A stretch of 64,000 nt of DNA from Accumulibacter sp. GTDB lineage: Bacteria; Pseudomonadota; Gammaproteobacteria; Burkholderiales; Rhodocyclaceae. Position numbers and translations under genes: made by a program. The stretch lies in the NCBI GenBank assembly GCA_024235695.1, contig JACKLX010000001.1, positions 62,001 through 126,000 on the forward strand, given 5' to 3'. The notes under the pieces are model-generated. The model was not told the origin of the DNA. It saw only the letters and a list, made by a program, of their open reading frames with translations, and did not search any database. Below are positions 1-64,000 of this stretch, in pieces; position 1 is the stretch's first letter; each line of letters opens with the position of its first letter.

Positions 1-1
1 G

Positions 2-271
2 GCACGCACCGCGCAGGGACGCAACATGGCCCGTCTCGACCGCGTCTGGCTGATCACCGACGCGACCGCGCCGGCCACCGAACTGCTGGCGGCCCACCCC
101 GACCTGGCGCTGGCCAGGGCCACCGACGGCCGCGTTCTCGAAGCCCTTGGTGGAAGCGAAAGCCGGCACATCAACTTGGTCGACCGGCGAGGCCTCATCG
201 TTTTCCGCTACGCCGACGATCCCGACCCGAAAGCCTTCATTCGCGAGCTCGGCAAACTGATCAGGTTCTGA
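2..271 (+). CDS. Cytochrome-oxidase assembly-type protein, C-terminal part (partial at window edge)
   Basis: The frame is open from the window edge, so the ATG at 26 is probably an internal Met. The visible 90 residues carry an RVWLITD strand, a LVDRRGLIVFRY segment and a DPDPKAFIRELGKLI tail. This resembles the small thioredoxin/SCO-like proteins encoded in betaproteobacterial cytochrome c oxidase clusters (surf1, ctaA, cyoE, sco), which often end next to rpoH, as here. The role in oxidase maturation is inferred from that context. No metal-binding Cys is visible in the preserved part. The N-terminal membrane anchor, if present, lies outside the window. Confidence 0.6.
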   Translation, partial: ARTAQGRNMARLDRVWLITDATAPATELLAAHPDLALARATDGRVLEALGGSESRHINLVDRRGLIVFRYADDPDPKAFIRELGKLIRF

Positions 272-360
272 CCAGCCCGATGCCGGTCGGCGCGGCGCCG
301 GCATCCGGCTTACCCGCGGTGGCCAGCGGCTTCCCGGCGACGCTGAGCAAGCGAAAATGA

Positions 361-386
361 CGAAGGCCGGACAAGGCCGGCCTTCG
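361..386 (-). terminator. Hairpin downstream of rpoH
   Basis: A perfect 10-bp stem, CGAAGGCCGG at 361-370 and CCGGCCTTCG at 377-386, has a 6-nt loop. Read on the minus strand it lies about 20 nt past the rpoH stop and is followed by TCATTTTCG, a weak T-rich tail. It could also end the convergent plus-strand gene that stops at 271. Confidence 0.6.
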
Positions 387-407
387 CTTGCGGTGGCAAA
401 CGAGCCC

Positions 408-1277
<870 letters not shown>

Positions 1278-1320
1278 CGAGTTGGATTCCTCCTTGCTTG
1301 TTGCTCTCTACAGTGCCATT

Positions 1321-1347
1321 CTAGCACTCGCAGCCTGAGAGTGCTAA
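1321..1347. promoter_or_regulatory. CIRCE operator (HrcA site) upstream of rpoH
   Basis: The sequence is CTAGCACTC, nine bases, then GAGTGCTAA. The CIRCE consensus is TTAGCACTC-N9-GAGTGCTAA, so the right arm is perfect, the left arm has one mismatch at its outermost base, and the spacer is exactly nine. It sits upstream of the rpoH Shine-Dalgarno in the expected promoter/leader position. The heat-shock repressor HrcA binds this element in other bacteria; HrcA control of rpoH here is inferred. Confidence 0.9.
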
Positions 1348-1443
1348 GGGTGGAAAAAGTTCGCTCTATCGGGTCGGGCTGCCGGCCCGCGGCAGCGGGG
1401 TCGCTGTTGCGTTAGCTGTGCGACCCGCGCACAGCGTCGTCGA

Positions 1444-2568
1444 TCAGTCGAGCAGGCCGAACAGTGGGCGCAGGCGCACGCCGATCCACGATCCGAGCAG
1501 CGCCGCAACGATCCACAGCCAGCCGTGCAGACTGGTCGACGCCACCCCCGAAAAAAAGGCGCCGATGTTGCAACCGTAAGCCAGGCGCGCGCCATAGCCC
1601 ATCGTCAGGCCACCGAGCAGGGCGGCAGCAAACGACGCCACGGACATCCGCCAGACCGGAGAAAACCGCCCGGCGAGGATCGCGCCGGCCGCCGCGCCAA
1701 GCATCAGGGCGATATTCATGATCGACGTCACGTCGGTCAGGATGCCGCTTTCCAGCGCGGCATGCGGGAACGGCTGACTCCAGAACGGATCTTGCGCGGC
1801 GCTCCAGCCGACCGCCTGCGCAAACTTGGCTCCCCACAGGGTAAACGCCCAGGTAATCGTCCACGGGTGACCGGCGAGCAGCAGCGTTGCAAGATTCAAC
1901 ACCGCGAGCATCACGGCACCGGCCAGCAAGGGCCATGGCCCGCGCCACAGATGCCAGCTGGCGATGGCCGATGACTCGTCGCGCCGCCGCAGCGCCAACG
2001 CGGCAGCGCCGAGCAACAGCGCCTGCAGGCTGGCGCTGACTCCCCAGCCGAAGCGCTCGCCCAGCACCAGCGGTGGCCATTCCGGCAGCGATTGCCAGGC
2101 GCCGAGGTCGAGGCTGGCCCAGAAGCCGCCCGCGCAAAAGGCCGCCAGGACAAGCAGCATGCGTGGCGAACCCGCGCCGGCGGTGTACAGCGTTCCCGAA
2201 CCGCAACCGCCGGCGAGCTGCATGCCGACTCCGAAGAGCAGAGCGCCGAAGAACATCGACACGCCGACCGGCGCAACGGCACCGACCAACGGCCTGCCGG
2301 CAAACTCGCCGGCGGCGAGTAGCGGCGCAAAGAGCAGGGTCGCGAGGGCGACCATCAGCAGCTGAGCTGGAATGGCGCGGCGGTCACCGTGCAGGATCAG
2401 TCGCCGGTACGCGGCGCTGAATCCGAAGCTGCTGTGGTAGAGCGTCAGGCCAAGCAGCAGGCCGACGACGAAGAGGGCCGCCATGCGACCGCTGGCGAGC
2501 GCCAGGTAGCCGGTCAGGCCGACCGCGATGGCCAGCGTCAGCAGCAATGGTAGCGTTCTGGATGTCAC
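1444..2568 (-). CDS. YeeE/YedE family (TsuA-like) membrane transporter
   Basis: This 374-residue, strongly hydrophobic protein has many predicted membrane helices. It carries the two family Cys-Gly motifs: LAGGCGSGTLY around residue 120 and AYGCNIGAFFSG near residue 335. In characterised members such as TsuA, conserved cysteines pass thiosulfate through the membrane, so sulfur-compound uptake is the best functional guess; the exact substrate is unknown. It is a full-length single-chain protein with both halves. The gene stands alone, downstream of the cupredoxin-like gene on the same strand with a gap of about 120 nt. Confidence 0.85.
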   Translation of the reverse strand: MTSRTLPLLLTLAIAVGLTGYLALASGRMAALFVVGLLLGLTLYHSSFGFSAAYRRLILHGDRRAIPAQLLMVALATLLFAPLLAAGEFAGRPLVGAVAPVGVSMFFGALLFGVGMQLAGGCGSGTLYTAGAGSPRMLLVLAAFCAGGFWASLDLGAWQSLPEWPPLVLGERFGWGVSASLQALLLGAAALALRRRDESSAIASWHLWRGPWPLLAGAVMLAVLNLATLLLAGHPWTITWAFTLWGAKFAQAVGWSAAQDPFWSQPFPHAALESGILTDVTSIMNIALMLGAAAGAILAGRFSPVWRMSVASFAAALLGGLTMGYGARLAYGCNIGAFFSGVASTSLHGWLWIVAALLGSWIGVRLRPLFGLLD

Positions 2569-2692
2569 TGCCTGACGCGCCCGCTGCCGTTCAAGGCAGA
2601 TGGCTGATGGCCGGCCGCCGCGTGTCCCGACGTGGCGCCGCGGGCGCCCGCGGCGATGGTGCTCGACAAAGCGGCGTCGAGGCGCGAGCAGC

Positions 2693-3163
2693 TCAGTTCA
2701 CCACCAGCTTGTAGTCGGGCGTCGTGTTCAAGGGGCACGAGTAGAGATACTCACCCGGCCTCAGGTCGATCGCATAATCCTGCGTCTTGCCGGTCAGCAA
2801 GCCGCCGCCGGAGACGCTGGGCAGGGTAACCCGCCCGCTGATGCCGTCGCCACGCAGCCAGAAGCCCAGTTCATAGGGAACATCTCTGTTGGTGACGCGG
2901 AAGATGTACCTGCCGGCCTTGAGCTGTAGGGGCTTCGCGTGATCGACACGGGCGGCGCCGGTCCTGGCATTGATCGCCTCGCAGTCCTTGATGTTGGTGC
3001 TGCGATAACCGTGGTCGGTGCCACCCTCGCTCTCCAGAAACTGGCAGGGTAGCTGCGTCAGCTCGATGACCGCCGGCCCGGCCGCTTCGGCGGCGACGGC
3101 ATTGCTGCCGGCGAGAGGACTTGCGAGCAAGGCGCATGCGGCGAAATTTGCGGCGAGTTTCAT
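2693..3163 (-). CDS. Exported cupredoxin-like protein without an obvious copper site
   Basis: This 156-residue protein has a Sec signal peptide (cleavage near AVA-AEA, residues 22-25) and GAGGAG 8 nt before the ATG. The mature part is beta-rich and ends with GEYLYSCPLNTTPDYKLVV, which resembles the last strand of cupredoxins. The usual copper-ligand spacing Cys-x(n)-His-x(n)-Met is not evident: no His follows the YSCP Cys. The other Cys residues (QLPCQF, KDCEA) could form a disulfide. It probably acts in the periplasm. It lies next to a five-heme cytochrome and two NPC-repeat proteins, which suggests a redox cluster. The function is not known. Confidence 0.6.
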   Translation of the reverse strand: MKLAANFAACALLASPLAGSNAVAAEAAGPAVIELTQLPCQFLESEGGTDHGYRSTNIKDCEAINARTGAARVDHAKPLQLKAGRYIFRVTNRDVPYELGFWLRGDGISGRVTLPSVSGGGLLTGKTQDYAIDLRPGEYLYSCPLNTTPDYKLVVN

Positions 3164-3289
3164 GGTGCTTACTCCTCAGGATTGGCGCCGCCGACTCCTC
3201 GAGCGCGGCAGCAGGTGAACAACGCCGGGCATTCGCCGCCGGGCATTCGCCGCCTGGCGTCCGCGACGGTCGCTCGGGACTTTCCGGCT

Positions 3290-4585
3290 TCACGGTTCGG
3301 GCAGCTCTCGCCGCTCTTCGTAAACCACGAAGGCCGACGACTCGGCTTGTTCGAGCGCCGTACGAAGCAAACGCCGTCCCTTCGCGATGCTGTCGTCGGC
3401 TAGCAGGGCTCGATAGAAGCGGGCGTAGAACTCGTCCGGTTCGGCGCGCAGACGGTATACCAGCGCCACCGCCGCGCGATGACGGGGACGCTCGTAAAGC
3501 AGCCGCAGCTCGCCGTCGGGTGGCAAGCGCGTGTCGGCGATTTCGCTGCCGAGATCGAGCGGCACCTGCCGCTGGATGACATGCTCGACACGGGTTCCCG
3601 GCACGGCCAGGCCATCGCTCGCCAGCTGCTCGATCTCGGCGATCAGCCGCGGCGTCACGTAGGTCGGGAAGTAGTGACCGGTACCGCTATTGCGCACGTG
3701 CAGCACGGCATGGACGACGGCACCACGCAGATCGCCGTTTTCAATGGCGAAATCGACGCCGCTGCGCACCATTTCCGGATCGTGAATCCCTCGCCAAAGA
3801 TGGCGACGTTCCGGCATGTGACACGACTGGCAGCTGCGGCCCTCGCGGGCGTGGCGCGAGGACTTCCACTCCTCGTAGGTGTTTTCGAGCAACTTGCCGT
3901 TCAGGGCGTATTCGTCGGGCTGGAACTGATGGCAGGCCGAGCAGAAGCGCGAATCCTCGAATGCCGTGGTGGCGACAAAACCAGCGTGCGGCAGGAGCGC
4001 CTGCTGCATTGCGTCGGGCGCCGATCGATCGCGGCGCGGCGGCCCCGAGCGTTGCTGCGACCGGACATGGCAGGCGGCGCAGACGACGCCCTGGGCGTGC
4101 AGAGAGGACGGCAAGCCCGTCTTGCCTGGCGAAGCAGGCTTCGCTGCGGCGATCTCGGCGACCAGAGCATCCGCCTGTTCGGCAAGCGGTGCGTGGCAGC
4201 GAATGCACTCCTGATGCTGCTCACGAGCGGCCGGGTCCATCTCGACCAACTGCCCCATCAACCCCGGGCCCATGGCTCGCGCGTGCAGGGCCGTCTGCCA
4301 ATCGCGATACTGCTCGACGTGGCAACTGCCGCAATCGGCCGGCGCGAGCGACGCCTCGACAGCGCTGAAGCCGTCCGGGACTCGGCCCTGTGCAGCCAGC
4401 GGCCGCGCCCAGTGACGGTCGAGAAAGGTCGCGATGGCCGCCTGGTCGCTGGAAGCGGCTGCGGCGGCCGGGGCGGCGATGATCGGCGGCACGGCAGTGC
4501 CGCCCTGACCGCATCCGGCGAGGGCAAGAAGGAAAACGGGAAGGGCCGGCAGCACCCTTCCCGTCTTCGCAGGTGAAGCAGGCAT
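3290..4585 (-). CDS. Five-heme c-type cytochrome lipoprotein (cytochrome c554-like)
   Basis: The 431-residue protein starts at ATG 4585 with a lipoprotein signal (LLALAGC, lipid-carrying Cys at residue 25). Five heme c motifs follow in order: CGSCH, CIRCH, CAACH, CSACH and CQSCH. The arrangement, with WQTALHARAMGP after the first motif and a beta-rich C-terminal domain, recalls the cytochrome c554/multiheme family that moves electrons in the periplasm or at the cell surface. The open frame continues upstream to 4834, but that part is the antisense shadow of the NPC-repeat gene and lacks a signal. The electron partner is unknown; neighbouring NPC-repeat genes on the same strand suggest co-expression. 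Confidence 0.85.
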   Translation of the reverse strand: MPASPAKTGRVLPALPVFLLALAGCGQGGTAVPPIIAAPAAAAASSDQAAIATFLDRHWARPLAAQGRVPDGFSAVEASLAPADCGSCHVEQYRDWQTALHARAMGPGLMGQLVEMDPAAREQHQECIRCHAPLAEQADALVAEIAAAKPASPGKTGLPSSLHAQGVVCAACHVRSQQRSGPPRRDRSAPDAMQQALLPHAGFVATTAFEDSRFCSACHQFQPDEYALNGKLLENTYEEWKSSRHAREGRSCQSCHMPERRHLWRGIHDPEMVRSGVDFAIENGDLRGAVVHAVLHVRNSGTGHYFPTYVTPRLIAEIEQLASDGLAVPGTRVEHVIQRQVPLDLGSEIADTRLPPDGELRLLYERPRHRAAVALVYRLRAEPDEFYARFYRALLADDSIAKGRRLLRTALEQAESSAFVVYEERRELPEP

Positions 4586-4598
4586 CGGCAGCCCGGGG

Positions 4599-4856
4599 CT
4601 ACTTCTTGGCCGCGCAGGGGTTCTTGGCGGCACAGGGATTTTTCGCCGCACACGGATTTGCCGCTTTCGCCGCGCAGGGGTTGGCTGCCTTGGCGGCGCA
4701 CGGGTTCGCCGCCTTGGCCGGAGCGGACTTCGCCGCACAGGGGTTCTTGGCAGCGCAGGGGTTCTTGGCGGCACAGGGGTTGGCCGCGTGCGCCAGCGGA
4801 ACGGCGAGAGCGAGGGCGGCAGCGCCGAGGGCAAGCTTCAGGGTCTTCTGATTCAT
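4599..4856 (-). CDS. Small secreted NPCAAK-repeat protein
   Basis: This 85-residue protein has a clean signal peptide (cleavage after AHA, residue 24), and the rest is almost entirely eight NPCAAK repeats, broken once by SAPAKAA and twice by AA. The mature chain has eight Cys, many Lys, and no other aromatic or acidic residues. AAGGAGA precedes the ATG by about 7 nt. No enzymatic fold is possible in such a chain; candidate roles are metal or heme-iron binding, a thiol buffer, or a scaffold for the neighbouring cytochromes. The neighbouring cytochrome gene carries the same motif at both ends. I do not recognise a named family. Confidence 0.7.
   Translation of the reverse strand: MNQKTLKLALGAAALALAVPLAHAANPCAAKNPCAAKNPCAAKSAPAKAANPCAAKAANPCAAKAANPCAAKNPCAAKNPCAAKK
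4602..4781. repeat. In-frame tandem 18-bp repeats encoding NPCAAK
   Basis: Read on the plus strand the tract repeats units such as TTCTTGGCGGCGCAGGGG with codon-level variation. Eight units encode NPCAAK in the small secreted protein. A shorter related block lies at about 5375-5430 in the neighbouring cytochrome gene. It is a coding repeat, prone to expansion and contraction. Confidence 0.85.
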
Positions 4857-4905
4857 TGGTGTCTCCTTGGTTGGGTTGGTGCGGCACGATCTAGCGGACA
4901 CTCCG

Positions 4906-5535
4906 CTATTTCCTTTCGGCGCCGGCATTTCTTGCCGCGCACGGGTTTCTGGCTGAACAGGGGTTAGGGGCCGCGGCGCAGGGATTGGCGGCCGGCGCCC
5001 TGGCCGGCACGAAAGTCTTCTGCAGGTCGGCGGCGTAGGCGGCAAGCGCCGCCAGAGCCTTCGAATCCCACGCCAATGGCTTGTTGGCCATCGGTGCCAC
5101 CATGCAGATCTGCACCATCTCGTCGAGCTGGATCGTTCTCATGCCGGCCCGATCACTGGCCATCTGCACCCGGTGAGGGTAAGGCTGCGCGAAACTGTCC
5201 TGAAAAGCGCCGTTGGCCTGATGGCAGCTGTTGCACGACAGGCCGTTGGTGGACAGGCTGGCGTCGCTCCACAGACGCTTGCCCTCATTGCTCAGATCGC
5301 TGGCCTTACCGGCGTACGGCCGGTAGTCCCCGGGACGGGTGACCAGTTTCGGATCGATGCGGTCGCTGGCCGCGCAGGGGTTCTTCGTTGCGCACGGGTT
5401 CTTGGCAGCGCAGGGGTTTCTCGTCTTGGGCGCGCACGGCTTGCACGGGTTCGCGGCCTGCGCGAAGGGCATCGGCAAGACCAGGCCACCGGCAAGTGCA
5501 AGGATCGCGGCAATCGGTTTCGCCTTGGCATTCAT
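4906..5535 (-). CDS. Secreted monoheme cytochrome c flanked by NPC repeats
   Basis: The 209-residue protein has a signal peptide (cleavage after AQA, residue 27). An N-terminal block follows: NPCKPC, NPCAAK, NPCATK and NPCAAS. A class I-type heme domain comes next, with one CNSCH motif and a probable axial Met in CMVAPMANKPLAWDS. The C-terminal block is NPCAAA, NPCSAR and NPCAAR. AGGAGG precedes the ATG. The heme domain resembles small periplasmic electron carriers. The repeats add eight cysteines outside the heme motif and link it to the adjacent 85-residue NPCAAK protein, 49 nt downstream on the same strand. The repeat function is unknown. Confidence 0.8.
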   Translation of the reverse strand: MNAKAKPIAAILALAGGLVLPMPFAQAANPCKPCAPKTRNPCAAKNPCATKNPCAASDRIDPKLVTRPGDYRPYAGKASDLSNEGKRLWSDASLSTNGLSCNSCHQANGAFQDSFAQPYPHRVQMASDRAGMRTIQLDEMVQICMVAPMANKPLAWDSKALAALAAYAADLQKTFVPARAPAANPCAAAPNPCSARNPCAARNAGAERK

Positions 5536-5867
5536 CAGAGACCTCCTCGGTAATCGTTGCGGATCGCGGCGGCCGCCGCGTCGGCGCCGACGTCAGACGC
5601 CTTCTCCCGATAGCGCTTGGTCGAAGGAAAAGCCGGCAGGCTTACACCTTTTCCAACTTTTTTTCACCGCGCGAGTTGGCGCACCGTCGCGGCGACTACC
5701 GCCGTCGTGCCTCGTGCTTCGTGGCGGCGCTGACCAGTGCCCGGGGCTCGCGGCTCGCCGAAAGTCTGCAAGTAGATCGCCATCCTGGCGCGATATCCGC
5801 TAGGCTTGTCGCCAGGACCGCTTGCAGCGCGGCCTGCTCGCCACCATCCGGTTCACGGAGAAATGCC
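5536..5867. other. Intergenic region between divergent cytochrome and DUF302 genes
   Basis: This 332-nt stretch separates two divergent genes and must hold both promoters. Visible structure is limited to a T7 run with a weak 6-bp inverted repeat (CCAACT at 5653, AGTTGG at 5674). I see no convincing operator, RNA gene or ORF. Confidence 0.5.
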
Positions 5868-6371
5868 ATGATCGCCATCCGCTCAGCGAACGCCGCCTCA
5901 CGCCGTCCGCACGCGGCCATTGTCCTGGCCGCACTGCTGGCCGCTGCCGGCCTGGCCCACGCCGGCAACCCGGTGCCCTATCCGGGAACCCTGAGCATCC
6001 GTTCGCCGCATGCCTTCGCAGAAACCGTCACCCGTCTCGAGAGCGCGACCGAGAAGAACAACATGGGGCTGGTCGCCAAGGCCAGCGCCAGCGCCGGCGC
6101 GGCGGCCCGCGGCGAGAAAATTGCCGGCAATGCGGTGTTGATGGTCTTTCGCAACGACTACGCAGTACGCATGCTGGCCGCCAGCGTAGCAGCCGGTATC
6201 GAGGCACCGATCCGCCTCTACGTGACCGAGGCCAGCGATGGCGAGGTGACGATTACCTACCGGACGCCTTCGTCGATCTTTGCGCCCTACGAAAGTGCCG
6301 AACTCGACGTGCTGGCCCGGGAACTCGACCCGCTATTCGACGCGATCATCCGCGATGCCGTCCGCAAATAG
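5868..6371 (+). CDS. Exported DUF302 family protein
   Basis: This 167-residue protein has a signal peptide (AAAGLAHA then GNPVPYPG). The DUF302 core follows: SPHAFAETVTRLESATEKN, MGLVAKASASAGAAARG, MVFRNDYAVRMLAASVAAG, and a PIRLYVTEASDGEVTITYRT strand pair. GGAG stands 7 nt before the ATG. DUF302 domains are small alpha/beta units of unknown biochemical role, often seen with heme or sulfur redox genes. The location beside cytochromes fits that pattern, but no function can be assigned. Confidence 0.85.
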   Translation: MIAIRSANAASRRPHAAIVLAALLAAAGLAHAGNPVPYPGTLSIRSPHAFAETVTRLESATEKNNMGLVAKASASAGAAARGEKIAGNAVLMVFRNDYAVRMLAASVAAGIEAPIRLYVTEASDGEVTITYRTPSSIFAPYESAELDVLARELDPLFDAIIRDAVRK

Positions 6372-6460
6372 AACGCCGGGACCGCTGAAGGCGGCCTTCG
6401 TGCGCCGCACGAAAGCCGCGTCAACGAGCGCCGCGCCGACCCGGGTTGGCGCCACGACCA

Positions 6461-6673
6461 GTGCCTGACGCCAGCCAGAAAGCGCTCGACAGCGTCTGCG
6501 ACAACTGTGGCGCGTCCTTCGTCTGCGGTGCCGCCGCCGGCCTGGCAAGCTGCTGGTGCATGGAAAAGCCACCGACCGGCGTCGCGCCGGAGCCCGGTGG
6601 CCGCTGCTATTGCCCCACCTGCCTGGCGCAGCGGCTCAGCCTGCCGGTCGACCCAACCTCACGGGGAGCATGA
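6461..6673 (+). CDS. Cysteine-rich CWC family small protein
   Basis: About 70 residues. The family signature is present: CDNCGASFVCG, then SCWCMEKPP, then CYCPTCL, a pattern expected to hold a zinc or a similar metal. The start is uncertain: GTG at 6461 gives a compact protein beginning PDASQKA, and TTG at 6446 is also open. The 3' end overlaps the convergent nudB by 38 nt. The molecular role of the family is unknown. Confidence 0.7.
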   Translation: MPDASQKALDSVCDNCGASFVCGAAAGLASCWCMEKPPTGVAPEPGGRCYCPTCLAQRLSLPVDPTSRGA

Positions 6674-7091
6674 GCAGGGCGTCGCGGTTGCTCCAGGAGA
6701 AACACCTGGCCGCCGCTTCGCGCCACGGTAGCCAGCAGTAATCACGATGTTCGCCGCGGGCGACGGTCACCGGCCTGGTCGTCGCCACCTCCAGCGAAAA
6801 AACGTGTTCGGTATTGTGCAGCACACCCGGTGCATAGCGATGGCGCCACTCGGCGAAGATCTCGTAGCGGTTGCTGAGTTGCCAGTCCCGCAGATCGTCC
6901 GCTGCGGCGGTGATGCCCGTCTCCTCGACGAGCTCACGAATCGCCGTCTCGATGAGGCTCTCGCCGTCTTCCTGGCTGCCGGTTACCGACTGCCAGTAGC
7001 CGGCGTGCGAAGCGCGTTCGAGCAACAGCACCTGCAGCTCCGGGGTGTGGATCAGCAGCAGCACCGATACCGGTCGTTTGTACCGGCTCAT
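6636..7091 (-). CDS. nudB: Dihydroneopterin triphosphate diphosphatase (Nudix)
   Basis: The 151-residue Nudix hydrolase removes pyrophosphate from dihydroneopterin triphosphate in folate synthesis. The Nudix box is visible as GSQEDGESLIETAIRELVEE, with the catalytic glutamates in RELVEE. Typical NudB features are the RPVSVLLLIHT start and the WRHRYAPGVLHNTEHVF segment. The ATG at 7091 overlaps the barstar stop by 4 nt (ATGA), so translation is probably coupled. The gene order aspS ... nudB is common in betaproteobacteria. Confidence 0.9.
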   Translation of the reverse strand: MSRYKRPVSVLLLIHTPELQVLLLERASHAGYWQSVTGSQEDGESLIETAIRELVEETGITAAADDLRDWQLSNRYEIFAEWRHRYAPGVLHNTEHVFSLEVATTRPVTVARGEHRDYCWLPWREAAARCFSWSNRDALLMLPVRLGRPAG

Positions 7092-7537
7092 GCCAGTGTC
7101 GGCAAGCTTGCCAGTCCGTCCGCGCGCAGATCGTAGAAGACCCACATCGGCACGTCCCGCGACCGCCACTCGTCGATCACTGCGGCGATGACTTCGTTGA
7201 GGGTCCGGAAGGCGGCCGGATTCTCGGCCGCCAGGGTCTCGGCCCGCGACACGATCACGACGTAGCCCGGCGCCTCGTGCCAGGAAAAGTCGCTCAGGCA
7301 ATCCTTCAGCGCGTCGTAGTTCTGGCCATACCACCTCGGCAGGTCGAGATCGTGACCCAACTTGGCGAGTACCTCGTCGATCCGATCGGCGTCGCCGAGA
7401 CCCACCTCGAACACGGCAAAGCCGGCGGCGGCGGCGGCCGCCTTCAATGCCGCCTGGCCGCTGAGCGGCAGATGGTAGATGCCGGCATAGCGCGGATTCT
7501 CGAGCAGGCGCTGCAGGGGGGGGAGACTGATGGCCAT
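7088..7537 (-). CDS. Barstar-family ribonuclease inhibitor
   Basis: A 149-residue cytosolic protein with the barstar fold. The key segment LPRWYGQNYDALKDCLSDF matches the inhibitor helix that plugs the RNase active site. No signal peptide is present. The ATG at 7537 is preferred over an upstream TTG at 7543. The gene lies directly downstream of a secreted RNase of the barnase/Sa type and overlaps nudB by 4 nt. It presumably protects the cell from that RNase before export. Confidence 0.9.
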   Translation of the reverse strand: MAISLPPLQRLLENPRYAGIYHLPLSGQAALKAAAAAAGFAVFEVGLGDADRIDEVLAKLGHDLDLPRWYGQNYDALKDCLSDFSWHEAPGYVVIVSRAETLAAENPAAFRTLNEVIAAVIDEWRSRDVPMWVFYDLRADGLASLPTLA

Positions 7538-7543
7538 TGGCAA

Positions 7544-7966
7544 CTATTCACGAATCCGGCGAAAACTGCGGTAGTGATCGGCAGTATAGTAGTACTCGCC
7601 GGAGCGAGCGACGTCGCCGCCGCTGCCCTGGCCGGCGATGATACGCCTGGCGCCGCGGTCGCGGCTGCCCGGCGTCGGCACCGTATACTCCCGATAATAG
7701 CCGCGGGTGCGCACCGGCAGGCGCCTTTCGAAGTTGCCGAAAATGCTGCCATCCTTGTGCGGATAGGGGAATGGTCCGCCCTGCCGGATCAGGCGCAGCA
7801 CCTGCGCAACCTCCGCTGGCAGCTCGGCCAGGGTGACGGTCGGCAAGCTCTGGACTTCTCTTGCCTGACTGCCGGCGCCACCGAGAGCGAGCAATCCAGA
7901 CCATCCCAGGCAGGCAACCAGCGCCGCGAGCGCCAGCCGTCTGAACAGCCCGGCCAAAGGCGACAT
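7544..7966 (-). CDS. Secreted guanyl-specific ribonuclease (RNase Sa/barnase family)
   Basis: The 140-residue protein has an N-terminal signal or anchor helix (LALAALVACLGWSGLLALGG), then the microbial RNase N1/T1 fold: GGPFPYPHKDGSIFGNFERR, GYYREYTVPTPGSRDRGARR and YYTADHYRSFRRIRE. The expected catalytic residues are present: Glu in REYTV, Arg in GARR and His in DHYRSF. It cleaves RNA after guanosine outside the cytoplasm. It starts 7 nt past the aspS stop and is followed by its likely inhibitor. Confidence 0.9.
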   Translation of the reverse strand: MSPLAGLFRRLALAALVACLGWSGLLALGGAGSQAREVQSLPTVTLAELPAEVAQVLRLIRQGGPFPYPHKDGSIFGNFERRLPVRTRGYYREYTVPTPGSRDRGARRIIAGQGSGGDVARSGEYYYTADHYRSFRRIRE

Positions 7967-7972
7967 GATCGA

Positions 7973-9775
<1,803 letters not shown>

Positions 9776-9801
9776 GAATTTCCCGGTTATGTTGCGGTTT
9801 G

Positions 9802-10452
9802 TCAGGTGCTGCGGCCGTTTTCCGTGCCGCCGTCCGCGACGGTGGTGGCCACCGCTCGGGATCTGATCGGTGGCGCCACGACGCCCATCGAGATGACGTA
9901 CTTCAGTGCCGTATCGACGCTCATGTCGAGCTCGATCACGTCGCCTTTCGGCACCATCAGAAAAAATCCGGAAGTCGGGTTTGGCGTCGTCGGCACATAG
10001 ACACTGACGTAATCGCCATCGAGGTGTCGAACCACGTCGCCGCCCGGCTTGCCGGTGAGGAAGGCAATCGTCCACACCCCGCGACGCGGGTACTCGATCA
10101 GCAGCGCCTTGCGAAAAGCGTTGCCCGACGACGAGAAAAGCGTGTCGGAAACCTGTTTGACGCTGTTGTAGATCGAGTTGACGACCGGAATACGCGCCAG
10201 CAGCAGTTCCCACCAGGAGACCAGACGCTGGCCGATGAAATTGGCAGCCAGCAGACCGGTAAGCATGATGATCAGCAGCGTCAGGATCGCGCCAGCACCG
10301 GGAATGTCGAAGCCGAGGATCGTCCGCGGGTGGATGGCTGCCGGCAGCAGGTGCAGGGACTGATCCATGGTGCCGACGATCAGCACCAGCACCCAGGCAG
10401 TGATCGCCAGCGGCACCCAGATCAGCAGCCCGGTGATGAAATAGCGCTTCAT
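9802..10452 (-). CDS. DUF502 family membrane protein
   Basis: This 216-residue protein starts [20 protein letters not shown] and has two or three N-terminal membrane helices. The conserved DUF502 core is [19 protein letters not shown] and [11 protein letters not shown], followed by [16 protein letters not shown]. The ATG overlaps the fmdB stop by one base. The family is widely found beside aspS and fmdB in betaproteobacteria. Its biochemical role is unknown. Confidence 0.88.
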
Positions 10453-10796
10453 CAGCTGCCGGCGCCAGCACCGGCGGTGCTGCTCGGCTTGCTGCTGTCG
10501 CCGGCAGTGGCGCTGGTGGGGGCGCTGGTCGTGGCGCTGCTGGTGGCACTGTCGCCGACAGGTGCTTTTTCGGCGCTCTCGGGTTTGGCGGCGGCACTCG
10601 GCGGCGCCTTGTTGCCACCCTTGAAGTCGGTCACGTACCAGCCGCTGCCCTTCAACTGGAAGCCGGCCGCGGTAAGCTGCTTGTGATAGCTGTGCTGACC
10701 GCACTGCGGACAAACCGACAATACCGGGTCGCTGAGTTTTTGCAGATGGTCTTTATCGAAGCCGCAGGAAGCGCAACGATAGGCATAAATCGGCAT
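10452..10796 (-). CDS. FmdB-type zinc-ribbon protein
   Basis: This 114-residue protein has an N-terminal zinc ribbon, [20 protein letters not shown] followed by CPQCG, making the four-Cys site of the FmdB family of putative regulatory proteins. The region from about residue 60 is a low-complexity Ala/Ser/Thr/Pro tail. It overlaps the downstream DUF502 gene by one base. Regulatory function is assumed for the family rather than shown. Confidence 0.88.
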
Positions 10797-10903
10797 GGCT
10801 AACCCTCGGGAAGCGCGGAAGAGCGTGGATTATACTCGAACCCGGCGATGGTCCACCCGCCCCGCCGCAGCCCTGCCGGGCCTCGAACGGCTGCCGTGAC
10901 GGA

Positions 10904-11764
10904 CTACAGCAGGCCGACGTAGGCGCGCGTCAGGGGCTTCCCCCAGAACAGCGCGAGGAAGCCTGCCGCCGCCAGGTAGGGGCCGAAAGGAATCGGCACG
11001 CTGCGGCCGCGTTTGGCGGCGACGATCAGGGTGATGCCGATCACCGCACCGAGCAGCGACGAAAGCAGGATGGTCAGGGGCAGCATCTGCCAGCCCAGCC
11101 AGGCGCCGAGCGCGGCGAGCAGCTTGAAATCGCCGTAGCCCATGCCCTCCTTGCCGGTAGTCAGCTTGAATGCCCAGTAGACCGACCACAGCGAGAGATA
11201 GCCGGTGATCGCGCCGATCACTGCCGACGGCAAGTCGGCAAAGGTCCCGAAGACATTGAACAACAGGCCAGCCCAGAGCAGCGGCAGGGTGATCGAGTCG
11301 GGCAGCAAGTGGCTGTCGAGGTCGATGCCGGTAAGCGCGATCAGGCACCAGATCAGCAACATGGCACCAAGCGCCGCCCAGCCATAGCCGAAATGAAAGG
11401 CCGCGTAGGCGCAGAGCAGGCCACTGCTCGCCTCGACCAGCGGGTAGCGCGGCGAGATCGCTGCCGCACACGCCGAGCAGCGGCCCCGCAGGAACAGCCA
11501 GCTGAACACCGGGACATTCTCGATCGCGCGGATCGCGTGCCCGCACGCCGGGCATCGCGAACCGGGTCTGGCCAGCGACAGCGGCTCACCGAGCGCTGGC
11601 GGCTCGCCGGTCAGTTCGGCACAATGCGCCCGCCAGTCGCGCTCCATCATCTTCGGGAGACGATGGATGACCACGTTGAGAAAGCTGCCGACCAGCAGCC
11701 CGAGGACGCCACTGATGACCGCGAACAAGCCTGGCGGCAGGTCGACCGGGAACACGCCCGGCAT
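10904..11764 (-). CDS. pilD: Type IV prepilin peptidase / N-methyltransferase
   Basis: This 286-residue inner-membrane aspartyl protease cleaves and methylates type IV prepilins. It has the N-terminal methylase region with two CxxC pairs (CPACG and CSACA) and the catalytic aspartates in GIDLDSHLLPD and GMGYGDFK. Several membrane helices follow. The start overlaps the pilC stop by one base, so it is translationally coupled in a pilB-pilC-pilD operon. Confidence 0.95.
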   Translation of the reverse strand: MPGVFPVDLPPGLFAVISGVLGLLVGSFLNVVIHRLPKMMERDWRAHCAELTGEPPALGEPLSLARPGSRCPACGHAIRAIENVPVFSWLFLRGRCSACAAAISPRYPLVEASSGLLCAYAAFHFGYGWAALGAMLLIWCLIALTGIDLDSHLLPDSITLPLLWAGLLFNVFGTFADLPSAVIGAITGYLSLWSVYWAFKLTTGKEGMGYGDFKLLAALGAWLGWQMLPLTILLSSLLGAVIGITLIVAAKRGRSVPIPFGPYLAAAGFLALFWGKPLTRAYVGLL

Positions 11765-13002
11765 CAGCCGACAACGGCGCCGAGCTTGAAGATCGGCAGG
11801 TACATGGCGATCACCATGCCGCCGATCAGCACCCCGAGGACGACCATGATGATCGGCTCCATCAGGCTGGACAGCGCCTCGACCGCGTCGTCGACCTCGG
11901 CTTCGAAGAAATCGGCCACTTTACCCAGCATCGCGTCGAGCGAGCCCGACTCCTCGCCGATGGCGACCATCTGATTGACCATGTTCGGAAACAATTGCGT
12001 ATTCTGCATCGCCGACGTCAGGCTGGTACCGGTGCTGACTTCTCCCTGAATCTGCTTGGTCGCAGCCTTGTAGACGTAGTTGCCGGAGGCACCGCCGACC
12101 GATTCCAGCGACTCGACCAGCGGCACCCCGGCGGCAAACATGGTCGCCAGCGTGCGTGTCCAGCGGGCGATCACCGATTTGCGGATGATCTCGCCGAAAA
12201 CCGGCAGCCGTAGGAACAGGCGGTCGAAGGCGATCTGCATTTTTTCCGATCGTTTCCAGGTGTAGAAAAAGGCGAAAACCGAGCCGGCAAGACCACCGAA
12301 GACTGCCCACCAGTATTCGATGAAGAAGTCGGAGATGCCGATCACCATCAGCGTGGGCGCCGGCAGGTCGGCGCCGAAGCTCTTGAAGACTTCCTTGAAC
12401 GCCGGAATCACGAAGATCATGATCACCGCGGTAATGATGAAAGCGACAACGATGATCGCTACCGGGTAGAACAGCGCCGCCTTGATCTTGGACTTGATCG
12501 CGATCATCTTCTCCTTGTAGTTGGCGAGGCGGTCGAGAAGGGTCTCGAGAATTCCCGCCTGCTCGCCGGCGGCGACCAGGTTGCAGTACAGAGGATCAAA
12601 TTGGAGGGGGTGCTTGCGGAAGGCCTGTGACAGTGAGCTGCCGGTCTCGACGTCGGACTTGATGTCCAGCAGGAGTTTGCCGACCGACGGGTTGTCGTGG
12701 CCACGACCGACGATTTCGAAAGTCTGCAACAAGGGCACGCCGGCTTTCATCATCGTCGCCAGCTGGCGGGTGAACAACGTGATGTCTTTCTCGGTGATCG
12801 CCCGCCCACCCCTGAAGCGCTGCTTGGAAACCTTGCTGACCAGGATCCCCTGACGCCGCAGGGTGGCCCGCACGACGGTCTGGCTGCTGGCACGCTGCTC
12901 GCCGCGAACAACCTTTCCGGCCTTGTTCTTCCCCTCCCAGAGAAAAACGGATTCCTTGACTTCTGACGCGGCTCTTTTGGTGGTTTTCGCTGCGGTCGCC
13001 AT
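11764..13002 (-). CDS. pilC: Type IV pilus inner-membrane platform protein
   Basis: A 412-residue member of the PilC/GspF family that anchors the pilus assembly ATPases. Two T2SSF repeats are visible: FTRQLATMMKAGVPLLQTFE in the first, and RTLATMFAAGVPLVESLE in the second. Each is followed by membrane helices. The ATG at 13002 follows a GAGGGAAGA Shine-Dalgarno. An earlier in-frame Met at 13047 would overlap the end of pilB and lacks support. It lies between pilB (14-nt gap) and pilD (1-nt overlap). Confidence 0.95.
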   Translation of the reverse strand: MATAAKTTKRAASEVKESVFLWEGKNKAGKVVRGEQRASSQTVVRATLRRQGILVSKVSKQRFRGGRAITEKDITLFTRQLATMMKAGVPLLQTFEIVGRGHDNPSVGKLLLDIKSDVETGSSLSQAFRKHPLQFDPLYCNLVAAGEQAGILETLLDRLANYKEKMIAIKSKIKAALFYPVAIIVVAFIITAVIMIFVIPAFKEVFKSFGADLPAPTLMVIGISDFFIEYWWAVFGGLAGSVFAFFYTWKRSEKMQIAFDRLFLRLPVFGEIIRKSVIARWTRTLATMFAAGVPLVESLESVGGASGNYVYKAATKQIQGEVSTGTSLTSAMQNTQLFPNMVNQMVAIGEESGSLDAMLGKVADFFEAEVDDAVEALSSLMEPIIMVVLGVLIGGMVIAMYLPIFKLGAVVG

Positions 13003-13015
13003 TCTTCCCTCGCCT

Positions 13016-14731
13016 TCAAGCGTTTGTGCTGCCGAGAACCTCATCAAGAGAGGTGAGCCCTTGCTTCACCTTGAGCAGTCCCGACCGGCGCAGATCATTG
13101 ACCCCGTCCTTCCTGGCCTGGGCGGCAACGTCGAGCTCCGTTCCGTTCGCCATGACGATGCGCTGTATCGCTTCCGTCACCGGCATCACCTCGTAAAGGC
13201 CCACCCGCCCCTTGTAGCCGCTTCCCTTGCAGCGCTCGCACTCGCGCGGACCGTAGAGCGTCCAGCTGCCATCGAGGTCGCCCTCGGTGAAGCCGGCGTT
13301 GAGTAGCGTCTCGACCGGCGTATCGAGCGGCTTCTTGCAGGTACACAGCCGCCGTACGAGGCGTTGGGCGGTAATCAGCAGGATGCTCGAAGCCAGGTTG
13401 AAAGTCGGGATACCCATGTTCATCAGGCGGGTCAACGTCGCCGGAGCGTCGTTGGTATGCAGGGTCGACAGGACCATGTGGCCGGTCTGCGCGGCCTTGA
13501 TCGCGATTTCTGCGGTTTCGATGTCGCGGATCTCGCCGACCATGATGATGTCCGGGTCCTGCCGAAGGAAGGCCTTGAGGGCAACCGGAAAGGTCAGTCC
13601 GGCCTTGTCGTCGACGTTGACCTGGTTGATCCCCGGCAAGGGAATTTCGGCCGGGTCTTCGGCAGTGGCGATGTTGACCCCGGGCTTGTTGAGCAGGTTG
13701 AGACAGGTGTACAGCGAAACGGTCTTGCCCGATCCCGTCGGCCCGGTCACCAGGATCATTCCGTACGGCCGGTTGATGGCCTCGAGCAACACAGCCTTCT
13801 GCTCGGGTTCATAGCCAAGCGCGTCGATGCCCATGGTCGCGCTGGCCGGATCGAGAATTCGCAGGACGATCTTCTCGCCGTACATCGTCGGCAAGGTGCT
13901 GACGCGAAAGTCGATGGCGCGGCTCTTCGACAGCACCAGCCGCATCCGACCGTCCTGCGGGACGCGCTTTTCGGCAATGTTGAGACGTGAAATCACCTTG
14001 ATGCGGGAAGCGATCTTGTCCTTGATGACCAGCGGCGGCGCGGCCACTTCGCGCAGAATGCCGTCGGTCCGGAAGCGGATGCGGTAGTTCTTTTCGTACG
14101 GTTCGAAGTGGATATCGGACGCACCGTCGTTGATCGCGTCAAGCATCATCTTCTGGATGAAGCGGACGACCGGCGCGTCATCGACCTCCAGGTTGGCCGC
14201 TTCGTCGGCCTTGTCGGGGCCCTGCTCGTCGGTGAACTCGAGGTTGATGTCATCGCTGGTGAAGCTCTTGAGACTGTCCTCGACGGTCTCCGACAGTTTC
14301 GCCACCAGCGGCGCCAGCTTGCTTTCCTCGACCACTACCGGATCGACCGCCAGGCCGGTCTGGAAGCGGATTTCATCGAGCGCGCGCAGATTGGTCGGAT
14401 CGGCAATGGCGATCGCCAGACGGTTGCCACGCTTGTGCAATGGCACCACGCGGTGGCTGGCGATCAGCTTTCGGTCAACCGCGTTCTTCTGAATGTGGGC
14501 GTCGTCGAAGGCGCCAAGATCGAGCAGCGGATAGCCGAACTTGTCCGACGCGAAGCGCGCCAACTCAAGAAACGTCGCCTTGTTGGCACTGACCAGTTGC
14601 TCGATCAGCGATGTCCGGTTGGCAGCCGCCTGCGCAAGCATTGACTCGGCCTCGGCTTCCTTGAGCCGGCCAGCCTGCACAAGCGCACGGGCGAGACCGC
14701 TGAGCGGCGGATTTTGCGGATTTGCTGCCAT
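13016..14731 (-). CDS. pilB: Type IV pilus assembly ATPase
   Basis: This 571-residue GspE/PilB ATPase powers pilus extension. The N-terminal MshEN domain precedes Walker A (TGPTGSGKT), the Asp box, the MVGEIRDIETAEIAIKAAQT motif with its Walker B element, and a His box (GHMVLSTLHTND). A tetracysteine zinc site is formed by RLCTCKKP and CERCKGSG. The ATG at 14731 is used here. A TTG at 14740 has AAGG 5 nt upstream and is a real alternative. It is the first gene of pilBCD. Confidence 0.95.
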   Translation of the reverse strand: MAANPQNPPLSGLARALVQAGRLKEAEAESMLAQAAANRTSLIEQLVSANKATFLELARFASDKFGYPLLDLGAFDDAHIQKNAVDRKLIASHRVVPLHKRGNRLAIAIADPTNLRALDEIRFQTGLAVDPVVVEESKLAPLVAKLSETVEDSLKSFTSDDINLEFTDEQGPDKADEAANLEVDDAPVVRFIQKMMLDAINDGASDIHFEPYEKNYRIRFRTDGILREVAAPPLVIKDKIASRIKVISRLNIAEKRVPQDGRMRLVLSKSRAIDFRVSTLPTMYGEKIVLRILDPASATMGIDALGYEPEQKAVLLEAINRPYGMILVTGPTGSGKTVSLYTCLNLLNKPGVNIATAEDPAEIPLPGINQVNVDDKAGLTFPVALKAFLRQDPDIIMVGEIRDIETAEIAIKAAQTGHMVLSTLHTNDAPATLTRLMNMGIPTFNLASSILLITAQRLVRRLCTCKKPLDTPVETLLNAGFTEGDLDGSWTLYGPRECERCKGSGYKGRVGLYEVMPVTEAIQRIVMANGTELDVAAQARKDGVNDLRRSGLLKVKQGLTSLDEVLGSTNA

Positions 14732-14885
14732 TTTTTGCAATAGGACCTTGCAACGCGTTATGAACCATCAGGTCCCGGCTATACCGAGTCGGCCTCCGAG
14801 CGGGCCTTCTCGATGATGCATTGACTCGGCTTGTTTGTAAAGAAGCCGCCCGAAGGAGCTTTCAGCAGCATAGCCTGGCGACCAG

Positions 14886-14940
14886 CCGATCGTCGCCGCC
14901 CATTCTTCCGGCATGGCGGGAGACGGGCGGCGACGATCGG
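14886..14940 (-). terminator. Strong hairpin downstream of maeB
   Basis: Perfect 16-nt arms, CCGATCGTCGCCGCCC at 14886-14901 and its complement at 14925-14940, surround a 23-nt loop. It starts 20 nt past the maeB stop. No U-tract follows, so it may be an RNA-stabilising stem or a factor-assisted terminator. Confidence 0.6.
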
Positions 14941-14960
14941 CACGGGGCCGCCGGCAAGAC

Positions 14961-17249
14961 CTACTCGGTCGCTGCCTCGAGCACCACCAGCGCGGTCATG
15001 TCGACCACGCGGCGAACCGTTGACGTCGGCACCAGCACATGCACCGGCAGTGCCGCACCGAGCAGGATAGGACCGACCGACATGCCGTCGCCACCGGTCA
15101 TCTTGAGCAGGTTGTACGAGATATTGGCGGCGTCGAGACTGGGCATCACCAGCAGATTGGCCTCACCCTTGAGCGGCGACTCCGGGTCCGACCGACTTCG
15201 GATCGCTTCGGAAAGGGCGCTTTCGCCGTGCATTTCGCCGTCGATCTCGAGCTCCGGCGCCTTGCTGCGCACCAAGGCCACCGCCTCGCGCAACTTGCGC
15301 GTCGCCGCCGTCTGCGACGATCCGAAGTTCGAATGCGAGAGCATCGCCACCTTGGGCCTGATCGTGAAGCGACTGACCGCCTCGGCCGCCATCAGCGTGA
15401 TCTCGGCGAGTTGTTCGGCATCGGGATCCTCGTTGACGTGCGTGTCGCAGAGGAACAGGGCGCGCCCCGGCAGCAGCACGTGCGTCATCGCCGCCATGGT
15501 GTTGCGCCCCGGCACCTTGCCGATGATCTCGTCGATCTGTCGCAGATGATGGGCGAAGCGGCCGGAAAGACCACACACCATGCCGTCTGCGTAACCAAGC
15601 TTGAGCAGTATGGCGCCGATGATCGTATTGTTCGTTCGCAAGCGCGTCTTGGCGATGTCGATGGTCACCCCGTGGCGTTTGCGCAACTGATGATAGGTCG
15701 TCCAGCATTCCTTGTAGCGGCTGTCACTGGCCGGGTCGACGATCTCGAAGTCGATGCCCGGTTGCAGCTTCGAACCGAGTCGCTTCAGGCGCGCCGCAAT
15801 CACATCGGGACGGCCAATCAGGATCGGGCGCGTCAAGCCTTCACTGATGATCGTCTGTGCCGCCCGCAGCATCCGTTCGTCCTCGCCGTCGCTATAGACG
15901 ATGCGCGTCTCGCGCACCCGCTTGGCGGCCGAAAAGACGGCCCGCATGCCGACGCCGCCCTGGTAGACGAAGTCGCGCAGCTTCTCGCGGTAGGCGTCGA
16001 GGTCGGCTATTGGCCTGGTCGCCACGCCGGACCTCATGGCGGCCTCGGCCACCGCCGGCGCGATGGTGGTGATCAAACGCGGATCAAAGGGCTTGGGAAT
16101 CAGATAATCCGGGCCGAAAGCCAGCTCCTGGTCGGCATAGGCCATCGCCACCTCATCGCTGACTTCCCAGTGCGCCATCGCCGCCAGCGCCTTGACGCAA
16201 GCCATCTTCATCTGTTCGTTGATGGCCGTCGCACCGACATCGAGAGCGCCGCGGAAGATGAACGGAAAACAGAGGACGTTGTTGACCTGGTTGGCGTAAT
16301 CCGAACGACCGGTGGCCATGATCACGTCGGGGCGGATCTCGCGTGCCAGTTCCGGCATGATTTCCGGCGTCGGATTGGCGAGCGCAAAGACGATCGGCTG
16401 CTTGGCCATGGTCGACAGCATTTCTGGCTCAAGTATGCCCGCCGCCGAGAGTCCGAGAAAAACGTCTGCGCCTTCGAGTGCTTCGGCCAGCGTGCGGCAT
16501 GGCGTATCGCGCGCGTAGCGCGCCTTGTTCGGCTCCATGTCGGCGTCCCGGCCGGCATAGATCACGCCCTTCGAGTCGCAAACGATGATGTTCTCGCGCC
16601 GCACGCCGAGATCACACCAGGTGTTGAGGCAGGAGATCGCCGCCGCGCCGGCGCCGGAACAGACCACGCTGACTTCGGAGATCTTCTTGCCGGTCACCGT
16701 CAGTGCGTTGAGGATCGCCGCTGCCGAAATGATTGCCGTGCCGTGCTGATCGTCGTGGAACACCGGAATCGACATTCGCTCCTTGAGCCTGGCCTCGATG
16801 TAGAAGCATTCCGGAGCCTTGATATCTTCCAGATTGACGCCGCCCAGAGTCGGCTCCATGGCGGCAATCATGTCGATCAGCCGATCCGGGTCGCTTTCTG
16901 CCAGTTCGATGTCGAAGACGTCGATACCGGCGAATTTCTTGAACAGACAGCCCTTGCCCTCCATCACCGGCTTGGCGGCCAACGGCCCGATGTTGCCAAG
17001 ACCGAGGACCGCCGTACCGTTGGTGATCACGCCGACGAGGTTGGCACGCGAGGTGTAGAGACTGGCCGAACCGGGATCGTCGACAATCGCATGGCAGGCA
17101 AAAGCAACGCCGGGGGAATAGGCCAGCGCCAGATCGAGCTGGTTGCTCAGCCCCTTGGTCGGTTGCACAGCCACCTTGCCCGGAGTCGGATAGCGGTGGT
17201 ACTCGAGGGCGGCTTCACGAAGATCGGCTTTCCGCGGATCGTTTTTCAT
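14961..17249 (-). CDS. maeB: NADP-dependent malic enzyme with phosphotransacetylase-like domain
   Basis: This 762-residue enzyme decarboxylates malate to pyruvate. The N-terminal malic domain shows [32 protein letters not shown] and [12 protein letters not shown]-like segments. The NAD(P) domain has [15 protein letters not shown]. The C-terminal third is the phosphotransacetylase-like domain typical of MaeB, usually regulatory rather than catalytic. The length agrees with the family. The ATG at 17249 begins [20 protein letters not shown]; upstream in-frame Mets have no family similarity. The gene is transcribed alone and ends in a strong hairpin. Confidence 0.96.
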
Positions 17250-17536
17250 TGTCGCTCCTGACGCGGTGTTCATCAAAACGAAGCGCGTAACTCTATCCGA
17301 GTCCCGCGGTTTACACAAAACGGATGTACGCCTCGTGTTGCCTGGCGAAAGACCCGTGCTCGCCGGCGAAGTCGCCGAGCATCCGGCGGGTGTGCTGTCC
17401 ACACCGGCGCAACGACGAGCGCCGAGCGATTCGGGCGTCACCGGGTTAAAATGATGCGAGCACGCGCCGACGCCCATGTCATGGGCTTGCTTGTTGCCGA
17501 CCGCGACGTGCGTTTGACCTGAACGGGAGATGATCA

Positions 17537-19585
17537 ATGAGCCAAACAAGCACCAACAAGCTTCGCACGATTGCTCTTGTCGGCCACGGTGCCGCCGGCA
17601 AGACGACGCTGGCCGAAAGCCTGCTCGCGGCAGCCGGAGCGATCAGCAGCCGCGGCACGGTGGAGCGCGGAAATACAGTCTGCGACTTCGATCCGCAGGA
17701 GAAGGAGTTCGGCCACTCGCTGAATGCGGCGTTGGTGGGATTTTCATGGCAGGACGTCGATGTTCGTCTGATCGACACGCCGGGCTTTCCCGACTTCGCC
17801 GGCCAGGCGATCAGTGCCCTGGCCGCGGTCGACACGGCACTGGTGGTGATCAACGCGCAGAACGGCATCGAGCTGGTCAGCGAACGGATGATGCAGCTGG
17901 CCGCCGCGCGCGGTGTCTGCCGGATGATCGTGATCAACAAGATCGATGCCGACAACGTCAACCTGCCGGCGCTGGTCGGCGAAATCCGCGAACGCTTCGG
18001 TCGCGAATGCCTGCTCCTCGACCTGCCGACGCAGCACGGCGGCGCGGTTGTCGAACTGCTTGAACACGACAGTGGCGACAGCGACTTCGAATCGGTGGCC
18101 GACGCGCACCGGGCGCTGATCGATCAGATCGTCGAGGAAGACGAAGACCTGCTTGCCCGCTACCTCGAAGAAGGCGTCGATCCAACGCCTGACGAGCTGC
18201 ACCTGCCCTTCGAGAAAGCGCTGCGCTCTGGCCACCTGATTCCGATTCTCTTCGTTTCCGCGCGCACCGGCGCGGGCATCCCGCAACTGCTCGATGTCAT
18301 CGCCCGGCTGGCGCCGAGTCCAGCCGAGGGCAACCCGCCGCCGTTCTATCGCGGCGAGCCCGACGGCCCCGCCGAGGCTTTCCAGGCCGAACCCGATCCG
18401 CAGAAACACGTCCTGGCACACGTCTTCAAGATCGTCAGCGACCCGTTCATCGGCAAGGTCGGCATCTTCCGGGTCCACCAGGGGACGATCAGGAAGGACT
18501 CGCAGCTGTTCGTCGGCGACGCCAAGCGTCCGTTCAAGGTCGGCCACATCTACCATGTGCAGGGCAAGGAGTACGTCGAGGCGGAAGCGCTGGTTCCCGG
18601 CGACCTCGGCGCGATTGCCAAGGTCGAAGAGATCGACTTCGACTGCGTCCTGCACGATTCGCACGACGAGGATCACATCCACCTCAAACCGCTCGAATTT
18701 CCGCAGCCGATGCATGGCCTGGCGGTGCATGCGACGCGCAAGGCCGACGAGCAACGACTCTTCGAAATCCTGCGCAAGCTCGAGGTGGAAGACCCGTGCT
18801 TCGTCATCGAACGGCATCCGACAACCAACGAAACGGTCATTCGCGGCATCGGTGAAATGCACCTGCGCGCCAAGCTGACAAGGCTGGCCCAGCAGTACAA
18901 GCTGGAACTCGACACCTCGCCACCGCAGATCGCTTACCGCGAAGCCATCACGGGCTCGGCCGAAGGCCACTGCCGGCACAAGAAACAGAGTGGCGGCGCC
19001 GGCCAGTTCGGTGAAGTCGCGCTCCGCGTCGAACCTCTCGAACGCGGCGCCGGCTTCGAGTTCGTGGACATCGTCAAGGGCGGCGTGATTCCGGGCGTCT
19101 TCATGGCGGCGGTCGAAAAAGGCGTTCGCCAGGCACTCGCCGACGGGGTGGTGGCCGGTTTTCCGGTGCAGGACGTGCGCGTCACGGTGCACGACGGCAA
19201 GTCGCACCCGGTCGACGGCAAGGACATCGCCTTCATGACCGCTGCCCGCAAGGCGACCATCGAAGCGATTCGTGCCGCCCGGCCGATCATCCTCGAACCG
19301 GTGGTCGAGATCGAAATCCTGGCGCCAGACGCGATGACCGGCGATCTCACCGGCGACCTGTCGAGCAAGCGCGGCCACCTGACCGGCACGCAGCCGCGCG
19401 GACCGGGCGTGATGGCGATTACCGGCGAAGTACCGCTGGCCGAGCTCGAGGGCTATCAGTCACGCCTCAAGTCGCTGACCGGCGGTCAGGGCTCTTACAG
19501 CATCGCCTTCTCGCACTACGCGCAGGTGCCGCCGGCAATGCAGCAGCAACTGGTATCCGAGCACCAGGTCGTCGAAGAGGAGTAG
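17537..19585 (+). CDS. EF-G-like translational GTPase (FusA2 type)
   Basis: The 682-residue protein has the EF-G domain order: G domain, domain II, then domains III-V (TNETVIRGIGEMHLR, GGVIPGVFMAAVEKGVRQAL). G1 is GHGAAGKTT, G3 is DTPGFPDF and G4 is NKID. The G3 His that positions water in EF-G and EF-Tu is Phe here, as in the EF-G-2/mycobacterial FusA2 branch, which has a non-His residue at that site. It is therefore unlikely to be the main elongation factor. Its true role is unknown. It is followed 34 nt later by plsB on the same strand. Confidence 0.88.
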   Translation: MSQTSTNKLRTIALVGHGAAGKTTLAESLLAAAGAISSRGTVERGNTVCDFDPQEKEFGHSLNAALVGFSWQDVDVRLIDTPGFPDFAGQAISALAAVDTALVVINAQNGIELVSERMMQLAAARGVCRMIVINKIDADNVNLPALVGEIRERFGRECLLLDLPTQHGGAVVELLEHDSGDSDFESVADAHRALIDQIVEEDEDLLARYLEEGVDPTPDELHLPFEKALRSGHLIPILFVSARTGAGIPQLLDVIARLAPSPAEGNPPPFYRGEPDGPAEAFQAEPDPQKHVLAHVFKIVSDPFIGKVGIFRVHQGTIRKDSQLFVGDAKRPFKVGHIYHVQGKEYVEAEALVPGDLGAIAKVEEIDFDCVLHDSHDEDHIHLKPLEFPQPMHGLAVHATRKADEQRLFEILRKLEVEDPCFVIERHPTTNETVIRGIGEMHLRAKLTRLAQQYKLELDTSPPQIAYREAITGSAEGHCRHKKQSGGAGQFGEVALRVEPLERGAGFEFVDIVKGGVIPGVFMAAVEKGVRQALADGVVAGFPVQDVRVTVHDGKSHPVDGKDIAFMTAARKATIEAIRAARPIILEPVVEIEILAPDAMTGDLTGDLSSKRGHLTGTQPRGPGVMAITGEVPLAELEGYQSRLKSLTGGQGSYSIAFSHYAQVPPAMQQQLVSEHQVVEEE

Positions 19586-19619
19586 CGGACCCCAGCAACC
19601 TGCCCGGGACGAGCTGCCG

Positions 19620-22112
19620 GTGAGCGATCGCGTCAACGCCTCGGGCTGGTTGCTGCGGCTGGCGCGCCGCCTGCTGTACCTGTGGGTACGCACCTCGGTG
19701 TTCCCGGAGAGGCCGGCTGAGCTGGGCCTCGATCCCGCTCGGCCGGTCTGCTACGTACTGCAGGACCGTCATCTCTCGAACCTGCTGGTGCTCGTCGAGG
19801 AGTCGCGGCGCGCCGGCTTGCCGCGTGCCGAGGCGCCGATCGCCCGCGGCAGGCAGCGCCTGCCGCGATCATTCTTCTTCCTCAATCGTCACCGTGACCT
19901 CGCCAGCGGGGAACATTCGGCGCTGCTCACAGCGCTGGTTCGCGAGACCGTCGGCGAGCCGAACGGCAGCCGGCAGGCGGTCGAAGACGTCCAGCTGGTG
20001 CCGGTGCTGATCCTCTGGGGAAGAGCGCCCGACAAGCAGCAATCGATTCTCAAGGCGCTGTTCTCGGAAACCTGGCGGCCACCAGGTGCCTGGCGGCAGT
20101 TGCTGGCGATCGTGCTGCACGGTCGCAACGTCCTCGTCCGCTACAGTGCGCCGATTTCGCTGCGCCGGCTGATACCGGCCGGGGTCAGCGAAGAACACGC
20201 CCGGCGCAAGCTGTCACGCGTCTTGCGTGTGCATTTCCATCGCCAGCGGCAAATGGCGATCGGCCCCGACCTGTCGCATCGCAACACCCAGATCGGCGCC
20301 GTACTGGCTGGCGAAGGTGTCCGTGCGGCAATCGCCAGCGAGGCCGCGACGCGTCACATCCCGCTCGCCGCAGCGCGGCTAAAGGCCGCCGATTTCGCGC
20401 TCGAGATTGCTTCCGACTATTCCTACGGTGCCGTGCGCGCACTCGAGCTGTTCCTGTCCTGGCTGTGGCCGCGGCTCTACGACGGCATCGAGCTACACCA
20501 TTTCGACCTCGTCACGCGCATCGCGCCCGGACACGAAATCGTCTACGTCCCCTGCCACCGCAGCCACGTCGACTATCTCCTGCTGTCGTATCTGATCCAT
20601 CGCAATGGCCTGACGCCACCGCACATCGCCGCCGGCGCCAACCTCAAGCTGCCGATTGTCGGCGCCCTGCTGCGACGCTGCGGCGCCTTCTTCCTGCGCC
20701 GCAGTTTGAAGGGCGAGCCGCTGTACGCGGCGGTCTTCGACGAATACCTGCACCTGATGCTCGCCCGCGGCTTTCCGCTGGAGTACTTCATCGAGGGCGG
20801 ACGCAGCCGCAGCGGCCGCATGCTGGCCCCCAAAGCAGGCATCCTCGGCATGACGGTGCACAGTTTTATTCGTGAGCACAGCCGGCCGCTGGTCTTCGTC
20901 CCGGTATACATCGGCTACGAAAAGCTCCTCGAGGGGCGCGCCTACGTCGGCGAACTGGCGGGCAAGGCCAAGCAACGCGAATCGCTGTGGGGCATCCTGA
21001 AGAGTATTCGCCGCATCAAGCGGGTGTTCGGCAAGGTCTACGTCAACATCGGCGAACCGCTGCTGCTGGCCGGATTTCTCGACGCCCAGCACGCCGGCTG
21101 GCGCGAGCAGGGCGGCGATGGCTCGGCTGCCTGGTCGCAGACCGTGACGCGCCGTGCGGCGGCCGAACTCGCGCGGCGGATCAACGACGCGGCCGTGCTC
21201 AATCCGGTCAACCTGATCGCGCTGACAATGCTCGCAACGCCGAAGCATACCGCCGACGAACACGCGCTGTTGCGCATGATCGAGCACTACCAGGCACTGT
21301 TCGAGGAGGCCTCGTACGCGCCGACCAGCATCGGCTGCACGCTCGCCGCCAGGGCCATCGTCGCCTATGGCGAGCGCCTGGCCATCGTCGAGCGCGTCGC
21401 AGATCCGCTCGGCGACCTGTTTCGCGTGCCGGCGACGCAGGCGCCCTTGCTGGCCTACTTTCGCAACAACGTGCTTCACCTGTTCGCCCTACCGGCGATC
21501 ATCGCCTGCCTGTTGAGCCACAACCGCCGCCTCGATGACGACACTGTGCTGCAGGCGGTGCGCAGAATCTACGGCCTGATGCGCGCCGAACTGTTCCTCC
21601 GCTGGCCGCTCGAGGATCTGCCGGCCGCCAGCGAGGCGGTGATTCGCGTGCTCCTCGCGCGCGGTCTGCTGCATCGCCCGCAAGCGTCAGGCGACCTTGC
21701 CGCAGCCGAGCCGATCAGCCAGGAATTCGCCGAGCTGCATCTGCTCGGCGAAAGCATTCGGCCGCTGCTCGAACGCCACTTCCTTACCCTGGCACTGCTC
21801 GAACGCCACGGCAGCGGCCAGCTGACGCGACAGGCGCTCGAAGACAGCTGCCATCGACTGGCCCGCCGGCTATCGCTGCTGCACGACTTCAACATTCCCG
21901 AATTCGCCGAAAAGGCGACCTTCGCGGCTTTCATTGCCCGGTTGATCGAAGCCGAGTTTCTTTGCGAGGACCAACACCGCCTGCTGCACTTCGACGAACG
22001 CCTGATGGCTCCCCTGGCGGATTCGGCGCTGGTGCTCCCGTCGTCGGCAAGACAAGCCATTCGACGCATGGCCAGCGCCGGCACCGAGCCGGCGAAGTTG
22101 CCGCTGGCCTGA
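19620..22112 (+). CDS. plsB: Glycerol-3-phosphate acyltransferase
   Basis: An 830-residue PlsB-family enzyme that puts the first acyl chain on glycerol-3-phosphate in phospholipid synthesis at the inner membrane. The acyltransferase motifs are HRSHVDYLLLSY (HX4D), GAFFLRRSLKGEPLYAAVF and YFIEGGRSRSGRMLAPK. The length is close to the E. coli enzyme. The start is GTG at 19620, beginning VSDRVNASGWLL; no strong Shine-Dalgarno is visible, so the start is tentative. Confidence 0.95.
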   Translation: MSDRVNASGWLLRLARRLLYLWVRTSVFPERPAELGLDPARPVCYVLQDRHLSNLLVLVEESRRAGLPRAEAPIARGRQRLPRSFFFLNRHRDLASGEHSALLTALVRETVGEPNGSRQAVEDVQLVPVLILWGRAPDKQQSILKALFSETWRPPGAWRQLLAIVLHGRNVLVRYSAPISLRRLIPAGVSEEHARRKLSRVLRVHFHRQRQMAIGPDLSHRNTQIGAVLAGEGVRAAIASEAATRHIPLAAARLKAADFALEIASDYSYGAVRALELFLSWLWPRLYDGIELHHFDLVTRIAPGHEIVYVPCHRSHVDYLLLSYLIHRNGLTPPHIAAGANLKLPIVGALLRRCGAFFLRRSLKGEPLYAAVFDEYLHLMLARGFPLEYFIEGGRSRSGRMLAPKAGILGMTVHSFIREHSRPLVFVPVYIGYEKLLEGRAYVGELAGKAKQRESLWGILKSIRRIKRVFGKVYVNIGEPLLLAGFLDAQHAGWREQGGDGSAAWSQTVTRRAAAELARRINDAAVLNPVNLIALTMLATPKHTADEHALLRMIEHYQALFEEASYAPTSIGCTLAARAIVAYGERLAIVERVADPLGDLFRVPATQAPLLAYFRNNVLHLFALPAIIACLLSHNRRLDDDTVLQAVRRIYGLMRAELFLRWPLEDLPAASEAVIRVLLARGLLHRPQASGDLAAAEPISQEFAELHLLGESIRPLLERHFLTLALLERHGSGQLTRQALEDSCHRLARRLSLLHDFNIPEFAEKATFAAFIARLIEAEFLCEDQHRLLHFDERLMAPLADSALVLPSSARQAIRRMASAGTEPAKLPLA

Positions 22113-22124
22113 TCGGCGAACGAC

Positions 22125-22862
22125 TCAGGCGTGCGAGCCGCCGCTCCCCCGCGCTGCCTGTTCGAGGCGCTGCTTCTCGGCCAGCACCCTGTTCGCATAG
22201 CCCGTGGCGGGATCCTTTGGCGAGCCGCCATAGTGCTGCAGGCCGCGCGTCAGGCTGCCACGCCAGCGAATGGCTTCCTCGAGGACGTGGACGCCGACCT
22301 GGATGTTGGTTACCGGGTCGAGAAAGGGTTGTTCGCCAGCGCCTTCCGGAACCTTGTCGAGGTGAATGCCGGGCATCACCTGCATCAGGCCCTTGGCGCC
22401 GACCGGGCTTTCGGCGAAGGGATTGAACCGCGACTCGATACCGATGATGGCAATGATCAACAGCGGATCGAGGCGACGTTCGCGGCCGACGCTCTCGGCG
22501 GCCTCGAAAATCGGCACCAGCGCCTCCGGGGCGACGCGATAGCGGCGCGAGACGTAGTCGAGCGCGCGCTTGAGCGACGGCCGCAGTTCTTCGGGCGCCT
22601 CCTCGGCCGCTTCTGCCGGTGACGCGGCCGAAGCAGCCGGCAGCGCTTCGGGAAGCTCCGACGGCTGTCCGGTCGTGACCATTGCCACTGCCGTCACCAG
22701 CCCGGCTGGTTTCGTGCCGCCATTGCCACTGGCGGCGAAAATCGGCTTGATGGCGTCCAGAGCGAGCATCAGGCCAACGATGATCAAGACGTATTGAATG
22801 AAACTCAAGGTGGCGTCGCCACGACGCGCTCGCAAACTCTTGAGCGAAATTGTTGCAGACAT
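22125..22862 (-). CDS. Membrane-anchored lytic transglycosylase
   Basis: This 245-residue protein has one N-terminal membrane helix (FIQYVLIIVGLMLALDAI), a low-complexity Ala/Glu/Pro linker, and a C-terminal SLT domain. The catalytic Glu is in IIGIESRFNPFAES, and GAKGLMQVMP and LQHYGGSPKDPATGYANRV complete the fold. It cleaves peptidoglycan glycan strands in the periplasm. It converges on plsB with a 12-nt gap. Confidence 0.9.
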   Translation of the reverse strand: MSATISLKSLRARRGDATLSFIQYVLIIVGLMLALDAIKPIFAASGNGGTKPAGLVTAVAMVTTGQPSELPEALPAASAASPAEAAEEAPEELRPSLKRALDYVSRRYRVAPEALVPIFEAAESVGRERRLDPLLIIAIIGIESRFNPFAESPVGAKGLMQVMPGIHLDKVPEGAGEQPFLDPVTNIQVGVHVLEEAIRWRGSLTRGLQHYGGSPKDPATGYANRVLAEKQRLEQAARGSGGSHA

Positions 22863-23241
22863 GCTCTCTCCTTCCCTTGGTCATCGTGCCAATACGACGG
22901 CCCGACGATGGACGGTTACAGGCGGGTGCAAAGCCTCGAATTTGGGGAAAACAGGTACCCTGAGGCCGGGACTCCGGGCGGTTCAGATACCGCGGACGGA
23001 GGGGCGCGAGTGAAACTTGACAGCCGAAATTGATTCGTTTGATTTCAACAGGAGCCGGACTCTATTGATTAGCAAGACTTTGGTCAAGCAGCCTCGCCAG
23101 CGCCGCCCCGATCCTGGAGGCACGCTGAGGGCCACCACGAGCGCCGCCTGGATCGCCTGAAAGCCTTGCTCCAAGCGACGTACAGCGATCCCCGGGGGTA
23201 GCGCGCCGCGGCTGCCCCGGGCGGCCGCCAGGCCCGCAAAG

Positions 23242-23259
23242 TGTTGTACAAATACAACA
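23242..23259. promoter_or_regulatory. Perfect palindrome, possible operator
   Basis: TGTTGTA, a CAAA spacer, then TACAACA: a perfect 7-bp inverted repeat in very GC-rich surroundings. The shape is that of a dimeric repressor site, but no regulator is named by the context. Confidence 0.35.
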
Positions 23260-23361
23260 TAATGGCCGACGCCAGCCCATGTTTCGGCGCACCACGAGTG
23301 CCCGCGGCCGCATTCTGCGCATTCTTCCGGCCTCGCCTCGCCGGCCAACGGCGCACCGACG

Positions 23362-23392
23362 TTGCGGCTCGGCGGGCGACCCTCGATATAAT
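23362..23392 (+). promoter_or_regulatory. Possible sigma-70 promoter for the CorC-family gene
   Basis: A perfect TATAAT at 23387-23392 stands 53 nt before the ATG. The best -35 candidate is TTGCGG at 23362 with a long 19-nt spacer. The -10 is convincing; the -35 is weak. Confidence 0.4.
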
Positions 23393-23445
23393 GCCCCAAC
23401 CTGCGGGAAACCGCGCCGCCTGCTTGACGACACTGCCTGCCATCC

Positions 23446-24765
23446 ATGGACATTGCCCTGCTGCTCTTGCTGATCGTGTTCAACGGCGTTCTGGCGATGT
23501 CGGAGATTGCCATCGTTTCGTCACGGCAATCCCGCCTGCAGAAACTCGCCGACGACGGCGATGCGGGCGCCCGCTCGGCGTTGGCGTTGAACCGCGAGCC
23601 GGCGAGCTTCCTGTCGACGATTCAGGTCGGAATCACCACCGTCGGCATCCTCAGCGGCGCCATCGGCGAGGCCGCCCTGGCGGTGCCGCTGGCCGATTGG
23701 CTGGCCCGCCTGCCGCCGCTCGCCCCCTATTCAGGCGCTATCGCGCTGACCCTGGTGGTCGTCGGGGTGACCTATTTCGCGGTCGTCATCGGCGAACTGG
23801 TGCCCAAGCAGCTCGGCCTGCTGGCGCCCGAACGGGTCGCCACACGAGTCGCCGCGCCGCTGAACCTGCTCTCTCGTCTGGCCCGCCCGCTGGTCTGGCT
23901 GCTCTCGTCGTCGTCCGGCCTATTCCTGCGCCTGCTCGGCGCGCCGCGGGCGCCGGCTTCGTCGGTGACCAACGAGGAAATCAAGCTGCTGATGGTCCAG
24001 GGGGCGCAGGCCGGTATCTTCCACGCCAGCGAGCAGGATCTCGTCGCCAACGTCCTGCGCCTCGACGAGCAGCACATCCGCGAGATCATGACCCACCGCA
24101 AGGACATTTACCTGCTGGATCTGAACGATGGCGAAGAGGCGATCCGAAATCGTCTGGTGGCGGCGCCGTACAAGCGGCTGGTGGTCTGTCGCGACGGACT
24201 TGAAAACATTGTCGGCGTCCTGCGCACCAGCGATCTGCTCAAGGGTGCGCTGCTCGGCGAAACCTTGTCGATCGAGCCTTTCGTCAGACCAGCGCTGTAT
24301 GTGCCGGCGAGCGTGACCACCACGCAACTGCTCGAAACCTTTCGCCGGGCGCGCCAGCAGTGCGCATTGATGGTCGACGAATACGGCGAACTGCAGGGAC
24401 TGGTCACGCTCACCGACGTGCTGACGGCGATCGTCGGCGATCTACCGGTTTACGACGCCCCGCAGGAACAGGACATCGTCGTCCGCGACGATGGCTCGTG
24501 GCTGGTCGATGGCGGCGTCACCATCGAGCGTCTGCGCAGCGTCCTCAAGATCAGCGGCAACCTGCCGGGCGAGGAGCAGAGCGCCTTCCATACCCTGGGC
24601 GGCCTGATGATGTACGTTCTCGGCCACATCCCGGCGCCGTCCGAGCACTTCGAAGTCGCCGGACTGCGCTTCGAGGTCGTCGACATGGATCGCAATCGAG
24701 TCGACAAGGTATTGATTTACCGGATAGTCCTGCCTGCCGAAGCGAAGCTCACAGGCGACAGCTGA
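23446..24765 (+). CDS. HlyC/CorC (CNNM) family membrane protein with CBS domains
   Basis: The 439-residue protein has an N-terminal CNNM membrane domain (LLLLIVFNGVLAMSEIAIVS, and helices near GAIALTLVVVGVTYFAVVIGE), a CBS pair (IMTHRKDIYLLDLND; MVDEYGELQGLVTLTDVL), and a C-terminal CorC/HlyC transporter-associated domain (DDGSWLVDGGVTIERLRSVL). Family members are linked to Mg/Co or other cation movement. The old label 'hemolysin' is not informative. It is a single gene with a TATAAT 53 nt upstream. Confidence 0.92.
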   Translation: MDIALLLLLIVFNGVLAMSEIAIVSSRQSRLQKLADDGDAGARSALALNREPASFLSTIQVGITTVGILSGAIGEAALAVPLADWLARLPPLAPYSGAIALTLVVVGVTYFAVVIGELVPKQLGLLAPERVATRVAAPLNLLSRLARPLVWLLSSSSGLFLRLLGAPRAPASSVTNEEIKLLMVQGAQAGIFHASEQDLVANVLRLDEQHIREIMTHRKDIYLLDLNDGEEAIRNRLVAAPYKRLVVCRDGLENIVGVLRTSDLLKGALLGETLSIEPFVRPALYVPASVTTTQLLETFRRARQQCALMVDEYGELQGLVTLTDVLTAIVGDLPVYDAPQEQDIVVRDDGSWLVDGGVTIERLRSVLKISGNLPGEEQSAFHTLGGLMMYVLGHIPAPSEHFEVAGLRFEVVDMDRNRVDKVLIYRIVLPAEAKLTGDS

Positions 24766-24781
24766 ACTCGCCGCTGGTCGA

Positions 24782-25480
24782 TCAGACGCGGTAGCGGGTC
24801 GGATCGGCGACCCCGGCGGCAACAAAACCGGCCCGCCGCAGGCGGCACGAATCGCAGCTGCCACAGGCGTGACCGTGCTCGTCGGCCTGGTAGCAGGAAA
24901 CCGTCAGACCGAAGTCGACTCCCAGTTCGACGCCGCGCTGGATGATCTGCGCCTTGCCGAGATGGATCAGCGGTGCGTGCAGGCGCAGCCTGGCGCCTTC
25001 CACGGCCGCCTTGGTCGCCAGGTTGGCGAGACTCTCGAAAGCCTCGACGTACTCCGGCCGGCAATCGGGATAACCCGAATAGTCGACGGCGTTGACGCCG
25101 ACGAAGATGTCGCTGCTGCCGAGCACTTCCGCCCAGGCCAGCGCCAGCGACAGCATGATCGTGTTGCGCGCCGGCACGTAGGTGACCGGAATGCCCGGCG
25201 CGACGCCCGCGACCGGCACGGCGATGCTCGCGTCGGTAAGTGCCGAGCCGCCGAGGTCGTCGAGCGACAGGCGCAGACAGCGGTGCCCGCTGGCTCCCAG
25301 CGCTTCGGCGACAGCCGTCGCCGCCGACAATTCGGCGCGATGACGCTGGCCATAGTCGATCGACAGGCAGTAACAGGCAAAGCCTTCGGCGCGGGCAATC
25401 GCCAGCGTCGTCGCCGAGTCGAGACCACCCGAGAGAAGAACCACGGCGCCTTGGCCGGATGCTGAGCGTGGCATGTTCAT
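24782..25480 (-). CDS. queC: 7-cyano-7-deazaguanine synthase
   Basis: This 232-residue ATP-dependent enzyme makes preQ0 in queuosine synthesis. The PP-loop SGGLDSAT is near residue 17. The Zn site [10 protein letters not shown] plus an upstream Cys ([12 protein letters not shown]) lies near the C terminus. [18 protein letters not shown] and [17 protein letters not shown] are family signatures. Its usual partner queE is 2.7 kb away on the same strand, separated by phasin, PHA depolymerase and PilZ genes. Confidence 0.96.
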
Positions 25481-25611
25481 GGCCGAAAATATACCGCGTT
25501 CAGGCGGCCGCGGCCATTCGCGCGCGAAGCCTCAGGTCGCCGGCGCAATCCGCCGGCGTCATCGCACAACAGGCGATCAGGCCCACGCCTGAACGCCGCG
25601 CCAGGCACGGC

Positions 25612-26097
25612 TCAGGGTCTTGCCGGTGGCTGCGGCAGCTTCAGGACGTCCCTGATTTCGCCGACGCTCTCGGGGATGCGCTTGGCGATCGCGGCAGTGG
25701 CCTGCTGGTTGGCATTGATGACGATCGCCGTGAATTCCTGCATCTGTCCGACCGCGGTCGCGAAGGCCTTGCTCGCCAGTTCGGTCTCGGCGGCAAGCAG
25801 CTGCTGCGGTGAACCGCCCTTTGCCAGGCCGCCGATCGCCGCCGTCAACTCGCGCATCGTCTCCTGCAGGAGCTTGACCTGCCACTCGCCGACCGCCTGC
25901 ATGCCGGCAAGGGCAGCGCGGTTGGCGGTGCTCAGCGCTTCCAGGTTGTCGCGCTGACTGGCGACCAGCGCGTCCATGTTGACCCCCGGCAGCTTGAGGC
26001 CGGCAATGATGTTCAGCAGCTCTTCGCTGCCTCTGGTCGCGTCCATGCTGGCCACCGCCCTGCTCCAGTCACGCACCAGTTGGGAAAGGTCTGTCAT
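25612..26097 (-). CDS. Phasin family protein
   Basis: This 161-residue, almost wholly helical protein has the phasin pattern NMDALVASQRDNLEALSTANRAALAGMQAV followed by amphipathic helices and a Pro-rich C terminus. Phasins coat polyhydroxyalkanoate granules in the cytoplasm. GGAGGAG precedes the ATG at 26097. The adjacent upstream gene encodes an exported PHB depolymerase-type enzyme, supporting a PHA role. Confidence 0.85.
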   Translation of the reverse strand: MTDLSQLVRDWSRAVASMDATRGSEELLNIIAGLKLPGVNMDALVASQRDNLEALSTANRAALAGMQAVGEWQVKLLQETMRELTAAIGGLAKGGSPQQLLAAETELASKAFATAVGQMQEFTAIVINANQQATAAIAKRIPESVGEIRDVLKLPQPPARP

Positions 26098-26189
26098 TCG
26101 CGTCTCCTCCGATTCAACTGCCATAGATGTCGCCCGAAGGCAGCTCCCGGCACGCGCCGCGTGCCCGCTGCCACGCTCACCGCGCAGGC

Positions 26190-27578
26190 TCAGTCCGGCG
26201 GCACTTCGAGCAATTGCCTGTCGCCGGCGAGGATGTTGATCATTTGCGCCACTGCCTTGATCTGCTTGCCGCTCCTGGTGTGGTAGCCGGCGTGGGTGTA
26301 GTTCTGCCCCCACCAGTCCCAGCAGCCGCGCGGATTGAGCGGAACCGACGCGCTCCGCGCCTGAACCTGCGGATAGAGAACGATGATCCGATTGGCTTTC
26401 GCCCATTCGTTGTAGCCGGCGAACTTGGCGAACAGGTTGCCGCTGTGCCCACGCCGGTAATCGGTCGTGCCACCCTGCCGGCAGCCGTGGAAAGCGACGT
26501 GCAGCGCACACGGCTGACCCTGGCGGCAGGCCTCGGGAATGAAAACATAGCCTTCCCGCGCCATCGACGCGTTCTGCAGGGCGTTGTAGGGAATATCGGA
26601 AAACGCACTGAAGACGCGCCGCTGGTCGAAGGCCAGCAATTCCTCCTCGTCTACCGCCTGGCGTCCGCCTTGCAGCGCCTGCCCACCGTAGATCCGCTCG
26701 AGGATTGCGCCGGCGAGATCGACGTCCTTGAGGTCCCGGCAGACCGCCAGCTTGCTGGTCGGCGGGCACGGCAGGCCGCTGCCCGCTTCGGCCGACGCGT
26801 CTGCCGGGCAAAGGCAATGATTGCTCTGCTCGTGCGTCCTCGCAACCGCTTCGCAGTCGTCGATGTAGGCGTTGCTTTCGGGCGGCGGCGGCGGTTCCGG
26901 CGGTAGCGCGCAGTTGCCGACGACGCTGCCGGCCGGCCGCGCAAAGCTGTCGCGGACCATCGTGTGGCGGGCGGGAAAAGTGCCGTTGTAGTCGATGTTG
27001 CCCTGTCGCACCGCGCCCTTGTCCGGGTCGGCGTAGAAGCGGAAGAGCGTGTCCATTACGCCATGCGGTACGATATCGTCGTAGGCGCCGCTGAACAGGT
27101 AGATCTTGTCGTCCTGCAGGTTGGCCAGGCGGCTGATCGTCCCGGCGGCTTCCTGCTTCCTCGCCTCGTCGAAGGACGCCCGCGCGGCGCGCTCGATCTG
27201 CCGCCGGCTGCTGGGCGCCAGATCGGTCTTGCCGCACAGCCGGGGATCGAGCTTCAGCGCGAGGCATTCGAGCATCACGAACTGGCTGCAGCGGCTGACG
27301 GCATCGACGATGTTGCCCCGGGCACAGAAATAGGGGCCGCCGGCAACGATGCCGGCGCCGACGATGTGTTCGGAGTGGGCGACATGGAACTGGTGCGCCA
27401 TGAAGCCACCCGAGGAAATTCCCGAGACCGAGATCCTGCCGGGATCAAGCACGACGCCGGCAGCCAGCTCGTCGAGCGCCGGCGCCGCCACCACCCTGGC
27501 GGCAATCACCAGGGTGGCGATCAGCGCAGTGCCTGACAGGCGTCTCCGAATTGCCTTCCTGTCGTCTTTCCCGACCAT
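26190..27578 (-). CDS. Exported PHB depolymerase-type esterase
   Basis: The 462-residue protein has a basic N terminus and signal helix (RRRLSGTALIATLVIAARVV). The lipase box is GISSGGF, with HGCRQGG later, and the conserved C-terminal block WDWWGQNYTHAGYHTRSGKQ is typical of short-chain PHB depolymerases. Several Cys pairs suggest disulfides. It would hydrolyse polyhydroxybutyrate or similar polyester outside the cytoplasm. GGGGGAAAAG precedes ATG 27578. It lies upstream of phasin on the same strand (92-nt gap). Whether it acts on extracellular or native granule PHB cannot be told from sequence. Confidence 0.85.
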   Translation of the reverse strand: MVGKDDRKAIRRRLSGTALIATLVIAARVVAAPALDELAAGVVLDPGRISVSGISSGGFMAHQFHVAHSEHIVGAGIVAGGPYFCARGNIVDAVSRCSQFVMLECLALKLDPRLCGKTDLAPSSRRQIERAARASFDEARKQEAAGTISRLANLQDDKIYLFSGAYDDIVPHGVMDTLFRFYADPDKGAVRQGNIDYNGTFPARHTMVRDSFARPAGSVVGNCALPPEPPPPPESNAYIDDCEAVARTHEQSNHCLCPADASAEAGSGLPCPPTSKLAVCRDLKDVDLAGAILERIYGGQALQGGRQAVDEEELLAFDQRRVFSAFSDIPYNALQNASMAREGYVFIPEACRQGQPCALHVAFHGCRQGGTTDYRRGHSGNLFAKFAGYNEWAKANRIIVLYPQVQARSASVPLNPRGCWDWWGQNYTHAGYHTRSGKQIKAVAQMINILAGDRQLLEVPPD

Positions 27579-27782
27579 CTTTTCCCCCCTGTTGCAGTCC
27601 CGGCCGACCAGTCGGCGGCGTCGATCATTGCCGATGACGCGGTGGTCGCGGTCCACAGGCTGAATGCTGCGGTGCACTAGGCAGCATAAGAAAGCCTCGG
27701 CGAAAGTCAAGAGCGGAGAACGTGCCGCGTCGGTCGGCCGATGCCGCCGGCCGCGCAGCCGTCCGACTAGCCGACTACTCGA

Positions 27783-28145
27783 CTACTCGTTGAGCAAAGC
27801 CGACAGTTCGCGCTGCAGCAGCTCGGGGTCGCCGAGGTTGAGTTCGACCAGGCGGCGCAGATGGCTCACGCTGTCGAGGTCGATGCTTTGGCAGGCGAGG
27901 CCGGCGTGGCGGCCGTCGGCGTGCGCGACGCGGCTCTGCATACGAATCTCGGTGCCGTCCCGATCAAGGGAAATGCGCAGTTCGGCAACGGTGCCGGGCC
28001 GCACAACGGCGTCGCCCGGCAAGCGCACGAGGGCGCCTCGCAACGATAGATCCAGCACCCGCAGTTCGAGCTGGCTTTCGCCGAGCGACAGCCGCGCGGG
28101 ACAATCGAAGGCGATTCGCGAATAATTACGGCGTTGCTCGCTCAC
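27783..28145 (-). CDS. PilZ-domain (c-di-GMP receptor) protein
   Basis: This single-domain 120-residue protein has the PilZ binding motifs: RRNYSR at residues 4-9 and the DLSLRGA motif (D/N-x-S-x-x-G) at about 52-58. A beta barrel follows. It would bind cyclic di-GMP in the cytoplasm and act through an unknown partner. It lies just downstream of queE on the same strand. A link to the pilBCD genes or to the PHA genes is not shown. Confidence 0.88.
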   Translation of the reverse strand: MSEQRRNYSRIAFDCPARLSLGESQLELRVLDLSLRGALVRLPGDAVVRPGTVAELRISLDRDGTEIRMQSRVAHADGRHAGLACQSIDLDSVSHLRRLVELNLGDPELLQRELSALLNE

Positions 28146-28164
28146 GGCGGCTCGCTTGGTGGAC

Positions 28165-28812
28165 TTACCTGCCCCGCACTTTACCCCAAAGAATCTTGTG
28201 GAGCTGCAACTGAAAGCGCACCGGCAAACGATCGGCGATCACCCAGTCGGCCAAGGTGGACGCCGGAAGTTCGCCTTCGACCGGCGAAAAGAGCAGCGGG
28301 CAGAGGTCGGCCAACTGCCGATCGCGCACCAGCTGGCGCGCCCAGTCGTAATCGGCCCGGTCCTTGAGGACGAACTTGAGCTCGTCCTTGGCGGTCAGCA
28401 GGGCGAGGTTCTGCCAACGATTGCGGTCGCACTCACCGGAACCCGGGGCCTTGAGGTCGACCACCCGCGCTACCCGCGCGTCGACCTTGCCGATGTCCAG
28501 TGCGCCGGAAGTTTCCAGTGACACGGCATGACCGGCGTCAGCGAGCACGCTCAGCAGGGGCAGGCACGCCGCCTGGGCGAGCGGTTCGCCGCCGGTCACA
28601 CAGACGTGGTGCACGCCGTGACGCGCGACCTCGTCGACGATTTCCGGCAGCGCCATGGTTTCGCCACCCGAGAAGGCGTAGGCCGTATCGCACCAGACGC
28701 AGCGCAGCGGGCAACCGGTCAGGCGAACGAAGACGGTCGGCAAGCCGACGCGCGAGCTTTCCCCCTGCAGGGACAGGAAGATCTCGCTGACCTTGAGCGA
28801 CAGCGTGGCCAG
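28165..28812 (-). CDS. queE: 7-carboxy-7-deazaguanine synthase (radical SAM)
   Basis: QueE rearranges carboxytetrahydropterin to carboxydeazaguanine in queuosine synthesis. The family N terminus KVSEIFLSLQGESSRVGLPT is in frame upstream of any ATG, GTG or TTG. The radical SAM cluster motif CPLRCVWC is present. The only well-placed initiation codon is CTG at 28812 (LATLSLKVSE...), 8 nt after a GGAGG, giving 215 residues. A shorter start at 28743 would delete conserved residues. The gene follows cpoB closely on the same strand. Confidence 0.9.
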   Translation of the reverse strand: MATLSLKVSEIFLSLQGESSRVGLPTVFVRLTGCPLRCVWCDTAYAFSGGETMALPEIVDEVARHGVHHVCVTGGEPLAQAACLPLLSVLADAGHAVSLETSGALDIGKVDARVARVVDLKAPGSGECDRNRWQNLALLTAKDELKFVLKDRADYDWARQLVRDRQLADLCPLLFSPVEGELPASTLADWVIADRLPVRFQLQLHKILWGKVRGR

Positions 28813-28828
28813 CGAAGCCGCCTCCTGC

Positions 28829-29620
28829 CTACTTCTTCAGACGCTGCTTGGCGGCCGTTGCCGCCGGCGTATCCGGATACTTGGCCAGCAGCGCTTCCAG
28901 CGTAGCCCGTGCGCTCTTGCTGTCGCCGAGTTCCTGCTGGCAGGTGGCGACGTTGAGCAGCGCGTCCGACGCCTTGGCGTGCGTCGGCCACTTGCTGACC
29001 ACCACCCGCTGTGCTTCGATCGTCTTCCGGCAGTCACGCAGTGCGTAATGGGCATTACCCAGCCAGTAGTAGGCGTTCGGCGCCAGCGTGCTGTCCGGAT
29101 GAGCCCGGGCAAAGGCTTCGAAAGCCGCGGCAGCCTCCTTCAGCTTGTTGGCCCTGAACAGGTTCAGCGCCGCCTCGTATTCGCGCGCTTCGGCTGCCGG
29201 ATCGCTGGCCACCTTTCTCGGCGGTTCGCTGGCCGGCTTTCCGTCGTCCGTCGTTTTCGCGTCCACGCTGGTCGGTGCCGGTGCTTCGATCTTACGCAGG
29301 CGACCATCGAGATCGACGTAGAAGTCCTGTTGCCGCTTCTTCACCGAATCGAGCTCGTAGGTCAGCGTCTCGACCTGTCCGCGCAGCCGGGCCGTCTCGT
29401 CGCGCAGCGCCTGAATCTGGCTGGCCAGCTCCATCTGTCCCCGGGCGGCGGTATCGAGACGTTCGTTCAGCTTGACCGTCAACTCACTGACCTGGCGACG
29501 GGCCTCTTCGTCATCGAACAGGCCGGCATTCGCTTGCTGCACGCCGAGTGCGGCGAACAGCACGGCGACTCCCCGGATGCTCGCGATGCCCAGCAGACGA
29601 CGATTTTCCGTCCCCGACAT
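28829..29620 (-). CDS. cpoB: Cell division coordinator / Tol-Pal system protein CpoB (YbgF)
   Basis: This 263-residue periplasmic protein has a signal (VAVLFAALGVQQANA), an N-terminal coiled coil (VSELTVKLNERLDTAARGQM...) that trimerises, then C-terminal TPR repeats (AALNLFRANKLKEAAAAFEA, NAYYWLGNAHYALRDCRKTI). CpoB links peptidoglycan synthesis with Tol-Pal during division. Start ATG 29620 is 3 nt past the pal stop. It is the last tol gene before queE. Confidence 0.93.
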   Translation of the reverse strand: MSGTENRRLLGIASIRGVAVLFAALGVQQANAGLFDDEEARRQVSELTVKLNERLDTAARGQMELASQIQALRDETARLRGQVETLTYELDSVKKRQQDFYVDLDGRLRKIEAPAPTSVDAKTTDDGKPASEPPRKVASDPAAEAREYEAALNLFRANKLKEAAAAFEAFARAHPDSTLAPNAYYWLGNAHYALRDCRKTIEAQRVVVSKWPTHAKASDALLNVATCQQELGDSKSARATLEALLAKYPDTPAATAAKQRLKK

Positions 29621-29622
29621 CC

Positions 29623-30147
29623 CTAGAACTCGCCGCTGTACAGCATGTCGGCACGGCGGTTCTCTGCCCACGCGGCCTCATTGCGCCCTTCGTTCTTCGG
29701 CTTTTCCTCACCAAGGCTGACCGCCTCGAGCTGCTCTTCGCGGGCGCCGAGCAGCGCCAGCATCTTCTTGACCGCGTCGGCACGCTTCTGGCCGAGCGCC
29801 AGGTTGTATTCACGGCTGCCGCGTTCGTCGGTATTGCCCTGGATCAACATCTTGAACTGGCGGTTCTCGGTGAGAAACTTGGCATGCGCCGCCACCAGAT
29901 CGCGGTACTCGGCTTTCACCTCGTAGTTGTCGTAGTCGAAGTAGACGCTGCGCTTCGAAAGGATGCTCTTGGGATCGGTGAGCACAGCCGGCAGATTGTG
30001 GCTGTCGACGCCCTGGGCGGTGACGGTGGCCACTCCCGGTCCGCCGCGCGACTCGACCGGCGCACCGGCGGTCGCATCCTTGTCCGGCGTCGAACTGCAC
30101 GCCGCGAGCAGCAGAGCAAGTGCGGCCGGAATAACGAGTTGTTTCAT
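29623..30147 (-). CDS. pal: Peptidoglycan-associated lipoprotein
   Basis: This 174-residue outer-membrane lipoprotein has a lipobox LLAACS (Cys near residue 17) and a C-terminal OmpA-like domain (VYFDYDNYEV, GNTDERGSREYNLALGQKRA) that binds diaminopimelate in peptidoglycan. AGGAGATTG precedes ATG 30147. It lies between tolB and cpoB in the usual order. Confidence 0.97.
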   Translation of the reverse strand: MKQLVIPAALALLLAACSSTPDKDATAGAPVESRGGPGVATVTAQGVDSHNLPAVLTDPKSILSKRSVYFDYDNYEVKAEYRDLVAAHAKFLTENRQFKMLIQGNTDERGSREYNLALGQKRADAVKKMLALLGAREEQLEAVSLGEEKPKNEGRNEAAWAENRRADMLYSGEF

Positions 30148-30185
30148 GATCAATCTCCTGCGGAATTGGCAATAAGGGCGCAGCA

Positions 30186-31478
30186 CTATTTGTTGAAGGG
30201 TCCCCACGCCGGCTCACGGACATCGCCCGCCGATATGGAAAGACGCTGTTTGATTCGGCCATCGGTCGAAACTGCGGAAAGCACGCCACGGCCACCGACT
30301 TCGGTCGCGATCAGGATCATCCGGCCATTCGGTGCGAAGGTGGGCGACTCGTCCTTCTGGGAATCGGTAATCACCTGCACCTGCCGGCTGGCGAGGTCCA
30401 TCACGCTCAAGCGAAAACCACCGTCACGCCGGCTGATGAAGGCCATCGACTTGCCATCGGGCGAAAGCCGCGGCGTGACGTTGTAGCTGCCTTCGAAGCT
30501 CACTCGCTGCGCGTCCCCGCCGTTGACGCTGACACGGTAGATCTGCGGGCTGCCACCACGATCCGACGTGAAGTATACGAATTGGCCGTCGGGCGAGAAC
30601 TGCGGCTCGGTATTGATCGCATTGGCCGTCGTCAGGCGCTGCGCTCCCGAACCATCGGCGTTGACCGTGAAGATCTGCGAGCCACCCTCCTTGCTCAGCA
30701 CGACCGCCAGCCGGCGGCCATCCGGTGACCAGGTCGGCGCCGAATTCGAACCCTTGAAGTTGGCAACGACGATCCGCTTGCCGGAGGCCAGCGAATGCAC
30801 GTAGATCACCGGCTTCTTGTTCTCGAAGGAGACGTACGCCAGACGACTGCCATCCGGCGACCACGAAGGCGAAATGATCGGCTCCTTGGAAATCAGCGCC
30901 GCCTGCGCATTCTGGCCGTCGGCATCGGCGATGTGCAGCTCGTAGCGCGAGGCGTTGACCCGCACGACATAGGCGATGCGAGTCGAGAAGACGCCCGGCT
31001 CGCCGGTCAGCTTTTCGTAGATCATGTCGGCGATGCGATGACCCGCAGCGCGCAGCATCGGTCGCGAGGTGACGAAAGCCGAGCCTCCGAGGACGCTGTC
31101 CTTGTTGACGTCGTAAAGACGAAAGCGCGCTTCCTGCCGACCATCGGCGCTGCTGCCGATGCTGCCGGCGGCCAGCGCATCGGCGCCCCGGCTCTTCCAG
31201 TCGGCGAAATCGGGGTTGGTGGTCTCGGTCATGACGACCCCGGCGGCGTCGACCATCTTGAACAGGCCGCTGCGCTCAAGGTCGCCACGCACCACCGAGG
31301 TGACGATCCGCGCCGCCGCGGGATCGCCACCGAAGTCGGCGATCGCCACCGGAATGCGGTTGGCGCCGGCACCGGTGATCTCGATCGTCAGATCGGCATG
31401 CGCCGGCACCTGCAGCAAGGCCAACACGCTGATCGTCAGCAAAACGACACGACGGAGATTGAGCAACATTCGTAACAT
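30186..31478 (-). CDS. tolB: Tol-Pal system beta-propeller protein
   Basis: A 430-residue periplasmic protein with a signal (VLALLQVPAHA). An N-terminal alpha/beta domain is followed by propeller blades, each with a SPDG-type turn: SPSWSPDGSRLAYV, APTWSPDGRRLAVV, EPQFSPDGQFVYFT, TPRLSPDGKSMAFI and a degenerate APNG. It connects TolA to Pal. It sits between an unnamed gene and pal. Confidence 0.97.
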   Translation of the reverse strand: MLRMLLNLRRVVLLTISVLALLQVPAHADLTIEITGAGANRIPVAIADFGGDPAAARIVTSVVRGDLERSGLFKMVDAAGVVMTETTNPDFADWKSRGADALAAGSIGSSADGRQEARFRLYDVNKDSVLGGSAFVTSRPMLRAAGHRIADMIYEKLTGEPGVFSTRIAYVVRVNASRYELHIADADGQNAQAALISKEPIISPSWSPDGSRLAYVSFENKKPVIYVHSLASGKRIVVANFKGSNSAPTWSPDGRRLAVVLSKEGGSQIFTVNADGSGAQRLTTANAINTEPQFSPDGQFVYFTSDRGGSPQIYRVSVNGGDAQRVSFEGSYNVTPRLSPDGKSMAFISRRDGGFRLSVMDLASRQVQVITDSQKDESPTFAPNGRMILIATEVGGRGVLSAVSTDGRIKQRLSISAGDVREPAWGPFNK

Positions 31479-31657
31479 GGCGCGGGTCCCGTACAGAATG
31501 CGCGATTATATCGCCTTTGCATGCCTGGTACTTGTAACGAATCGTGACCTTGCGGTCTGCGAAACGGCTGGCATTTCCGTAGCGAAACGACCGGAGCAAG
31601 CCGGCACAGGCCACCTCCGAGCCGCCGCAGGCAAGCGGTCGAGCGTCCTCGCCCGGT

Positions 31658-32557
31658 TCACCGGTAGCAAACGTCTCGCGACTGCATATACAGGGCAAAG
31701 AAGCCCTGATCAATCGCTCGCAGGTGTGCACGCTGCTCCACCAGGCGGCGGCTGTGGCCGCTTTTCTCGAGATCGAGAATGCCGACCAGCAGCAGGCAGG
31801 CCTGCATCGCCGGGATTTCCGCCGCCGTTGCGTGCTCGTCAAAGCGGCCGGCCAAGCTGACATGGAGGTCGAGAAGCACGGCAGGATGGCGAAGCAGAAG
31901 CCAGGCGGGAAACCAGCTGGCGTCGAGATCCTCGGCTTCCGCCTGAAACGCGACCCACTCCTTTTCGAGCCGCGAATCGTCGAGCTCGCCGAGCAGGTCG
32001 ACGAAGGACGCGGGAGCGTGCCAGGCGAACAGGAATATCGGCAGCCGGGTTGCGCGCAGGCCGCTTCGGCGATGGCAGGAAATCGCCCGCCAGCGAAGGA
32101 CCGCCGGATGCCTCGAGTGACCGGCGACAGCACTCGCCGCCTCTTCGACCCGGTCGTACGCTTCGGCGCGCAGGTATAACTCGGCGGCGTGCAATTGCGG
32201 CCGCTCGGGATCGAAAGGCGCGCCGGCCGCCTGCGCCAGACGCCGCCAGAAAAACCCGAGGAAATCCTTGCCCGCGCGACCCAGCACCCGGGCACAGGGA
32301 ACGATCCGGGTAGCGAGTACGTCCACGGCGACTTCGATCGCGTCGGCGTCGAGCAGCGAAAAATCGGCGTGCTGAAATAGCTGCAGGAAATCGTTGAGCC
32401 TGTCGAAACACGGCAGGTCCGATCGCTCGGGCGCTTCAGCACGCAAACGCGCAATGCCGTGTGCCGCGCTTTCGCTGTCGCGGGCGAGCAGCGCGGCGAT
32501 CACCTCGTTGGCCAGGGTGACCTCGCGCGAGTCGAGGAAGATGTCAAGCTGATGCAT
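31658..32557 (-). CDS. Hypothetical protein within the tol cluster
   Basis: This 299-residue cytosolic protein starts MHQLDIFLDSREVTLANEV. It is mostly helical, rich in Ala, Leu and Arg, with no signal or membrane helix. I do not recognise a domain; short repeated helices (AAHGIARLRAEAPE, AAELYLRAEAYDRVEEAASA) hint at a TPR-like solenoid. It lies between tolA and tolB, an insertion in the usual tolQRAB order. A longer in-frame start at 32611 would overlap the tolA stop and looks less likely. Confidence 0.65.
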   Translation of the reverse strand: MHQLDIFLDSREVTLANEVIAALLARDSESAAHGIARLRAEAPERSDLPCFDRLNDFLQLFQHADFSLLDADAIEVAVDVLATRIVPCARVLGRAGKDFLGFFWRRLAQAAGAPFDPERPQLHAAELYLRAEAYDRVEEAASAVAGHSRHPAVLRWRAISCHRRSGLRATRLPIFLFAWHAPASFVDLLGELDDSRLEKEWVAFQAEAEDLDASWFPAWLLLRHPAVLLDLHVSLAGRFDEHATAAEIPAMQACLLLVGILDLEKSGHSRRLVEQRAHLRAIDQGFFALYMQSRDVCYR

Positions 32558-32612
32558 GTGTCGATTGATGGCTGGCGCGGTGCCGAAAGCCGAACTTGCA
32601 GGCCGTCCCATT

Positions 32613-33608
32613 CTACTCGTCGCGCGGGCGGTACGGGATCTTCAGGACGCGTTCGAACAGCTCCGGTTGCGCGGGCCTCGGCAAGGGTGAGGACTTGCGG
32701 ATCGCCCGCTCGACGGCGGCGTCCAATACCGCGTTGCCGCTCGACCGACGGATCTTGACATCCAGCACATCGCCGCTGGGAAGCTGGGTGACCTCGAAAA
32801 CGGCCTCCGGGTTGCCCTGGATCCCCGGTGGCAAAGTGATGTTGCCGCGAATCTTGCCACGGACCTTGTCGATGTACTCGGCCAACCCGCGCGCGCGCTC
32901 GACAGCCGCCTGTTCGGCCTGCAACTGCCTGAGCTGCCGCGCCTCGGCCGCGGCCCGCTCACGCTCGATCCGGGCGGCCTTCTCGGCCGCTTCCCTGGCC
33001 GCTTGGCGAGCCGCTTTTTCCTTCTGCAACTGCTCCTGCTCGCGTTTCAGCTGATCGTCGAAGTTCGGCCGCGGCTCGGCTTTCGGTTCTGCCTTCTTCG
33101 GCGGCTCTTTCGGCTTTGGTTCTTCCTTCCTGGGCGGCTCCTTCGGCTTTTCGACCTCCTTCTTGGCGGCCTCCTTGACCTGGGGCGCTTCCTTCTTCGG
33201 CGGCTCCTTGGGCTTCTTGTCGTCTTTCAGCGGGATGTCCGGTTTCGCCGGGGGCTTGGGTTCCGGCTTCGGCTCGGGCTTCGGCTCGGGTTTTGGAAGC
33301 GGCTTGGGTTCCGGCTTCGGAACTGGTTTCGGCTCCGGTTTCGGCTCCGGTTTCGGCTCCGGTTTCGGCTCCGGTTTCGGCTCCGGTTTCGGCTCCGGCG
33401 CCGGCTCGGGACGACTCGCGGCGAGCGGCGCCGGAGCGCTGCGCCAGACTTCGACTTCGACCGACTTCGGTGCCTTGCTCTTCCATTGCACGCCGAAGAA
33501 CAGCGCACCGATCAGCAACAGGTGCACGATCGCCGACAGCAGTAGCGAAGGCCACTTGGCGGGGTCCTGCGCCTGCTCCGGTCGGCTTGCGGTGTCGTCG
33601 GATTCCAC
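32613..33608 (-). CDS. tolA: TolA envelope-spanning protein
   Basis: The 331-residue protein has one N-terminal membrane helix ([20 protein letters not shown]), a long Pro/Glu/Lys region of EPKP repeats (about residues 67-125), a Lys/Glu/Ala-rich helical domain, and a C-terminal globular domain ([30 protein letters not shown]). TolA couples the TolQR motor to TolB-Pal. The EPKP section is unusually long and regular and reflects a tandem DNA repeat. Confidence 0.95.
33325..33396. repeat. Perfect tandem 12-bp repeat in tolA
   Basis: Six exact copies of GGTTTCGGCTCC (plus strand) lie head to tail and encode EPKP on the minus strand. Degenerate copies extend the tract towards 33250. Identical codons in all six units suggest recent expansion by slippage. 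Confidence 0.95.
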
Positions 33609-33619
33609 TGATCAGGAAC

Positions 33620-34024
33620 TCACTTGTCGGCCAGCTGAACGAGCAGGCCGATCCGTTTGACCTGCTTGTTCTGAAGCTCATCCATCACCTTGAGCACCGC
33701 TTCGTAGCGGACCTTCGGATCACCCGCGATGACCACCGCCAACTCGGGGTTCTTCTCCTGCGCGGCGAGAATCGCCTCCGACAGCTCGCTCGGGCTGACC
33801 TTGCGCTCGCTGCCGCCGGGCACCAGCAGGGACAGCCTGTCGCCGGTGCGGACGATCACCTGCAAGGCCTCGGCAGGTGGTTGCGCGGCCTTGCCGACCG
33901 ACGGCAGGTCAATGCTGGCGGTGGTCATCATCGGCGCGGTGACCATGAAGATCACCAGCAGGACCAGCATGACGTCGATATAGGGGACGACGTTGATCTC
34001 GTTTTTCAGACGGCGCGGACGCAT
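33620..34024 (-). CDS. tolR: TolR/ExbD family motor component
   Basis: A 134-residue protein with one membrane helix carrying the essential Asp ([20 protein letters not shown]) and a periplasmic domain ending in [10 protein letters not shown]. It forms the proton-driven motor with TolQ. It starts 4 nt after tolQ. Confidence 0.96.
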
Positions 34025-34028
34025 GGCC

Positions 34029-34706
34029 TTACCTCACCTGTCGTTGCAGGATGTTCGAGAACTCCTCCATGAAGGACTCGAAACGCGACGAGAGGCGGTC
34101 GATCTCGTGCGCGAAACGGTTGTAGGCGACCACCGCCGGAATCGCCGCGAAGAGGCCGATGGCCGTCGCCACCAGCGCTTCGGCGATCCCCGGCGCGACC
34201 GCCGAGAGCGTCGCCTGGCCGACGTTGGAGAGGCCGCGGAAGGAATGCATGATTCCCCAGACGGTTCCGAACAGGCCGACGTAGGGACTGACCGAGCCGA
34301 CCGAGGCGAGGAAAGCGAGGTGCGAGTCGATGCTGTCCATCTCGCGCTGATAGGTGGCGCGCATGGCGCGTCGCGAGCCGTCGATGACGTCCTTGGCGTC
34401 GAGGTTCTTCTGGCTGCGCAGCTTGGCGAATTCGCGGAAGCCGGCCTCGAAGATACGTTCCATGCTGCCGGTACTGTGACGGTCGTTGATGGCGCTCTGG
34501 TAGAGGCTGTTGAGGTCGCCACCGCTCCAGAAGTCGCGCTCGAACTGCTCGGTCTGCGAGCGCGCCGCCTTGACCGTGAACCACTTGCGGAAGATGTAGT
34601 ACCAGGACATGAACGAAACGCCGGCCAGCAGCAACATGACCGCCTGAACGACGGCGCTGGCGTTGAGGATCAGGTGCAGGATCGAGAGGTCTTGCGAGAC
34701 GTTCAT
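34029..34706 (-). CDS. tolQ: TolQ/ExbB family motor component
   Basis: This 225-residue inner-membrane protein has three membrane helices and the family segments GSVSPYVGLFGTVWGIMHSF and GIAEALVATAIGLFAAIPAV. It is the stator-like proton channel of Tol-Pal. The ATG overlaps the ybgC stop by 4 nt. Confidence 0.97.
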   Translation of the reverse strand: MNVSQDLSILHLILNASAVVQAVMLLLAGVSFMSWYYIFRKWFTVKAARSQTEQFERDFWSGGDLNSLYQSAINDRHSTGSMERIFEAGFREFAKLRSQKNLDAKDVIDGSRRAMRATYQREMDSIDSHLAFLASVGSVSPYVGLFGTVWGIMHSFRGLSNVGQATLSAVAPGIAEALVATAIGLFAAIPAVVAYNRFAHEIDRLSSRFESFMEEFSNILQRQVR

Positions 34707-35146
34707 TGCAGGGCTTCCAGTTTGGACCGCAGAAACGCGGGGATCGAAGTCGTTTTCATCAGCGCCGAATTCACGCAGACGATGTGGATGGCGGCGCTGA
34801 CCAGTTCCACCCAGCCTCCTTCGACCGTGTCGTTGGCGCGCCGGATGTGCTGCCGGAAAAAGATCTGCGCGCGGCTGATCTTGTCCACTTCGAGGCCGAC
34901 CAGCAACTGATCATCGAGCCGCGCCGGCTTCAGGTAGTCGATATTGACGCTGCGCACGACGAAGGCAACGCCCTGGTCGCGCAGCAGGTCGGCCTGCTGA
35001 TGGCCGACCGCTCGCAGCCATTCGGTTCGGCAGCGCTCGAGGAACTTGAGGTAGTTGGCGTAGTAGACGACGCCGCCAGCGTCGGTGTCTTCGTAGTAGA
35101 TACGAACGGGAATCGAGAAAGCATTGGGTTTCTGCTGGTATTTCAT
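34703..35146 (-). CDS. ybgC: Acyl-CoA thioesterase of the YbgC family
   Basis: This 147-residue hot-dog thioesterase shows the motif RIYYEDTDAGGVVYYANYLK with the catalytic Asp in EDTDAGG. It hydrolyses acyl-CoA or acyl-ACP and is the customary first gene of tol operons. ATG 35146 is chosen because the family homology begins there; no strong Shine-Dalgarno is visible. Confidence 0.95.
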   Translation of the reverse strand: MKYQQKPNAFSIPVRIYYEDTDAGGVVYYANYLKFLERCRTEWLRAVGHQQADLLRDQGVAFVVRSVNIDYLKPARLDDQLLVGLEVDKISRAQIFFRQHIRRANDTVEGGWVELVSAAIHIVCVNSALMKTTSIPAFLRSKLEALQ

Positions 35147-35222
35147 GGCCGGGAGGGATTCTAGTGCAGCTTGCGGGTGGCGGATGTAAGGTTTTTGTGA
35201 CCGGACGCATTTCCTCGCCTGC

Positions 35223-36287
35223 TCAGGGACTCTGCCAGAGCTCGGCCGGCGCTTGGGCACCCGGGTTGTCGAGCCCGAGGTGACGATAGACCGCCGCCGT
35301 CGCCACCCGACCGCGCGGCGTGCGCTGCAGGAAGCCTTGCTGGATCAGATACGGTTCGAGCACGTCCTCGATGGTGTCGCGCGCCTCGCCGATCGCCGCG
35401 GCGAGATTGTCGACGCCGACCGGCCCGCCGGCGAACTTGTCGATCACCGCCGAAAGCAGCTTGCGGTCCATCACGTCGAGGCCGCCGTGGTCGACGTCGA
35501 GCATCAGCAGCGCCGCGTCGGCGACCTCGCTGGTGATCCGGCCGGCCGCCCTGACCTCGGCGAAATCGCGCACCCGCCGCAGCAGGCGGTTGGCGACCCG
35601 CGGCGTACCGCGCGAGCGCCGCGCGATCTCCAGCGCGCCACCCGCGTCGGCCGGCACCTTGAGCAGTTGCGACGAGCGCGTGACGATCAGCGTCAACTCC
35701 TCGGGGGTGTAGAACTCGAGCCTGGCGACGATCCCGAAGCGGTCGCGCAGCGGGTTGGTCAGCATGCCGGCACGAGTCGTTGCGCCGACCAGCGTGAACG
35801 GCGGCAGATCGAGCTTGACCGAGCGCGCCGCGGGGCCTTCGCCGATCATGATGTCGATCTGGAAATCCTCCAGCGCCGGATACAGGATCTCTTCGACGAC
35901 CGGCGACAGCCGATGGATCTCGTCGATGAACAGCACGTCGTGCGGTTCGAGATTGGTCAGGATCGCCGCCAGGTCGCCGGCGCGTTCGAGCACCGGACCC
36001 GAGGTCGAGCGCAGGTTGACGCCCATCTCGGCGGCGACGATGTGCGCCAGCGTTGTCTTGCCGAGACCGGGCGGACCGAACAGCAGAACGTGATCGAGCG
36101 TGTCACGGCGCTTTCTCGCCGCTTCGATGAAAATCGCCAGCTGCTCGCGGATTTTTGCCTGCCCGACGTATTCCGCCAGTCGCCGCGGCCGCAGGGCGCG
36201 CTCGATGGCGTCTTCCTGAGTCGATTTCGACTCGCCGGAGATCAGTCGGTCGACCGGCACGCTGCCGAGGTCGTCGGTCTCGATCAT
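35223..36287 (-). CDS. ruvB: Holliday junction branch-migration helicase RuvB
   Basis: A 354-residue AAA+ motor with Walker A ([10 protein letters not shown]), Walker B (VLFIDEIHR), sensor 1 ([10 protein letters not shown]) and a C-terminal winged helix ([19 protein letters not shown]). It works with RuvA on Holliday junctions. The ATG overlaps the stop of the AI-2E transporter gene by 4 nt, so it is the last gene of a ruvC-ruvA-transporter-ruvB order. Confidence 0.97.
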
Positions 36288-37369
36288 CGCGTCTCGACCA
36301 CTGCCACCGCCCCGTCGGCCGCCGCCGGGCCGGCGTGCTTCAGCCACTCGCGAATCAGCACCTGGCCAAGGGCAAGCAGGGTCGGGCCAAGGAAGATGCC
36401 GATGAAACCGAAGACCAGCACGCCGCCAAAGACACCGACGACGATCAGCAACAGCGGCAGGCTGGCGCTGCGCGAGATCAGGATCGGCTTGAGGAAATTA
36501 TCGACGCTGCTGATGCCGAACATCCCCCACAGCACCATGAACACCGCCCAGCCGGTCTGGCCGACCTGGTAGAGCCAGATCGCCGCGCCAAGCCAGATCA
36601 GCGTCGCGCCGATCACCGGCACCATCGAGAAGAAAAAGGTGGCGAAGGTCAGCACGATCACCCCCGGCACACCGGCGATGATGAAGCCGATCATCGCCAC
36701 CAGCGCCTGCGCCGCCGCGGTGCCGACGATCCCCGCCATCACTCCGGTGACCGTCCCTTCGGCCAGCGCCAGCATGCGCTCGCCAAGGTCGCCGCCGAGC
36801 ATGCGACTGCCGGTGAGCAGCGCGTCGGCGTAGATGTGGGCATCGCGAAAGATGAAGAAGACAAAGAAGATCACCAGCACCAGCTGCAGCAGGCCCTGCG
36901 CGAACAGCGCCACGGCCGCCAGCGCGAACTTGCGCGTCGGGTCGAAGACCTGGCGCAGCAGGGCGTTCATCTCCTCCCGGCTTTCGACCAGTTCCTGCCA
37001 GTAGCGGGCAATGTCGGTGCCGAAGATCGGCAGGTCGGCAAGCCACTTCGGAGCGTCGGCCGGCACGCCGCTTTCGAGCATCGGCTTGAGATAGCGGATA
37101 CCCATCTGGACGCCGTCGGCCAGGGTTCCCGAGAGCAGCGCCATCGGCACCACCAGCAGCAGCAACAGCAGGATCGACAGCAGCAGCGCGGCGAGGTTGC
37201 TGCGACCGCCGCAGAGCGTCAGCAGGCGGTTGCGGATCGGCAGGGTGGTGAGGCAGATGACGATGGCGAACAGCAGGGTGCCGGTAAACGGCAGCAGAAC
37301 GGCGATACAGCCAATCAACAGCAGCGCCACCATGGCGATCTGGATGAGTTGTTTGTGGCTGGGATTCAT
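36284..37369 (-). CDS. AI-2E family (PerM-like) transporter
   Basis: This 361-residue membrane protein has about eight helices. The family features include the conserved C-terminal region [21 protein letters not shown] and [13 protein letters not shown]-like segment. Substrates vary and are mostly unproven; the AI-2 name comes from a few members. It sits between ruvA and ruvB and overlaps ruvB by 4 nt. Confidence 0.88.
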
Positions 37370-37378
37370 GTGGTCGAT

Positions 37379-37954
37379 TCAGACCCTTGACAGCAGCTTG
37401 AGAGCCTGCCGAATGCCGTCGGAGGTCGTCGTATCGGCTGGCAGCTGTTTCATCGCCACGCCCGCTTCGCGCTCATTGTAACCCAGCGCCAGCAGCGCAT
37501 TGAGGATGTCATTGTGGCTGCTGTCGGCGGCCGGCGCGCTGGTCGGCAGGGCGTCGGCGAGCTTGCCCTTGAGTTCGAGCAGCAGGCGTTCGGCGGTCTT
37601 GGTGCCGATCCCCGGCACCCGCGTCAGGCGGCCGACCTCCTGGCGGGCGACGACCTGCGCCAGATCGCCCACCGACAGCCCGGAAAGTACCGACAGCGCC
37701 AGCCGCGCGCCAACGCCGGAGATCTTCAGCAACTGGCGAAACGCGAAGCGCTCGGCTTCGCTGGCGAAACCGTAAAGAAAATGGCCGTCCTCGCGAACGA
37801 CGAAGTGGGTCAGCAGGGCGAGCTTCTCGCCGTTTTCGGGCAGATTGTAGAAAGTGCTCATCGGCACGTCGAGTTCGTAGCCGATGCCCTGCACGTCGAT
37901 CACTACCTGCGGTGGGTTCTTTTCCACCAGGATGCCTGCGAGGCGGCCGATCAT
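37379..37954 (-). CDS. ruvA: Holliday junction DNA helicase subunit RuvA
   Basis: A 191-residue protein with an N-terminal OB domain ([20 protein letters not shown]), two helix-hairpin-helix motifs ([39 protein letters not shown]) and a C-terminal three-helix RuvB-binding domain. It targets RuvB to junctions. Confidence 0.97.
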
Positions 37955-37967
37955 CCTTGCTCCTCCC

Positions 37968-38522
37968 TCACTTGCCGACGATCAGGCGGCCGTTGCGGAC
38001 GCGCAGACCGCAGCTGGCGACTCCGCCCAGCCCCTGGCCCCCGTGCGCGTGCGCGATCGCGCAGGCCAGCGCATCGGCGGCGTCCGGACCGGGATCTGCC
38101 GACAGCGACAACAGCCGACGCACCATGTGCTGCACCTGCCGCTTGTCGGCGTGGCCATTGCCGACCACCGCCTGCTTGACCTGCAAGGCGGTGTACTCGG
38201 CGACGCCGAGGCCGCTGGCGACCAGCGCGCTGATCGCCGCGCCACGCGCCTGGCCAAGCCGCAGCGTCGATTGCGGATTGACGTTTACGAAGACGATCTC
38301 GACCGCCGTCTGATCGGGTCGATGGCGATCGACCAGCTCGCGCAGACCGGCGTGGATCGTTCCCAGCCGCACCGGCAGCGAATCGCCGGCGGCGGTCCTG
38401 ATGCAGCCGCTGGCGAGGTAGGCCAGGCGATTGCCACTTTTCTCGATGAGCCCGAAACCGGTGACGCGCAAGCCCGGATCGATGCCGAGAATGCGCAGCG
38501 CCCGGGGCCCGGCGCCGCTCAT
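37968..38522 (-). CDS. ruvC: Crossover junction endodeoxyribonuclease RuvC
   Basis: A 184-residue resolvase of the RNase H fold. Catalytic acids are visible in [18 protein letters not shown] and [13 protein letters not shown]. It starts at ATG 38522, [17 protein letters not shown], and overlaps the upstream EamA gene by 4 nt. It is followed by ruvA after 13 nt. Confidence 0.96.
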
Positions 38523-39400
38523 CGCGCAGTCGCCCGCGCCAGATAGACGCCGCTCACCGCCAGCACCATGCCGGCAACCGCCAGCGCGCCGAGCGTCTCG
38601 TCGAACAGCAGCCAGGCGATCACCGCCGTGCTCGGCGGCGTCAGGTAGAACAGCGTCGCGACATTGACCGCACTGCCACTGCGGATCAGCACGTTGAGCA
38701 GGCTGATGGCGCCGACCGAGAGCACCAGGACCAGCCACAGCAGCGCAAAAACGAACTGCGGCGTCCAGTCGATGAGCATGCTTTCGGTCGCCGACGCGAC
38801 CATCGCGGTGACCACCGCGGTCGGCAGGAACTGGATCACCGAACCCGTCCGCAAATCGAAACGCGGGCAGAAGCGCTTCTGATAGAGGGTCCCGAGGGTG
38901 ATGCCAAGCAGCGCCGCGATGGCTGGCAGAAGCATCGCCGCCAGCGGCACATCGCCAAGCTTGTTGGCCACCACCAGGCTCACCCCGACGAAACCGAGCA
39001 CCAGTCCCAGCCACTGCCGCGGCGACACCTGCTCGCCGAGCAACAGGCCGACGCCACAGGCGGTCAACAGCGGTTGCATGCCGACCACCAGGGCGGTGAC
39101 GCCAGCCGGCAAACCGTTTTTGATGGCCATGAAAACGCCGCCCAGATAGACCGCGTGCACCAGCAGGCCGGTGACGCCGATGTGCATCACCTGGCGGACG
39201 TCGCCGGGCCAGGGCGCGCGCGTCAGCAGCACCAGCGGAATCATCAACCCCAGGACCAGCAGGTAGCGGGTCAGCAGGAAGGTCAACGGTTCGGCGTAGG
39301 GCAGGCCGAACTTCGCGCCGATGAAGCCGGTGCTCCACAGAAAGACGAAGAGAAAAGGCAGGGCGGCCGACAGACGGGAGACAGGCTTCGCACTTTGCAT
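38519..39400 (-). CDS. EamA/DMT-superfamily transporter
   Basis: A 293-residue protein of two EamA repeats, about ten membrane helices. The first begins [20 protein letters not shown]; the second has [11 protein letters not shown]. It probably exports small metabolites; the substrate is unknown. ATG 39400 is used; an upstream in-frame ATG at 39487 adds a Cys-rich leader without family similarity. The 3' end overlaps ruvC by 4 nt. Confidence 0.88.
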
Positions 39401-39520
39401 GTAGTGGCACGGCATCCGGACGCAACGCGACAGTGTACCAAGCATCGTCGCGGCGATGACGACAAACATCGGTCGCGACGCGCTCACCCTCGCTTGGCCG
39501 CAAGACGCCGGCGTTTGGCT

Positions 39521-40300
39521 TCACCTGCGTGCTGGCGACGGATACCCCAGGGCCCGCGAAATCTCGCTGGCGGTCAGCTTGATCGCCTTCGCCCAGTCCG
39601 CATTGTGACGGTCGCTGGGCGCCGACACCGACAGGCCGGCGACCATCTGGCCCTCGTCGTCGAGCACCGGCGCGGCGATGCAGCGCAGGCCAATCTCGGC
39701 CTCCTCGTTGTCGAAGGCCACTTCGTGCCGGCGGATCTTGTCGAGTTCCTTTTCCAGTGCCTCGAGCCGGGTCAGCGAATGCGGCGTCTTGCCCGGCAGG
39801 CCGGTGCGCCTGGCGTAGGCGCGAACGTCGGCGGCGGCGTCGGCAGCGAGAAACAGCTTGCCGACCGAGGTCAGGTGCAGCGGTGCGCGGCCGCCGACCA
39901 GATAGACGACGCGGACCAGCGAGCGGCCGCTCGAGGTCCGTTCGACGTAGATGATTTCGTCTTCGTGACGGATGCCGAGATTTACCGCCTCGCCGACCAG
40001 CTCGTGCAACTGCTGCATGTACGGCAGGGCGATCTGGCGAATGTTGATCCGCGACTTGACCAGGTTACCCAGCTCGAGCAGCCGGATGCCGAGGGCGTAG
40101 GTGCCGGCGTCGTGCCGCTCGACGATCGCCGCGCTGGTCATCACCGCGAGAATCCGGTGCGCGGTGGACGGGTGCAGGCCGGTGTTCTTCGCCAGCACCT
40201 TGAGGCTCGCCGGCTCCGGCATGTCGGCCAGCACGTCGAGCAGCGACATCATCCGCTCGATGACCTGGATCGAAGCTTTCTCTGCCTGTGGTTCCGCCAT
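39521..40300 (-). CDS. IclR-family transcriptional regulator
   Basis: The 259-residue protein has an N-terminal winged helix ([20 protein letters not shown]) and a C-terminal GAF-like effector domain ([35 protein letters not shown]). It is divergent from the lut-type cluster, with about 100 nt between starts, so it is the best candidate regulator of that cluster. The effector is unknown; lactate or a related acid would fit. Confidence 0.9.
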
Positions 40301-40400
40301 CGCCTTCCTGTCGAACCTTCCGTTTTGGCCTGCGGGGGAATACTATTGGGCGCTCCGCCACTCGCCCACCGCAACTTGTGCGGCGCAATATCTTACCATC

Positions 40401-41492
40401 ATGCGCGTTGCCCTGTTCGTCACCTGCCTGGTCGATCTGCTGCGCCCGAGTGTCGGTTTCGCGGCAATCAAGTTGCTCGAGGCCGCCGGCTGTACGGTAC
40501 ACGTACCGGCGACGCAGACCTGCTGTGGCCAGCCGGCGTACAACGCAGGCGACCGCGCGGCGGCGATCGCCCAGGCCAGAAAAACGATCGCCGAGTGCGA
40601 AGACGCCGACTACCTGGTGACGCCCAGCGGCTCCTGCGCCGACCAGATCCGCAACGCCTACCGGGAACTGCTGGCCGACGATCCGGCGTGGCAGAGTCGC
40701 GCCGAGCGCCTCGCCGGACGAACCCACGAACTCAGCGATTTCCTGGCCACCGTCTTGCGGGTCGACGCGCTGCCCGGCGATTTTGCCGGCAGCGTCACCC
40801 ACCACGATTCGTGCAGCGGCCTGCGTGGTCTGGCGATCCGCGACCAGCCGCGGGCACTGCTCGCCCGGCTGCCGCACCTGAGCCTGCGAGAAATGCCCGG
40901 CGCCGAGGAATGCTGCGGCTTTGGCGGCACTTTCTCGCTCGGCTTCGGCGAGATCTCGTCAGCGATTGCCGAACGGAAGTGCGCCAATGCGCGGCTGACC
41001 GGCGCCGATGCGCTGGTCGGCGGCCACGCCTACGGCTGGGTCTATCCCGGACCGATGGGTGCGATCCTGACGCCGCTGTTCGGCGGCCTCGAGAAAGCCC
41101 TCGATCTGCCGCAGGCCTCGACACTTTGTCGGCAATGCAGCGCCGTCTGTCCGGTGCGCATTCCGCCGCCGGGATTGCTGCGCAAGCTGCGTGAACGGCA
41201 GGCCGGCGCCGGCCTGCGCCCGCGCGGCGAGCGCCTGGCCCTGCGGCTGTGGGCCTGGCAGGCCTTGCGACCGACGCTCTACGCTTTGAGCACGCGCGTC
41301 GGCGTGCGCTACCTGAACTGGCTGGCCGGTGGCGCCGAACACATCGCCGCGCTCGGCGTCGCGCCGGGCTGGAGCGTCGGTCGTGATCTTCCGGCGCCGC
41401 AAGGCAAGACCTTTCCCGAACTGCACCCGCGGCGCCAGCTTGCCTCGTCGCGCAGCCGCACACTCAGCCATGACAAGGCCCGGAAGCGCTGA
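40401..41492 (+). CDS. LutA-LutB chimeric iron-sulfur protein (apparent in-frame deletion)
   Basis: 363 residues. Residues 1 to about 207 are a LutA/YkgE-type CCG-domain protein (TCCGQPAYNAGD, HHDSCSGLRG, EECCGFGGTFS). From about residue 208 the sequence jumps to the C terminus of LutB/YkgF: HAYGWVYPGPMGAILTPL, then CRQCSAVCPVRIPPP, one ferredoxin-type motif. The LutA tail of about 30 residues and roughly the first 300 residues of LutB are missing. LutABC oxidises L-lactate, so this product is probably not functional as a standard complex. The join is at about 41018-41028. The IclR gene is divergent upstream. Confidence 0.8.
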   Translation: MRVALFVTCLVDLLRPSVGFAAIKLLEAAGCTVHVPATQTCCGQPAYNAGDRAAAIAQARKTIAECEDADYLVTPSGSCADQIRNAYRELLADDPAWQSRAERLAGRTHELSDFLATVLRVDALPGDFAGSVTHHDSCSGLRGLAIRDQPRALLARLPHLSLREMPGAEECCGFGGTFSLGFGEISSAIAERKCANARLTGADALVGGHAYGWVYPGPMGAILTPLFGGLEKALDLPQASTLCRQCSAVCPVRIPPPGLLRKLRERQAGAGLRPRGERLALRLWAWQALRPTLYALSTRVGVRYLNWLAGGAEHIAALGVAPGWSVGRDLPAPQGKTFPELHPRRQLASSRSRTLSHDKARKR

Positions 41493-41518
41493 CGGTGACC
41501 AGCCATCGAGACCCTCCG

Positions 41519-41650
41519 ATGACCAAAGTCGACCTGCCGCGGCCGCCGCAAGGCCGGGCGTTGTTGAGCAGCGGCGCCGTGACGAGTCGGCAGCCGTTTT
41601 CCCCGACGCATCGTCTCCCACCCGACCTGCCCGCCAAACAAGGAGCATGA
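41519..41650 (+). CDS. Possible 43-residue protein upstream of the ALDH gene
   Basis: A short open frame, MTKVDLPRPPQGRALLSSGA and on, fills most of the gap between the lut chimera and the aldehyde dehydrogenase-like gene and stops inside the latter's Shine-Dalgarno region (AGGAGC at 41641). It is Pro/Ser/Arg-rich without a known domain. It may be a leader peptide, a remnant, or chance. Confidence 0.3.
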   Translation: MTKVDLPRPPQGRALLSSGAVTSRQPFSPTHRLPPDLPAKQGA

Positions 41651-41657
41651 GCCGCCA

Positions 41658-42374
41658 ATGATGCTGGATCCCGACGCCATCCTGGCCATTCCGCTGTGGA
41701 TCAACGGCCACGCCTACCTGACCATGGCACCGGCTTTTTTCGATGTCCGCGACCCGCGCGATGGCCAGGTCAAGCGGCGCACGCCGATGTGCGGCGCCGC
41801 CGAGGCCCGCACCGCGGTCGACGCGGCGCAGGCCGCCCTCGCCGGCTGGGCGGCGCGGACGGTCGCCGGGCGAGCGCTGCTGCTGGCCGCGCTGGGCGAC
41901 GCGCTGGCCGCATACGAGGCGCATTTTGCCGGCCTGATCGCCGAAGAAACCGGCAAGGACGCGGCCCTGGCCGCCGCCGAGGTCGACGCGGCGCGGCGCC
42001 TGCTGCACGCGGCCGGCGCCGACTCGCAGCAGCAGCAGACGAACGGCGGTGCCGCCGTGGTAGCAATCGTCAGCGACGACCGCGCGCCGCTGCTCGGCGT
42101 CGTCCGCCACGCCGTGCCGGCCCTGCTGGCAGGCGCGACGGTTGTCGTCAAGCCGAGTCCGAAAGCACCCTCGGCGACGTTTGCGCTGGCCGAGCTGACC
42201 GCTCGCGGTGATTTCCCGGGCGGCGTCTTCAACGTCCTGCACGGCGACATCGCAGCGATCGAGGGCCTCTGCGCTACCGACCAACTCAGCCTGCTGCTGT
42301 TTGCCGGCGATCCGGCGCTGGGCGCCCGGGTTGCCGCCATCGCCACCCGTCACGGCAAGCCTTTTGTGGATTGA
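41658..42374 (+). CDS. Half-length aldehyde dehydrogenase-like protein
   Basis: This 238-residue protein matches the N-terminal NAD-binding half of aldehyde dehydrogenases: AEETGKDAALAAAEVDAARRL, AVPALLAGATVVVKPSPKAP, ALAELTARGDFPGGVFNVLHG. It ends at HGKPFVD, before the ALDH catalytic Glu and Cys would occur. It could bind NAD(P) but should not oxidise aldehydes. No second half follows; the next gene starts 4 nt later. Truncation or a genuine short paralogue are both possible. AGGAGC lies 11 nt before the first ATG. Confidence 0.7.
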   Translation: MMLDPDAILAIPLWINGHAYLTMAPAFFDVRDPRDGQVKRRTPMCGAAEARTAVDAAQAALAGWAARTVAGRALLLAALGDALAAYEAHFAGLIAEETGKDAALAAAEVDAARRLLHAAGADSQQQQTNGGAAVVAIVSDDRAPLLGVVRHAVPALLAGATVVVKPSPKAPSATFALAELTARGDFPGGVFNVLHGDIAAIEGLCATDQLSLLLFAGDPALGARVAAIATRHGKPFVD

Positions 42375-42377
42375 GCC

Positions 42378-43334
42378 ATGCACCGCATCGTCTATCTCGA
42401 ACGCCAATCGGTGATCGCCGAAGTGCGCCGACCGAACTTTCCGCACCATTGGGTCGAGTACCCGAAAACGCTGCAGAGCGAGGTCCGCGAGCGGCTCGCC
42501 GGGGCAACGATCGCGATCGTCAACAAGCTGCAGATCGATGCCGAGCTGATCGCTGCGTTGCCGGCCCTGCGGATGATCGCCGTCGCCGCGACCGGCACCA
42601 ACAACGTCGACCTCGACGCCTGCCGCGCGCGCGAAATCGTCGTCTCGAACATCCGCGGCTACGCCGTACATACCGTTCCGGAGCATGTGCTGGCGCTGCT
42701 GCTGGCGCTGTCGCGCAACATTCCCGCCTATCGGCAGGCGGTCGCCGAAGGCAAGTGGCAGCGATCTGAGCAATTCTGCTTCTTCGATTACCCGATCCGC
42801 GACCTGCACGGCGCAACGCTGAGCCTGCTCGGCAGCGGCAGCCTCGGCAACGGCGTCGCCAGACTGGCCAGCGCTTTCGGCATGCACGTGCTGCGCAGCG
42901 AACGCAAGGACGCGAGCAGCATCCGGCCAGGCTACACGCCGTTCGCCGAAGCCTTGCACGACGCCGACGTGGTGTCGCTGCACTGCCCGCTGACCGCCGG
43001 GACGACGCATCTGATCGGCGAACCCGAACTGCGCGCGATGAAACCGTCGGCGCTGCTGATCAACACCGCGCGCGGTGGCCTGGTCGACGAAGCGGCGCTG
43101 GTCAGAGCCTTGCAGGAAGGCTGGATCGCCGGCGCCGGTTTCGACGTCCTGAGCGCCGAGCCGCCGCGTAGCGGCAACGCCCTGCTGGCGCCCGAACTGC
43201 TCGCGCTGCCGAATTTCCTGCTGACGCCGCACGTTGCCTGGGCCAGCCAGCCGGCGATGCAGGCGCTCACCGACCAGCTGATCGGCAATCTCGAAGCCTT
43301 CGCCCGCGGCGAACCGCAGCATCGGGTGGCCTGA
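42378..43334 (+). CDS. D-2-hydroxyacid dehydrogenase (glycerate dehydrogenase-like)
   Basis: A 318-residue NAD-dependent reductase of the D-isomer-specific family. It has the Rossmann motif LLGSGSLGNGVARLA, the substrate Arg in INTARGGLVDEAAL, Glu in DVLSAEPP, and the catalytic His in LTPHVAWAS. It likely interconverts a 2-oxoacid and a D-2-hydroxyacid such as hydroxypyruvate/glycerate. It follows the ALDH-like gene by 4 nt and sits in the lut region, consistent with hydroxyacid metabolism. Confidence 0.9.
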   Translation: MHRIVYLERQSVIAEVRRPNFPHHWVEYPKTLQSEVRERLAGATIAIVNKLQIDAELIAALPALRMIAVAATGTNNVDLDACRAREIVVSNIRGYAVHTVPEHVLALLLALSRNIPAYRQAVAEGKWQRSEQFCFFDYPIRDLHGATLSLLGSGSLGNGVARLASAFGMHVLRSERKDASSIRPGYTPFAEALHDADVVSLHCPLTAGTTHLIGEPELRAMKPSALLINTARGGLVDEAALVRALQEGWIAGAGFDVLSAEPPRSGNALLAPELLALPNFLLTPHVAWASQPAMQALTDQLIGNLEAFARGEPQHRVA

Positions 43335-43410
43335 GCGGGCGGCGGAAGAATGCTGCCCATCGCCTTCGCGCGCCTGCCGACGCAACAGCACTGATCGAGG
43401 ACCACCGGCA

Positions 43411-44049
43411 ATGAATTCCGCGTCGCAGGAACTGCTGCTCAGGGCCGCCGCGCAGCGCTTCCACACCGTGCTCGCCGACCCGCCGTGGCGATTCCAGAAC
43501 AAGACCGGCAAGGTGGCGCCCGAACACAAGCGACTCAATCGCTACGACACGATGACCCTCGACGCCATTTGCGAACTGCCGGTGGCGGCGATCTGCGAAG
43601 AACCGGCACATCTCTACCTGTGGGTCCCCAATGCCCTGCTGCCCGAGGGTTTGCGGGTAATGAAGTGCTGGGGCTTCAACTACAAGAGCAACCTGGTCTG
43701 GCACAAGGTGCGCAAGGACGGTGCGCCCGACGGTCGCGGCGTCGGCTTCTATTTTCGCAATACCACCGAACTGATCCTCTTCGGCGTACGCGGCAAGCAC
43801 GCCCGCACGCTGACACCGGGGCGACGACAGGTCAACATCATCCGCTCGCTGAAACGCGAACATTCGCGCAAACCCGACGAGCAGTACGCCCTGATCGAGT
43901 CGTGCAGTCCCGGTCCGCGCATCGAGTTGTTCGCCCGCGGCCCTCGCGCCGGCTGGACCAGCTGGGGCAACCAGGCCGAGCACTACGCGCCGAGCTGGCC
44001 GACCTACGCCAACCACTCACAGGCCGATCTGTTTCTGCCGGACGAATGA
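43411..44049 (+). CDS. MT-A70 family adenine methyltransferase
   Basis: A 212-residue protein with the catalytic DPPW motif in TVLADPPWRFQ near residue 24. Further family segments are HLYLWVPNALLPEG, GFNYKSNLVWHK, and the SAM-binding end IELFARGPRAGW. It would methylate N6 of adenine in DNA (or, less likely, RNA). No restriction partner is adjacent; its stop overlaps the modA start (ATGA). It may be an orphan regulatory methylase or of phage origin. Confidence 0.85.
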   Translation: MNSASQELLLRAAAQRFHTVLADPPWRFQNKTGKVAPEHKRLNRYDTMTLDAICELPVAAICEEPAHLYLWVPNALLPEGLRVMKCWGFNYKSNLVWHKVRKDGAPDGRGVGFYFRNTTELILFGVRGKHARTLTPGRRQVNIIRSLKREHSRKPDEQYALIESCSPGPRIELFARGPRAGWTSWGNQAEHYAPSWPTYANHSQADLFLPDE

Positions 44050-44864
44050 ACGATCCGCGCCCGGTGACAGGTCCCCAGCGGCGCCTGCCGTCGCTCGCCC
44101 GCTGCGGCACGCTGCTGTCGCTGCTGGCGGCTGGCTTGCTGGCGCTGATCGGCGACGTCCGGGCGACCACCGTCGCTGCCGCTGCAGACCTCAAGTTCGC
44201 GCTCGGCGAGATCGCCGCCAATTACCAGCAGGAGACCGGCCGCAAGGTCGTGCTGTCCTTCGGATCGTCGGGCAATTTCGCGCGCCAGATCCCGCAGGGC
44301 GCGCCTTTCGAGATCTTCCTCTCGGCCGACGAGGAGTACATCTTCCGCCTCGCCAGGCAACAACTGCTGCGTGACGAAGGACGGCTGTACGCGGTCGGCC
44401 GCATCGCGCTGCTGGCCCCGCACGGCTCGCCGCTGGCGGTCGACGGCGAACTGCAGGGACTGGCGGCGGCGCTTGGCGACGGCCGGCTGCAGCGCCTGGC
44501 GATCGCCAACCCGCAGCACGCGCCCTATGGCCGGGCGGCGCGCGCCGCGCTCGAGCACGCCGGCCTCTGGCAAGCTCTGCAGGGCAAACTGGTGCTCGGC
44601 GAGAACGTCGCGCAGGCAGCGCAGTTCGCGCTCAGCGGTTCGGTGCAGGGCGGTATCGTCGCCTGGTCGCTGGTCAAGGCGCCGGAACTGGCCGGGCTCG
44701 GCGTCGCGGCGCTGATTCCCGAGAGCTGGCACCCGCCCTTGCGGCAGCGCATGGCGCTGACCCGCCGCGCCGGCGAAGACGCCAGCCGCTTCTACGACTA
44801 CCTGCAGCAGCCGGCGGCGCGCGCGGTTTTCGAGCGTTACGGTTTCTCGCTGCCGGCGAGGTAG
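44046..44864 (+). CDS. modA: Molybdate ABC transporter, periplasmic binding protein
   Basis: The 272-residue protein has a signal (LSLLAAGLLALIGDVRA) and ModA segments: VAAAADLKFALGEIAANYQ, FGSSGNFARQIPQGAPFEIF, ANPQHAPYGRAARAAL. The Ser and Asp/Tyr residues of the oxyanion pocket are plausible within these segments. It captures molybdate or tungstate. It starts inside the MT-A70 stop and is followed by modB after 4 nt. Confidence 0.92.
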   Translation: MNDPRPVTGPQRRLPSLARCGTLLSLLAAGLLALIGDVRATTVAAAADLKFALGEIAANYQQETGRKVVLSFGSSGNFARQIPQGAPFEIFLSADEEYIFRLARQQLLRDEGRLYAVGRIALLAPHGSPLAVDGELQGLAAALGDGRLQRLAIANPQHAPYGRAARAALEHAGLWQALQGKLVLGENVAQAAQFALSGSVQGGIVAWSLVKAPELAGLGVAALIPESWHPPLRQRMALTRRAGEDASRFYDYLQQPAARAVFERYGFSLPAR

Positions 44865-44868
44865 GGCC

Positions 44869-45534
44869 TTGATCGACTGGCAGGCGCTGTCGCTGTCGCT
44901 GCAACTGGCCACCGCCACGGCGCTGTTGCTGCTGCCCTTCGCGATCTGGCTGGCGCGTCTGCTGGCGTGGTCACGGTTTCGTCACCAGGGGGCGCTCGAA
45001 GCGGCGATCCTGCTGCCGCTGGTGCTGCCACCGACGGTCCTTGGCTACTACCTGCTGCTCGGTTTCGGCGGTGCCTCGCCGCTGGGCCAGGCCTATCACG
45101 CGCTGACCGGCCGGGCGCTGGTGTTCAGCTTCGACGGCCTGCTGGCGGCATCGCTGATCTTCAACCTGCCGTTCGCCGTACAGCCGATGCAGCGTTCCTT
45201 CGCGGCGATCCCGCGCGAAGTGCGCGAAGCGGCGTGGGTCTCGGGCCTGTCGCGCTGGCAGACCTTCCGGCGCATCGAATTGCCGCTGGCCTGGCCAGGA
45301 ATCGCCGCCGCGCTGGCGCTGACCTTCGCGCACACGCTCGGCGAATTCGGCGTCGTGCTGATGGTCGGCGGCAGCCTGCCGGGCGAAACCAGGACCATCG
45401 CCATCGCCATCTACGACCAGGCGCAGGCGTTCAACGACTCGGCGGCGGCCGGCATGTCGGCGCTGCTGCTGGCGCTGTCGTTCGTCGCCGTCATGCTGGT
45501 CAGCCGGCTCGGTCGCCTGGTGCTGCGGCGATGA
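44869..45534 (+). CDS. modB: Molybdate ABC transporter permease
   Basis: A 221-residue permease with five or six helices and the EAA loop EVREAAWVSGLSRWQTFRRI. The start is TTG at 44869. The stop overlaps modC by 4 nt. Confidence 0.93.
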   Translation: MIDWQALSLSLQLATATALLLLPFAIWLARLLAWSRFRHQGALEAAILLPLVLPPTVLGYYLLLGFGGASPLGQAYHALTGRALVFSFDGLLAASLIFNLPFAVQPMQRSFAAIPREVREAAWVSGLSRWQTFRRIELPLAWPGIAAALALTFAHTLGEFGVVLMVGGSLPGETRTIAIAIYDQAQAFNDSAAAGMSALLLALSFVAVMLVSRLGRLVLRR

Positions 45535-46688
45535 AGCTGGTCGCCCGGCTCGAACAGTCGGCGCCGATCCCGCTGGCCGCCGACATCGCCTGCGACAGTG
45601 GCGAACTGCTGGCGCTGGTCGGCCCCTCGGGCAGCGGCAAGTCGACCATCCTGCGCTGCCTGGCCGGCCTGCACCGGCCGGCTGCCGGCCACGTGCGCTG
45701 CGGCGACGAGACGTGGTTCGACGCCAGCCGCGGCGTCGATATGCCGCCGCAGCAGCGGCGCGTCGGCGTCGTCTTTCAGCACTACGCCCTGTTTCCCCAT
45801 CTCAGCGCACTGGCCAACGTGATCGTCGCGCTGCAGCATCTGCCGGCCGGCGAGCGTGCCGAAAAGGCCCGTCAGTGGCTGGCGCGCAGCAACCTCGAAG
45901 GCCTCGAGGCGCGCCGCCCGGCCGAGTTGTCCGGCGGCCAGCAGCAGCGCGTGGCGATCGCCCGCGCGCTGGCGCGCGAGCCGCAGGTGCTGTTGCTCGA
46001 CGAACCCTTCTCGGCGGTCGACCAGGTGACGCGACGCAAGCTGTTGCGCCAGCTGATCGAACTGCGCCGCTCGCTGGACATCCCGATCGTTCTGGTCACC
46101 CACGACCTCGAGGAAGCGGCGCTGCTCGCCGACACCATGACCGTCCTCCATCACGGCCGCAGCCTGCAGACCGCGCCACCCGACGAACTGCTGGCGAGAC
46201 CGGCGAGCGCGCTGGTCGCACGCCTGACCGACCAGCCGAACATCTTCACCGGCAGGGTGCTCGAGCAGTCGCCGGCAAGCGACACGACCTTGATCGACTG
46301 GCTGGGACAGCCGCTGCAGGCAGCACATCACGCGGTCTTCGCGGTTGGCGATGCCGTCTGCTGTGTGGTACCGGAGGCCGGCGTCATCCTGGTCCGCGAT
46401 CACCAGTGCGATCGCGAAAACACGTTCGACGCAACGGTCAGCGAGCGCCTCGCCTGGCGCGGCCACGCCACCGTCACGGCGCGCGTCACCGGCCAGCGCG
46501 AGGCGACGCTGTCGTTCGCCATCGGCGCCGCGGTGGCGCAGCGGCGCGGCATCGTCCCGGGTGTCCGGGTGGCGCTGCAGTTGCAGAAGGCGGCCATCTG
46601 CCTGACCCCCGCCGACCAGCCGAGCGGCCGCCCGGTCGCCGGCCAGCTCGGCACCGCTGCCACCGCCGCCGGCGATCGCCCGGCATGA
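45531..46688 (+). CDS. modC: Molybdate ABC transporter ATP-binding protein
   Basis: The 385-residue protein has Walker A (VGPSGSGKST), Q-loop (VFQHYALFPHL), signature LSGGQQQR and Walker B (VLLLDEPFSAVD), followed by a C-terminal TOBE-like region (about residues 290-360) that senses or binds molybdate. The stop overlaps the lutC-like start by 4 nt. Confidence 0.94.
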   Translation: MKLVARLEQSAPIPLAADIACDSGELLALVGPSGSGKSTILRCLAGLHRPAAGHVRCGDETWFDASRGVDMPPQQRRVGVVFQHYALFPHLSALANVIVALQHLPAGERAEKARQWLARSNLEGLEARRPAELSGGQQQRVAIARALAREPQVLLLDEPFSAVDQVTRRKLLRQLIELRRSLDIPIVLVTHDLEEAALLADTMTVLHHGRSLQTAPPDELLARPASALVARLTDQPNIFTGRVLEQSPASDTTLIDWLGQPLQAAHHAVFAVGDAVCCVVPEAGVILVRDHQCDRENTFDATVSERLAWRGHATVTARVTGQREATLSFAIGAAVAQRRGIVPGVRVALQLQKAAICLTPADQPSGRPVAGQLGTAATAAGDRPA

Positions 46689-47170
46689 ACGAGCGCGCAG
46701 CGCGAGCAGACATCCTGGCGCGCGTTCGCGCCGCCCTCCGGCACGACCCGGCGCACGCCGAGCAACGCCGGGCGCGGCTGCGCCAGACCATCGCGATGCC
46801 GACCGAAGGCCCGCGCCCGAGCTTGGTCGGCGACCTGGTCGGCATCACCGGCGCCTCCTGCGCGATCGCCGAGACCGGCACGCTGATGCTGCTCTCCGGC
46901 ACACGGACCGCGTCGACGACCCGCCTGCTGCCCGAAACGCACATCGCCATGGTGGCCGCCGGACGCATCGTCGCCGACATGGAGGAGGGCTTCGCGCTGC
47001 TCCGCCATGAACGCGGCGAAGGCAGCAAACTGCCGCGCGCCGTAAACTTCGTCTCCGGACCCTCGCGCACCAGTGACATCGAGCAGACCGTCGTGCTCGG
47101 CGCACATGGGCCGTATCGGGTGCACCTGCTGGTCGTCGGCACCACTGCCGACTCACCGATGGCGGCCTGA
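46685..47170 (+). CDS. LutC/LUD-domain protein with an internal deletion
   Basis: This 161-residue protein has both ends of LutC. The N terminus is ARADILARVRAALRHDPAHA and LRQTIAMPTEGPRPSLVGDL; the C terminus carries CAIAETGTLMLLSGTRTAST, LLPETHIAMVAAGRIV, LPRAVNFVSGPSRTSDIEQT and LGAHGPYRVHLLVVG. About 70-90 residues expected between GDLV (about 52) and GITGA are missing, in frame. LutC is a subunit of the lactate-oxidising LutABC complex. The gene is translationally coupled to modC. Confidence 0.82.
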   Translation: MNERAARADILARVRAALRHDPAHAEQRRARLRQTIAMPTEGPRPSLVGDLVGITGASCAIAETGTLMLLSGTRTASTTRLLPETHIAMVAAGRIVADMEEGFALLRHERGEGSKLPRAVNFVSGPSRTSDIEQTVVLGAHGPYRVHLLVVGTTADSPMAA

Positions 47171-47276
47171 TATCCGGCCATCACCGGCGCGGACGCACCG
47201 GGCAAGAATGCCGACCCGCAAGGCCCGCCGCGGCGCTGTTGCTTTTGCGCGACGCCCAGGCACGAGGATCCCGACC

Positions 47277-47561
47277 ATGCCCACCATCTCACTGAAGCTT
47301 TCCGACAAGATCAAGCAGTGGGTCGTTGCCGCTGCCGAGAGGCAAGGCGTTTCGCCACATGCGTTCATGGTGCACGCGATAGAGCAGGCCGCTGCTCTGG
47401 CAGAACGACGGGCGAGCCTCGTGTCCGAGGCACGAGCAGCGCGGGAACAGATGCTGAGGACCGGCCAAGGCTACGATGCCAGCGGAGTTCACGCCTGCCT
47501 CAAGGCACGCATTGCCGGGGGGCAACCGTCAAAGCCGAAGGCAGGATCCTGGCAAGGCTGA
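47277..47561 (+). CDS. Ribbon-helix-helix antitoxin (ParD/CopG-like)
   Basis: A 94-residue protein whose first 45 residues fit a ribbon-helix-helix DNA-binding fold (PTISLKLSDKIKQWVVAAAE, RQGVSPHAFMVHAIEQAAAL). The remainder is a toxin-binding tail. A ParE-type toxin frame follows directly but is broken. Antitoxins of this type repress their own promoter. Confidence 0.75.
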   Translation: MPTISLKLSDKIKQWVVAAAERQGVSPHAFMVHAIEQAAALAERRASLVSEARAAREQMLRTGQGYDASGVHACLKARIAGGQPSKPKAGSWQG

Positions 47562-47868
47562 TCTACTCGGAGCGGGCGCTTGCCGATCTCGAAAGAGCGA
47601 CCGATTTCCTGATCGAGATTGATCCTGGCGCAGCAGCTGCAACGGCCCCCTGTGCCAATATGAGTTGATTGCGGAAGCGGTAGATCCATTGATTCGTCAC
47701 CCGCTGATCGGTCGCCCCGTCGAGTGTGACTTGCGCGAGTTGCTCATCTTCCGTGGCCGTAGCGACTACGTGGCGCTCTACAGCCTCGAGGAGGATCACC
47801 AGGCCGTCCTGATTCTTGCGACCCGCCATCAGCGTGAAGCTGGATATTGGCCGCAGGGCGAAGAATGA
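47549..47868 (+). pseudogene. ParE/RelE-type toxin, frameshifted
   Basis: Two adjoining frames together give a ParE-like toxin. The first reads ARLIYSERALADLERATDFL and runs into a stop at about 47668. The second continues with AEAVDPLIRHPLIGRPVE and LILATRHQREAGYW. Between them, around 47640-47665, lies about 19 nt that do not fit either part (near CCCTGTGCCAATATGAG). The expected start Met position is CTG (47549), overlapping the antitoxin end. The toxin is probably inactive, leaving the antitoxin alone. Confidence 0.7.
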
Positions 47869-48260
47869 GTGCTTGTGCATCGTGGCGATTCAGGCAATTG
47901 CAGGCGACACCGTCCGGCGCCATGGCGATCAGCGTCGCGAGCGGATCGGTCCTCGCCGGCGAAGCTTTCTGGGTCAACGAGATACGCGCTGATCCCGGAA
48001 CCTTGCCTGGCGATAGTTCAGCAGCCCGGTCGACCGCCTGCGGCAGCACTGTGCGACGCAATCCAGCTCGATCGTTTTCGCATCGCGATCGGCCACCACC
48101 AGCCGCTCACCATGGCCGTATGCGGGACAATCAAATGGCTGCCATGGCTCAGAACCTTGTCGTTGGCTTCATTGGCCCGTGGCGACGCACTGCGGGTTGA
48201 TTGTTCCTTGGTCATTAGACGGCGGACCGTTTCAAGTTACGAACTATTGGCAGACATGCG
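47869..48260. other. Intergenic region before katG without a recognised gene
   Basis: About 390 nt. Open frames run on both strands, but none has a domain I recognise. A minus-strand frame contains the readable segment HLIVPHTAMVSG, so this could be a gene remnant. The last part approaches the OxyR-type site of katG. Confidence 0.4.
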
Positions 48261-48297
48261 ATAGCTATTACCTATAGCCGTCATTGTCACAATCAAC
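48261..48297. promoter_or_regulatory. OxyR-type binding site upstream of katG
   Basis: Four tetrads are spaced exactly 7 nt apart: ATAG, CTAT, ATTG and CAAC. The first half, ATAGCTATTACCTAT, matches the OxyR half-site ATAGntnnnanCTAT completely; the second half matches only partly. It ends directly beside the proposed -35 element, the position for OxyR activation by polymerase contact. Confidence 0.8.
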
Positions 48298-48326
48298 TTT
48301 ATCTTGTAACCATCGCGCCATAGTAT
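48298..48326 (+). promoter_or_regulatory. Probable katG promoter
   Basis: TAGTAT at 48321-48326 as -10 and TTTATC at 48298-48303 as a poor -35, 17 nt apart. A weak -35 abutting an OxyR site is typical of an activated promoter. Confidence 0.55.
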
Positions 48327-48361
48327 GGACTCATGTCATCGCGGATGACCCAAGCCGATAG

Positions 48362-50545
<2,184 letters not shown>

Positions 50546-50555
50546 CGTAGGTAAT

Positions 50556-50602
50556 GAGTTCTGGAAGTCCAGTCAATAACATGCATCTGGCTTCCAGAAC
50601 TC
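50556..50602 (+). terminator. Hairpin downstream of katG
   Basis: GAGTTCTGGAAG (50556-50567) pairs perfectly with CTTCCAGAACTC (50591-50602); CCAG/CTGG extends the stem after a single bulged T. It starts 11 nt past the katG stop. No U-tract follows. Confidence 0.6.
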
Positions 50603-50975
50603 CAGGCGGCTGGCTACAAGTGAGTTAGGCAACGACTGCTTGACTCACCAAGCCGACCGTCACAGATCCGCCACCCGAACGTGGCCAATGGGCCGCAAGA
50701 AGACTGTCTGATGCCAGTTGTCATGAGGCAGAACTCGGCCAATTGCAGCCGGCCGTCTATCCGCCTGAGCAACCATCTGAACGGCCGCTTGGCTCTGCAA
50801 CCTGCCGGAAAGCCTACGCCAGCAACTCAGCCGAAGCTGCCTAATGATGCCCGATTTGATATAGTCTGCCATCGGCATAATGCCGCCCTTCAGAGCTCCC
50901 TTCCAATTTGCATAATGGCAGGATGTTTCAAATTCTCACACTGTCCCAATAAGAAAACAGATGCAAAAGGGCTTA
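50603..50975. other. Intergenic region between katG and the restriction-modification island
   Basis: About 370 nt. I see no protein with a recognisable domain. The part 50850-50960 is less GC-rich and must hold the hsdM promoter; CATAAT-like elements occur at about 50876 and 50919 but no -35 is convincing. An AAAAGGG at 50964 precedes the hsdM start codons. Confidence 0.45.
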
Positions 50976-50981
50976 ATGCTG

Positions 50982-52534
50982 ATGGCAAGCAATAACGGTA
51001 GAGACAAATCCCTCGAAACCTGGATCTGGGACGCCGCCTGCTCCATCCGAGGGGCCAAGGACGCGCCGAAATACAAGGACTACATCCTCCCCCTCATCTT
51101 CACCAAGCGCCTCTGCGACGTCTTCGACGACGAGCTGAACCGCATCGCCACTGAAGTCGGCTCGCGCAAGAAGGCCTTCCAGCTCGCCAGGGCCGACCAC
51201 AAGCTCGTCCGCTTCTACCTCCCCCTCGTGCCGGACGATCCCGAGCAGCCCGTCTGGTCCGTCATCCGCAAGCTATCCGACAAGATCGGCGAGGGCGTCA
51301 CCACCCACATGCGAGCCATCGCCCGGGAAAACCCGCTCCTGCAGGGCATCATCGACCGCGTCGACTTCAACGCCACCACACACGGCCAGCGCGACCTCGG
51401 CGACGACCGCCTCTCCAACCTCATCGAGGCCGTCAGCACCAAACGCCTCGGGCTCGGCGACGTCGAGGCCGACATCATCGGCAAGAGCTACGAATACCTC
51501 ATCCGCAAGTTCGCCGAGGGCGGCGGCCAGAGCGCCGGTGAGTTCTACACCCCGCCCGAGGTCGGCACCATCATGTCCCGCGTCCTCCAGCCCGAGCCCG
51601 GCATGGAAATCTATGACCCCTGCTGCGGGTCCGGCGGGCTGCTCGTGAAATGTGAGATCGCGATGGAGGAGAAAGCCAGGGGCAAGAATCCGGCGCCCCT
51701 CAAGCTCTACGGTCAGGAATACATCGCCGAGACCTGGGCCATGGCCAACATGAACATGATCATCCACGACATGGAGGGTCAGATCGAGATCGGCGACACC
51801 TTCAACAACCCCAAATTTCGCAGTAGGGCCGGCAAACTTCGCACCTTCGACCGCGTCGTCGCCAATCCCATGTGGAACCAGGACTGGTTCACCGAGGCCG
51901 ACTACGACAACGACGAACTCGACCGCTTCCCCGCCGGGGCCGGCTTCCCCGGCAAATCCTCCGCCGACTGGGGCTGGGTCCAGCACATGCAGGCCAGCCT
52001 CAATGACAAGCGGCCGCGCTGCCGTCGTCCTCGACACCGGCGCGCCGTCCTCGCGCGGATCGGGCAATGCCGGCACCAACAAGGAAAAGACCGTCCGCCA
52101 GTGGTTCGTCGACCACGACCTCATCGAGAGGCGTGCTCTACCTGCCCGAAAACCTCTTCTACAACACCACCGCGCCGGGCATCGTGCCCTGAACAAAGCC
52201 AAGCCAAGGCGCGCAAGGGCAAGGTCTTCTCGTCAGTGCATCCCAGGCCTTCAAAGGGCGACCCAAGAACTTCATCCCGAAGCCGGCATCCAGCGCATCG
52301 CCGACACCCTCATCGGCTGGATCGAAGCGAGGAAAACCAGCCGCATCGTCGACCACGCCGAGCTGAAGAAGAACGACTACAACATCTCCCCAGCCGCTAC
52401 ATCCACACTCAGCGATGCCGAAACCTACCGGCCCATTGCGGAAATCGTCGAGGAACTGGAGGTCATCAGTGCCGAAGCCAGAAACCGACGCGGCCCTGAG
52501 GAAGATCCTCAAACAACTGGGCGTGTCGGCATGA
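50982..52534 (+). pseudogene. hsdM: Type I restriction-modification DNA methyltransferase subunit, 3' half frameshifted
   Basis: The frame is intact to about 52000 and shows the HsdM N-terminal domain (ILPLIFTKRLCDVFDDEL), the SAM motif IYDPCCGSGGLLVKC and the catalytic motif ANPMWNQDW. Beyond that the expected sequence continues in changing frames: [43 protein letters not shown]-like, IADTLIGWIEARKTSRIVDH and ILKQLGVSA before TGA. I count at least six frame switches, several at short runs with one base too few. ATG 50982 is used; 50976 is possible. The stop overlaps rhuM (ATGA). Confidence 0.85.
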
Positions 52535-53547
52535 AAAGAAGCCAGACCACAAGGAAACTTCCTCACGCGTTCCTCCGCGGCGGAACATCACCTTCATCAC
52601 CGCTAAGGGCGAAGGCGGCGTCGAGGCGATCTACGCGGATGAAGACGTCTGGCCCAGCCAGAAAATGATGGTCGTCCTTTATGACGTGGACGTCCGGACG
52701 ATCAACTACCACCTGCAGAAGGCATTCAAGGACAGTGAGTTGAGGAAGAATCAGTTATCCGAAAATTTCGATAACCGCCGCCGACGGCAAAAACTACGAC
52801 ACTGGCCACTACAGCCTGTCTGCCATCATCGCCGTCGGCTGGGCAAGGTCAACTCCGAGCGGGCCGTCCACCGCAAATGGGCGACCACCGTGGTCACGCG
52901 AGTTCACCATCAAGGGCTTCGCGATGGACGACGAACGCCCCGCGCCGGCGGCACCGTCCTGACCAGACAGTATTTCGAGGAACAGCCCAGCGCGTCCGCG
53001 AAATCCGCCTCAGCGAGCGCAAGTTCTACCAGAAGATCACCGACATCTACGCCACCGCCATCGATTACGACCGCAGCGCCACGGCCACCCAGCGCTTCTT
53101 CGCCACCGTGCAGAACAAGCCCACTGGGCCATCCACGGCCACACCGCTGCCGAGGTCATCAGGACCGGCCGATGCCGGGAAAGAGCATATGCCTCACCAC
53201 TACGGAAAGATGCGCCTCTTACGGAAAAAATCCAGAAGTTCGATGTCAGCGTCGCCAAAACTACCTGACCGAACCGGAGATGGCGCAAATCTCCCGCCTC
53301 GTCAACGCCTACCTCGATGTCGCCGAAGACATAGGCGCAGCGGCACATCCCCACGACCATGCAGGACTGGGGAAACACGGCTCAACTGGTTTATCGAAGC
53401 CACCGACCGGGAAATCCTCCAGACGCCGGCAGTCAACCGCCGAACGCCAAAGCCCACGCCGAATCCGAGTTCGAGAAATACCGCATCGTCCAGGATCGCA
53501 TGTTTGTTCCGGATTTCGATGCCCAGGTGCTGGGATGGGCAACGTAA
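52531..53547 (+). pseudogene. RhuM family protein, multiply frameshifted
   Basis: Translated piecewise, it follows the virulence RhuM family that often accompanies type I restriction loci: AKGEGGVEAIYADEDVW, VLYDVDVRTINYHLQKAF, ITAADGKNYDTGHYSL, IKGFAMDDER, IRLSERKFYQKITDIYATAI, TQRFFATVQNK, KNYLTEPEMAQISRLVNAYL and KAHAESEFEKYRIVQDRMFV. At least eight frame changes separate these blocks. Starts ATG 52531 inside the hsdM stop; the end is set at the TAA after VLGWAT. RhuM function is not established. Confidence 0.75.
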
Positions 53548-53577
53548 GGAGGCGCGGAATGACTGGAAGATTTTTTC

Positions 53578-53650
53578 AACCGCAGATTTCGCAGATGACC
53601 GCAGATGTTCTGAATGGCTTTATCTGCGCCAATCTGCGCAATCTGCGGTT
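53578..53650. repeat. GCAGAT-type imperfect inverted repeat
   Basis: AACCGCAGAT at 53578 pairs with ATCTGCGGTT at 53641, and each arm holds further copies of GCAGAT/ATCTGC. The whole folds as a long hairpin between rhuM and hsdS. Elements with this ATCTGCG pattern occur between genes in many bacteria; it may be a mobile or regulatory repeat. Confidence 0.7.
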
Positions 53651-53687
53651 AAACATGGCCTGAAGGAGATTCTGAGAAGATCGGGGT

Positions 53688-54928
53688 ATGAGCGAGTGGC
53701 AGAAAATCACTGTTGGCGCAGGTCGCCTTGATTCCTCATAGCGGTGGAACGCCATCGACATCGCGGGCTGATTGGGAAGGCGAGATCCTTGGATCACGAG
53801 TAAATGTCGGCGACAACTTGAGCTCACAACCGGAGAGAAATTCGTCTCCGAAGAAGCGCGGTCAAGAGACTGCACCAAGATTGTCCTAAAAAGACAGCAT
53901 CATCTTCGCAACGCGGGTTGGCGTCGGCAAAAGTCGGTATCAACCGGATTGACTCGCTATCAACCAAGACCTCGCAGGCGTCCTGATCGACAACGAGCGC
54001 TACGACATCAAGTTTCTCGCATACCAATTGGGGGATCGACCGGATTCAGCAATACGTCGCGGATGAACAACAGCGCGGTGCGACGATCAAAGGAATCACG
54101 CGAGACTGGTCTCGAACAGACTCGGCTCAACCTCCCCCGACCCCCGAGCAGGAAAGATCGCGCACATCCTTTCGACGGTGCAGCGGGCGATGGAAGCGCA
54201 GGAGGATCATTCAGTCCACCACTGAGCTGAAAGGCCCTCATGCATGCTTCTTCACCGAAGGCCTCCGCAACGGAACCCCAAAAACAAACCGGAATCGGCC
54301 CCTGTCCCTGAAAGCTGGGCGTGTGGAGATAGTGACTGGCAAATGCATTACTGGCTCCATACCGAAAACTTAGTATTGACTCGTTCTACGACCCACCCAT
54401 TGAAGAAGACTTCATAGCCCTGCCGACCTCGGAGCATCGTCGCTATTGCCGATGATTCGGAGAAAAAGATTCCCGAGGGTAAGGGCCACCATCCGGCTAA
54501 TTCCAAGAACGCAGTAATGTGCGTCTGTATCGGATCAAGCATTGGCAAGGTGGGCATGAGCTACCGAGGAATGCTGGCAACGAATCAACAAATCAATTCG
54601 ATCATTTGCAAGAAAGACAGAGATCCTGGAGTCGCCCTGCTACCTCCTGAGCTACCACATGGGAATACTGGAAGAGCTTTTGCGACATTTGGCCTCAATA
54701 CCAATCCTAAGCAAAGCGCGTTTCACATCAATCGTCGTCGCACCCATCGTCGATTGAAGAACAGCAAGCCATAGCCAAGCCGCTTGTTGCGCTCGCTGAA
54801 TCAAAAATCGAAATTGCCGAGAAGAAGGTCGCACATATTTCAAGGCCTTTTCGCACCTCCTACACGAACTGATGATCGCGAAGAAGTGCGTGAATCGCCC
54901 AGGCCTCAATACTGGATCAAAGCCATGA
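53688..54928 (+). pseudogene. hsdS: Type I restriction specificity subunit, multiply frameshifted
   Basis: About 410 codons once joined. The start reads MSEWQKITVG. Then, in changing frames, come IPHSGGTPSTSRADYWEGEI, NVGDNLSSQ, GEKFVSEEA, IFATRVGVGKVGIN, AGVLIDNERYDIKFLAY, GATIKGITRDW, a central PPTPEQERIAHILSTVQRAM-like helix, a second recognition domain (GSSIGKVGMSYRGMLATNQQ) and a C-terminal helix ending LLHELMIAKKCVNR. This is the two-TRD design of HsdS. More than ten frame breaks occur. The stop overlaps the trlF start by 4 nt. Confidence 0.8.
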
Positions 54929-57743
54929 GCAGACGCGGTGCAGAATTCTCGAAAGACCGATATTCAAGTCCACTCGCCCCGAGATGGGTTGATGGGGCAA
55001 GCACCAGAGGATGTATCGGCTGGTGACGCCACGGTTGAGGATCGGAAAACTGGTGAGAGAAAAATATTGCAAAGAGTTCATCGAAAAATGCATCGAGAAA
55101 GGATTGTCAGCAGTTTCGATAACAGATCACCACGAGGGCGTTTATGTCTATGAGGCGTTGCGAGTTCTGGAAAAATGCGGGAGACAGATCCAAAGCCCTT
55201 GATTTCTGGCTCTTCCCTCGCATGGAGCTGACTTCGCATATTCTGCCAAGCATTGATCATATTCGATGGAAATCTGCCCGAAAGTCTTTCGAGAAAACTC
55301 GATCTAAGCTAGGCCTACTAACCAACGTTCGACCTGAAGAGAAACAGGAATCCAAGTCGAATTACTATATTCCACAACATAGAAGAGTTAACAGGGTCTA
55401 TTGATAGCGATGATGAACTGCGAGGCCGGATTTATCATCCTGCCTCATAAAACCGTCCGGATGGACACAAAAACGGTCTTGAGGAAAGGTTTTCAAAAAA
55501 CGCTTCAAAGACATGCCGATGTCGGGGGGCTACATGGACAAGACCCGTCCGGATGACCTTTGATATAGGTAATCGTAGAATCTTGGACGCAGAGACCGCA
55601 TGGGCCCGGAAAAGCGGGTGTTGTGTCATGCTCGGATGCTCGCTACGCTGATTTTCGATTGATCGGCGATGGCTTACTTCTGGACTGCGATGGCATCACC
55701 CACGGCTGAATCCTTCGCCAGGCGATGCTGGCACCAGATTCGCGGATCTGACATTCTGAGCCTACATTTCTACCTGAGGCTGTCAAGTAATGTTTCGGTC
55801 AAAGGATCAAAGTATCTCGCTGACGGAACCTACGCGTTCAATCAGCAATGAACTCGATCATCGGAGGTCGGGCTGGCAAATCCACCCTTTCTGAGTATGT
55901 CCTGAGCATGTCCGTTTCGCGCTGGGCTGTTCGGCACTGATGACACTGGGGACTCGCAAACGACCGCGACACAGCGGCTCAAAGAAATCTCGAAGGAACG
56001 CTTTTCTGACGCCGGGACGATGGCGAAATTTCATTGAATGTTTTGCTGAAATGGCGCTTCGATCACACTTACGCGCTCGGTAGCGAAGGCAAGATGTCAC
56101 TTCTGTCGAAACCGATGGTACGGTAAACCTTAGTTCCGTTTCTCGACGTGCGAAGCTCATTCCCACTCAGCAGTATCGGCAGGGGGAACTGTCTGATCTT
56201 GCGAGAGGTGATGCCGAAGGTCGGCTCCTGCATCTCGTGACTGCTGCCCCTGCATCACACCAGTTGAGTGAGATTTCGAGTCCAACCAGCGTAATGCACA
56301 GTCTTCAGCCGAGGCCCTGTCGAAGGCAGTGAGACTCTCGGCAGCAATAAACATGCACAAGTTCATGCAAGACGCAGCAGAAGCTACTGGTTCTCAAATT
56401 GAGAAATCGGTACAGCCATCTTCCGACGGTCAGGGCACTACCCCAGATCACAGATCATGAGAAGTCTGGTCCGCCAAGAGGTAATTTCAGCGTCTCGCAG
56501 AGTCCTGAGCGCAACTCGGAAAAATTGATAGCGCTCTCTATCCGAACTCGATTTCAGAATCCAACAATGCCGACTGGTCAGCCGATCTTTCCCGGAGAAG
56601 GTAGCTTTAGAGAGGCATTTGAATCAATAAATCTGCGACCTTGGCCTGACGGCACGCTACACGCAATCACCCCGACTACCACGTCATGGTTCAAGTCCGA
56701 ATTAATAAAATCGCTTTGGCTGACGGAATGGCTCCCCAACAGCGCAGCCCATGAAAAGGAATACACAGAGCAGAAAAACTCCCTCGCAGGGCAAACAATC
56801 GATTCTGGAAAGCATTGAACGTCTACGTCGACAGCAAGGCGATGTTTTGTAAGCAATTGGAAGTTGCAGGTGTGGAGGTAACTGAATTACGCAATGCTGA
56901 CCCGAGTTGACCGTCAACAGGAACAGAGAACTGCCTCTAGAAGCGCAACTATCGGCGGTTGTTGAAACCAGATAGCAACAATCGAAGCGGCATCTTCAGA
57001 GTTGGCGTACGGACGTTTGGCAGAAGATCCAACTTCACATGCAGAGATCGAGGCGGCGTCAGCAGGCATTTGACTTGCCGCACTCCGGGGTTCCTGCATT
57101 GGAAAGAACTTGAAAAGGTTCAGGATGAGCAGAGAAATCAGCGAAGCGGGAAGGAGATTCAGATGAGTCTTTCAATTGCTAAAGTGGAAGCGAAGGTGCT
57201 CCTTGAGAAAAGGCGATGCCTTCTAACCCTGATTTTGAGTGAAGCTCTGGTCCAGAGTTTATAGAGCGCTTTTCTGAAGGAGGCAATTTCCACCTCGAAT
57301 GAGTATCGGTTTCATTGGTGGGCAATCCTTCGCCTTCGCGTCGAGGTCTTTCGATATTCGTGGAAGGGGAATCCTTTATTGAATTCAGGAAGGCTTTCAG
57401 GGTGAGCAAGCAGCAGCGACACTTGAATACATCTCTATGAATCAGACCTGCTGGCTCCACTCATCATCGATCAGCCAGAGGAGGATCTCGATAACAAGAT
57501 CATCATAATGAGATCATTGGCTAAACGATTCGAACTGCGAAAGACAGAAGGCAACTTATCCTCGCGACACATAATGCGAATATCGCAGTCAATGGTGACT
57601 CGGAAAACGTGATTGAAATGGTGTTGGGCCGGCAGGTCGCAGGCGGAGCCATTGATGAGGAATCGGTCTGCAACGCAATCACCAATACGATGGAAGGCGG
57701 TAAAGACGCATTCGAGCTACGGCGCAGGAAATACAACTTTTAG
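54925..57743 (+). pseudogene. TrlF-family AAA-like ATPase (PHP + ABC ATPase), shattered frame
   Basis: About 940 codons if joined. Recognisable blocks: a PHP-like start (DIQVHSPRDGL, FIEKCIEKGLSAVSITDHHE), a Walker A region (NSIIGGRAGKST, likely GGRGAGKST), CSQ-like helical coiled coil, and the ABC C terminus with LIIDQPEEDLDNKII, LILATHNANIAVNGDSE and AGGAIDEESVCNAITNTMEG ending in RRRKYNF. Frames change every 50-150 nt, mostly by one base. GC is clearly lower than around it. TrlF proteins commonly sit in type I restriction loci; their role is unproven. It is followed by hsdR after 9 nt. Confidence 0.75.
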
Positions 57744-57752
57744 AATTCAACT

Positions 57753-58013
57753 ATGCCCACCCCCGGAGAACACAAAACCGTCCAAGCCCGAATCCTCGGC
57801 TATGCCGAGGCCATCGGTTGGACGATTGTGTCCCGCGAGGAAGCTGAGCGGCGGCGCGGGTTTGATCCGGACGTACCGCCCACCGACCGCGCCAGGCACC
57901 GTTCGCTCTTCTTCGACGATCTGCTCGACGCCAAGCTGCGCGAATTCAACCCGCGCTACCTTGATGCCGAGGGCGCGTTGCTCGGGCAGTTCCGCCATCT
58001 CCACACCGACATC
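57753..58013. repeat. Diverged direct repeat of the hsdR 5' end (partner at 59584-59840)
   Basis: The two segments, 261 and 257 nt, align along their whole length at roughly 85-90 percent identity by eye. The second copy lacks four bases net. They flank the fic gene in the same orientation. Confidence 0.9.
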
Positions 58014-58163
58014 GACCTTCAGCCTCGTCTTCGCGGCTGCTTGAGTCGTGCACCGCAGCGTGGGCGAATTGGCGACGAAAAGCTCGGTTATGCGACGCCA
58101 AAAGGGGTTTCGCGTCAATCAGATTGTTTTTTTGTCGCATATGACATTTTTAGCGACATATAA
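57753..58163 (+). pseudogene. 5' fragment of a type I restriction subunit (first hsdR copy)
   Basis: Residues 1-87 match the HsdR N terminus in one uninterrupted frame: TVQARILGYAEAIGWTIVSR, REEAERRRGFDPD, SLFFDDLLDAKLREFNPRYL, GALLGQFRHLHTDI. After 58013 similarity stops and a 49-residue unrelated tail runs to a stop. It begins 9 nt after trlF, the place of a normal hsdR. The rest of this copy is missing and replaced by the fic gene and a second hsdR. Confidence 0.85.
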
Positions 58164-58164
58164 T
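58088..58164 (+). promoter_or_regulatory. Probable fic promoter with repeated GCGAC motifs
   Basis: A perfect TATAAT at 58159-58164 ends 7 nt before the fic ATG (58172), so the mRNA would have almost no leader. Around it are TATGCGACG (58088), TGTCGCATAT (58133, inverted) and TAGCGACATA (58151): three copies of a (T)GCGAC motif, two forming an inverted repeat over the -35 to -10 region. This could be an autoregulatory operator. Confidence 0.5.
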
Positions 58165-58171
58165 CGGGCGC

Positions 58172-59569
58172 ATGCCGAAGCGTATCCCCGAACCGGAGCT
58201 TGACGCCATCCTGGCGGTCGTGGCGGCCCATCCACAGGGCGTGCAGGTCAGCGCTGTCCGCGAGGGACTGCCATACGCGCTGCCGCCGCGGATGCTGCAG
58301 CGTCGCCTCGCCCTGCTGGTCGAACAGAAGCGGCTGGTCGCCGAAGGGCGGGGCAAGGGTCGTCGTTATCGCGCACCCGCCGTCATCACCCGTTCAGGAA
58401 ATTTGATAGCGGGCAACGCGGCGGTCGAAGCGCGGGCAGAGGTATACGTTCCTGTCTCTGCCGCAGCGCAAGACATCAGACAAGCCGTTCGCGCGCCGAT
58501 CCAGAAGCGGCGGCCGGTCGGCTACCAGCGCGCGTTTCTGGATGACTACCGACCCAACGTCACTTATTACCTGCCGGCGGAAACGCGCCAGCGCCTGCTC
58601 GACATGGGTCGCCCTGCGGATGGCGGGCGCCCGGCGGGAACCTATGCCCGCACCATCTACAGCCGCCTGCTGATCGAACTCTCCTGGAACTCCAGTCGTC
58701 TGGAAGGCAATACCTATTCATTGCTGGAGACCGAGCGTTTGCTCGAACTCGGCGAGGCCGCCGAGGGCAAGGACGCGCTGGAAGCGCAGATGATTCTGAA
58801 CCACAAGGCCGCGATCGAGATGCTCGTCGATCAGGCGGACGAAATCGGCTTCAACCGTTACACCATCTTGAATCTCCACGCCCTGCTGTCGGACAACCTG
58901 CTCGTCGACCCGCAGGCAGGCGGTCGGCTGCGGCGCATCCCGGTGGCTATCGACGGCACGGTCTACCATCCGCTGGAGGTGCCACAGCTCATCGTCGAGT
59001 GCTTCGAGGCAATCCTCGATACCGCGGCCGCAATTAACGATCCCTTCGAGCAGGCCTTCTTTGTGCTCGTGCACCTTGCGTACCTGCAGTGTTTCGAGGA
59101 TGTGAACAAGCGCGTATCCCGGCTTGCGGCGAACATCCCGTTGATCCGCGGAAACCTCTGCCCCCTGTCTTTCGTGGATGTCCCGGAGCGTGCCTATATT
59201 GATGGCGTGCTGGGTATCTATGAGCTGAATCGCGTCGAGCTCCTGCGCGACGTGTTCGTCTGGGCGTACGAGCGCTCCAGCGCGCGCTACTCGGCAGTGC
59301 GCCAGTCGCTGGGTCAGCCGGACCCGTTCCGTATGCGTTACCGACCGCTGATCGCCGAGCTGGTCGCGATGGTGGTTCGGGAGGGTATGGACAAGAGAGC
59401 CGCGACCGCATTGGTGCGCCAACGTGCGGCGGAGCAGGTACCGCCCGAGGATCAGGCGCGATTTGTCGAGGTCGTGGAGACGGAGATCATGAGCCTCCAT
59501 GAGGGCAACATCGCGCGCTACCGCCTGCGGCCGGCTGAATACCATACCTGGCGGCAAGGCTGGCGTTGA
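58172..59569 (+). CDS. Fic-family protein with N-terminal winged helix and variant Fic motif
   Basis: This 465-residue protein begins with a winged-helix-like segment (residues 1-65), then a Fic domain. The class II inhibitory motif SSRLEGN lies at 174-180. The Fic motif is at about 306-317: QCFEDVNKRVSR instead of HPFxxGNGRxxR. The catalytic His is replaced by Gln, while the Asp/Asn/Arg framework remains. NLCPLSFVDVPERAYIDGVL follows. A related motif occurs in a common Fic subfamily. AMPylation is therefore uncertain. The gene is intact and lies between two hsdR 5' ends. Confidence 0.9.
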   Translation: MPKRIPEPELDAILAVVAAHPQGVQVSAVREGLPYALPPRMLQRRLALLVEQKRLVAEGRGKGRRYRAPAVITRSGNLIAGNAAVEARAEVYVPVSAAAQDIRQAVRAPIQKRRPVGYQRAFLDDYRPNVTYYLPAETRQRLLDMGRPADGGRPAGTYARTIYSRLLIELSWNSSRLEGNTYSLLETERLLELGEAAEGKDALEAQMILNHKAAIEMLVDQADEIGFNRYTILNLHALLSDNLLVDPQAGGRLRRIPVAIDGTVYHPLEVPQLIVECFEAILDTAAAINDPFEQAFFVLVHLAYLQCFEDVNKRVSRLAANIPLIRGNLCPLSFVDVPERAYIDGVLGIYELNRVELLRDVFVWAYERSSARYSAVRQSLGQPDPFRMRYRPLIAELVAMVVREGMDKRAATALVRQRAAEQVPPEDQARFVEVVETEIMSLHEGNIARYRLRPAEYHTWRQGWR

Positions 59570-59583
59570 CGGGGATCAAGAGC

Positions 59584-62494
59584 ATGCCCACCCCGGAGAA
59601 CACAAAACCGTCCAGGCCCGGATCCTCGCCTACGCCGAGGCCATCGGCTGGACATTTGTCTCCCGCGAGGAAGCCGAGCAGCGGCGCGGGTTTGATCCGG
59701 ATGCCGCCGGCCGACCGCGCGAGGAACCGATCACTTTTCTTCGACGATCTGCTCGACGCCAGGCTGCGGGAATTAACCCGCGCTACGCGGAAGGCCCGGG
59801 CGCGTTGCTCGGGCAGTTCCGGCATCTGCACACCGACATCTACGGCAACCGCGAATTCGTCGAGCACCTGCGCAACCGTGGCAAGTTCTTCGACCACGAG
59901 GAGAAGCGCGAGCGTGACCTGATCCTGATCGATTATGACGATCCGGCGCGCAACGTTTTCGAGGTCACCGAGGAGTGGGCCTTTCACAACGGCCACTATG
60001 GCACGCGGGAGGATGTCGTCTTTCTCATCAACGGCATCCCGGTGCTGGTGATCGAGTGCAAGAACGCCAACAAGGACGAGGCGATTGCCCTGGGGGTGGA
60101 CCAGATCCGCCGTTACCACCGCGAGACGCCGGAGCTGTTCGTCTCGCAGCAGCTTTTCACCGCCACCGACGCCATCGGCTTTTCCTACGGGTGAGCTGGA
60201 ACACGGCGCGGCGGAACATCTTCAACTGGAAGGATGGGGAGGTTGGCAAGCTGGAGGCCAAGGTGAAGAGCTTCTGTGCCATTGGGCAGGTGCTCGCTTT
60301 CCTGAAGGACTACATCGTCTTTGGCGAGAAGGACGAGGAGCTGAACAAATACATCCTGCGCCAGCACCAGACCGGCGCAGTGGAGGCGACCGTCAGCCGT
60401 GCCCTCGATCCCGGCGCACGCGCGGCCTCGTCTGGCACACCCAGGGCAGCGGCAAGACCTTCACCATGATCAAGGCGGCGGAGCGGCTCTTCCGCGCGCC
60501 CGAGGCGGACAAGCCGACCGTGCTGTTGATGATCGACCGCAACGAGCTGGAAGACCAGATGCTCAAGAACCTCGCCGCGCTGGGCCTGGGCAACCTGGAG
60601 CACGCCAGTAGCATCGCCCGGCTCAACCAACTGCTGAGGACGACTACCGGGGCATCATCGTGACGATGATCCACAAGTTCCGCGACATGCCGGCGAACCT
60701 GAACACGCGCGCGAACATCTACGTCCTGATCGATGAAGCCCACCGCACCACCGGTGGTGACCTCGGCAACTTCCTCATGGCCGGCCTGCCGAACGCGACC
60801 TACCTCGGCTTCACCGGCACGCCGAGGACAAGACCGTCCACGGCAAGGGCACCTTCAAGACCTTCGGCTGCGAGGACGGCAAGGGCTACCTGCACAAGTA
60901 TTCCATCGCCGACAGCATCGAGGACGGCACCACGTTGCCGCTCTACTACCAGCTCGCGCCCAACGAAATGCTCGTCCCGCACGAGACGCTGGACAAGGAG
61001 TTCCTCTCGCTGGCCGAAGCCGAAGGTGGCTGACATCGAGGAGCTGAACAAGATCCTCGATCGGGCGAGAACCTGAAGAACTTCCTCAAGGGCAAGGAGC
61101 GCATCCAGCAGGTGGCGCAGTTCGTCGCCGAACACTACCGCCAGAACGTCGAGCCGCTCGGCTACAAGGCCTTCCTCGTCGGCGTCGACCGCGAGGCCTG
61201 CGCCCATTACAAACACGCGCTCGATCAGTTTCTGCCGCCGGAGTATTCCGAGGTCGTCTATACCGGCAGCAACAACGACTCCAAGCTGTTGAAGGAATTC
61301 CACCTCGACCCGAAGAAGGAGCGGCAGATTCGCAAGAGCTTCGGCAAGCTCGATCAGCAGCCCAAGATCCTCATCGTCACCGAGAAACTGCTCACCGGCT
61401 TCGATGCACCGGTGCTCTACGCCATGTATCTCGACAAGCCGATGCGCGACCACACCCTGCTGCAGGCCATCGCGCGGGTGAACCGCCCCTACGAGAACGA
61501 GGCGCAGGAGATGGTGAAGCCCCACGGTTTCGTCCTCGATTTCGTCGGCATCTTCGACAAGCTGGAAAAGGCGCTGGCCTTCGACAGCGACGAGATCAAC
61601 GCCATCGTCAAGGACCTCAAGCTGCTGAAGGTGCTCTTCAAAAACAAGATGGAGTCCAGGGCCCCGGACACCCTCGGCCTGATCGAGCAGCAATTCAATG
61701 ACAAGGACGTGGACACCCTCATCGAGCACTTCCGCGACCCCGAGCGGCGCAAGGAGTTCTTCAAGGAATACAAGGAGATCGAGATGCTCTACGAGATCAT
61801 CTCGCCCGATGCTTTCCTGCGCCCGTTCATTGACGACTATGGAACGCTATCGGCGATCTATCAGGTCGTCAGGAAGGCCTACACCAGGACCGTGATGGTC
61901 GACCGTGAGTTTCAGGCCAAGACCAACCATCTGGTACAGCAGCAGGTCGGCAGTTATGGTGTGGGCGGTCTGGGCGAGATTGTCGCGATCGATGGCAATA
62001 CCCTTGAGCTGATCAAGAACAAGAGCGGTGGGGATGGCACCAAAGTCATCAACCTGATCAAGAGCATCGAGAAACTGGCCGAGGAAGGCAGCGATGACCC
62101 GTACCTCATCGCCATGGCGGAGCGGGCCAGGGCGGTGCAGGAGAGTTTCGAGCAACGCCAGACCAGCACCGCCGAGGCGCTGGAGGCATTGCTCAAGGAA
62201 GTCGCAACGAACGAGGTCCGCAAAAAGGAGCAGGCCGAGAAATCATTCGATGGGCTGACCTACTTCGTCTATCGCAGCCTGCTCGACGCGAAGATCGAGA
62301 ACGCGGAAGCTGTGAGCCGGAAGATCCGCCAGGCATTCGCCGATTTTCCGAACTGGAAGCGCAGCGAAAACGCCCTCCGCGAACTCCGAAAGAAAGTGAC
62401 CTTCGCGATCTTCGCCGAAACGGACGACCTGGATCGCGTGACAGCGATGGTGAACGAGCTGTTCACCTTGCTGGACAAGGCAGATCGGATTTGA
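59584..62494 (+). pseudogene. hsdR: Type I restriction enzyme subunit R, 5' half frameshifted
   Basis: The expected 950-residue chain is readable: TVQARILAYAEAIGWTFVSR; nuclease motif VLVIECKNANKDEAI; Walker A WHTQGSGKTFTMIK; DEAH box [19 protein letters not shown]; then an intact part from 61112 (LLTGFDAPVLYAMYLDKPMR) to the end. At least nine frame switches occur between 59590 and 61080, about one per 165 nt, and none after that. HsdR cleaves and translocates DNA; as sequenced it cannot be made full length. The first frameshift is a C run one base shorter than in the 57753 copy. Confidence 0.9.
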
Positions 62495-62498
62495 AGCG

Positions 62499-62834
62499 AT
62501 GACCGCGACCGATCAAAAACACCAGTTCAAGCAACGCGTCCGTCATTGGGCCGAGAAGTTGAACGCGCAAGTTGTCTGGTTGGGCGTGCGCCCGATGCGC
62601 AACAAATGGGCCTCATGCACTACCAGCGGCCATCTGAACTTTAATGACGAACTGCTCGGCCTGAAACCCGAGCTATGGGATTACGTCATCGTCCACGAGC
62701 TTCTCCACTTCTTTGTTCCGAACCATGGAAGACTGTGGAAAAGCCTGATGCGCGCCCACCTGGGTGAGTATGAGTCATCTGAAAGCGAGCTAAAGAGAGT
62801 AGCGCACAACACTTCGCTACAGCGGGCGCGCTGA
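62499..62834 (+). CDS. YgjP-like (DUF45/M48) metal-dependent hydrolase
   Basis: A 111-residue protein with the zinc protease-like motif VHELLHFFVPNHGRLWKSLM (HExxH variant: HELLH) and the preceding NKWASCTTSGHLNFNDEL. This small domain commonly follows hsdR in type I loci. It starts 4 nt after hsdR. Its substrate is unknown, and the frame is intact. Confidence 0.88.
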   Translation: MTATDQKHQFKQRVRHWAEKLNAQVVWLGVRPMRNKWASCTTSGHLNFNDELLGLKPELWDYVIVHELLHFFVPNHGRLWKSLMRAHLGEYESSESELKRVAHNTSLQRAR

Positions 62835-63244
62835 CGCGTACTGCTGAGCTTGTCGTTGAATGATCGCTTCGGAGCGAACCCACGGACGACTATGGGCCAG
62901 GAACTGATTAAATCAGCCTGACGTTTCGTTGGCTGTTTTGCCCGAGCAGGTCTCATTCAGTTCCCACTCTGTACGACTGCTCCACACAGAAACCTGCCGG
63001 TGGCGCACCGAGACGATGAATGACTCTTGTGGGTCGTGAAGAGCCTGTCGGATTCCACTTGTCATCAGACGCCAGGCGCTCAAATGCTGCCCGTGACTGC
63101 CTCTGCGAACCGGTGATTTGGATCGTCGCCGCACTCAGGTAGCCGTCGATTATCGTCAGTGCGCTTTCCTCACATCGTCGGCGACGCCCGCGAGACAGCT
63201 CGTCCCCGAGTCGCTTGCTGCCGCGCTCGCGCCTTCACCAGCGC
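62835..63244. other. Region between the island and the Lrp gene, no gene supported
   Basis: About 410 nt of mixed composition. A minus-strand frame at 62913-63134 is open (73 codons) but shows no domain. This may contain the right boundary of the island; no attachment-site repeat or transposase end was recognised. Confidence 0.4.
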
Positions 63245-63721
63245 TCAGGTCGATTGGCCTGGTAGCGGCAGCGCCGTCCGATCGACCACCCGCCGCAGGA
63301 CGAAGCTCGAATGCACGCCGGTCACGCCCGCTATGCGGGTGATGCGGTCGAGCAGCAGTTCCTGGTAGGCGTCCATGTCCCTGACCACCACCTTGAGCTG
63401 GTAGTCGGCGTCCTGGCCGGTGATCAGCAGGCATTCGAGCAGCTCGGGGATTTCGGCGATGGCGGCGTCGAAGCTGGTGAAACGCTCGGGCGTGTGCCGG
63501 TCCATCGAGATATGGATCAGCGCCATCAGCGACAGGCCGAGCTTCTTGGCGTCGAGCAGCGCGCGGTAGCCGGTGATCAGCCCGGCTTCTTCGAGCGCGC
63601 GTACGCGGCGCAGGCAGGGCGAAGGCGAGAGGCCGATGCGGTCGGCGAGGTCCTGGTTGCTGATCCGGCCGTCCTGCTGCAGGACGTGCAGGATCTGCGA
63701 GTCGTAGCGATCAAGCTGCAT
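63245..63721 (-). CDS. Lrp/AsnC-family transcriptional regulator
   Basis: A 158-residue protein with an N-terminal helix-turn-helix (DGRISNQDLADRIGLSPSPC) and a C-terminal RAM ligand domain (LECLLITGQDADYQLKVVVR). It divergently faces the leuA start with a 15-bp palindrome between them, so it may regulate itself or leucine synthesis. The effector is unknown. Confidence 0.92.
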   Translation of the reverse strand: MQLDRYDSQILHVLQQDGRISNQDLADRIGLSPSPCLRRVRALEEAGLITGYRALLDAKKLGLSLMALIHISMDRHTPERFTSFDAAIAEIPELLECLLITGQDADYQLKVVVRDMDAYQELLLDRITRIAGVTGVHSSFVLRRVVDRTALPLPGQST

Positions 63722-63777
63722 GAAATTCCTCCCGTCTCACTGTTGCGCCATATTACTGCGATTTGCACGGGATTTGC

Positions 63778-63792
63778 AGCAATATTATTGCT
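63778..63792. promoter_or_regulatory. Palindromic site between lrp-type gene and leuA
   Basis: AGCAATA-T-TATTGCT, a perfect 7-bp palindrome with the AT-rich centre typical of Lrp/AsnC sites, in the 174-nt gap between the divergent genes. Confidence 0.6.
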
Positions 63793-63895
63793 CCCATGGC
63801 GATTCATGGAGCACAAAACGCAAGCACCTGCCGGCCAGCTTCCCGTACCATGTAAGCCATGGAATTCATCGAACGAACACCGAGGAGCCGCCATC

Positions 63896-64000
63896 ATGTT
63901 GCCAAACCCTGCCACCAAGTACCGCTCTTTTCCGCCCGTCGAGCTCGCCGACCGCCAGTGGCCGAGCCGGACGATCAGCACGCCGCCGACCTGGATGAGC
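63896..64000 (+). CDS. leuA: 2-isopropylmalate synthase, N terminus (partial at window edge)
   Basis: The first 35 residues, MLPNPATKYRSFPPVELADR and PSRTISTPPTW, match the start of the long LeuA type, which makes 2-isopropylmalate in leucine synthesis. GAGGAG stands 8 nt before the ATG. The remainder lies beyond the window. Confidence 0.8.
   Translation, partial: MLPNPATKYRSFPPVELADRQWPSRTISTPPTWMS

Follow-up and report, generated by a model that had tools for sequence, protein, structure and literature searches.

We analysed a window of 64,000 nucleotides, the whole stretch of DNA examined here, from a 3.83-Mb genome that is assembled into 32 contigs. All genes of the locus under study lie on the + strand, in the order hsdM-rhuM-hsdS-trlF-[hsdR piece]-fic-hsdR-ygjP. 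Its features are listed below; loci in other genomes are designated by L and a number.

50982..52534, + strand: hsdM, open to about 52034 and frame-broken beyond (PF02384/PF12161; alignment to the intact hsdM of L022 and L134)
52531..53590 (end approximate), + strand: rhuM, frames broken (PF13310 in pieces; DNA match to L022 and L134)
53688..54928 (bounds approximate), + strand: hsdS, frames broken (HsdS of relatives; DNA blocks)
54925..57743, + strand: trlF-family gene (PHP and AAA-like ATPase), frames broken (NF045780 on two pieces; PF02811 weak)
57753..58016, + strand: relic of the 5′ end of hsdR, about 88 codons (nhmmer E 6e-75)
58067..58171, + strand: likely fic promoter (GCGAC/GTCGC sites spaced in steps of about 20 bases; TATAAT just upstream of the ATG)
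58172..59569, + strand: fic-domain gene, 465 aa, intact (PF02661)
59583..62494, + strand: hsdR, frame breaks at about 59.6-61.0 kb, C-terminal part open (TIGR00348)
62499..62834, + strand: ygjP-like metallopeptidase gene (PF01863)

The genes named in the preliminary description were all recovered, HsdM, RhuM, TrlF, Fic, HsdR and YgjP by profile search, run on separate pieces where genes are broken, and HsdS by similarity of pieces. The profile matches were PF02384 (E 7e-52) and PF12161 (E 3e-18) for HsdM at 50961-52034, PF02661 (E 1.5e-8) for Fic at 58172-59569, TIGR00348 (E 1e-39) for the C-terminal part of HsdR and PF01863 (E 6e-25) for the YgjP-like protein. Two RhuM pieces matched PF13310 (E 4e-7 and 3e-4, both under the gathering score); at the DNA level rhuM is about 90% identical to the intact rhuM of L022 and L134, whose product matches PF13310 and PDC-S05. 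The pieces of the TrlF-family gene, which has broken frames and a G+C content of 0.51, below that of the window at large, matched NF045780 at 57525-57743 (E 3e-29, 102 bits) and 54993-55199 (E 2e-6, 27 bits), scores that stay below the cut-off of 350 bits for every piece. Each HsdS piece resembled HsdS in 1-2 of 80 related loci, and DNA blocks at 54132-54319 matched L020 and L134. HsdM, HsdS and HsdR genes thus lie together as in a type I restriction-modification (R-M) system, with broken frames in the window copy. The tight gene junctions described earlier were also found: hsdM and rhuM overlap in ATGA at 52531-52534, with the same 4-base overlap in the intact relative L022, an ATGA at 54925-54928 fits an overlap of hsdS and trlF, and 9 bases separate the trlF stop (57743) from the next ATG (57753). 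An inverted repeat with 32-base arms, 84% complementary, occupies 53575-53653 within the rhuM-hsdS gap. The locus is preceded by an intact catalase-peroxidase-like ORF (48371-50545) and followed on the minus strand by an ORF resembling an Lrp/AsnC regulator (63245-63721), both named by eye. A plasmid search gave a single 48-base match, and none for HsdR at E 1e-60.

Between 54 and 58 kb no frame is open for 200 codons, in contrast to most of the window. Gap densities were taken from blastn, because global alignment overcounts gaps (it placed 18 in fic, which is open in both genomes). Against L022, blastn gave 38 gaps over hsdM-rhuM (2711 bases, about one per 70 bases) and none in 1572 bases at 61263-62834; against L020 it gave 18 over fic-hsdR-ygjP, which is collinear with the window over 4644 bases at 84% DNA identity. 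Mismatches to L022 on codon positions 1, 2 and 3 numbered 13, 18 and 66 in hsdM (third position 66/97) and 15, 12 and 34 in rhuM (34/61), and 216 of the 309 mismatches between hsdR and that of L020 fell on third positions. Since the substitution pattern still resembles that of functional genes, the frame breaks are more likely to be mostly consensus error than decay. We accordingly regard as improbable the alternative that the locus in its entirety is inactive and in decay. Frame breaks do run across rhuM, hsdS, trlF and the 5′ half of hsdR, and real decay is seen in relatives, namely a transposase inside the trlF of L134 and the loss of hsdS to mid-hsdR in L022; but the third-codon excess in hsdM and rhuM, together with the patchy distribution of the gaps, is the pattern of consensus error.

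Relatives of the locus were collected by HsdR, for which 135 were confirmed and the best 80 taken. The ygjP gene directly follows hsdR in 79 of the 80 loci, and the remaining one (L080) stops at a contig end. RhuM pieces b and c matched in 8/80, Fic in 5/80 (one weak) and TrlF in 0/80. The exact gene order, considered as a fixed system, was therefore absent from these 80 best of the 135 confirmed relatives, since no TrlF piece matched any of them, while single modules do recur in the same slots. TrlF beside type I genes is likewise rare in our sample, as HsdR adjoins it in 1 of 30 TrlF loci with short flanks (wider view L135) and hsdM, hsdS and hsdR surround it in 1 of 14 further loci (L166).

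The cargo between hsdS and hsdR varied across relatives and included Gabija, SIR2-HerA, Thoeris, HipA, Fic and others. Individual slots held HTH and HipA (L009), SIR2 and HerA (L007), DUF2326 and an ABC-3C domain protein (L004), GmrSD (L024), UvrD/GajB and GajA (L021), YhcG/DUF1016 (L046), a DEAD helicase (L040), SIR2-STALD and ThsB (L036), Fic (L023), AAA_14-DUF4143 and AAA_13 (L065), subtilase/IetS (L047), SIR2 (L008) or deaminase-HATPase (L038), with NB-ARC, DUF4435 and others at other loci. In L013 and L016 hsdS lies immediately 5′ of hsdR. PADLOC recognized HerA, GajA, GajB, ThsB, IetS and PD-T7-3 among the slot genes, and Drt1a in L063. It further assigned slot genes to PDC candidates, which reportedly stem from a 2024 preprint by Payne et al.: DUF4143 to PDC-S01, YhcG to PDC-S02, Fic to PDC-S04 and RhuM to PDC-S05. 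Several slot proteins had no match in these searches (L028, L062, L017). The arrangement would best be explained by a type I R-M operon that ends in a conserved hsdR-ygjP pair and offers two places for additional defence genes. As a separate observation, L033, L054, L062 and L064 have HsdR ORFs of 1233-1371 aa, where extra in-frame sequence interrupts the match to HsdR at about residue 218-227.

Because the slots of RhuM, TrlF and Fic are occupied in relatives by genes of known or candidate defence function, a multi-part defence locus appears the best reading of the RhuM/TrlF/Fic/type I R-M order. This part of the preliminary description is favoured; its suggestion of an undescribed system is not supported, as similar R-M operons were described in 2013 and 2025, and the locus is of a known kind. 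A 2013 proposal saw multilevel defence in R-M operons that contain PrrC-like together with RhuM-like or Fic/Doc-like genes (PMC3710099); these operons share with the window R-M, RhuM or Fic/Doc and a large ATPase protein in one operon, whereas the window ATPase is of the TrlF family rather than PrrC, and RhuM and Fic are both present. The RptR-RMS-DarTG2-M48 (RRDM) island of enteropathogenic E. coli, was described in 2025: hsdS and hsdR flank DarTG2, hsdR is followed by an M48 metallopeptidase gene, and an AAA-like ATPase pair occupies the hsdS-hsdR site in four genomes, a site viewed as a potential recombination hotspot (PMC12255303). Common to both are type I R-M, cargo in the hsdS-hsdR slot and, downstream of hsdR, a metallopeptidase gene (PF01863 in the window; matched by position); unlike RRDM, the window slot lacks DarTG2 and holds trlF and fic, rhuM lies between hsdM and hsdS, and an hsdR relic separates the cargo modules. 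In EcoprrI, the anticodon nuclease PrrC is held latent by the type I R-M complex and released on T4 infection (PMC3874165). The shared trait is a type I R-M operon with an effector gene inside it, while the R-M hold is described for PrrC and would be conjecture for TrlF, RhuM and Fic. The RloC nuclease of A. baylyi is reported not to be controlled by R-M (PMC3874168), which argues against a general guard rule. The TRL operon trlR-trlF-trlG of Photorhabdus shares the TrlF family with the window; its temperature phenotype was mapped to trlG, no role being shown for trlF in that report, which also presents a plasmid with R-M subunit M genes among the trl genes (PMC7554251). The PDC series, matched in PADLOC by the DUF4143, YhcG, Fic and RhuM genes of the slots, is described as found by guilt-by-embedding (PMC12988326). 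That type I R-M operons can harbour defence genes is known.

Two hsdR genes had been described at the locus. The one at 59583 is a real hsdR; the short one at 57753-58016 is, judged by its sequence, a relic and not a second restriction gene, being a 5′ fragment with blocks that share 86-91% identity with the beginning of the gene at 59583. Relics of this kind recur among the relatives. With a nucleotide model, pieces of hsdR bases 1-480 were found in 21 of 67 slots, as against 0/67 for each of five other 480-base hsdR segments. Consistent results were obtained by tblastn, where HsdR residues 1-160 matched 16 of 65 upstream regions and the other five segments 2, 0, 0, 1 and 0. End fragments of hsdS or hsdM were found in 1, 1, 0 and 0 of 45 slots, compared with 11/45 for the hsdR start. 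All relics lie on the coding strand, and 18 of the 21 begin within hsdR bases 1-8 (exceptions L010, L034 and L081), usually a few bases past the preceding stop, as hsdR does elsewhere (9 bases in the window, 5 in L020 and L134, 4 in L023). Their 3′ ends are scattered from hsdR base 41 to 324, and the fixed boundary of a site-specific cassette array was thus not found. The L081 match (hsdR bases 391-436, far from the cargo) is doubtful, and L033 was scored as having no relic, though its own hsdR is matched by a piece at the beginning of the contig. In L078 two relics are present, the first followed by a YhcG gene and the second by HTH-HipA. Among newly searched slots, L187 has a relic ahead of the same fic, L181 and L185 have none, and L184 begins at a contig end. 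We also considered an HsdR N-terminal piece serving as a docking tag fused to the cargo, and rejected it, as the relic frames mostly end in short ORFs separate from the cargo.

These features bear on two further explanations. Some integrative elements restore the gene they break, and a site-specific mobile element carrying a copy of the hsdR 5′ end could have done so here. It would account for relics that begin at the hsdR start on one strand, and for the collinear fic-hsdR-ygjP of L020; against it stand the wide spread of the relic ends and the widely differing types of cargo, no integrase came up incidentally, and we give it little credence. Still harder to sustain, and in our estimate very improbable, is the retention of the hsdR 5′ pieces for a function, for instance as a short protein titrating HsdM/HsdS or as a leader uncoupling translation before a toxin. 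The frame of the window relic is indeed open for 136 codons, and its mismatches to the hsdR of L006 number 7, 2 and 14 by codon position, but relic frames and lengths vary, and several relics (L020, L068, L134) carry inner deletions or gaps.

The ancestry of the relics was evaluated for 18 relics of 17 slots, compared with 71 hsdR starts; with L187 added to the 21, 22 slots have relics, of which L009, L046, L047, L070 and L081 were left out. A foreign hsdR was nearer than the locus' own in 13 of the 18, window included, L032 gave a tie, and four (L034, L038, L049, L065) were nearest to their own. Bootstrap values of at least 0.97 were obtained for 7 of the 13, namely the window (1.00), L023, L037, L063, L068 and both L078 relics. 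As the 'nearest foreign' sequence is the best of up to 70, and the bootstrap is set against that one pick, rank is the safer measure; the own hsdR ranked 17 of 71 for the window, 49 of 71 for L037, and 50 and 52 of 71 for the L078 relics. The window relic is nearest to the hsdR of L006 (distance 0.087) and lies at 0.138 from its own, a value that would be raised by any consensus errors in the real hsdR of the window. For 11 relics, mismatches to the nearest foreign hsdR amounted to 68, 61 and 156 on codon positions 1, 2 and 3, and this concentration on position 3 indicates that the relics diverged mostly as coding sequence. The greater nearness of foreign hsdR genes points to cargo stacking by recombination between diverged hsd loci.

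Alternatively, fic may have entered at the hsdR start, with the 5′ end copied from the same gene and decaying later. Such local duplication may account for the four relics nearest to their own hsdR, as well as L047 and L070, in which a short repeat lies directly before hsdR with no gene between. The low ranks of the own hsdR in the window, L078 and L037 speak against it, and the third-codon bias of mismatches to foreign hsdR is unlike the decay of a dead copy; overall we consider it unlikely. One result counts against recombination between diverged loci, the reading we prefer. If cargo moved together with hsdR 5′ ends, their sequence should bear its mark, but no such signal emerged among 37 labelled loci with 48 same-cargo pairs (first eighth versus last half, p 0.58). 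HsdR sequence followed cargo type at neither end, with no segment at p < 0.05, and co-transfer of cargo and hsdR 5′ end was thus not seen at the protein level.

The nearest gene order was found within the same genus, at L134 of the complete genome G010, which reads hsdM-GxxExxY gene-rhuM-hsdS-trlF-hsdR relic-hsdR-ygjP and has no fic. Its hsdS is split by an insertion and its TrlF gene by an IS1182 transposase, and its relic has an inner deletion and is followed by a spacer. The first part of this TrlF scores 420.7 bits on NF045780 (cut-off 350), and blastn gave no DNA match between it and the TrlF gene of the window. In this spacer, upstream portions of the promoter that precedes fic in L020 are retained, so that fic was probably lost in L134. 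At L022 (locus positions 7209-11594; JEMX01000012.1, Ca. Accumulibacter appositus, by inference), hsdM and rhuM are kept, and hsdS, the cargo and the front of hsdR are lost.

Relics were also found in another type I family, sampled at 20 loci, where HsdR residues 1-160 matched upstream in 6 and the other segments in 4, 4, 2, 2 and 0. Four of the 20 have relics (L192, L198, L199, L207); L191 and L204 were rejected as relic loci, their hsdR genes being split by insertions. The relic of L192 stands before an AlbA_2-HATPase gene, that of L198, which is short (E 2e-5), before a HATPase gene, and that of L207 before RhuM-Fic by profile, as likewise in L199 by reading. In L199 (6065-9210) three relics occur in one operon, with an M78 peptidase-DUF4411 pair (toxin-antitoxin-like) between the first two.

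The Fic protein of the window was compared with its orthologues. The FIC motif, HxFx(D/E)GNGR, contains the catalytic His. At this site the five Fic orthologues read QxFEDVNKR, with Gln at the position of the catalytic His in 5/5, and an alignment to PDB entries sets this Gln against the His of FICD, so that the catalytic His expected of an AMP transferase is absent. Autoinhibited Fic proteins carry the inhibitory motif (S/T)xxxE(G/N), which is matched by SSRLEGN in 5/5 orthologues. Upstream of fic, the window and four other orthologues share a TATAAT beside the ATG, and GCGAC/GTCGC sites spaced in steps of about 20 bases, with 2-3 GCGACA/TGTCGC sites per upstream region against a background of 0.14 per 150 bases. 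Motifs and upstream sites together suggest a self-regulated protein without AMP transfer. The segment 58067-58171 is likely to be fic's own promoter, and the closeness of TATAAT to the ATG hints at a leaderless message.

Taken together, we think it probable that this type I R-M operon has two cargo slots and that its relic was left by the joining of an hsdS-trlF-hsdR locus with a fic-hsdR locus; the cargo may serve as back-up. The first slot would be that of rhuM, between hsdM and hsdS; the second, between hsdS and hsdR, would hold a series of two modules, first trlF, which is coupled to the operon, then fic under its own promoter. Joining of the two loci would have placed the 88-codon hsdR fragment between these modules, with one junction formed via homology (in hsdR, or upstream in hsdM/hsdS) and the other a chance joint within codons 1-88 of one hsdR, so that the product retained one whole hsdR and the 5′ piece of the other. 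The type of recombination and the donor locus are what we infer. A type I R-M enzyme cuts unmodified phage DNA, and by analogy with their families TrlF, RhuM and Fic may provide back-up or abortive defence when phages escape or block R-M. What is new is the recurring hsdR 5′ scar, of which no description was found in the literature searched by titles and abstract openings (bioRxiv outside its scope), and which would explain how cargo is stacked and not merely swapped. Relics would then provide a readable scar of acquisition. For annotation, a short 'hsdR' ahead of cargo should be taken as a warning of a relic, and may be used to find embedded modules.

The relics also part two sorts of cargo, operon-joined modules without a scar and solo modules by hsdR with one. 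A relic was present in 16 of the 21 slots with a solo, toxin-like module adjoining hsdR (15/21 without the doubtful L081 match), compared with 4 of 45 others (L047, L068, L069, L070; Fisher p 8e-8), where the class, comprising HipA, Fic, YhcG, AAA_14-DUF4143 or deaminase-HATPase beside hsdR, was drawn after the relics had been seen. L134 was set aside from this count, and the 45 include 7 slots without a gene within 330 bases and 3 with HsdS/HsdM next to hsdR. It is about an even chance, in our judgement, that the 5′ end of hsdR is a gateway by which solo, toxin-like modules enter type I R-M operons. Such modules would arrive beside a fresh hsdR start and leave a truncated one, repeatably, and the order in which modules were acquired would be readable from the relics (window, L078, L199), with no fewer than two type I families involved. 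Counting against the joining model, four loci have fic without a relic (L024, L025, L074, L185).

Two minor observations concern the immediate surroundings of relics. In L046 the YhcG ORF starts inside the relic, and in L023 and L187 minus-strand ORFs of 329-458 aa lie between the relic and the fic-type gene.
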